The notes beneath the pieces are model-generated. The model was given only the letters and a program-made list of their open reading frames with translations, had not been told where the DNA came from and ran no database searches. The translations under genes and the position numbers were made by a program. 35,011 nucleotides of DNA from assembly GCA_022844135.1 (NCBI GenBank), contig JALHMG010000050.1, forward strand, positions 1 to 35,011, written 5' to 3'. The DNA is from Lysobacterales bacterium. GTDB taxonomy: Bacteria > Pseudomonadota > Gammaproteobacteria > Xanthomonadales > SZUA-5. Positions 1 to 35,011 of the stretch are shown here, in pieces (within the stretch, counting starts at the first letter, position 1; each line of letters starts with the position of its first letter).

Positions 1-162
1 GCGGCGCGCCGCCGAACGCCAGCGCATGGATGCGCTGGCCGGAGGAGCAAAGCAGGAAGCGCAGCCGTGTTAGCGAGGAAATGGCAGCGAACACTCTGTC
101 AGTACGACCAACTCGATGAGTTCAACGCTGTAATAACGAAATCAAGCCATTTCATCGCGACC

Positions 163-759
163 TCATGAAATATGCGGGTTAGCATCCGACAGGCGAATCA
201 AGCGCTGTCCGCGGCTGCGACCCAGGCGCCGCAGCGCATACAGAAAAGCCACATCCTCTGCGACCAGAAGCGACTCATCGTAGCCGCGGAGCGACACGAA
301 ATCCTCGCGGCGACAGAACACGACACCCGTATCCATGCCCGATAACCAGATCATCGGCAGCATCGATGCGAACGTAACCGCCAAGCCCAACGACCAGCGC
401 TCTAAAGTCACGCCACTGGCGCCTCCAACGACCGTCGGGTTCGCCATCGCCGCGCCGATGGCCGCGAAGGTATTCGGATGGATTTGCATGTCTGCATCGA
501 CAAAGCACAGCACATCGCCTGTCGCCGCTGATGCGCCTCCGTTTCGCGCCGCGGCGATGCAGCGTTTGCTGACCTCCACGACCTGCGCGCCAGCGGTGCG
601 CGCGAGGTCCGCCGTGGCGTCGGTCGACTGGTTATCGGCGACAAAGACTTCAACATTGGCGTTGGCTTTCGCTGCGGCCCTGCGAACGCTGGCCAACAAC
701 CGTGGCAGCAAAGCCGCCTCGTTATAGGCGGGAACGATGATCGAAAATCGCTTCTCCAT
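163..759 (-). CDS. Family 2 glycosyltransferase, short C-terminus
   Basis: Probable cytoplasmic GT-A fold glycosyltransferase of 198 residues that moves a sugar from a nucleotide donor; the acceptor is unknown. Visible in sequence: the N-terminal strand FSIIVPAYNEA (residues 5-15), the ADNQST donor-site segment, the metal-binding DXD-type motif FVDADMQ near residue 90, and an EDV motif near residue 168 that often carries the catalytic base. There is no signal peptide or clear membrane anchor. It is short compared with similar proteins of about 230 residues. The frame ends at 163, but another frame stays open for about 30 more codons (to about 92), so a frameshift near the 3' end is possible. 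It is divergent from clpX, where clpP would be expected. The family call is firm; the substrate is not known. Confidence 0.85.
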   Translation of the reverse strand: MEKRFSIIVPAYNEAALLPRLLASVRRAAAKANANVEVFVADNQSTDATADLARTAGAQVVEVSKRCIAAARNGGASAATGDVLCFVDADMQIHPNTFAAIGAAMANPTVVGGASGVTLERWSLGLAVTFASMLPMIWLSGMDTGVVFCRREDFVSLRGYDESLLVAEDVAFLYALRRLGRSRGQRLIRLSDANPHIS

Positions 760-931
760 GCTGAAGCCCGCTGAGCGAGGATGGTCTTCGAAGTTACGCC
801 TTGCGCAAGCGCGATGACAGTCGATTTGAGCGCGAGATGTGAAGGCCGCCGCACTCGGGCAACGCCACCTGAAAACCCTGCTATCCTCAATTCAATGGCC
901 CTGTCAATGGGCGAAGAATGAGTTAGTGCGA

Positions 932-2195
<1,264 letters not shown>

Positions 2196-2197
<2 letters not shown>

Positions 2198-2212
2198 CGC
2201 GCGAAGCGCGCT
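2196..2212 (+). terminator. Hairpin at the clpX stop codon
   Basis: A perfect 7-bp stem (AGCGCGC at 2196-2202, GCGCGCT at 2206-2212) with a GAA loop begins inside the clpX stop codon. There is no T-run, so it is a weak or Rho-independent-like stop at best; it may also protect the 3' end of the message or attenuate read-through into lon. Confidence 0.35.
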
Positions 2213-2270
2213 GGCGTGCGGCGGCTCGTCGCATCGGGTCCGGCGGGCGGCAACAGGATTGGCACAGAGC

Positions 2271-2305
2271 GTCCGTGTGCGTCTGGTACACGGACCGTCG
2301 GCCGC
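2271..2305. repeat. Degenerate copy of the REP-like palindrome
   Basis: GTCCGTGT (2271-2278) and ACACGGAC (2288-2295) form an 8-bp stem. The stretch GGTACACGGACC starting at 2285, followed by GGCCGC, resembles the GGTACGCGGACC...GGTCCGC unit found twice downstream of miaB and twice upstream of crcB. It lies in the clpX-lon intergenic region, where no gene is apparent. Confidence 0.45.
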
Positions 2306-2358
2306 GCGCCGTTGACCGCTATCCGACAAACGCCGAATCAACTGCGTTTGATCAAGCT

Positions 2359-2388
2359 CTTGACTTCTCGAAGCAAACGCCGCATCTA
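2359..2388 (+). promoter_or_regulatory. Candidate heat-shock (sigma-32) promoter of lon
   Basis: CTTGAC (2359-2364), a 15-bp spacer, then CCGCATCTA (2380-2388) resembles the sigma-32 pattern CTTGAA-N13-17-CCCCATNTA. Transcription would begin near 2395, giving a leader of about 65 nt before the lon start at 2460. lon is a classic sigma-32 target in Escherichia coli, which supports the reading. The match is by eye only. Confidence 0.45.
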
Positions 2389-2416
2389 CGTAGCTGGCGT
2401 TCCTCAGATTTCTGAG

Positions 2417-2444
2417 ATCCAAGAACCATTAACCAGCAACAACA
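2417..2444 (+). repeat. Heptamer array upstream of lon
   Basis: Four in-phase 7-mers, ATCCAAG, AACCATT, AACCAGC, AACAACA, end 15 bp before the lon start codon. The same AACCNNN periodicity occurs upstream of crcB and ruvX. The array occupies most of the 5' leader and takes the place where a Shine-Dalgarno would be expected. Confidence 0.5.
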
Positions 2445-2459
2445 ACCTGCCGGACACTT

Positions 2460-4952
2460 ATGCCCGCTAGTACTCGACTCGATTTTGGCCGCCACGAGCG
2501 CAGCTTGCCGATCTTGCCGCTGCGCGATGTGGTCGTGTATCCGCACATGGTGATTCCGTTGTTCGTCGGACGCGAGCGCTCCATGCGTGCGCTGGAATTC
2601 GCCATGGAATCGGACAAGCAGATTTTGCTGGTTTCGCAACGTGCGCCGGAGGTGGACGATCCGGCGCCGGGCGATCTGTATGAGATGGGCACGCAGGCCA
2701 GCATCCTGCAACTGCTGAAACTGCCGGATGGAACCGTCAAGCTGCTGGTCGAAGGCTTGCGCCGCGTGATGATCACAGCCGTCGGCGAAGCGTACGGCAT
2801 CTATCGCGCCGTACCGGTGGCGGTCGAATCGGAGATGGACCGAGAACCGCGCGAGGTTGAAGTCGTCGCCCGAACGCTGCTCTCGCAGTTCGAACAACTG
2901 GTCAAGCTCAATCGCAAGATTCCGCCTGAGTTGCTGGCCACACTCAATGCCATCGACGACCCCTCGCGTCTGGCAGACACCATCGCCGCGCATTTGTCGA
3001 TCAAGATGGGCGACAAACAATCGCTGCTGGAAACCGCGGGTATCGGTCAGCGCCTGGAAATGCTGATTGCTGCGGTGGATGCGGAAATCGACGTGCTGCA
3101 AATCGAAAAGCGCATCCGCGGCCGCGTCAAGACGCAGATGGAAAAGAGCCAGCGCGAGTACTACTTGAATGAGCAGATGAAGGCCATTCAAAAAGAGCTT
3201 GGAGATCTGGACGAAGCGCCGTCGGAAATGGACGAAATGGCGCGGCGCATCGAGAAGGCCGGCATGCCAAAAGCGGTCGCAGCCAAGGCGCGCACCGAGA
3301 TGAACAAGCTCAAGATGATGTCGCCGATGTCCGCCGAAGCAACGGTGGTGCGCAACTACATCGACTGGCTGAGCAACATTCCATGGAGCGCGCGTACGCG
3401 CATTCGCAAAAACCTCGCCGAAGCGGAGAAGGTGCTCGACGAGGACCACTTCGGCCTGGAAAAAGTCAAAGAGCGCATCCTCGAATACTTGGCGGTGCAG
3501 CAGCGGGTCAAACGCATGAAGGGCCCGATCCTGTGTCTGGTCGGGCCGCCCGGCGTAGGCAAAACCTCGCTCGGTCAGTCCATTGCGCGCGCCACGGGAC
3601 GTAAGTTCGCGCGTATCGCGCTCGGCGGCGTGCGCGATGAGGCCGAAATTCGTGGTCACCGGCGGACTTACATCGGCTCTTTGCCGGGCCGTATCGTGCA
3701 GAACCTGAGCAAAGTGAAATCCAAGAACCCATTGTTCATGCTCGATGAGCTGGACAAGATGTCGATGGATTTCCGCGGCGATCCGTCCTCCGCGCTGCTC
3801 GAAGTGCTCGATCCAGAGCAGAACCACACCTTCAACGACCATTATCTCGAAGTCGATCTCGATCTTTCCGAGATCATGTTCATCGGCACGGCCAATTCGC
3901 TCAACATCCCTGGACCGCTGCTCGATCGCATGGAAGTGATCCGCATCCCCGGATACACCGAGGATGAGAAGCTGGCGATCGCCAAGCGCTATCTGCTGCC
4001 CAAGCAGGTCAAGGCCAACGGCCTGAAACCGACGGAAATCCAGGTGGCCGATGAAGCCGTCGTCGACATTATTCGCTACTACACGCGCGAAGCCGGCGTG
4101 CGTAACCTGGAGCGCGAGATCAGCAAGATTTGCCGCAAGGCGGTCAAAGAGCTGTCGTTGAAGGAAGGCAAGGCACGCAAGGTGCGCCTGTCGAAAGCCA
4201 AAGTGGCCAAGGTGGAGAAGTCTGACAAGACAGAGAAAGCCAGCAAGACGGTGGTTGTGCTGAGCAAGAACCTCGAAAAGTTCTTGGGCGTGCGTCGCTT
4301 CCACTATGGCCTGGCCGAAGAGAAGGACGAGGTTGGACTGGTCACCGGCCTGGCCTGGACCGAAGTCGGCGGCGATATCCTGAGCATCGAGGCCGCCATC
4401 GTTCCCGGCAAGGGCAAGCTCACGCAAACCGGCAAGCTGGGCGAAGTGATGCAAGAGTCGGTGCAAGCTGCACTATCGGTCGTGCGCTCGCGCTCGCTGA
4501 GCCTGGGCATCGATCCGGATTTCCACCAGAAGTTCGACATCCACGTTCATGTGCCCGAAGGCGCCACGCCCAAAGATGGCCCCAGCGCCGGTATCGGCAT
4601 GTGCACCGCTTTGGTTTCCGCGTTGACCAAGATCCCGGTGAAGTCCTCCGTGGCGATGACCGGCGAGATCACGCTGCGGGGTCGCGTTTTGCCGATCGGT
4701 GGCCTGAAGGAAAAACTCCTGGCGGCGCATCGCGGTGGCATTAAGACGGTGCTGATCCCCGACGATAACCGCAAGGATCTGGCTGAGATCCCCGCCAACG
4801 TCACGGGCGATCTCGATATCCGGCCAGTCAAGTGGATCGATGAAGTGCTGGAGATCGCGCTGGCCTCCTCGCCGCAACCGCGCTCGGTGGAGCCGCCGTC
4901 GGTTGAGGCTGTGCCGGCAGGCGAGGGCGCGTCGGGGGTGTTGAGGCATTGA
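2460..4952 (+). CDS. lon: ATP-dependent protease Lon (LonA)
   Basis: Soluble homohexameric AAA+ serine protease that degrades misfolded and regulatory proteins. The 830 residues start with the LonA substrate-binding domain ([19 protein letters not shown], about 17-35), then a coiled-coil linker (about 190-280), the AAA+ module with Walker A GPPGVGKT (362-369) and Walker [10 protein letters not shown], and the protease domain with the catalytic dyad Ser709 (in KDGPSAG) and Lys752 (in GGLKEK), 43 residues apart as in E. coli Lon. It is longer than the E. coli protein (784). The extra length includes a lysine-rich insert near residues 570-595, between the AAA+ and protease domains, and a C-terminal tail rich in Pro, Glu and Ala. 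No good Shine-Dalgarno precedes the ATG. The usual hupB neighbour is absent. Confidence 0.98.
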
Positions 4953-5046
4953 TGGCATCGGAGAAATGACTCCTTCGGAGCAAATGAACCGAGTCGCTGC
5001 CAATTGACGCGTTTGAATCTAGACCCACCAGCCAGGGAGCAAATCA

Positions 5047-5457
5047 ATGTCGCGCGCACTGCTTGGACTTAGTCTGCTTCTCGTGTGCCATATCACCCAA
5101 GCGGCGAAGGTTTTGGCGCCGGAGGAGATGGAGAGGCTCATTCTTGGAACCTGGAAGGAGGAGATCCGCAGCGATGGGGTTTTTGTTTCGGGCACTTCCA
5201 GCTACACACCTGACTCCAAGGTCGTTCATGTGGGATCCATGGTCGCACAAGGTCAAGAACTTAAGTTCTACTTCGAATCTCGATGGAGGATCGAAGGAAA
5301 TGTTCTAATCACCGAGGTATTGAAATCCAGCTTTCCAGAGGGCGTCCCGGCTGGCTCAATCGAGCGTGATACGATTCTGTCCATGAGCCAGGATCAATGG
5401 ACGTATCGCGATAGCGACGGGATGGAAGTGACGGCGATTCGTGTTTCCACAGATTAG
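5047..5457 (+). CDS. Small secreted protein of unknown function
   Basis: A 136-residue protein not assigned to a family. Residues 1-20 form a signal peptide (basic start, hydrophobic stretch LLGLSLLLVCHI, then a TQA-A type cleavage site), so export to the periplasm is likely. The mature part has alternating hydrophobic and polar residues and a LILGTWKEE segment followed by strands (SRWRIEGNVLITEV, DQWTYRDSDG). That pattern resembles small lipocalin-like beta-barrels whose first strand carries GxW, but this is inference. The start is supported by AGGGAG nine bases upstream. It lies 94 bp after lon and could be co-transcribed with it, and it converges with ybeY. Confidence 0.75.
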   Translation: MSRALLGLSLLLVCHITQAAKVLAPEEMERLILGTWKEEIRSDGVFVSGTSSYTPDSKVVHVGSMVAQGQELKFYFESRWRIEGNVLITEVLKSSFPEGVPAGSIERDTILSMSQDQWTYRDSDGMEVTAIRVSTD

Positions 5458-5548
5458 AGTCTGGCTGCGCAACAGCGACTAGTCGCTGCGTTCGTATCAA
5501 GACCAGGTTCCCAAACCTGTCGTTAGGGTCCGGCAGTTTTGTAACACC

Positions 5549-5580
5549 AACTCGGCGTTCCGTTGAGTGCCGCGGCGTGG
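5549..5580 (+). repeat. Isolated piece of the 139-bp repeat family
   Basis: These 32 bp match positions 24307-24338, inside the first unit of the tandem repeat downstream of the DUF1501 gene, with two mismatches (both share CTCGGCGTTCCGTT followed by AGTGCCGC). It sits between the convergent genes for the small secreted protein and ybeY. Confidence 0.7.
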
Positions 5581-5582
5581 GT

Positions 5583-6065
5583 TCAAAGGTACGGATTTGC
5601 GATTCCCATGCGTGCCAGTGCCTTAGCTTCCAGCGATTCCATGGCTTGGGCATCGGTCTCGTTCTCGTGATCGTAGCCAAGCAGGTGCAACACACCGTGG
5701 ATGGTGAGATGCGCGTAGTGGTCCTGCGCCGCTTTGCCTTGCTCGATTGCCTCCCGCACTACAACTTCGCTGCAGATGGCGATGTCGCCCAGGAACGGTG
5801 CATCGCCTGGAAATGAGAGAACGTTGGTGGCGTAGTCGCGGCCTCGGAAGTCGCGATTAAGCGCGCGCGCTTCTTCCGCGCACATCACTCGAATATTGAG
5901 TTGGGCAACGCGCTTCTTGGCCGCTCGCAGTGCGGCTTCGATCCACTTCAGGAAGCTGGCGCGCGAGGGGACGCCGCGGCGGGTGCCGAGACTTAAATGC
6001 AGGTCGATGCCGATGGGACGGGTCTTCGAATCCGGCGTTTTTTTGTGTGACTGTTTGCCGCTCAT
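5583..6065 (-). CDS. ybeY: Endoribonuclease YbeY (16S rRNA 3'-end maturation)
   Basis: Single-strand-specific metallo-endoribonuclease for 16S rRNA maturation and late 30S quality control. The 160-residue protein has the family signature HGVLHLLGYDH near residues 123-133; its three histidines bind the zinc ion. An upstream LNIRVMCAEEARALNRDFRG segment and NVLSFP are also typical of the family. The N-terminus has about 15 polar residues more than the minimal family domain. It lies 27 bp downstream of ybeZ in the same direction, the standard ybeZ-ybeY pairing, so the two are very probably co-transcribed. The usual next genes of this cluster (corC/ybeX, lnt) are not here. Confidence 0.97.
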   Translation of the reverse strand: MSGKQSHKKTPDSKTRPIGIDLHLSLGTRRGVPSRASFLKWIEAALRAAKKRVAQLNIRVMCAEEARALNRDFRGRDYATNVLSFPGDAPFLGDIAICSEVVVREAIEQGKAAQDHYAHLTIHGVLHLLGYDHENETDAQAMESLEAKALARMGIANPYL

Positions 6066-6092
6066 ACCGTTCTCGCGGCGAGCCTGTTTTGA

Positions 6093-7049
6093 CTAGCCTT
6101 GATGCCGCTCATACGCCCGCACGATGCGCGCGACCAGTGGATGACGGACGATATCCTGGCTCTGGAAAAAGGTGAAACTGATGCCTTCCACGTCCTTCAG
6201 CACTTCTATCGCGTGGCGCAGGCCACTTGCGTCTTTGCGCGGCAGATCGATCTGGGTGACATCGCCGGTGATGATCGCGGTGGAGCCGAAGCCCAGGCGC
6301 GTCAGAAACATTTTCATCTGCTCGACGGTGGTGTTCTGCGCCTCGTCGAGGATCACGTAAGCGTCGTTCAAGGTGCGGCCACGCATAAAAGCCAGCGGGG
6401 CGATTTCGATGACGTTGCGTTCCAGCAGGCGTGTGACCTTCTCGACGCCCATCATTTCGTAAAGCGCGTCGTACAACGGACGCAGGTACGGATCGACTTT
6501 CTGCGTGAGATCGCCCGGTAGAAAGCCGAGTTTTTCGCCGGCTTCCACGGCGGGGCGGACCAGCAGCAGGCGCTGCACTTTGTTGTGATCGAGCGCTTCC
6601 ACTGCGCTGGCAACAGCGAGGTACGTTTTGCCAGTGCCGGCCGGGCCGATGCCGAAATTGATGTCGTGAGTGGCAATCGCATGCAGGTACCGAACCTGGT
6701 TTGCGCCACGGCCGCGCACCACGCCGCGCTTGGTACGAATCACCACCTCGTGGGCCCGTTCCGCCGCAGCGAGACTGGCGCTTTCGGCGTCGTGGTCTTT
6801 GATCGCCATGAAGAGCGCTTCGCGGGTGAGCGTCTCCTCGCTCGCTTGCTCGTAAAGCGCCTGGATCAAGCGCACCGCCGCGCGCACCGGGCCGTCGTCG
6901 CCGGTGATCTGAAACACATGGCCGCGATTGGCGATCTCGACGCCAACCCGGCGCTCGATTTCGCGCACATGCTCATCGAACGGCCCGCAAAAGTTGGCGA
7001 GCTGTTCGTTGTTTTCGGGGGACAGCGTCAGGGTTTGGGAGCTGGGCAT
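6093..7049 (-). CDS. ybeZ: PhoH-like ATPase YbeZ
   Basis: PhoH-family P-loop nucleotidase that partners YbeY in rRNA metabolism. The 318 residues show a KH-like N-terminal segment (about 1-75), Walker A GPAGTGKT (135-142) and Walker B YVILDEAQN (231-239), followed by TGDVTQIDLP and a C-terminal arginine-rich end, as in other YbeZ proteins. The start is supported by AGGA nine bases upstream. It is separated from miaB by 107 bp that contain an inverted pair of REP-like palindromes, so transcription from miaB may be partly uncoupled. It is followed by ybeY. Confidence 0.97.
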   Translation of the reverse strand: MPSSQTLTLSPENNEQLANFCGPFDEHVREIERRVGVEIANRGHVFQITGDDGPVRAAVRLIQALYEQASEETLTREALFMAIKDHDAESASLAAAERAHEVVIRTKRGVVRGRGANQVRYLHAIATHDINFGIGPAGTGKTYLAVASAVEALDHNKVQRLLLVRPAVEAGEKLGFLPGDLTQKVDPYLRPLYDALYEMMGVEKVTRLLERNVIEIAPLAFMRGRTLNDAYVILDEAQNTTVEQMKMFLTRLGFGSTAIITGDVTQIDLPRKDASGLRHAIEVLKDVEGISFTFFQSQDIVRHPLVARIVRAYERHQG

Positions 7050-7082
7050 TCAAAACGTCCTGGTTCGACGATGTTGCTTTCT

Positions 7083-7150
7083 GGTACGCGGACCCTGGGT
7101 CCGCCTGATGGCAGGTGTGCTGCGAACTGCGGACCATGGGTCCGCGTACC
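7083..7150. repeat. Inverted pair of REP-like palindromes between miaB and ybeZ
   Basis: The left unit (7083-7104) reads GGTACGCGGACCC, then TG, then GGTCCGC. The right unit (7129-7150) is its reverse complement with 20 of 22 positions matching. They are 24 bp apart, so the transcript can fold into one long hairpin or two short ones. This is the classic arrangement of REP/BIME elements. The same unit pair flanks the rarA-crcB gap (9832-9922). Confidence 0.75.
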
Positions 7151-7156
7151 GGAAAG

Positions 7157-8491
7157 CTAAGCAGCAACGGCCGCGACTTCCCCGCGCAAGCTATTCGCCA
7201 TCGCCTCGGTAATTTCCACATCGACGAAATGCCCGATCAGCCGCGGCGGCGCCGGGAAGTTGACGTAACGCATGTTTTCCGTGCGGCCCGTGAGTTCGCC
7301 GGGGTTTTTGCGGCTGACGCCTTCGACCAGCACGCGCTGCGTGGTGCCGACCATGTTCTGACTGATCTCGCGCGCAAACTCGTTGATGCGAGCCTGCAAT
7401 CGGTACAGGCGTTCTTTCTTCACCTGCTCGGGTGTGTCGTCCGGCAAGTTGGCAGCTGGGGTACCGGGGCGGCGACTGTAGATGAAGGAGAAGCTCTGGT
7501 CGAAGCGCACATCCTCGACCAGTTTCATGGTCGCTTCGAAATCGGCTTCGGTCTCGCCGGGGAAGCCGACGATGATATCGGTCGAAATTGAGATATCCGG
7601 GCGCACGGCGCGCAGCTTGCGCAGCTTCTGCTTGTATTCGATGGCGGTGTGGCCGCGCTTCATGGCCGCAAGAATTCGGTCGGAGCCGGCTTGCACGGGC
7701 AAATGCAGATAGTTCGCGAGCTTGTCGCACTGCGCGTACGCGGCGATCAGGCTGTCGTTGAATTCAACTGGATGCGAGGTTGTGAATCGAATTCGGCCGA
7801 TGCCGTCGATCTCGGCGATGTACTGAATCAGCAAACCGAGATCGCAGGTCGTACTATCGTGCATCGCACCGCGATAGGCGTTGACGTTCTGCCCGAGCAG
7901 ATTCACTTCGCGCACGCCTTGCGCGGCCAGCGATGCCACTTCGGCGATCACATCGTCGAACGGCCGGCTGACTTCCTCGCCCCGGGTGTAGGGCACCACG
8001 CAGAAAGAGCAGTATTTGCTGCAGCCTTCCATGATCGATACGAACGCGGTGGGGCCCTCCGCACGCGGTTCGGGCAGGCGATCGAACTTCTCGATTTCCG
8101 GAAACGAGATGTCGACCTGTGGTCTGCGTTCTTCGCGCAACTGCTTGAGCATGGCCGGCAGCCGATGCAGCGTTTGCGGCCCGAACACCAGATCCACATA
8201 CGGCGCGCGCTTGACGATGGCCTCGCCCTCCTGGCTGGCTACGCACCCGCCAACGCCGATCACCAGGTTCGGCTTGTCAGCCTTGAGCTGCCGCCAGCGG
8301 CCGAGTTGGCTGAAAACCTTCTCTTGCGCCTTCTCGCGTATCGCGCAGGTGTTCACCAGAATGACGTCCGCCTCGGACTCGTTCTCAGTGAGTGTCAGGC
8401 CTTCATTCGCGGCGAGCACATCGACGATCTTCGCCGAGTCATACTCGTTCATCTGACAGCCGTGCGTTTTGATGAAGAGCTTGCCCGACAT
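7157..8491 (-). CDS. miaB: tRNA-2-methylthio-N6-dimethylallyladenosine synthase MiaB
   Basis: Radical SAM methylthiotransferase that adds a methylthio group to i6A37 of tRNAs. The 444 residues carry the N-terminal cluster cysteines Cys12, Cys49 and Cys83 and the radical-SAM cysteines Cys157, Cys161 and Cys164 (CSKYCSFC), the same positions as in E. coli MiaB, followed by a C-terminal TRAM domain (about 375-440). The start [16 protein letters not shown] at 8491 gives the standard N-terminus; a longer frame up to 8569 would overlap rarA and add unrelated residues. It is divergent from rarA with 46 bp between start codons, and is the first gene of the miaB-ybeZ-ybeY group. Confidence 0.98.
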
Positions 8492-8537
8492 GACGGTGCC
8501 AACAGAAAACGGGGCCGGGATTCTACCAGCCACATCG

Positions 8538-9821
8538 ATGAACGACAGCCGCCCGCTGGCTGAGCGCATGCGACCTGCCGTTCTCGATGAGGTCGTCGGT
8601 CAAGCGCACCTTCTCGCGTCGGGCAAGCCGTTGCGCCGCGCCATCGAGCAAGGCCATCTGCACTCGATGATCCTGTGGGGGCCACCGGGTTGCGGCAAAA
8701 CCACATTGGCGCGGCTGTGCGCGCAGTCCACAAGCGCCGCGTTCTTGCAGATTTCGGCGGTACTCGCAGGCGTTGCGGACGTGCGACGCGCGGTGGCCGA
8801 GGCGCAGGCGCGACGAGATATGGGTGGACGCACCGTCTTGTTCGTCGATGAAGTGCATCGCTTCAACAAGGCGCAGCAAGATGCTTTTTTGCCTCACGTC
8901 GAAAGCGGCATGATCACGCTGATCGGCGCCACGACTGAGAACCCCTCCTTTGAAGTTGTTGGCGCGTTGTTATCGCGCTGTCGCGTGCATGTACTCAAGC
9001 CACTGACCGCTGAGGACATTGTCGCTGCACTGCAGGCGGCGCTCCGCGATGCTCGCGGGTTGGCGCATATGGACCTTCGCGCACATGCGGAGGCGCTGCT
9101 GACCATCGCAGAGTTTGCCGACGGCGATGTGCGCCGTGCACTGACGTTGCTTGAAGTCATCGCGGATGGAATGTCGGTAGGCGATGCGCTGACCGAGGCG
9201 CACGTTTTGGCCGCAGCCGGCGACAAACGCCGCCGCTTCGACAAAGGCGGAGAGGCGTTTTATGACCAGATCTCAGCGCTGCACAAAACGCTGCGCAGCT
9301 CCAATCCCGATGCGGCGTTGTATTGGTTTTGCCGAATGCTCGATGGCGGCACCGATGCCAACTATCTCGCAAGACGCTTGACCCGTTTCGCCAGCGAGGA
9401 TATCGGTAACGCCGACCCGCGCGCATTGGCGCTGGCGCTCGATGCCTGGCAAAGCTACGAGCGCCTGGGATCGCCTGAAGGCGAGGTTGCGCTCGCGCAG
9501 TTGGTGATTTATTTGGCGGTCGCACCGAAGAGCAACGCTTGCTATCGCGCCTACAAGAACGCTGTTGCGCTGGTGCAGGAAAGTGGCAGCGATCAGGTGC
9601 CCATGGAGTTGCGTAATGCGCCGACAAAACTGATGAAAGGGCTTGGATATGGCAAGGGCTATCAATACGATCACGATCAGGAAGACGGCGTGGCGTACGC
9701 GCAACGCGGCTTCCCGGAAAGTTTGGGTGAGCGTGAGTTGTACACCCCAACCGATCGCGGTCTGGAGGCGAAAATCGGCGAGCGCTTGAAGTGGATTCGA
9801 GAGCGGCGAGCTGGGCGATAG
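8538..9821 (+). CDS. rarA: Replication-associated recombination protein A (RarA/MgsA)
   Basis: Clamp-loader-like AAA+ ATPase acting at stalled replication forks. The 427 residues show Walker A GPPGCGKT (48-55), Walker [10 protein letters not shown] (101-109), the sensor segment [12 protein letters not shown], and the MgsA C-terminal tetramerisation domain ending with the conserved [13 protein letters not shown] segment. The start at 8538 gives the family N-terminus [22 protein letters not shown]; starting at 8469 would extend it into miaB. It is divergent from miaB. A pair of REP-like palindromes and crcB follow. Confidence 0.97.
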
Positions 9822-9831
9822 TGTGGCCCCT

Positions 9832-9922
9832 GGTACGCGGACCTATGGTCCGCAGCTGTTGCATCTAAGCTCGTCGCCAGAGAGCTTGCTAACCGAATGA
9901 TGCGGACATGGGACCGCGTACC
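9832..9922. repeat. Inverted pair of REP-like palindromes between rarA and crcB
   Basis: The left unit (9832-9853) reads GGTACGCGGACCTATGGTCC plus GC. The right unit (9902-9922) is its approximate reverse complement, ending GGACCGCGTACC. The two are 48 bp apart. Each unit is itself palindromic (GCGGACC/GGTCCGC). It is the same family as 7083-7150, and begins 11 bp after the rarA stop. Confidence 0.75.
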
Positions 9923-9937
9923 AAGAACAAAGAGCCA

Positions 9938-9958
9938 AACCAAGAACCAACAACGCCA
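9938..9958 (+). repeat. Heptamer array upstream of crcB
   Basis: AACCAAG, AACCAAC and AACGCCA stand in phase directly before the crcB start codon. A 14-mer within it, CCAAGAACCAACAA, also occurs on the minus strand just before ruvX (19821-19834) and on the plus strand at 20067-20080. No Shine-Dalgarno is seen here. Confidence 0.55.
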
Positions 9959-10339
9959 ATGCCGCTGCTCACTCAATCCTTACTCGTCGCCCTCGGCGGC
10001 GCCGCCGGCGCGCTGGCGCGCTTCTGGATGGCACTGATCGTGGTTCGATTTGCCGGCGGCCCAGCGCCGCTGGCGACGTTCGTGGTCAACGTGGTTGGTT
10101 GCGCGATGGCTGGCGCATTGCTGGCCCGCACGCTCGGCCGCGACGACGTCGTCGGCCTTCAGTCCCTGATCCTGATCGGCTTTCTCGGCGGCCTGACAAC
10201 CTTCTCAAGCTTCTCGCTGGACACGCTCTCGTTGGTGCGGGCAGGGCAGGGCAAATGGGCCTTGCTCTATGTGTGCGCGAGTGTCTTCGTTTCGCTCGGA
10301 GCGGCTGCTTTGGCGTTTGCGCTGATGCGGCGAATGTAG
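9959..10339 (+). CDS. crcB: Fluoride ion channel CrcB/FluC
   Basis: Small inner-membrane protein that exports fluoride as a dual-topology dimer. The 126 residues contain four hydrophobic segments (about 4-24, 35-56, 66-90, 100-123), the GGAAGALARF start motif, the pore asparagine in FVVNVVG and the signature GFLGGLTTFSSFS (74-86), which includes the Na+-coordinating TTFSSF stretch. The start MPLLTQS at 9959 was chosen because the frame before it, back to 9908, is made of repeat-derived residues. No fluoride riboswitch was recognised in the upstream 137 bp, which hold repeats instead. Confidence 0.95.
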   Translation: MPLLTQSLLVALGGAAGALARFWMALIVVRFAGGPAPLATFVVNVVGCAMAGALLARTLGRDDVVGLQSLILIGFLGGLTTFSSFSLDTLSLVRAGQGKWALLYVCASVFVSLGAAALAFALMRRM

Positions 10340-10386
10340 GGGCGCGATGAACCGCGCCCCTGCGGCGTCGCGCCATGGCGCGACGC
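10339..10386. terminator. Double hairpin between convergent crcB and fadA
   Basis: Two perfect GC-rich hairpins: GGGGCGCG (10339-10346) with CGCGCCCC (10353-10360), and GCGTCGCGCC (10365-10374) with GGCGCGACGC (10377-10386). They fill the gap between two genes that converge, so they can work in both directions. There is no U-tract, so intrinsic termination is not certain. Confidence 0.6.
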
Positions 10387-10392
10387 GCAACG

Positions 10393-11589
10393 TCAAACGC
10401 GCTCGATGATGCCGGCGAAGCCCATGCCGGTGCCGATGCACATCGTCACCATGCCGTACTTTTGCTGACGCCGACGCAAGCCATGCACAACGGTTGCGGT
10501 GCGGATTGCGCCTGTGGCCCCCAGGGGATGGCCAAGTGCAATGGCGCCGCCGAGCGGATTGACCTTGCTCGGATCGAGGTTCGAGTCGCGCATCACGGCG
10601 AGCGCTTGCGCGGCGAAGGCTTCATTGAGTTCGATCCAGTCGATGTCCGCAATGTTGATGCCTGTCAGCTTGGCGACTTTCGGAATCGCTTCCTTTGGGC
10701 CAATGCCCATGATCTCTGGTGGCACGCCGGCAACCGAATAACCAACCCAGCGTGCGAGCGGCGTTAAGCCCATTTCCTTCACGGCGCGCTCGCTGGCGAG
10801 CAGCACTGCGCCTGCGCCATCGCTCATCTGCGAGGAGTTGCCGGCTGTGACGCTGCCGCCTTGCTTGAACACGGCGCGCAGTTTGTTGAGCGCTTCGACG
10901 TTAGTGTCTTTGCGCGGACCTTCGTCGGTATCCAGCTTGCGCGAGTCGTTCTTGTAGCCACGGGAGGCGAGATCGGGGTAATGATCATCGAGCAGGAATG
11001 GCAGGATTTCATCGCGGAACTCGCCTTTTTCAATGGCCGCAATGGCTTTCTGGTGCGAGTTGTAAGCGAAGACGTCCTGATCTTCGCGCGAAACGTTCCA
11101 GCGTTCAGCAACCTTCTCGGCAGTGATGCCCATGCCATAGGCGATGGCGACGTGATCGTCCTTGAAAATGGCCGGATTGAATGCCGGTTTGCCGCCCATC
11201 ATCGGCACCATGCTCATGCTCTCGGTACCTCCCGCGAGCATCAGGTCGGCCTCTCCCAAGCGAATTCGATCGGCTGCGGTAGCCACGGCCTGGCTTCCGG
11301 AGGAGCAGAAACGGTTGATGGTCATCGCCGCGACGGTGTTTGGCAGACCGGCGAGCAGCACTGCGATACGCGCGACGTTCATGCCTTGCTCGCCCTCAGG
11401 CATCGCGCAGCCGATGATGGCATCGTCGATGCGCTTGACGTCGACGCCCGGGGCCGCGGCGATCGCTCCGCGCAATGCGTGCGCGAGCAAATCGTCGGGC
11501 CGGGTATTGCGGAACATCCCCTTCGGCGCCTTGCCTACCGGCGTGCGGACCGCGGAGACGATGTAAGCATCTTGTACTTGACGGGACAT
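10393..11589 (-). CDS. fadA: Acetyl-CoA C-acyltransferase (3-ketoacyl-CoA thiolase)
   Basis: Thiolase that cleaves 3-ketoacyl-CoA to acetyl-CoA and a shortened acyl-CoA, the last step of beta-oxidation. The 398 residues show the acyl-accepting Cys95 in NRFCSSG, His354 in GHPLGATGA and Cys384 in CIGTGMG, the full thiolase triad. The start is supported by GAGGAA about five bases upstream. It lies 243 bp downstream of the fadN-like gene in the same direction. The two probably form one beta-oxidation operon, like fadN-fadA of Bacillus, although a palindromic repeat sits between them. The symbol is a functional analogy; a fadI label is also possible. Confidence 0.93.
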   Translation of the reverse strand: MSRQVQDAYIVSAVRTPVGKAPKGMFRNTRPDDLLAHALRGAIAAAPGVDVKRIDDAIIGCAMPEGEQGMNVARIAVLLAGLPNTVAAMTINRFCSSGSQAVATAADRIRLGEADLMLAGGTESMSMVPMMGGKPAFNPAIFKDDHVAIAYGMGITAEKVAERWNVSREDQDVFAYNSHQKAIAAIEKGEFRDEILPFLLDDHYPDLASRGYKNDSRKLDTDEGPRKDTNVEALNKLRAVFKQGGSVTAGNSSQMSDGAGAVLLASERAVKEMGLTPLARWVGYSVAGVPPEIMGIGPKEAIPKVAKLTGINIADIDWIELNEAFAAQALAVMRDSNLDPSKVNPLGGAIALGHPLGATGAIRTATVVHGLRRRQQKYGMVTMCIGTGMGFAGIIERV

Positions 11590-11662
11590 GGTGGTTCCTC
11601 TTCGGTTGTCCTTTGGCTGGTCTGTCGGATTTCGATGTGTCGATGACGGAGCCAGATCAGCC

Positions 11663-11787
11663 CCCTCTCCCGCCTGGGCGGGAGAGGGTTGGGGTGAGGG
11701 TGGGGCAGCTGCAACAGAGCGCTCCGTAGCCGCGCCCCACCCTCACCCGGCGCTGCGCGCCGACCTCTCCCGCCCAAGCGGGAGAGG
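11663..11787. repeat. CTCTCCC/GGGAGAG palindromic intergenic element
   Basis: The left hairpin CCCTCTCCCGCC...GGCGGGAGAGGG (11663-11688) and the right hairpin CTCTCCCGC...GCGGGAGAG (to 11787) are joined by inverted arms TGGGGTGAGGGTGGGGC (from 11690) and GCCCCACCCTCACCC (from 11734). The whole can fold as one long stem or two small ones. Similar 'CCCTCTCCC...GGGGTGAGGG' elements are widespread in proteobacterial intergenic DNA. It lies inside the fad operon. Confidence 0.8.
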
Positions 11788-11832
11788 CAAAAGCGATGGA
11801 TCGAGAGCGACTGCAATGCGCCATATGCGAAC

Positions 11833-14208
11833 TCAGTTCCGCAAAGGCTTGCCGGTACGCATCGTGTGCGCAACGCGGGCTTGGGTGAGCGGCATCTGCG
11901 CCAGCGTAACGAAGTGCTTGCGCTCAAGATTGAGCAGCCACTCTTCGTCGACTTCTGAGCCGCGCTCGACGTCGCCACCGCAGAGTACAGTGGCAATGCG
12001 CGATGCGACTTCAACGTCGTGTTGCGAAACGAATCCACCCTCCAGCATGTTCGTGAGCAAGGCGCGAATGGTCGCGGTGCCGATGTCGCCAGCGACGCGA
12101 ATGGCTTTGGCCGGCATCGGAGGGCGGTAGCCAGATCGGGCCAAGGCCAATGCTTCGTTCTTGGCAACGAACAGCAATTCATCCTTGTTGGCGATGACCG
12201 GATCGGTGGCTCGAACCAGCTTCATTTCCTTGGCTTCGAGCGCACTGGTGGCGACTTTGGCCATCGCCGGCACTTCGAAGATGGTCTGGATCTGCTGGAA
12301 CACATCGCCGCCGATGGCGGTGTTCGCTGAGCGCAGCGCCAGCTCTTTCAGGCCGCCGCCAGCCGGCAGCAGACCAACCCCTGCCTCAACCAGGCCGATG
12401 TAGCTTTCGAGCGCAAACACCGCCTTGGCCGCATGCATTTGGAACTCGCAGCCGCCGCCCAGGCACATGCCGCGCACGGCTGCCACGACCGGCACCAGCG
12501 CGTACTTGATACGCATGCTGGTGGCCTGGAAGTACGCTACCGCTTGCTCGAACTCATCGAAGCGTCCAGCGGCGAGTGCCGGCATCGCGTCTTTGAGATC
12601 GGCGCCAGCGCTGAACGGCTCGCCGGTCTGCCAGATGACCAGGGCATCGTAGTTCTTCTCAGCTTCGGCGATGGCCTGATGGATGCCATCCAGCACGCCC
12701 TTGCCGATGGTGTTCATCTTGCTCTTGAAGCTCAAGATCGCCACGCTGTCGCCCTGATGCCAGCAGCGCACCGAGTCGGTCTCGAAGATGGTGGTGCCTT
12801 GATCGAAGCTTTCGGTGTAGATCGCGTCCGGGAAATGCTGGCGCTGATACACCGCCAGATTGGAGCGCGGCACCAGCGCATTCGCCTTGGGCGAGTAAGA
12901 ACCATTGGCGCCGTGCACGCCGGCATCGCCGCGTGCCAGCACCCACGCGGGCAACGGCGTATCGCTCATGGTCTTGCCGGCTTTGATGTCGGCCTCGATC
13001 CAGCCCGCCACCTGCATCCATCCGGCTTGCTGCCAGATCTCGAACGGGCCTTGCTCCCAGCCGTAACCCCACCGAATCGCGAAATCGATATCGCGCGCGC
13101 TCTCGGCGATGTGCTCCAGTTGCACTGCGCAATAGTGGAATAGATCCCGGAAGCACGACCACATGAACTGGGCTTGATTGTCTTCCGACGTACGCAGCGC
13201 CTCCAGGCGCGCGGCCCAGCCTTTCTGGCGCAATGCACCCTCGGCTTCGGCGCTGGCTTCGCCCGCGTTCGGACGGTAGTCCTGCGTCTTGAGATCGAGC
13301 ACTTCGATCACATCGCCCTTCTTGCGGAAGAAACCGGCTTTGGTCTTTTGCCCGAGCGCGCCCTTGTCGATCAACGCCTTCAACCACACCGGCGCTTTGA
13401 AGTACTTGTGCCAGGGATCGTCCGGCAGCGTGTCGTCCATGGTCTTGATGGTATGCGCCATGGTGTCCAGGCCCACCACATCGCTGGTGCGGTAGGTGGC
13501 GCTCTTCGCGCGGCCGATCAGCGTGCCGGTGAGCGCGTCGACTTCATCGAAGCCGAGGCCAAATTGCTCCGTGTGATACATCGTCGAGGCGATGGAAAAC
13601 ACGCCGATGCGATTGCCGATGAAGTTTGGCGTGTCCTTGGCGCGCACTACGCGTTTGCCGAGGGTCGTGACCACGAAGGATTCCAGCGCGTCGATCACGC
13701 CTGGATCGGTGCTCACCGTCGGAATCAGCTCGACCAGATGCATGTAACGCGGCGGGTTGAAGAAATGGATGCCACAAAAACGCCCACGCAACCCATCGGG
13801 CAGGGCTTCGGAGAGTTTGGTGATCGACAGGCCGGAGGTGTTGCTCGCCAGCACCGCGCTCTCGTTCACGAACGGCGCAATCTTGCTGTACAGCGACAAC
13901 TTGATATCCATGCGCTCAGCGACTGCTTCGATGATCAGATCGCAATCGCGCAAAAGCTCAAGGTGGTCGTCGTAATTGGCTGGCGTTATTTCTGCCGGAA
14001 CGCTCTTCAGGCCGATCGGCGAGGGGCTTAGCTTCGACAAGTTAGCAATGGCCTTGTCGACCATGCCATTGCGCGAACCATCTTTGGCGGGCAATTCAAA
14101 CAGCACGGCGGGTACGCCACAATTGACAAGATGCGCAGCAATTTGCGCACCCATGACGCCGGCGCCAAGAACGGCGGCCTTGCGAACCAGCAACTTCTGC
14201 TCGGGCAT
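11833..14208 (-). CDS. fadN: 3-hydroxyacyl-CoA dehydrogenase / enoyl-CoA hydratase (FadN-like)
   Basis: Multifunctional beta-oxidation enzyme that hydrates enoyl-CoA and oxidises the 3-hydroxyacyl-CoA with NAD+. In its 791 residues the dehydrogenase comes first: the NAD-binding glycine motif GAGVMG (15-20), catalytic His in GIHFFNPPRYMHLVEL and the KDTPNFIGNR segment. A C-terminal dehydrogenase domain follows, then the crotonase domain (about 485-700) with the oxyanion-hole segment LGGGCEF and the second glutamate in LVEAGVG. This order is opposite to E. coli FadB (hydratase first) and matches the about 790-residue FadN type. Both crotonase glutamates are present, so both activities are expected. 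The thiolase gene follows. Confidence 0.93.
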   Translation of the reverse strand: MPEQKLLVRKAAVLGAGVMGAQIAAHLVNCGVPAVLFELPAKDGSRNGMVDKAIANLSKLSPSPIGLKSVPAEITPANYDDHLELLRDCDLIIEAVAERMDIKLSLYSKIAPFVNESAVLASNTSGLSITKLSEALPDGLRGRFCGIHFFNPPRYMHLVELIPTVSTDPGVIDALESFVVTTLGKRVVRAKDTPNFIGNRIGVFSIASTMYHTEQFGLGFDEVDALTGTLIGRAKSATYRTSDVVGLDTMAHTIKTMDDTLPDDPWHKYFKAPVWLKALIDKGALGQKTKAGFFRKKGDVIEVLDLKTQDYRPNAGEASAEAEGALRQKGWAARLEALRTSEDNQAQFMWSCFRDLFHYCAVQLEHIAESARDIDFAIRWGYGWEQGPFEIWQQAGWMQVAGWIEADIKAGKTMSDTPLPAWVLARGDAGVHGANGSYSPKANALVPRSNLAVYQRQHFPDAIYTESFDQGTTIFETDSVRCWHQGDSVAILSFKSKMNTIGKGVLDGIHQAIAEAEKNYDALVIWQTGEPFSAGADLKDAMPALAAGRFDEFEQAVAYFQATSMRIKYALVPVVAAVRGMCLGGGCEFQMHAAKAVFALESYIGLVEAGVGLLPAGGGLKELALRSANTAIGGDVFQQIQTIFEVPAMAKVATSALEAKEMKLVRATDPVIANKDELLFVAKNEALALARSGYRPPMPAKAIRVAGDIGTATIRALLTNMLEGGFVSQHDVEVASRIATVLCGGDVERGSEVDEEWLLNLERKHFVTLAQMPLTQARVAHTMRTGKPLRN

Positions 14209-14361
14209 AAAGGGGACCTGGGTAATCGAGAGGTGGAAACGGCGGGCGATGATGATGCCCTGGGATTAGACTATACGCTCGCGTATGGCAGACGCGCTCG
14301 CACATCCATGCGGCGCGCGTTATTTCCGGCTTCTATGGCGGCTGGTGATGTAGGTGCCGGT

Positions 14362-16092
14362 CTACTGTTCGAACCCGTTGGCGAAACCGTTCCAGCCCGT
14401 GCAGAAGGTCGCAGTGGCGGTCTGCCAACGTCCGTCGCCGCCACTGGGCGTACCACGAGCGATCGCGTGCTTGTTGGAAATCCAGAAACATCCGGTGTTG
14501 TCGACCGAGGCTCCGGAATAATCTCCCCAGCGGTTGGCGCTGCCGGAGAAGGTGCGTACGTAGAAGTCGGTACCAGATCGAAGGATTTGCGGCGTTCGCG
14601 TGGTGCCGGCCGGATCGGACGCTGCTCGCCATGTGTACGCAGACGTCGGAAAAATACCTGGGCCGACGACACTGAACCCAACGGCCATATCGCCCGCGGA
14701 ATTGACGGCAACGGCGGGGAAGAAGGTGTGCGCGTTCGCAGTGATGCTATCGCCGCCGATGCCGCCGACGTCGGCGAGCGCCAGCGCCGATGGCGTTGCG
14801 GTATTGACCTGCGCCCACCAAGCGGTGTTCTCCGCTTGATCGGCTGCCGATGCGGGCGGCCGCGCCGCGAAGGAGAAATACAGCCGGTCGTTGCGCCAAA
14901 CAGCGGACAACGTGCGGCGGTCGTTGGTCGCCAACCCGGTTGCCGTCCCGCTCTGCGGCGCGGTGCCGCTGTTCGCTTGCAAGGCCAGGCCGAGCGAAAC
15001 ACTTTGAAGGTTCAATGTCGGCGTGGCCAATGGATTGTCGACGCGAACTATTTGCACAGACGCGTTGCCGCCGCTCGATAACCCGGAATAACCAACAAGC
15101 CATGTGCCAACGCCAGCCGGTGCATTCCCATACACTTCTGCGGGCTGGTGGGTGACATTGAAGCCACCGGGCGGGACCGGATAAAACGCATTCACTACGG
15201 CAGCCGCTCCGCTGTAGAACGACTTGCTGATGATGAACAGGCGCGATTCGCCGCAATTGGCGTTGTTGTCGAGGCGAAAATAGTTGCCGGTCAAGTACAC
15301 GGCTTCTTCGTCGACAGCGAACCCTGGATAGTCGAACCAGCAGTTGTTGCCGCCAATGTTCTGCACTGCCGGAACGCGGATCAGGGTCCATGTGCCGGTC
15401 GTTGGGTTGGCGCCAGCGCTGACTGCAATGAACAGGGCCGAATCGGTGTTGGTCTTTTCCAGGGTGACGACCAGCCATCGATTGGCGAAGGTGTCGTACA
15501 GCACTTTCGGATCGAAGGTTGCGTTGACCGGAGCCGTGAAGCCAGGTGCCGTGAAGAAGTTGCGCAGCGATATCGAGGATACCGCTGCACCGTTCGACTT
15601 GTTGTGGATGCGCAGCGAGACGTTGGTCACATTGATCACGTGGTCGGGACCCACCGCCGTGTGAATGTCCGCTGGAATGAACAGACTGCCGCCCAAAGTT
15701 CCGTTATCGTCGAAGTTCAGCGAATCGAAGACCAGGCTCGGCGCATTCTTTTCAGCCGATGAGTTGGCCCGGAAGCGTTCGTCGTGGCCCGGATCGAACG
15801 GCCCAACGAAGTCCGGCACAGCGGCGCCGACGCCCTTGGGGTAGGGCGCGTTGTTGCGTCGCAGAGGATTGTCGACATCCGGCGGATCGATCCTGTCGCT
15901 GGTGCGAACCGCCTCAAACACCGGCGGAATCAAGCGAAACTCGACGTCCGCGCCGCGCCGTGAGAACTCGCCTGCATCGGCGGGCGGCGGCATCAGCGGA
16001 ACCGACAGGGGTTGCGCGGCCTGCTCTGGGCTGGAAGCGCATCCGAAAAGCATCGACACCACGACTCCTAAAACTAACGCTCCCGCACGCAT
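14362..16092 (-). CDS. Large secreted lipoprotein with FANGFE C-terminus
   Basis: Unassigned exported protein of 576 residues. MRAGALVLGVVVSMLFGC is a lipoprotein signal with lipobox LFGC, so the mature chain would begin at Cys18. The rest is a repeat-poor, strand-rich chain with recurrent phrases such as VALDTFANRWLVVTLEK-type segments, GTWTLIRVP, DYPGFAVDEEAVYLTGNYF and FPAVAVNSAGDMAVGFSVVGP. These look like beta-propeller blades from large bacterial surface proteins. It ends GFANGFEQ, nearly the same tail as the beta-helix protein at 30986-32533. The start at 16092 was chosen for the signal peptide and an AGGG eight bases upstream. It is the last gene of the minus-strand pyr block, 68 bp after the TPR lipoprotein. 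Function unknown. Confidence 0.8.
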   Translation of the reverse strand: MRAGALVLGVVVSMLFGCASSPEQAAQPLSVPLMPPPADAGEFSRRGADVEFRLIPPVFEAVRTSDRIDPPDVDNPLRRNNAPYPKGVGAAVPDFVGPFDPGHDERFRANSSAEKNAPSLVFDSLNFDDNGTLGGSLFIPADIHTAVGPDHVINVTNVSLRIHNKSNGAAVSSISLRNFFTAPGFTAPVNATFDPKVLYDTFANRWLVVTLEKTNTDSALFIAVSAGANPTTGTWTLIRVPAVQNIGGNNCWFDYPGFAVDEEAVYLTGNYFRLDNNANCGESRLFIISKSFYSGAAAVVNAFYPVPPGGFNVTHQPAEVYGNAPAGVGTWLVGYSGLSSGGNASVQIVRVDNPLATPTLNLQSVSLGLALQANSGTAPQSGTATGLATNDRRTLSAVWRNDRLYFSFAARPPASAADQAENTAWWAQVNTATPSALALADVGGIGGDSITANAHTFFPAVAVNSAGDMAVGFSVVGPGIFPTSAYTWRAASDPAGTTRTPQILRSGTDFYVRTFSGSANRWGDYSGASVDNTGCFWISNKHAIARGTPSGGDGRWQTATATFCTGWNGFANGFEQ

Positions 16093-16160
16093 TGCAATGG
16101 ACCCTTGTTTCGAAATGGACTTAAGATACAGCCAGCTGCGGAAGCGCCGCGTGAAAAAAA

Positions 16161-16673
16161 TCAGAACCGCGGCTTGGCCAGAACCGGACAACCCTTCGCG
16201 CGCTCAGTTGCGGCAGCAGCAGTTGCGGTATCGCCCAACGCATCGCGCGTTTGCGCGATCAACAGCCAGTTGCGAACGCACCACTGACCAACTTGTGCGC
16301 CGTTGTCGTAACTTCTCATCGCCCATTTTTCTGCGGCCAGATAGTCGCCATTGGCGAGCAGAGCTTCGGCCTTGCGCTGCAACAAATGCGGATTGTCGGG
16401 CTCAATGCTGAGTGCGTCTTCCAGGAGCCGCAGCGCCGCTGAAAAATCGCGAGCCGTCTCGGCTTTGTCGGCCTCGTTGATCAAGAATCCCACCGACGGA
16501 TCCTGCAGCGGGGCTACTTCGACGCGCGAGGGAGTCTGCGCGGCGGCCGCCCGCAGCTCACCCACGCGATCGCGCGCTGGCGGTGGTGGCGGCTCCGGCG
16601 GCGGCGGTGGCGCAGTTGCGCATCCGCCGAGTGCGGCAACGGATAATGCAAAAACCAGTAGCGACGACCTCAT
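16161..16673 (-). CDS. TPR-containing lipoprotein
   Basis: Lipoprotein of 170 residues. [18 protein letters not shown] carries the lipobox LGGC, with lipidation expected at Cys18. A proline-rich stretch (about 20-34) follows as a flexible tether, then two or so tetratricopeptide-like helices (FSAALRLLEDALSIEPDNPH, LLANGDYLAAEKWAMRS). It is probably anchored to a membrane facing the periplasm and binds partner proteins. Its ATG overlaps the pyrC' stop as ATGA, with GAGG six bases upstream, so it is likely translationally coupled to the pyrimidine genes, a surprising companion. A longer frame to 16904 has no signal peptide and is rejected. Confidence 0.82.
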   Translation of the reverse strand: MRSSLLVFALSVAALGGCATAPPPPPEPPPPPARDRVGELRAAAAQTPSRVEVAPLQDPSVGFLINEADKAETARDFSAALRLLEDALSIEPDNPHLLQRKAEALLANGDYLAAEKWAMRSYDNGAQVGQWCVRNWLLIAQTRDALGDTATAAAATERAKGCPVLAKPRF

Positions 16674-17950
16674 GCTTCGCCTCGGACGTAGAGGCGATCG
16701 CCGATCGCCGCGAGGCGCACGATGCCGGCAAGCCGCCAGCCAAGAAACGGCGTGTTCTTGCCGCGCGATGCCATCGTGGTGGTTTCGATCAAGCGTTCCC
16801 GATCGACGTCGACCAAAGCAAAGTCGGGCAGGGCATCGGCCTCCATCAGCGGCGGCGCCATTCCCAGCACGCGACGCGGCGCAATCGCGGCGCGATCGAT
16901 CCACTGCTCTATCGTCAAGACCCGATTGGCGATCAGATTCAGACCAAGCCCCAAGAATGTGTCGAGGCCGGATGCGCCTGGTTCGGTGGCCGGAAAGGGC
17001 TTCAGCTTCGCATCCGCATCGTGTGGTTGATGGTCGCTGCAGACCGCGTCGAGCGTGCCGTCCGCCAGCGCCGCCCGCAGCGTATCGCGGTCGTTCGCAG
17101 TGCGCAGAGGCGGCCGCAAGTGGGCTGCGCTGCGGAACGGCAAGACATCGTTCTCATTCAGCAGAAGATTGGGCATCGCCACATCAGCCGTGATCGGCAG
17201 GCCGCGCGCTTTGGCAGCCGCGATCATCGCCGCGCCGCGCCCCGTCGATATGCGCGCGAAGTGCGCGCGTACGCCAGTTTCCTCGATCAGCATCAGATCG
17301 CGTGCCAGCGCCAGCGTCTCGGTAGTCTCGGGAACGCCCGACAAACCTTGGAGCGCGGCGACGCGTCCCTCGTGAGCGACGCCATCGGCACCGATCCACG
17401 GATCGATGGCTTGCAGATGCACCGGCACATCGAGCGAGGCTGCATATTGCAGCGCGCGCCGCAACACGTTGTTGTTGCCGATCGGTCGGCCGATATTGCC
17501 GGCGGCAATGCAGCCGGCGGCGCGCAGTGTGCCAAGTTCTGCGAGGGTTTCTTCGCCCATGCCGCGCGTGAGCGCGCCGATGACATGTACGGTTGCGCCG
17601 CGCGCCTCGCGTGCGCGACGCAAAACCAGCTCAGTCACTGCGGTGCTGTCGATCACCGGTTCGGAGTCGGGCGGCAGCGCCAGATGGGTGATGCCGTTGA
17701 CCAGTGCGGCTGTGGCCTCGGAGCGAATATCGGCCTTGTGAGTGGCGCCAGGTTCGCGCAGGCGCGCCGCCAGATCGCATAAGCCGGGTATCAACCAGGC
17801 GCCGCGCGCCTCGACCACTTGCGCGCCGATGGTCGATGTGTCGGGTGGATCGATTGCGATCACGCGGCCATGAGTGAACAACACATCGCCGATGCGATCG
17901 AGATTCTGGTGTGGAAATCGAAGGTGCGCGCCGCGGATCAAGAGGTTCAT
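16670..17950 (-). CDS. pyrC': Non-catalytic dihydroorotase homologue (PyrC', ATCase subunit)
   Basis: Amidohydrolase-fold protein of 426 residues next to pyrB. In active class I dihydroorotases a D-x-H-x-H-x-REPG motif binds the zinc ions. Here the same place reads [11 protein letters not shown] (58-68), so the two histidines are Ala61 and Arg63. An SDHQPH motif (305-310) remains. This matches the inactive PyrC' of class II aspartate transcarbamoylases in Pseudomonas, which serves as a structural subunit of a dodecamer with PyrB. The start overlaps the pyrB stop as ATGA. A true dihydroorotase must be encoded elsewhere. An active enzyme using other ligands seems unlikely. Confidence 0.88.
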
Positions 17951-18909
17951 GCAGCCTCCTTGATCCCGGCGCCGAGAATCTGGCTCATCACCGCCATGCG
18001 CACTGCGAGCCCATTGGAGACCTGCTCCAGAATCACCGATTGCGGACCATCGGCCACGTCGCTGGCGATCTCGACGCCGCGATTCATCGGCCCAGGGTGC
18101 ATAACGATGGCATCTGGCTTTGCGCACTTGAGCCGCTCTTGCGTCAGGCCATAGCGCTTGAAGTATTCGCTCTCGGATGGCACCAGCGCGCCGCGCATAC
18201 GCTCTTTCTGAAGACGCAACATGATCACCACGTCGCAGTCGACGATGCCTTGATCGAAATCGGTGAAAACGCGAACGCCCAGCTCGTCCAGAGTTGGCGG
18301 CAACAGCGTACGCGGACCGATCGCGCGGAGCTCCCCGATGCCCAGCGCACCCAGGCAGGTCAATCCTGAACGTGCCACTCGCGAGTGCAGCAAATCGCCC
18401 ACCAGTGCGACCGTGAGCGCAGCGAAATCCGGCTTGTGGCGGCGAATCGTGTAGGCATCGAGCAGCGCTTGCGTCGGATGCGCGTGCCGGCCATCGCCAG
18501 CATTCAGTACTGCAACGCCATCCGAGGCATGTTCGGCGATGAAATGTGCCGCTCCGGAGTCTGGATGGCGCACCACAAATAGATCGCAGTGCATCGCCTC
18601 CAGCGTGGACAGCGTATCGAGCAGGCTCTCGCCCTTGCTCGTGGAAGAACTGCCGATGTCGATGTTGATCACGTCCGCCGACAGACGTTCGGCGGCCAGC
18701 TCAAAGGTGGTGCGCGTACGCGTGGAGGGTTCGAAGAACAGATTGCAGATCGTACGTCCCCGCAACAGCGGCAGTTTCTTGTTGCCGCGCAGCGCCACGG
18801 AGCGCAGCGCATCGGCGCGGTCGAGAATTTCCAGCAAAACCGTCTTGGGAATGCCGTCTATCGAAAGCAGGTGCTTGAGCCGTCCGGCCGCGTCGATCTG
18901 CAAACTCAC
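17947..18909 (-). CDS. pyrB: Aspartate carbamoyltransferase catalytic subunit
   Basis: Forms carbamoyl-aspartate from carbamoyl phosphate and aspartate, the committed step of pyrimidine synthesis. The 320 residues carry the carbamoyl-phosphate motif [13 protein letters not shown] (58-70), the SSSTSKGES loop (87-95), HPTQALLD (144-151) and the C-terminal [12 protein letters not shown] segment. The start codon is GTG and overlaps the pyrR stop (GTGA). The stop overlaps pyrC'. No regulatory pyrI gene is present, consistent with a PyrB-PyrC' holoenzyme. Confidence 0.97.
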
Positions 18910-19406
18910 GGTTGCGCCTCGATCAGTTCCAGGCGCAAGGGAACCGGGCCGCGCAGCTTGATCTGTTGATGCGGCTCCAGGTGCAATCGCGCGCCAATGG
19001 CTTGCGCCTCGATCGGCAACTCGCGGCCATTGCGCGCAATCAGCGCGGCGAGCGTGACGCTCGCCGGCCGACCGTAGTCGAACAGCTCATTGAGCGCCGC
19101 GCGGACCGTGCGTCCGGAGTAAAGAACATCGTCGACCAGTAGCAGATGTCGGCCTTCGATATCCCAAGGAATGCGTGAGGGCCTGACGGTCGGGTGCAGG
19201 CCGTTGCGCGACAGATCGTCGCGGTAGAAGCTGATATCGAGTGCCCCGATCGGGTCGGTCAGCTGCAAGGTCGTCGCCAGATGTTCGGCGAGCCAGACGC
19301 CTCCAGAGTGGATGCCGACAATCAGCGGCTGCGGGCGCTGCGACAGCGCTTGACGAACGCTGTCGACGAGAGCGGCGAGCAAAGGTTCAACGGCCGGCAA
19401 TAGCAA
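18906..19406 (-). CDS. pyrR: Bifunctional pyr regulator / uracil phosphoribosyltransferase PyrR
   Basis: Phosphoribosyltransferase-fold protein of 166 residues. The PRPP-binding loop is [14 protein letters not shown] (87-100), and [13 protein letters not shown] near residue 29 is also typical. In Gram-positive bacteria PyrR is an RNA-binding attenuator; in Pseudomonas-type clusters its role is less clear. I place the start at TTG (19404-19406) because GGAGG stands six bases upstream and no in-frame ATG lies near it; longer frames would run through ruvX. The gene overlaps the ruvX 3' end by 20 bp and the pyrB start by 4 bp. No PyrR-type anti-terminator was seen upstream. Confidence 0.9.
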
Positions 19407-19803
19407 GATAATCCTCCAGAATGACGGCGGCAGCGTGCGCGTCGATGAGCGTCGCATCCTTGCGTTTGGCGAGGCCGCGGCTGCGCGTATCGGCGAATCG
19501 CCGCCGTGCGCTTTGGCTCGAGCCGCGCTCATCCTGAAGCGCGACCGGCAAACCATAGCGATTCGTCAGGCTCGCTGCGAACTCCCGCGCAGCCACGCTC
19601 ATCGCCTGTTCACCGCCGTCACGCCCCAACGGCAGGCCAACCACCAGCGCTGCGGGTTGCCATTCTCTGATCAGCGCGTCCAGAGCTGCCCACATCAAGT
19701 GGGCGGGGTGCATCGCTTGCGTTTTGACGGGTCTGGCCGTGCCGGTGAGCGAATTGCCAACCGCGATGCCGAGGTCGCGTGTGCCAAGGTCGAAGGCGAG
19801 CAA
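19387..19803 (-). CDS. ruvX: Putative pre-16S rRNA nuclease YqgF / RuvX
   Basis: RNase-H-fold nuclease involved in pre-16S rRNA 5' processing. The domain begins LLAFDLGTRDLGIAVG, with the first catalytic Asp in FDLGT. It then shows VVGLPLGRDGGEQ, LQDERGSS and a final Asp in LIDAHAAAVIL, as in the family. I start it at the TTG at 19801-19803 because AGGA lies 11 bases upstream and this gives 138 residues, the length of E. coli YqgF. An open frame continues about 90 codons further through ATG 19977, but those residues are encoded by heptamer repeats and look non-native. The start is therefore uncertain. Confidence 0.85.
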   Translation of the reverse strand: MLAFDLGTRDLGIAVGNSLTGTARPVKTQAMHPAHLMWAALDALIREWQPAALVVGLPLGRDGGEQAMSVAAREFAASLTNRYGLPVALQDERGSSQSARRRFADTRSRGLAKRKDATLIDAHAAAVILEDYLAIAGR

Positions 19804-19818
19804 GGCGTGCGAGTTCCT

Positions 19819-19879
19819 GGTTGTTGGTTCTTGGTGATCCGCAACCGATCGGGTTGTCGGTTGTTGGTTCTCGGTTGCC
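19819..19879 (-). repeat. Heptamer arrays upstream of ruvX
   Basis: On the plus strand GGTTGTT and GGTTCTT stand in phase at 19819-19832, and GGTTGTC, GGTTGTT, GGTTCTC, GGTTGCC at 19852-19879. On the ruvX coding strand these read AACCNNN, like the arrays before lon and crcB. The words CGCAACC and GATCGG/CATCGG recur next to them (19841-19852 and 19892-19903), so the block is partly duplicated. Confidence 0.6.
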
Positions 19880-20057
19880 GGGTGGGTGTTCCGCAACCCA
19901 TCGGCTTCTTGGTGATTGGAAGTAGGTTCCAGTTTGGACGGGCGTTCCGCTATCGACTGGCTTGAGACCTGCTTCATACATTCGTCGTAGAAATCGCTGC
20001 GTATGGGTTGGTGATTGTTGTTCACGGCTTCTGGTACATACGACCCGCACCGCGTCA

Positions 20058-20085
20058 AACCGACAACCAAGAACCAACAATCGAC
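20058..20085 (+). repeat. Inverted heptamer array between ruvX and yqgE
   Basis: AACCGAC, AACCAAG, AACCAAC and AATCGAC stand in phase. This array points opposite to the one at 19819-19879, so the two make an inverted pair around about 180 bp. A degenerate REP word CTGGTACATACGACCCGC sits at 20031-20048. The block separates ruvX from yqgE, which are normally adjacent. Confidence 0.6.
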
Positions 20086-20094
20086 GACCTGCCA

Positions 20095-20658
20095 CTAAGC
20101 GTGCCCCGCATACCCGCTGACGCGATGGATATCGATGCCCGTCAGTCGTGCCGCCGCGGCCCATCGGGCTTCGATCGGCGTATCGAACAGAATCGAATTG
20201 CTCGCCGGTACGGTCAACCAGGCGTTTTCCTTCATTTCGTTTTCCAGCTGCCCCGCACCCCATCCCGCATAGCCCAGCGCCACCATCACCCGTTGCGGGC
20301 CGCGGCCTTCGGCCATGGCCGCGAGCACGTCGCGCGAGGTTGTCACGCACAGTGCGTCGCTGACGCGAAACGTCGATTCCCAACGGCCGAAGGGTTCGTG
20401 CAGCACAAAGCCGCGGTCCGTCTGGACCGGTCCGCCGGCATGCACCGGCAGGTCGACGAGACCCGGCTGATGCGATTCGATCTGCATTTGCGCCAGCACC
20501 TCGCCGAGCTTGAACTGGCTCAGGCGATTGACGACGATGCCCAGCGCGCCGTCGGCATTGTGCTGGCACAAGAAGGTGACGCCGCGAGAAAAGTTGGGGT
20601 CGGCCATGCCGGGCATGGCGATCAAGAACTGGTTGGCAAGAGAGTTAGTGGTTTCCAT
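20095..20658 (-). CDS. yqgE: YqgE/AlgH family protein
   Basis: UPF0301 protein of 187 residues with unknown biochemical function, usually next to ruvX. The start MSxLANQFLIAMPGM-type N-terminus is seen here as LANQFLIAMPGMADPNF (7-23). HADGALGIVVNRL-like, VHAGGPVQTDRGFVLH and LGYAGWGAGQLENE segments are family signatures. The start at 20658 was chosen because the frame upstream (to 21042) runs through the divergent intergenic region. GGAG lies 13 bases upstream. It is the first gene of the minus-strand block with ruvX and pyrRBC'. In Pseudomonas AlgH was once proposed as an alginate regulator; that does not establish a function here. Confidence 0.93.
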   Translation of the reverse strand: METTNSLANQFLIAMPGMADPNFSRGVTFLCQHNADGALGIVVNRLSQFKLGEVLAQMQIESHQPGLVDLPVHAGGPVQTDRGFVLHEPFGRWESTFRVSDALCVTTSRDVLAAMAEGRGPQRVMVALGYAGWGAGQLENEMKENAWLTVPASNSILFDTPIEARWAAAARLTGIDIHRVSGYAGHA

Positions 20659-20830
20659 GGATTCGAGTCTACTCCGAAGGATGGTGAAGTCGTGTCGAAG
20701 ACCCAGAAAGTCAAGGCTATCCGACCAGCGGCGGTGTAAAGCGGCGCAACGGCAAGCCGTGTTGGCGGTCACAAACGAGAATGCGCATCCAGGGGATACT
20801 CTCAATACCTGATAGTTCGGCGGGGGCCTT

Positions 20831-22597
20831 ATGACACTACAGATCCGGCGCGCATGCTCGGCGATCGCGCTCATGGGCGCATTGCTCATCGCATCGCCTG
20901 CCTTCTCGCAAACAGAAACCTTGTTCCGCGCGAATTTCGAAGACGTGACCGACGCGCCGGCGTCGGATGCGGAAGCGGCGCGATTTTTGACCCAGGCTAC
21001 CTTCGGCCCGACGCGCGCCGAAATTGCACGTTTGCGCGCCATCGGCTACGGGCAGTGGCTCGATCAGCAGTTTTCGATGCCGCCTACGCTGACGCGTCCG
21101 TGGCTCGATCAGTTGGTGCTCGATCCGGCCTTCTCGCTGAATTCCGGGCATCGCGTCGACCGCTTCTACTGGCAGGCGTCTTTTGCACCAGACCAATTGC
21201 GCCAGCGTATGGCGTTTGCGCTCAGCCAGATCCTGGTGGTGGCCGACACCGGCGGTATCGATACTCGCGTTGTCGCTGAGTATGCCGACTTGCTGACGCG
21301 CAGCGCTTTCGGCAATTACCGCACGCTGCTGGGGGATGTGACCTTCAGCTCGGCAATGGCCCAATGGCTCACCTATGTGCGCAATCGCGCGGCTTACCAA
21401 ACCGGCACGCCGCCGACTACGATCCTGCCCGACGAGAACTACGCCCGCGAGGTGATGCAGTTGTTCTCCTTCGGCTTGATCCAACGCAACATGGACTTCT
21501 CGCCGGTCCTGTCTGGCGGCAATCCGGTTCCGACCTATAACAACGACATCATCGCGCAGTTGGCGCGGGTGTTTACCGGCTTGAGCTACGGGCGCACGAA
21601 CTTCACCAATACCAGCTTCGGCAACAACACCAATGTCGATTTGATGTTGCCGATGGTGTGTTTCCCGATGAATTCGAACAACACCAACTACAACGCCACC
21701 GGCCGCACCTATCACGACTTCGCCAGCAAGGCGATTTTCAACGGCATCACGTTGCCTGCCGTCGCCGATTCCGAAGCTGGCTGCATGAGCGACATCAACG
21801 CCGCTTTAAATGCAATCGCCAATCACAGCTCGGTGCCGCCGTTCTATGCGCGACAGTTGATCCAACGCTTCACCACGTCCAACCCGTCGCCCGCTTACAT
21901 CCAGCGTGTGGCCAACGTGTTCGTCAATAACGGTCAGGGCGTGCGCGGCGACTTGCGTGCCGTCTTGCGCGCGGTGTTGATGGATGCGGAAGCCCGCGGC
22001 ACGCCGAGCGCGAACTTTGGCAAGCTGCGCGAGCCGGTGCTGCGGATGACGTCCTTGTGGCGCGCGTTGGACGTGGTTCAGGGTCAGCCCGAAACCGGCA
22101 GCAACATCGGCAACATCAGCTCGACGATCGGTTTCTCTGGCGACTTTGGGCAACGGCCGTATGGTTCGCCGTCGGTGTTCAACTTCTATGAACCGGACTA
22201 CCAACAGCCGGGCCCGATCCAGACGCAGAACTTGTACTCGCCCGAGTTCCAGATTCTCAACGAGTCCTCGGTGTCGCGGATGAACAATCTGTTGCGCAGC
22301 CGGGCAGTCGATTGGTACGTCGGCGCGTCTGGTATGCAGGCCACGTGGCCGCTGGTGTCGTTCGCTCCGTACTTGCAGATCATGCAGCAGCCGGGCAATG
22401 CAACCACTTACGGTCAGCTGATCGATGAGTTGAACATCCGCCTGATGTACGGCTCGATGAGCACCGCGATGCGCACGACTTTAGTCAACATGCTCACTGC
22501 GCAAACCGCGCCGACGACCGACGCTAATCGCATCGATCGCATCCGTCAGGTCCTGCGCGTAATCATCTTCTCCCCCGAATTCGCGGTTCAGAAGTAA
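20831..22597 (+). CDS. DUF1800 family secreted protein
   Basis: Exported protein of 588 residues with a signal peptide (1-26, cleavage after AFS). Just after it stands LFRANFED (31-38), related to the FANGFE tails found elsewhere in the window. Then the DUF1800 domain begins at AARFLTQATFGPTRAEI. Later typical segments are LPDENYAREVMQLFSFGL and PPFYARQLIQRFTTSNPSPAYI. The biochemical function of DUF1800 is unknown. The start is supported by GGGGG about six bases upstream. The next gene is DUF1501, 12 bp downstream. The two families are often paired, suggesting a common complex or pathway outside the cytoplasm. Confidence 0.9.
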   Translation: MTLQIRRACSAIALMGALLIASPAFSQTETLFRANFEDVTDAPASDAEAARFLTQATFGPTRAEIARLRAIGYGQWLDQQFSMPPTLTRPWLDQLVLDPAFSLNSGHRVDRFYWQASFAPDQLRQRMAFALSQILVVADTGGIDTRVVAEYADLLTRSAFGNYRTLLGDVTFSSAMAQWLTYVRNRAAYQTGTPPTTILPDENYAREVMQLFSFGLIQRNMDFSPVLSGGNPVPTYNNDIIAQLARVFTGLSYGRTNFTNTSFGNNTNVDLMLPMVCFPMNSNNTNYNATGRTYHDFASKAIFNGITLPAVADSEAGCMSDINAALNAIANHSSVPPFYARQLIQRFTTSNPSPAYIQRVANVFVNNGQGVRGDLRAVLRAVLMDAEARGTPSANFGKLREPVLRMTSLWRALDVVQGQPETGSNIGNISSTIGFSGDFGQRPYGSPSVFNFYEPDYQQPGPIQTQNLYSPEFQILNESSVSRMNNLLRSRAVDWYVGASGMQATWPLVSFAPYLQIMQQPGNATTYGQLIDELNIRLMYGSMSTAMRTTLVNMLTAQTAPTTDANRIDRIRQVLRVIIFSPEFAVQK

Positions 22598-22609
22598 GGA
22601 GCACCAGCC

Positions 22610-24238
22610 ATGTCACGTCAACAACGCGAAGCTCGCCGCGAGTTCTTGAAGAAGTTCGCCGCTCTCACCGCCTGCGGTTCGGCGATGTCGATGATTCCGC
22701 AACTGAAATTGATGCAGTCGGCGCTGGCACAATCGTCGCCGGAAGGCGATGCCGGATATCGCGCATTGGTCTGCGTATTCCTGGGCGGCGGCAACGATGC
22801 CTTCAACTGGCTGATTCCGCGCGATAACACGCGCTATGCGGTCTATCAGGCGTCGCGCGGCACGGGCACCGGCGGTCTGGCGATCGATCAGGCATCGTTG
22901 CTGCCGATCAATCTCACCGGCCCCGGCGGCGCCGCACTACCGGGCGGTCATCAGTACGGATTGCATCCGGCGTGCGCCGATTGGACGGCGGTGGATCGCA
23001 ACGGCGTTCAGACGGCCATGCCAGGTCTGGCCTCGCTGACCAATCAAGGCAAAGTTGCGTGGCTCTCGAACATCGGCAGTCTCGTGGTGCCGTTGACCAA
23101 AGCTAATTTCAACAATCCCGCGCTGCCCAAGCCCCCGCAGTTGTACTCGCACAACGATCAGACCAACCTGTGGTTCCAGGGCCGCGAAACCGCCAACTAT
23201 CGCTACGGCTGGGGCGGTCAGGTCGCCGATTTGCTGTTCGGCCTCAACTCACCGATTCCGGGCAGCAATCCCGTGACCACATTGCCCATGAACATCTCGT
23301 TCGCGGGCAGCAATCGCTTCCAGATTGGCGATCAGGTGGTGCCATATCAGATGTCCGGTTGCGGCAATCCCAACGGCGGCAACCCAGTGGCCGGCGAGAT
23401 TGTCGGGCAGAACTTCGCTAACTGCTCAGGAAGCAGTGCGCTGAGCGGGTTCCGCGCCTGCGGAACGGCGGGCCTGAATGCGTCGGAAGCGGCGCTATGC
23501 GATCTGCTCGATAACAACACATCCAACTTGATGCAAAACGAGCACGCCTCGGTTATGGCGCGTTCGATGGGGTTGGCTGGCAATCTGACAACGTTGCTGA
23601 CCGGCACGGTCAACAATCTTTCCCTGTTGAACACGCCATTCAGAGCGCTGGCGGACGATCAGGCGGTTGCCGGCTACAACCTTGCAGCCGATGGTGGCAA
23701 CTCGCTCGCCGAGCAATTGGCGATGGTTGCGCGCTTGATCAATATGCGCACGCAGCTCGGCCAGACGCGGAATATCTTCTTCGTGTCGCTCGGCGGCTTT
23801 GATACGCACGCCGCGCAAATGCCAGACACAGGCCAGCCGCGCTTGTTGCGCCGCATTTCGCGTGCGCTCGGTTCGTTCTATCGCGCACTCGTGGAAATGG
23901 GCGTAGAGAACAGCGTTACCACCTTCACGATGAGCGAGTTCGCGCGCACGTTGAACAGCAACGGCGATGGTTCCGATCACGGTTGGGGTGGTATCCAGCT
24001 GGTCATGGGCGGCGCCGTCAACGGCGGCAGCGCGGCGAGCGGTCGCCTGTATGGGACTTGGCCGGATATGACCTTGAATGGCGCCGATAGCTTCAGTCGA
24101 GGTCAGATGATCCCAACCACCGCGATGGATCAAATGGCGTCGACGCTGTCGTCGTGGATGGGTTTGACCCCGACGCAGATCAACACCATTTTCCCGAACG
24201 TCGATAACTTCCCTACGGCGAATCTGGGGTTCATGTAG
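22610..24238 (+). CDS. DUF1501 family protein with Tat-type signal
   Basis: Protein of 542 residues in the DUF1501 (alkaline-phosphatase/sulfatase-like fold) family. The N-terminus has RREFLKKFAAL (9-19), a twin-arginine signal, followed by a hydrophobic stretch and a cleavage site near MQSALAQ, so it is probably exported folded, perhaps with a metal. The domain starts LVCVFLGGGNDAFNWLIP. Later segments include FVSLGGFDTHAAQ, the TMSEFARTLNSNG segment and SDHGWGG, characteristic of the family and rich in possible metal ligands (Asp, His). AGGAG lies upstream of the ATG. It forms a two-gene operon with DUF1800. The substrate is unknown. Confidence 0.92.
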   Translation: MSRQQREARREFLKKFAALTACGSAMSMIPQLKLMQSALAQSSPEGDAGYRALVCVFLGGGNDAFNWLIPRDNTRYAVYQASRGTGTGGLAIDQASLLPINLTGPGGAALPGGHQYGLHPACADWTAVDRNGVQTAMPGLASLTNQGKVAWLSNIGSLVVPLTKANFNNPALPKPPQLYSHNDQTNLWFQGRETANYRYGWGGQVADLLFGLNSPIPGSNPVTTLPMNISFAGSNRFQIGDQVVPYQMSGCGNPNGGNPVAGEIVGQNFANCSGSSALSGFRACGTAGLNASEAALCDLLDNNTSNLMQNEHASVMARSMGLAGNLTTLLTGTVNNLSLLNTPFRALADDQAVAGYNLAADGGNSLAEQLAMVARLINMRTQLGQTRNIFFVSLGGFDTHAAQMPDTGQPRLLRRISRALGSFYRALVEMGVENSVTTFTMSEFARTLNSNGDGSDHGWGGIQLVMGGAVNGGSAASGRLYGTWPDMTLNGADSFSRGQMIPTTAMDQMASTLSSWMGLTPTQINTIFPNVDNFPTANLGFM

Positions 24239-24249
24239 GCCAGAACAGC

Positions 24250-24572
24250 GCCGAGCTGCGCTCGGCATGCATGGGCTCGTGAGCCGAAGCGAAGAGCGCC
24301 GAGTGAAACTCGGCGTTCCGTTAAGTGCCGCAGCGTGGCGGATACCAGTGGCGTTGTGATGCACAGAGCCTTGCAGCCTCAACGGAACGCCGAGCTGCGC
24401 TCGGCATGCTTCGATTCATGAGCCGAAACGGAGAGCGCCGAGTGAAACTTGGCGTTCCGTTAAGCGCCGTTGCGTGTCGGGTTGCAGTGGCGTTGTGATG
24501 CGCAGAGCCTCGCAGCCTCAACGGAACGCCGAGCTGCGCTCGGCCCGCATGGGCTCATGAGCCGAAGCGAAG
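24250..24572. repeat. 139-bp tandem repeat, 2.3 copies
   Basis: Units begin at 24250, 24389 and 24528, exactly 139 bp apart; the third is cut at about 24572. Each starts with the hairpin GCCGAG-CTGCG-CTCGGC. In the first unit CGCCGAGTGAAACTCGGCG (from 24297) follows as a second hairpin; the second unit has one change in it. The end of each complete unit reads CCTCAACGGAACGCC. The block fills the 337-bp gap between the convergent DUF1501 gene and the gene at 24576-25259. No gene is seen in it. Confidence 0.92.
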
Positions 24573-24575
24573 CAC

Positions 24576-25259
24576 TCACTCCATCAACATCTGTTTTTGC
24601 AGCGGCGACAGCTCGGGCTCAGGCTCGGCCGGTCGCTCGTCGAGCGTGAGCGCGGAGGTGTCGATCACGGCAGGCTTTGCGCGGGGCGTAGGGTCGATGG
24701 GGCCGGTGTCGGTGGCGAGACTGATGCCGCTCAAGTCGAACTGTCGAGCGACCGGCTTGTTCTGATCGCCCAGCAGCGAACCCGGTGCGGCGAGTGTGAT
24801 CGCTGAGGTGTCGATTTCGCGCACCACGCGTTCTTTCGGCGGCAATATCGGCGCACCCACCGGCGCCAGCGATAACGCATCGACCGTTTGCGCAGCCGTC
24901 GCCGCGCCCGACACAGCGGGTGCGGCCACGGGTGGTGATGGCGCGGCAACCGGCGTCGGCGTCGATGCGATTGCAGCAGGCGTGGCAGTTGTGCCGGCGT
25001 GCGCCGACGGCGCGGTCGCCTCCGGTGCATCGCCCATCACCGCCACCATGATCCCGGCGCCGCGCAACACTTCCTGGTAGCGCGTTGCGGCCTCTTTGTT
25101 GAGTCCCGATTTGAGCACCGTTTTCGGCGCATCGAGAATGCCATCGATGCGCGAAGCATCGGTGCGGAACAGCCTGGCGAGGTTGTCGCGCACGGTTGCG
25201 CGATCGAAGCCGCTCAAGATCTTGCCGCGAAACACTATTTGGTAAGTTGCCTCGCCCAT
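24576..25259 (-). CDS. Hypothetical protein with N-terminal FRGKI-type domain
   Basis: A 227-residue cytoplasmic protein without a signal peptide. Residues 1-75 form a compact domain (YQIVFRGKILSGFD, VRDNLARLFRTD, KTVLKSGLNKEAATRYQEVLRGAG). I have seen similar segments at the N-terminus of xanthomonad-type membrane proteins, but no function is known to me. Residues about 80-150 are a low-complexity Ala/Pro/Thr linker. The C-terminal part repeats DTSAITLA, DLSGISLA and DTSALTLD, three related short motifs, and ends SPLQKQMLME. The start MGEATYQIVF at 25259 was chosen because the upstream frame has no family likeness. It is divergent from pgk. Confidence 0.78.
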   Translation of the reverse strand: MGEATYQIVFRGKILSGFDRATVRDNLARLFRTDASRIDGILDAPKTVLKSGLNKEAATRYQEVLRGAGIMVAVMGDAPEATAPSAHAGTTATPAAIASTPTPVAAPSPPVAAPAVSGAATAAQTVDALSLAPVGAPILPPKERVVREIDTSAITLAAPGSLLGDQNKPVARQFDLSGISLATDTGPIDPTPRAKPAVIDTSALTLDERPAEPEPELSPLQKQMLME

Positions 25260-25375
25260 CGCTTCGCCCAATCTTGATGTACAGCGAAAGAGTATCCCGC
25301 AGCCGCGCGCGGTGGTGAAGTCCGACGTGCGCAAGCCCGTATATTTGTCCCAATTTCTTTGGCTGGAGGATTCCC

Positions 25376-26548
25376 ATGAGTTTTTTGCGCATGCAGGATG
25401 TGGCGCTTAGCGATCAACGCGTCTTGATTCGCGAGGATCTGAACGTGCCGATCAAGGACGGCACGATCACCAGCGACACACGCCTGGAGGCCGCGTGGCC
25501 AACCATTGCCGCTGCCGCAGCTGCCGGCGCACGCGTCATGGTGACCTCGCACCTGGGTCGTCCAAAAGAAGGCGTGTTCGATGCGAGCGCGTCGCTGGCG
25601 CCCGTCGCCGCGTGGCTCAGCGCCAAAGCTGGCCGTGAGGTGCGATTGGTGCGCGACTGGCTGGGTGGCGTCGAGGTTGCGCCAGGCGAGATCGTGCTGC
25701 TGGAAAACGTACGCTTCAACGTCGGCGAAGAGAAAGACGATCCGGCGTTGTCTCAGACAATGGCCGCGCTGTGCGATGTGTTCGTGATGGATGCGTTCGG
25801 CACTGCGCATCGTGCCCAGGCCTCCACGCACGGCGTCATCCGATACGCGAAAATCGCTTGCGCCGGGCCGCTGCTTGCGGCAGAGCTGGATGCGCTGGGT
25901 CGGGCGCTGGAGACGCCGGCACGGCCGCTGCTGGCGATCGTCGCGGGTTCGAAGGTGTCCACCAAACTGGAACTTCTGGGCAATCTCGTCGAGCGTGTCG
26001 ATCAGTTGATCGTCGGTGGCGGCATTGCCAATACCTTCATCGCTGCGGCGGGGTATGCCGTGGGTAAGTCGCTGCATGAGCCGGACTTGCTCGATCAAGC
26101 GCGCGCCATCGTCGCCAAGGCGGCTGCGCGCGGCGCATCGATACCACTGCCGCTGGATGTGGTCGCCGCCAAAGCGTTTGCAGCCGATGCGCCACATCGC
26201 ATCTGCGCAATCGACGCGGTCGCGGGAGACGAGTTGATTCTGGATATTGGACCGGCCACCGCCGCACACTACGCAAACCTGATCGCTCGCGCCGGCACCG
26301 TGGTGTGGAATGGACCGGTGGGCGTGTTCGAAATGGATGCCTTCGGCGCTGGCACCCAGGCGCTGGCGCATGCCATTGCAGCGTCCGCCGCCTTCTCCAT
26401 CGCCGGCGGCGGCGATACGCTGGCGGCTATCGAGAAGTACGGCGTATCCGAGAAGATCAGCTACATTTCCACCGGCGGCGGGGCGTTCCTGGAGTTCCTC
26501 GAAGGCAAGGAATTGCCGGCCGTGGCCGCGTTAAGAGCGCGCGCATGA
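25376..26548 (+). CDS. pgk: Phosphoglycerate kinase
   Basis: Glycolytic enzyme transferring phosphate between 1,3-bisphosphoglycerate and ADP. The 390 residues show the substrate-binding segments [27 protein letters not shown] and [12 protein letters not shown], then the nucleotide-binding [19 protein letters not shown] and GGGDTLAA. All expected motifs are present. GGAGG stands nine bases before the ATG. It stands alone, without gap, pyk or fba neighbours. Its stop overlaps the start of the next gene (ATGA), so the oxygenase that follows is probably translationally coupled. Confidence 0.98.
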
Positions 26549-27231
26549 CGGGATTTCGTATTGCGCCAGCGTTCGCGGTTCCATTTGTCGAGGCGTACTT
26601 GCCGAATGCGACCGCGCTGAACCGCGAGCTGACGCAGTTATTCCTGGCGCTCGAACGTTTCGGCGCAGCGTTCGCCAACCCGCAGCCGCTGGTGCAGCGC
26701 AACGGTCTTTACGAGAGCAATTTCGAACTGTTCGACTGGCCAGAACCGGCCGTAAGCGCGCTGCGCGATTGGTGCTGGCAGCAGATGTACCGGGCGATCG
26801 GCGAGTTGAACGGTTACACGCTGGCGCAGTTGCGCGATTTGCATGTAGCTGCGGAATCGTGGTTTCACATCACCCGCAGTGGCGGCTATTTCGCGCTGCA
26901 CAATCACCCCATGGCCAGTTGGTCTGGCGTCTACTGCGTCGCCGACGGCGAACCTGATCCCAGGGTCAATGACAACGGATTGCTGACCTTCGTCAACCCG
27001 CAACAAACCGCAACCATGTACATCGACATGGCGATCGCCCGCATGAGCACGCCTTATGCATTTGCGCCCTTGCAACTGCGCCTCGTGCCGGGGCAACTGG
27101 TGTTGTTTCCTTCCTGGGTGCTCCACGAAGTTCGCCCATTCTTCGGCCGCAGCGAGCGCATCACTGTCGCTTTCAACGCGCGCTTCAAAATGGTCGGTGT
27201 GGACAGAGAGCGGGTGCCGATTTATTGGTAA
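26545..27231 (+). CDS. Putative 2-oxoglutarate/Fe(II)-dependent oxygenase
   Basis: Protein of 228 residues resembling the small 2OG-Fe(II) oxygenase family (2OG-FeII_Oxy_5 type). Candidate iron ligands lie in [20 protein letters not shown] (about 113-132) and [12 protein letters not shown] (about 188-199); a following RITVAFN holds the arginine expected to bind 2-oxoglutarate. The core is a double-stranded beta-helix by inference. The substrate is unknown. It overlaps pgk by 4 bp, and the start is set by that overlap; upstream in-frame starts lie inside pgk. The coupling may mean that it modifies a metabolite or protein related to glycolysis, which is speculation. Confidence 0.85.
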
Positions 27232-27309
27232 TGGAGGATTCGTTTCGAGTCACGAAGGCGCAACACGCATGGCCTAGAACGGCGCGCTTCGATCCCTGAG
27301 TAGTGCGCT

Positions 27310-29625
27310 ATGACTCGCAAGAAACTGACGCTGGCTATTGGTCACTCGTTGCTGACGCTCGCCGTCGCCTCCAGCGCCGCCGTCGCGGAAACCGCCACGC
27401 GCGAGCCGCCGAAACAATTCGATGCGATCGCCGTGCAGGGCGAGATCGTGTATCGCGATCGCACCGAGTCCACCGCGCCGGTGCTGGCGTACGACCTTGA
27501 ATACTTTCAACGCTTCGAGCCGTTGACGGTGGGCGATATGTTGAAGCGCGTGCCGAGCGTGGCCTTCGTGTCGGACGTGCTGGAGTACGATGGCGCGCGA
27601 CTGCGCGGCCTCGATCCGGGTTACACGCAGGTGTTAATCAACGGCAAGAAAGTGCCGGGTGCGGGCGATGATCGTTCGTTCTTTGTCGATCGCATCCCTG
27701 CCGAGTTGGTGGAGCGCATTGAGATCGTGCGCAGTGCCAGCGCCAATCGCTCTGGCGATGCGGTGGCGGGCGCACTGAATATCGTTCTGCGCGGCGCTTA
27801 CGAGTTCGATGGCGCCTACCTTCGCGCCGGTGCGCTGCATTTCGATGACGGCGAATGGAAACCCACCTACGGCGGCATCGCCAGCGGCGAATTTGCGGGC
27901 GGTCGTTTGCTGGGCGGTTTCAATGTGCAGGGGCGCTACAACCCGAAGCTCAAGCGCAGCGATCGCTTCGAGGAACCGGGCGGGGACTTTGTCGATGCCG
28001 AAGATCAAACCGATACCCGCGATGGCACCGACTACTCGGCGAACGCCTCGTACTCGCGCGAGTTCGGCGATAGCGGCCTGTTCACGCTGACTGGCGTGTA
28101 TGTGCTGACCGATCGCACCGAGACCGAGAACTCGCTCGAATACAACGTGCCGATTGCCAATCCGCGAAATCTGTTGTCGATCAACGACCAGGTGGTGGAT
28201 ATCGATCAGACCAATTACGTGCTCGCTGCAGATCTGGAAACGGAAGCTTTTGGCGGCAAGAACACGCTGGAGTTGAGCTATTCGGCGTTCGACGATGAGC
28301 GCTTCGACACCGAAGAGGAAGTCGGATTCGACGACGACGATACGCCACCGTCGTTCGACGAGTTCGAGGGTGTGCGCGAGTTGACCCAAGGCGACGACCG
28401 CGAGGTTGCGCTGTCGCTGGCGCACGCGCGCCCCTTTGGCGAGGCGACGCTCGAGTTTGGCCTGGATGTTCAGCGCAAGGATCGCGACGTCGAGATCGCG
28501 ACCTCGGAAGTCGATACCGATGAGGAAGGCGAGCCGTTGCCGCCCTACGATGATTTCGACATCGCGCGCAGTCAGATCGATGAGCGTCGGCTCGATCCGT
28601 ACATCATGCTCAGCGGCGGCGGCGATGCCTTCGATTGGGAAGCGGGTCTGCGCTACGAGACCACAGACGTGGACGTGGGCTTCGACGACGAGCGCGCCGA
28701 CAACGACTACGACGTGCTGCTGCCGAGCGCGCATTTGAAGTGGAATCTGAGCGAACTCGACCGCGTTACGCTGTCGTTGGCGCGCACCGTGCGCCGTCCG
28801 AACTTCAACTTCATCCTGCCGCTGACGCTGGAGGAAGAGTACGGCGACAACGATTTCGTCGGCAACCCGCTGCTCGATCCGGAATTGGCGTGGGGCATCG
28901 ACATCGGCTACGAGCGTCGTTTGGGTCGCGACGGCGTGCTCGGCATCAATGTGTTCTATCGCGATGTCAGCGATCTCATCGAGATCGTCAACACCGGCGA
29001 GCCGAGCGCGACCGCACGCGACGACTACGAGGAAGAGGTCGAGGAGTTTCTCGACGAAAATCCCGGCGCCAATCCGAATACGCCGGGCTATCCCGTTTTC
29101 GATCCCGACAGCTTCGTGTACACCGCCGACAACGTCGGCGATGGCGAGGTGTACGGCGTCGAGATCGACTTGTCGACGCCGCTGACCAGCCTCGGGCTGC
29201 CGCACACAGGCGTGTTCGCCAATTACGCCTGGCTCGATAGCAATATCGAAGACTTCGCGGGCGAGCGCCGCTTTAACGACCAGGCGCGCTTCGTGTACAA
29301 CGTTGGCTTCATCCACGATTTGCCCGACAGCGGCTGGAGTTTCGGCGCGAGCTATCGCAAACAAGGCGATGCTTTTTCGCGCTTGCTCGCCGAAGAAGTG
29401 CGGACCGAATACGGCGCCGATTTGGAGGCCTTTATCGAGAAGCGCTTCGGCACGCAGTTCTCCGTACGCCTGACCGGTTCGAATCTGCTCGATGCGTCGA
29501 AGGACGAGTTCTTCAATAAGTTCGATACTGAAGCGGACCAGTTGGACCGCGATTTCGACGAGTTCGAGATCGAGACAGAGACCGCGGGCCCGGTGTATCA
29601 GCTGATCGCACGCTATGCGTTTTGA
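27310..29625 (+). CDS. TonB-dependent outer-membrane receptor, strongly acidic
   Basis: Outer-membrane active transporter of 771 residues. A signal peptide (1-26, cleavage near AVA) is followed by a TonB-box-like FDAIAVQG (37-44), a plug domain (about 50-170) containing LRGLDPGYTQVLINGKK and RIEIVRSASANRSGDAVAGALNIV, then a beta-barrel of strands ending in the aromatic C-terminus YQLIARYAF. The outer loops are very rich in Asp and Glu (for example FDDDDTPPSFDEFEG near 340), suggesting binding of cations or a positively charged ligand. It lies 10 bp before an alkaline-phosphatase-like gene, so the pair may take up a phosphorylated or metal-linked nutrient. The substrate is unknown. Confidence 0.93.
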   Translation: MTRKKLTLAIGHSLLTLAVASSAAVAETATREPPKQFDAIAVQGEIVYRDRTESTAPVLAYDLEYFQRFEPLTVGDMLKRVPSVAFVSDVLEYDGARLRGLDPGYTQVLINGKKVPGAGDDRSFFVDRIPAELVERIEIVRSASANRSGDAVAGALNIVLRGAYEFDGAYLRAGALHFDDGEWKPTYGGIASGEFAGGRLLGGFNVQGRYNPKLKRSDRFEEPGGDFVDAEDQTDTRDGTDYSANASYSREFGDSGLFTLTGVYVLTDRTETENSLEYNVPIANPRNLLSINDQVVDIDQTNYVLAADLETEAFGGKNTLELSYSAFDDERFDTEEEVGFDDDDTPPSFDEFEGVRELTQGDDREVALSLAHARPFGEATLEFGLDVQRKDRDVEIATSEVDTDEEGEPLPPYDDFDIARSQIDERRLDPYIMLSGGGDAFDWEAGLRYETTDVDVGFDDERADNDYDVLLPSAHLKWNLSELDRVTLSLARTVRRPNFNFILPLTLEEEYGDNDFVGNPLLDPELAWGIDIGYERRLGRDGVLGINVFYRDVSDLIEIVNTGEPSATARDDYEEEVEEFLDENPGANPNTPGYPVFDPDSFVYTADNVGDGEVYGVEIDLSTPLTSLGLPHTGVFANYAWLDSNIEDFAGERRFNDQARFVYNVGFIHDLPDSGWSFGASYRKQGDAFSRLLAEEVRTEYGADLEAFIEKRFGTQFSVRLTGSNLLDASKDEFFNKFDTEADQLDRDFDEFEIETETAGPVYQLIARYAF

Positions 29626-29635
29626 GGACAGATCG

Positions 29636-30928
29636 ATGACTAAATCGCTGATGGTGGCACTGGCGCTGCTGGCCTGCGGCGGCGTCTGCGCCGAATCGCC
29701 GCACAGCGCGATTTTTCTGCATCCCGATGGCATGGGCGCAAACACCTGGGCAGCGCTGCGGCTGAAGGAAGTGGGTCCCGACGGGCGCCTGAACTGGGAT
29801 CGACTGCCGCGGCTGGCGATTTACGTCGGCCCGATGCTCGACTCGGTGGCCGCATCCTCCAACGGCGGCGCAACCACACATGCATACGGCGTGCGTGCGG
29901 CGCTCGACGACTTCGGGATGGTCGGCGGCAAACGTCCGGTCGCGGCCTCCGGCAAAGCCGAGAGTGTGATGCACGCGGCGAAGTCGGCCGGCAAAGCGAT
30001 TGCGATCATCAACTCCTCCAGCATCACCGAGCCCGGCACGGCGGCCTTTCTGGCTTCGGTTGCCGATCGCGACAATGAAACCGAGATCGCCGCGCAAATA
30101 CTCGCGGCAAGGCCGGACGTGATTTTGGGCGGCGGCGAGATGTTCATGCTGCCCAAAGGGCAAAAAGGTCGCCATGGAAAAGGTGTACGCGAGGATGGTC
30201 GCAACCTGATCGCGGAGGCCGCCAAGGCCGGCTATCGCGTGGTGTACACGCGCGAAGAGCTGCGCGCTGCGCCCCTCGATGGCAAGCCGCTACTCGGCGT
30301 GTTTGCCGCCGAAGCCACGTTCAACGAGTACGACGAAGCGGGTCTCGCCAAGCGCAAACTCGCCGCCTACCAACCACATGCGCCGCGCTTCGATGAGATG
30401 CTGGCGGTCGCCCTCAGTCGCGTTCGCGATGCAAAAAACGGTTACCTGATCGTTGCCAATGAAGAGGGCACCGACAACTTGTCGGGCGAGAACAACGCGC
30501 CGGCGACGCTGGAAGCGGCCGCCGGCGCAGACCGCGCCATCGGTCTGGCCTTGGCGGAAGCCAACGCCAATTCCGCCCTGACGGTCATCGTCGCTTCCGA
30601 CTCCGACAATGGCGGCATGAACGCCACTGGCGACGATCTCGATGAGTTACCCCGGCCGCTCCCTAAGCGCATGGAGAACGGCTCGCCGCTCGATAGCGAC
30701 GATGGCAAACCGTTTCTGGCGGCGCCCGACGCACGCGGCGTGCGCCAGCCGTTCTATGTGAGCTGGGCCTCGGGCGACGATATGGGCGGTGGCACTGTGG
30801 CCCGTGGCATCGGCCCAGGCGCTCGCGTTATCGAAGGCACGATCGATTCCACAGTCATCTATCGCTCGCTGTATGAAGGGTTGTTTGCCGTAGAGCCAAA
30901 CGCCGAGCCATTGCCGCAGTCGCAGTGA
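29636..30928 (+). CDS. Divergent alkaline-phosphatase-family protein lacking usual His ligands
   Basis: Secreted protein of 430 residues with a signal peptide (1-19). The fold is recognisable by HPDGMGANTW (29-38, with the conserved Asp31), SSITEPGTAAFLAS and DVILGGGEMF. Yet the usual metal sites are altered. The EGGRIDHAGH-type motif is NEEGTDNLSG (275-284), so only Asp280 remains. The ADHETGG motif is SDSDNGG (321-327), with Ser in place of His. The C-terminal HTGEDVP-like His motif reads SGDDMGGG. The nucleophile motif is also unusual (LDSVAASSNGGATTHAYGV, 68-86). Either it uses other ligands, perhaps a different metal, or it is not a phosphatase. It is coupled to the receptor gene (10-bp gap, GAGG upstream). 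Confidence 0.85.
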   Translation: MTKSLMVALALLACGGVCAESPHSAIFLHPDGMGANTWAALRLKEVGPDGRLNWDRLPRLAIYVGPMLDSVAASSNGGATTHAYGVRAALDDFGMVGGKRPVAASGKAESVMHAAKSAGKAIAIINSSSITEPGTAAFLASVADRDNETEIAAQILAARPDVILGGGEMFMLPKGQKGRHGKGVREDGRNLIAEAAKAGYRVVYTREELRAAPLDGKPLLGVFAAEATFNEYDEAGLAKRKLAAYQPHAPRFDEMLAVALSRVRDAKNGYLIVANEEGTDNLSGENNAPATLEAAAGADRAIGLALAEANANSALTVIVASDSDNGGMNATGDDLDELPRPLPKRMENGSPLDSDDGKPFLAAPDARGVRQPFYVSWASGDDMGGGTVARGIGPGARVIEGTIDSTVIYRSLYEGLFAVEPNAEPLPQSQ

Positions 30929-30943
30929 TCGAGGGCCCGCACC

Positions 30944-30970
30944 GCACTGCGGCCTGCCGCGACGCAGTGC
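30944..30970. terminator. Hairpin between convergent genes
   Basis: GCACTGCG (30944-30951) and CGCAGTGC (30963-30970) form an 8-bp stem with an 11-nt loop. It fills the 57-bp gap between the convergent phosphatase-like gene and the beta-helix gene. There is no T-run, so termination is a guess from position. Confidence 0.4.
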
Positions 30971-30985
30971 AGCAGGCGCGGGTTG

Positions 30986-32533
30986 TCACTCGAAACCGTT
31001 GGCGAAAAGAGCATTGCTCGGCTGCACCTCGAAGGCACCGATATCGACCGCGCCGAATCGTGGCAGCCCGCGCTGATCGGTTGCGAGTGCGCCAACTGCG
31101 GTGCCGGCATCGATCGCTGGCGAGCCGGCCAGCAATGCGCGCGTTTCTGTTGGCCCGCCGTTGTTGCCGAGAGCGCCGAGCAGCGCGTCGACGAAGCTGG
31201 CGTCGGGCGTCACCGGCGCTTCCTGTTGTCCGAAGCTGCCGGGCCGAACTTGCGGCCACTGCAGATTGTTCGATCCACCTTGTACTGGATTCAACAACGC
31301 CCATGGGTTGAAGGCATTGCCGCCGGTGTTGTCGAAAAACACGCTGTTGCGCAGCGTAATCGGTCGGCCAGCCGAATTGGCGATGCCGCCGGCGAAACAC
31401 ACGCTGCACGGCGCCCGATTGCCGGCGATCGTCAGGTTCTGCAAGAGCAATGCGGCGGTGCCCTGCAAATTCATGGCGCCACCCAGGCCATTTCGCGCCG
31501 TGTTGCCTGAGAACGTGCTGTTGACGATCTCGCCACCAATCGCCACCGCGCCATGGTCGAACAGGGCCAACCCGCCAAAACCCACGGCAGTGTTGGAGCT
31601 GAACGTGGAGTCGCGAATCGACACAGGACCGCCCTGAATGTAGGCGCCGCCGGTGTGCTGATCGTTGCCTTCTTGCACGTTTCCGTGCAAGGTCGATTGC
31701 CAGATGCGCGTTGGGCTCTGCTGATCGTAGGCCGTGGTGAATAACCCGGCACCGAAGGCGTTGTTGCGATTGGCGATCAGGCGCGTACGGCACAAGCTCA
31801 GTTCACGCTCTGCGCCATCGATGGCGAGTGCGCCGCCGTTGCCGCCGTTACCGGGATTACCGCCATCGCCGGTGGCCAGATTGGCGTTGAACTCGCTGTC
31901 GTAAAAGCGGATCTGCTGCGTGCCCAAGCTGTAAAACCCGCCGCCGTTGGCGCCACGGTTATCCTCGAAGCGACAGCGTACGCACGAGAATGCGCGGTGG
32001 CCGACCAGATACACCGCACCGCCGCCGCCATCCTGCGCGACGTCGATGGCGCGATTGGCGATGAACTGCACATCGAAGACGAACAGTCCCACCGCACGCC
32101 ACGGCTCGCTGCCATGATCGTTGAGGATCGCGCCGCCGGAACGAGCGAACTGATCGCCGCTGGCGCTACGCGCATCGCCGTCGCGCAGCACCAGATTCAT
32201 CAGCACGATGTCGTAATTCTGGAGCTGCGGATTGCGGATCTCGATCACCCGGCGTATCGAGCCGCCCGACAAGGTCGCGCCGCCACCATCCAGCCGCACC
32301 GCGCGCGTGATCTGCAGGCTGGCGTCCAACGTCAGCGTTGCCGAGCCGATGTTGAGACGCACATCCCCGCCGGCATCGAGTGCCGCCTGCAACTGCGCGC
32401 GCGACACACTGCCGCTGCCGTTGCCCAGCACCACCGGGCTGGATAAGGTCGGCGCGGTCGGGGCATCGCAGTTGAAGTCCTGCGCGTTCAAGGTGGCGCT
32501 CAACAACATGCCGCCGATCAACATCGGTCGCAT
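30986..32533 (-). CDS. Secreted right-handed beta-helix protein with FANGFE tail
   Basis: Exported protein of 515 residues. A short signal peptide (1-18, cleavage near LNA) is followed by many parallel beta-helix turns (repeated GGA, NSTFSGNTA, DSEFNAN, DSTFSSNTA phrases, about 80-400). The region NNGGPTETRALLAGSPAIDAG and DQRGLPRFGAVDIGAFE is the pattern seen in polymorphic-outer-membrane-type adhesins. The final residues NALFANGFE match the tail of the lipoprotein at 14362-16092. The start has AGGA eight bases upstream. The protein probably acts at or beyond the outer membrane, as an adhesin or polysaccharide-active protein; there is no clear catalytic site. Confidence 0.88.
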   Translation of the reverse strand: MRPMLIGGMLLSATLNAQDFNCDAPTAPTLSSPVVLGNGSGSVSRAQLQAALDAGGDVRLNIGSATLTLDASLQITRAVRLDGGGATLSGGSIRRVIEIRNPQLQNYDIVLMNLVLRDGDARSASGDQFARSGGAILNDHGSEPWRAVGLFVFDVQFIANRAIDVAQDGGGGAVYLVGHRAFSCVRCRFEDNRGANGGGFYSLGTQQIRFYDSEFNANLATGDGGNPGNGGNGGALAIDGAERELSLCRTRLIANRNNAFGAGLFTTAYDQQSPTRIWQSTLHGNVQEGNDQHTGGAYIQGGPVSIRDSTFSSNTAVGFGGLALFDHGAVAIGGEIVNSTFSGNTARNGLGGAMNLQGTAALLLQNLTIAGNRAPCSVCFAGGIANSAGRPITLRNSVFFDNTGGNAFNPWALLNPVQGGSNNLQWPQVRPGSFGQQEAPVTPDASFVDALLGALGNNGGPTETRALLAGSPAIDAGTAVGALATDQRGLPRFGAVDIGAFEVQPSNALFANGFE

Positions 32534-32707
32534 CGCTCGGATCCTGATCCTGCGGAACGCCGGATTATGTTCTCAGATCGGCCTGCCCGGCGAAACGCCG
32601 GCCATCAAGAGACGCGCGCAAACGTCGCCCCACGCGAATTCGTGATCGTCGCCACAAATCGGCGCACCGCGCGATCGCGCTTCGGACACATAACGCAGCT
32701 CGTCAGC

Positions 32708-32714
32708 GTTGGGC
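32708..32714 (+). mobile_element. Integron-core-like heptamer GTTGGGC (left end of brnTA cassette)
   Basis: GTTGGGC fits the cassette recombination core GTTRRRY and is the exact reverse complement of GCCCAAC at 33369-33375, the inverse core of the attC-like site that follows brnA. In an excised circle the two would pair as the R'' and R' boxes. No complete attC or attI was recognised to the left of it. Confidence 0.5.
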
Positions 32715-32736
32715 CTTGAAAGCCACTTTCCGCAGC

Positions 32737-32777
32737 GTAGCTACAAATAGCTTGCGATTCGCTTTTTTTGTAGCTAC
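32737..32777 (+). promoter_or_regulatory. Twin GTAGCTAC operators over two brnT promoters
   Basis: GTAGCTACAAA (32737-32747) and TTTGTAGCTAC (32767-32777) form a perfect inverted repeat of 11 bp; each core GTAGCTAC is itself a palindrome. Candidate promoters: TTGAAA (32716-32721) with TAGCTA (32738-32743), spacer 16; and TTGCGA (32752-32757) with TACTCT (32775-32780), spacer 17. Each -10 overlaps one operator. Binding of a BrnA ribbon-helix-helix dimer or tetramer would block both promoters, which is typical autoregulation of toxin-antitoxin operons. Confidence 0.6.
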
Positions 32778-32785
32778 TCTGCTGC

Positions 32786-33058
32786 ATGGTTACTTGGGAC
32801 ACAGAAAAGCTCTCAGCCAACATCGTCAAGCATGGCTTGAGCTTTGAGGGTGCTGACGCGGTTTTTGACTATCCCGTGGTGTCCTGGGAAGACAGCCGAG
32901 AAGACTACGGCGAGTTGCGTATCAACTTGCTGGGTTGGCTCAATGGTCAAATGGTGCATGTGACCTACACAGAGCGCGGTGACGCCATGCACGTCATTTC
33001 ACTGCGCGAGGCGCAAACCCATGAAATCAAACGCTACATCAAAGCCATATCCAACTAG
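32786..33058 (+). CDS. brnT: BrnT-type ribonuclease toxin
   Basis: RelE-fold toxin of 90 residues that inhibits translation by cutting RNA. It shows WDTEKLSANIVKHGLSFEGADAVF (a WD.xK..NxxKHGxSFExA signature), then GELRINLLGWLNG, VHVTYTERG and MHVISLREAQTHE, the usual order of BrnT family motifs. There is no Shine-Dalgarno. The ATG is about six bases after the second promoter's -10 box, so a leaderless message is possible. The antitoxin brnA overlaps its end by 38 bp. It is the first gene of the putative integron cassette. Confidence 0.9.
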   Translation: MVTWDTEKLSANIVKHGLSFEGADAVFDYPVVSWEDSREDYGELRINLLGWLNGQMVHVTYTERGDAMHVISLREAQTHEIKRYIKAISN

Positions 33059-33353
33059 CGCGGCGGCTTGGCAGGCAGTTCTGGCCAAAGCGCCCAAAGG
33101 CAAGACCACGCTCAGCCGTGCAGACGAGGCCGCTATCGAGTCCCGCAGTGTCGTGGTGCGGAGCGGTGGCATGGCTGCGGTTCGCGCGGCCTTGGAAGCG
33201 CGCAAGCCTGGGCAGCGCGGCCCGCAAAAAGCACCAACCAAAAAACTTGTTTCTCTGCGCTTGTCACCCGAAGTCTTGACTTACTTCAGGAGCACAGGCG
33301 ACGGCTGGCAGTCGCGCATTGACGAGGCATTGCGCAAGATTGCAGGTGTTTGA
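33021..33353 (+). CDS. brnA: BrnA-type antitoxin
   Basis: Antitoxin of 110 residues. The N-terminal half is polar and probably binds the toxin. The C-terminal half has a ribbon-helix-helix-like segment KKLVSLRLSPEVLTYFRSTG followed by WQSRIDEALRKIAG, the family DNA-binding part. Order toxin then antitoxin, with overlap, is the standard for brnTA. The start at 33021 (MKSNATSK) was chosen because the upstream frame to 32979 encodes residues inside brnT with no family likeness. It should repress the operon through the GTAGCTAC sites. The stop codon is followed by an attC-like site 16 bp later. Confidence 0.88.
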   Translation: MKSNATSKPYPTSAAAWQAVLAKAPKGKTTLSRADEAAIESRSVVVRSGGMAAVRAALEARKPGQRGPQKAPTKKLVSLRLSPEVLTYFRSTGDGWQSRIDEALRKIAGV

Positions 33354-33368
33354 TTCCGGCAGCGTTTA

Positions 33369-33458
33369 GCCCAACATCATACTCAAGCGGACCGCCGGTC
33401 TAGTGGGTTGCTTCGACCAATCATGCTCAAGCGGCGGCCGCTTAGCTCAACGTAAGGT
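33369..33458 (+). mobile_element. attC-like integron recombination site after brnA
   Basis: The inverse core GCCCAAC (33369-33375) is followed by AAGCGG-A-CCGCC (33385-33396) and, after a variable loop, its complement GGCGGCCGCTT (33433-33443). One base, A33391, is left extrahelical, as in true attC hairpins recognised by integron integrases. CTCAAC precedes a degenerate core GTAAGGT (33452-33458, GTTRRRY with one mismatch). The length of 90 bp is in the usual attC range. GTTGGGC at 32708-32714 is the exact partner of the inverse core for the brnTA cassette. Confidence 0.6.
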
Positions 33459-33477
33459 CCGCGAAACCAACATCATC

Positions 33478-34353
33478 ATGCTTCCCAGCATTTTTCTAAG
33501 CCACAACCACGCCGACAAGCCCTTCGTCTGTCGCCTCGCCGCCGACCTGGACAATCAAGGTATTCCGTGCTGGCTTGATGAAGCGGAGATCAAGGTCGGG
33601 GAATCGCTCATCGATAAGATCCGCGCCGGAATCGACAGAGTCGACTTCGTCGCAGTCGTGCTCTCGCCCGACTCTGTTGCTTCCCCCTGGGTTCAGCGTG
33701 AAGTCGATGTCGCCATGAATCAGGAAATCATGGGTCGTCGCGTGAAGGTTTTGCCATTGATGTACCGAACCTGCGACCTACCTGGATTCCTTCTAGGTAA
33801 GCGCTACGCAAACTTCACAGACGAAAGCCGGTATCCAACTGCTTTCGAAGACCTTGTGAAGAGCGTTGGCGTAGTGTTCAACAGGAACGCCTTCGCCCCA
33901 CCGGCGAACGCCACGAATCTCGGTCAGGCTCTCGACAAGGCGTGGACTAAGGCACTACCGATGCTGATTCGTCCGTTTCATCGCCCGTTTCAGTACATGG
34001 GCATGACCATCCAGGACGCAGCTCGCGCCACTGGTGGAATACCAAACGATGTTGGAAACATCATCCTGGACACCGACGACTGTCACATGTGCCTGGAAGC
34101 CGAAGGCAACTTCATCAGCTACGTGGACATAGAACTCAAAAAGACCGCACCACATCGGCAAGATCAAGAGTTCGATTCTGAGGTGGTCCTGGGTGCCCTA
34201 AGCATCAATCCTTCGGAACTGGAATTGGTTCGCAAGAAGACCCACTTCCACACCTACTACGACCACAAGAAGCGCTTGAAAGTCAGCGTCTCCTGCCTCT
34301 ATGACGGCGCGCCTCTCTCCGTGGGCTTCAGCAGCAAGTACTACGGCATGTAG
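33478..34353 (+). CDS. TIR-domain protein, candidate NADase/defence effector
   Basis: Protein of 291 residues. The TIR domain (about 3-135) starts SIFLSHNHADKPFVCRLA, has CWLDEAEIKVGESL, VDFVAVVLSPDSVASPWVQRE with Glu75 at the position of the catalytic glutamate of NAD-cleaving TIR domains, and a VKVLPLMY strand. The C-terminal 150 residues (about 150-291) match nothing I know; they contain RPFHRPFQYMGMTIQDAA and a strand-rich, Lys/His-rich end. There is no signal peptide or membrane segment. It starts 25 bp after the attC-like core, with only AAGG about 20 bases upstream. A cytoplasmic abortive-infection role is plausible by analogy but unproven. A start at 33403 would lie inside the attC site. 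Confidence 0.85.
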   Translation: MLPSIFLSHNHADKPFVCRLAADLDNQGIPCWLDEAEIKVGESLIDKIRAGIDRVDFVAVVLSPDSVASPWVQREVDVAMNQEIMGRRVKVLPLMYRTCDLPGFLLGKRYANFTDESRYPTAFEDLVKSVGVVFNRNAFAPPANATNLGQALDKAWTKALPMLIRPFHRPFQYMGMTIQDAARATGGIPNDVGNIILDTDDCHMCLEAEGNFISYVDIELKKTAPHRQDQEFDSEVVLGALSINPSELELVRKKTHFHTYYDHKKRLKVSVSCLYDGAPLSVGFSSKYYGM

Positions 34354-34386
34354 GCAGATGCAAGCTCACCACTTGGCGCCACTCGG

Positions 34387-34439
34387 GCCTAACGAATAGG
34401 GATAGATCGCGCGAAGCCGCGATCTATCCCGGGTTGAAC
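34387..34439 (+). mobile_element. Hairpin flanked by integron-core-like heptamers
   Basis: GCCTAAC (34387-34393) fits RYYYAAC and GTTGAAC (34433-34439) fits GTTRRRY. Between them is a perfect 13-bp stem GGGATAGATCGCG (34399-34411) / CGCGATCTATCCC (34418-34430) with a 6-nt loop. It could be the attC of the TIR cassette: GCCTAAC would pair with the TIR cassette's left end GTAAGGT apart from one mismatch and one wobble. Unlike most attC sites it has no extrahelical base, and it is short (53 bp). A terminator is the other explanation, but no T-run follows. Confidence 0.4.
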
Positions 34440-34733
34440 AAGCCCGGTCTCGCAGGTTGGTGTCATCTTTATAGGGGAAAGATCCTCGCGCTTTGGCTGT
34501 TGTCTGGCGCGTTGCTGATTGGCTGTGGGCGCATCGATAAACGCTGGCCGAGTTTAGCCGCGCTCTGCGCTGAGCGGTGCTTTTGGGTGGCGGTTGAATC
34601 GGTGAAGTGAAGCGGTGCTCGATCTCCTTTGCTAGACGAGTGGCCGGCGCTGTGTTCGATGCTGTCGTGAAGCAGTGCGCCGGGGCTGCGAATCGGTAGG
34701 CTGGAGCGCCGATGACCGATCCGCCATGAGCGT
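34440..34733. other. Non-coding or decayed region before the IS91-like gene
   Basis: No convincing gene was seen. If the neighbouring transposase belongs to an IS91-like element, this is the 3' part of that element up to its oriIS end. GAACAAG at 34436-34442 holds both GAAC and CAAG, the complement of the GTTC and CTTG tetranucleotides next to which IS91 elements insert, so the element end may lie near 34442. Confidence 0.35.
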
Positions 34734-35011
34734 TTATCCATCCGGCCGGCGCAGGATTTGGCCGATGAGGCGCATGGGCGTTTTGCATCTCGGGCAGCAC
34801 ATCGGCGGACGCGGTTTTTGTTCGCGCTGATGGAGGAGCACGCGCAGGATCAATTGAACGAGCCTGAGCCGAGCCTTGGCCTTGCCGTGCATGAACCCGT
34901 AGTCGCGCACGCGCCGCAAGCCGGTGGGCAGGACGTGCTGCAGCATGAGCCAAAGAAACTCAGCGATGGGAAGTTGGCGCCAGGTCGGGCGGTTGGTGCG
35001 GACATCGATGT
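34734..35011 (-). CDS. IS91-like transposase, C-terminal part (cut by window edge)
   Basis: The 91 visible residues on the minus strand continue past the window end. They include RQLPIAEFLWLMLQHVLPTG and LRRVRDYGFMHGKAKARLRL, the pattern of the IS91/IS801-type rolling-circle transposase C-terminus, then a zinc-ribbon-like CCPRCKTPMRLIG. The catalytic tyrosine part would be upstream, outside the window, so whether the gene is complete cannot be judged. It faces away from the cassette array. IS91-type elements can mobilise neighbouring DNA by one-ended transposition. Confidence 0.75.
   Translation of the reverse strand, partial: IDVRTNRPTWRQLPIAEFLWLMLQHVLPTGLRRVRDYGFMHGKAKARLRLVQLILRVLLHQREQKPRPPMCCPRCKTPMRLIGQILRRPDG

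Follow-up and report, generated by a model that had tools for sequence, protein, structure and literature searches.

An alkaline phosphatase-fold clade with every zinc-binding histidine replaced, encoded in part beside TonB-dependent receptors

Alkaline phosphatase is a textbook two-zinc enzyme and a main model for changes of metal and substrate within enzyme superfamilies. Here we report that a 35,011-nucleotide stretch of bacterial DNA (the window) carries an intact gene for a 430-residue protein, predicted to have the alkaline phosphatase fold, in which all three zinc-binding histidines are replaced, and that the same replacements run through an entire clade of relatives. These clade-wide replacements suggest that the enzyme was remodelled to use another metal, or else became a binding protein, in both cases aiding phosphorus scavenging. 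A clade that has kept the nucleophile and lost every zinc histidine would offer a natural experiment on how metal and substrate change.

An intact gene for a protein with the alkaline phosphatase fold

The gene occupies 29636..30928 on the forward strand, where the reading frame, described as intact in an earlier note on this DNA, is indeed open over its whole length. Its product was assigned by the PF00245 match and by profile alignment. The N-terminus is a signal peptide or possibly a lipobox (LLAC). Against Pfam the protein scored 109.9 bits with Alk_phosphatase (PF00245; cut-off 24.4), a match that covers only positions 5-324 of the 423 in the profile, and the scan returned no other family at E 0.001. 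The NCBIfam PhoA equivalog model gave 36.5, far under its cut-off of 540. The gene is the sole PF00245 match in its own genome. When the profile of the His-less proteins was aligned with that of canonical enzymes using hhalign, the alignment was global, with a probability of 100 and E 5.6e-63.

A model of the window protein was predicted with AlphaFold2 from a 15-row alignment (pTM 0.81, mean pLDDT 71.7). Foldseek with this predicted model gave Vibrio alkaline phosphatase 7qp8 as its best match (E 1.3e-18), and VIA gave 7qow (Z 33.8, rmsd 3.0, 322 residues aligned), with alkaline phosphatase entries among the 50 matches listed by each. We conclude from the predicted model that the window protein has the alkaline phosphatase fold. 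Because pLDDT is below 50 at residues 41-79, which include the nucleophile segment, and over most of residues 319-366, no active-site geometry is claimed.

All three zinc histidines are replaced, and the serine nucleophile is kept

Active-site positions were compared between a His-less profile of 24 rows, 23 of them distinct, and a canonical profile of 38 rows, 36 of them distinct after two duplicates had been removed. The canonical rows were E. coli PhoA, an enzyme from a Priestia plasmid, six proteins from relatives and, from the order survey, the 30 PF00245 proteins with the highest scores, a selection that biases the controls toward canonical forms. Rows from the same place as others were dropped (L018/L036, equal to L011; L037, equal to L017; L039, equal to L019; L040, equal to L020; L029, equal to L021), as were L001/L016/L034, which are the window itself. 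L033 is identical to L010 and was counted once, and L022 was excluded as a 79-residue partial match.

For PhoA we take the Zn1 ligands to be D327, H331 and H412, the Zn2 ligands to be D51, D369 and H370, and the third metal site to consist of D51, D/H153, T155 and E322. In the profile alignment the window equivalents are D31 for D51, S74 for D101, S75 for S102, H82 for W109, E132 for D153, G134 for T155, R145 for R166, N275 for E322, D280 for D327, G284 for H331, D322 for D369, S323 for H370 and D382 for H412.

All three zinc histidines are replaced in 23/23 distinct His-less members and in 0/36 controls, which have His at H331, H370 and H412 in 36/36. The H331 position holds Gly in 17 members, including the window protein, and Asn in 6; the H370 position is Ser in 23/23 and the H412 position, D382 at 30779..30781 (+), is Asp in 23/23. 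The earlier note had read exactly these substitutions, and it had also rightly picked out Asp31 and Asp280 as retained: the D51, D327 and D369 positions are Asp in every member (23/23). Its remark that the nucleophile segment is unlike DSAAT/S applies to the segment, which reads SSNGG, but not to the serine itself, since the S102 position is Ser in 23/23. This segment, S74-S75-N76...H82-A83, lies at 29855..29884 (+), with N76 shared by 22/23 members and the D101 position read as Ser in 18 and Thr in 5. The phosphate-binding R166 position is Arg in 22 members and Gly in 1.

Changes extend to the third metal site and its surroundings. Within E132-P-G134-T (30029..30040, +) the D153 position is Glu in 21 members and Asp in 2, and the T155 position is Gly in 23/23. 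The segment N275-E-E277-G-T-D280-N281-L-S-G284 (30458..30487, +) covers PhoA E322, D327 and H331; here the E322 position is Asn in 15 members and Glu in 8, the A324 position (window E277) is Glu in 23/23, and the K328 position (window N281) is Asn in 23/23. D322-S323-D324 (30599..30607, +) corresponds to the D369-H370 segment, with D322 and S323 both found in 23/23. The controls keep D51, S102, T155, R166, E322, D327 and D369 in 36/36. Measured against the Zn2Mg PhoA type, then, the His-less set retains the Asp of Zn1 and has both of its His replaced, retains the two Asp of Zn2 with Ser in place of H370, and departs from the third site by Gly at 155 (23/23) and Asn at 322 (15/23), while Ser102 and Arg166 are present in 23/23 and 22/23. 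From this we infer a different metal or activity for the His-less clade.

Most of the substitutes for histidine are oxygen donors (Asp for H412 and Ser for H370 in 23/23, Asn for H331 in 6/23), and the set has gained acids, with E277 in 23/23 and Glu or Asp at the D153 position in 23/23. The Gly found at the H331 position in 17/23 members leaves no side-chain ligand there. Judged from the alignment, the appearance of Gly at both the H331 and the T155 positions argues against a simple exchange of one metal for another, and the losses as a group (D101, T155, H331 to Gly and often E322) are equally what one would expect if an inactive enzyme had been turned to binding.

Two histidines are new. 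H29 forms part of H29-P-D31 (29720..29728, +), two residues before the D51 equivalent that bridges the metals in PhoA; it is invariant in the clade (23/23), and controls have I, V or L there (36/36). H82, at the W109 position, is likewise invariant (23/23) and none of the 36 controls has His there. One might therefore suppose an ordinary zinc enzyme whose histidine ligands are supplied by H29 and H82, and the invariance of both residues, together with their absence from the controls, is what such an enzyme would show. We think this very improbable, since three zinc histidines are gone and only two gained, and the other ligand positions are now Asp, Ser and Gly/Asn. The PhoA positions equivalent to H29 and H82 are not known to coordinate metal.

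The sulfatases, which carry a formylglycine motif, belong to the same superfamily and bind metal through oxygen ligands in the pattern D,D,D,N. By analogy, the window protein could be a hydrolase of some other ester (a sulfate, phosphonate or phosphodiester) with a single Ca-type metal, having changed in parallel to the sulfatases. The oxygen-only ligands D31, D322 and S323 at the second metal site would suit this, and replacement of H331 and H412 would abolish the first zinc site. We regard it as improbable, if less so than the zinc enzyme with relocated ligands, because the protein is a clear PF00245 relative with a match to no other Pfam family at E 0.001 and because its neighbour genes, described below, indicate phosphorus.

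No half-converted form was among four PF00245 proteins with low scores (L194, L195, L197 and L198) that were taken from nine hand-picked genomes of the order; all four keep the three histidines. Three of them (L194, L197 and L198, from genomes G092, G018 and G029) are divergent PF00245 proteins with frames of 393-531 aa and scores far under the family average, and L194 has Glu at the R166 position, where its alignment is uncertain. The most distant His-less member, L021:1486-3180, has 565 aa with insertions and retains the replacements.

The replacements mark one clade under purifying selection

In a PMSF tree, in which some long branches were flagged, a single branch with 100/100 support separates the 23 His-less rows from the 36 canonical rows. 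We conclude from this sequence tree that the His-less members are one clade. NG86 estimates of dN/dS in six His-less pairs were 0.116-0.200, indicating purifying selection, and YN00 gave 0.033 and 0.036 (values from two of the six pairs). The earlier note had suggested a subfamily with consistent replacements and not decay, and had proposed an alignment to see whether the replacements are conserved in a clade; both the clade and the invariance of its changes in 23/23 members bear this out.

Among genome contigs, a profile search picked up 14 relatives, labelled Silanimonas, Lysobacteraceae, a Xanthomonadales bin, a Steroidobacteraceae MAG, two alphaproteobacterial MAGs and a Hyphomonadaceae MAG; most relatives are metagenome bins, so that the taxonomic labels may be wrong. 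Among 299 genomes of the order, 10 hold a His-less protein at E 1e-40 or better and 161 hold any PF00245 protein, and three (G031, G066 and G236) hold a canonical enzyme alongside the His-less one. In a phylum sample of 398 genomes, the His-less protein was found in the window's own genome only. Viral contigs gave 44 pattern matches and no relative of the window protein.

Such a sparse distribution is the one feature that would fit a redundant phosphatase decaying at random, or an artefact of alignment. Against this stand the open frames, the low dN/dS in all six pairs, replacements that stay the same in members whose identity to the window protein is 35-72%, a profile alignment that is global, and an own genome without another PF00245 match. 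We give decay or artefact a negligible chance: random decay and alignment error are contradicted by the global alignment, the invariant replacements, the 100/100 clade and dN/dS.

The closer subclade is linked to TonB-dependent receptors

Immediately upstream of the phosphatase gene, at 27310..29625 on the forward strand, lies a gene for a TonB-dependent receptor of 771 aa (PF00593, PF07715). Its stop codon falls within tttTGAggacagatcgATG, only 10 bases separate it from the phosphatase gene, and a Shine-Dalgarno-like GAGGA overlaps the stop codon. The own genome has 28 Plug domains in 5.34 Mb. Further upstream, between a phosphoglycerate kinase gene and the receptor gene, is a 2OG-Fe(II) oxygenase gene (PF13759; 26545..27231, +), of which no homologue at E 1e-8 was found near the phosphatase genes of 25 related loci. 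The window has 3 Pho box sites, a number equalled by 29/100 shuffles and so not above chance.

Two other parts of the window stand apart from this gene pair. At 32786-34353 is a possible defence-type island, in which a BrnT-type toxin gene (PF04365) is followed by a small gene (32979-33353) that by eye resembles the BrnA antitoxin and by a gene for a TIR-domain protein (PF13676; 33403-34353). At 20831-24238, DUF1800 and DUF1501 genes adjoin.

Linkage was counted with a receptor profile under one rule for every locus, namely a receptor within 1.5 kb of the phosphatase gene. The profile was built from eight receptors, mostly adjoining His-less genes. L002 was omitted for its short flank (190 bases downstream), as was L012, whose flanks measure about 1.7 kb (upstream) and 1.0 kb (downstream) and contain no receptor. 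A TonB-dependent receptor was present in 13/15 closer-subclade members with enough flanking sequence, the two lacking a receptor being L015 and L044, and in 0/6 members of the deeper subclade (L019, L020, L021, L038, L041 and L042), which makes 13/21 for all His-less members with flank. The canonical loci had one in 2/40, and in two of the 40 one flank is shorter than 2.5 kb. Fisher tests gave p 7e-9 for 13/15 vs 2/40 and p 2e-6 for 13/21 vs 2/40, values to be read in the knowledge that related loci are not independent. The earlier note's statement that the gene is coupled to a transporter is thus right for the window and the closer subclade but does not extend to the deeper one, and the fold's function would not need the receptor everywhere.

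Because the receptor profile might favour receptors of His-less loci, we scanned the surroundings of canonical genes with Pfam. In the 20 of 58 large frames that were scanned, the only receptor was one already counted, in L170. The profile also picked up a different receptor type, in L139.

Homologues of the window receptor with 51-54% identity adjoin the phosphatase gene in L003-L007, L009, L011/L045 and L046. Within this one receptor family the two genes are on the same strand (window, L045), convergent (L003-L007, L009) or divergent (L046), and in L009 they are 1.4 kb apart. More distant receptor families adjoin the His-less gene in L008, L010, L013 and L014.

This linkage bears on whether the clade is catalytic at all. 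A pseudoenzyme that has lost catalysis could capture a phosphorylated or otherwise anionic ligand on the cell surface, then pass it to the TonB-dependent receptor, as SusD-type lipoproteins do for SusC. The loss of the three zinc histidines, D101, T155 and often E322 would agree with such a role, as would the proximity of receptor genes in the closer subclade and a lipobox-like motif in L002, L004, L005, L006, L008, L010 and L013 and perhaps in the window protein. However, the nucleophile serine (23/23) and R166 (22/23) are kept, although the serine would be superfluous in a binder; the residues gained by the clade are invariant as well; and the deeper subclade is without the receptor. On balance a pseudoenzyme appears rather unlikely to us, though it is the most plausible of the alternatives.

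A phytase-like lipoprotein is found beside the same receptor

An orthologue of the window receptor at E 1e-120 is present in 28/299 genomes of the order. The His-less phosphatase adjoins it in 3 of these 28 (the window's genome, G011 and G031). In the other 25, at loci L112-L136, a single family of phytase-like lipoproteins directly adjoins the receptor in 22 (for example L115:7796-8920 and L123:8138-9268), divergently in 22/22. At L127, L131 and L135 the phytase-like gene is not beside the receptor orthologue; L131 comes from G236, whose His-less gene sits at another place.

A weak and partial kinship of this family to beta-propeller phytases was seen in several comparisons. All of the neighbours tested (5/5) scored above the PF02333 cut-off, at 21.8-24.7 vs 21 bits, in weak matches over 90-126 of 375 profile positions. 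With a profile of the C-terminal part, the PDB matches were 3-phytases only (best 3amr, E 0.0012), and with the whole-length profile NHL propellers came first and a 3-phytase followed at 4.7e-4. A model predicted from a single sequence was unreliable (pLDDT 45). A common cysteine stands at a lipobox-like position in the 12 aligned members, and the family occurs at E 1e-40 in 80/299 genomes of the order.

Both partners can also be found together. In L004, phosphatase, receptor and phytase-like genes follow one another, the last cut by the contig end, and L008, from Silanimonas lenta, has the phosphatase, another receptor and a phytase-like gene. The window's own genome carries a phytase-like copy on contig C53 (23645-27139; L139:3333-7211), convergent with a different TonB-dependent receptor. 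Judging by linkage, the phosphatase and the phytase-like lipoprotein seem able either to stand in for one another or to add to one another at a single receptor, which points to organic phosphate.

Discussion

Taken together, we give an even chance to the reading that the clade consists of phosphoesterases built on the alkaline phosphatase fold, with a site for one of the hard, oxygen-liking metals Ca, Mg and Mn, working in an organophosphate-scavenging module, in which we infer the activity, metal, substrate and location. The window protein would be a secreted phosphoesterase, and in some relatives it is probably an outer-membrane lipoprotein. Its zinc sites would have become a centre rich in carboxylates, with oxygen ligands throughout, for the hard ions Ca2+, Mg2+ or Mn2+, in which the nucleophile S75, the phosphate-binding R145 and the metal-binding D31, D280 and D322 would still serve, D382, S323, E132, E277 and N281 might take the place of the lost ligands or add to the site, and the new H29 and H82 could act as a metal ligand or in acid/base catalysis. 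Such a protein would act at or outside the outer membrane together with the adjoining TonB-dependent receptor, cleaving or trimming an organic phosphate of which the receptor would take in the product or the substrate. It would hold the partner place that a phytase-like lipoprotein usually fills beside the same receptor.

More tentatively, and clearly short of an even chance, we propose that a branch of the alkaline phosphatases has moved from zinc to Ca, Mg or Mn through oxygen ligands, with the Ser-Arg pair kept and two histidines gained, and has become interchangeable with a phytase relative at a receptor for an organophosphate, possibly phytate. The clade's link to TonB-dependent receptors and phytase-like lipoproteins suggests a phosphorus-scavenging module in Lysobacteraceae-type bacteria. 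For annotation, a PF00245 match should not be read as a zinc phosphatase before its ligands have been checked.

The clade resembles the PhoA type of alkaline phosphatase (PF00245; E. coli PhoA, Vibrio alkaline phosphatase) in fold and in Ser102, Arg166, Asp51, Asp327 and Asp369. It differs from that type in the replacement of H331, H370, H412, D101 and T155, in the frequent Asn at E322 and in two new invariant histidines, and the Pfam match of the window protein reaches no further than position 324 in a profile of 423. The open-access literature, in the portions available to us, yielded no PF00245 clade without zinc histidines.

Pairing of phosphatases with outer-membrane receptors has precedents. 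Flavobacterium johnsoniae has the phosphate utilisation system PUSII, in which PusCD, a TonB-dependent outer-membrane receptor and a SusD-type lipoprotein, go with PhoA1 (PF00245) (PMC8115612). What this system has in common with the window is a gene pairing, that of PF00245 protein and TonB-dependent receptor; PUSII is unlike the window in belonging to Bacteroidetes and in having a SusD-type lipoprotein (PMC8115612). A TonB-dependent receptor adjoins a phytase gene in Citromicrobium bathyomarinum JL354 (PMC3400609), and Caulobacter has the phosphate-starvation lipoprotein ElpS with receptor Cc0171 (PMC2996285). By their descriptions these two resemble our loci in pairing a receptor with a phytase or a phosphate-starvation lipoprotein, and the accessible parts of both mention no His-less alkaline phosphatase (PMC3400609, PMC2996285). 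As for the metal, several types of phosphatase with conserved Asp/Glu motifs, including PhoA-aty of phytoplankton, are proposed to use Ca rather than Zn (PMC4548154). PhoA-aty is described there as distantly related to PhoA (PMC4548154), which sets it apart from the window protein, a direct member of PF00245.
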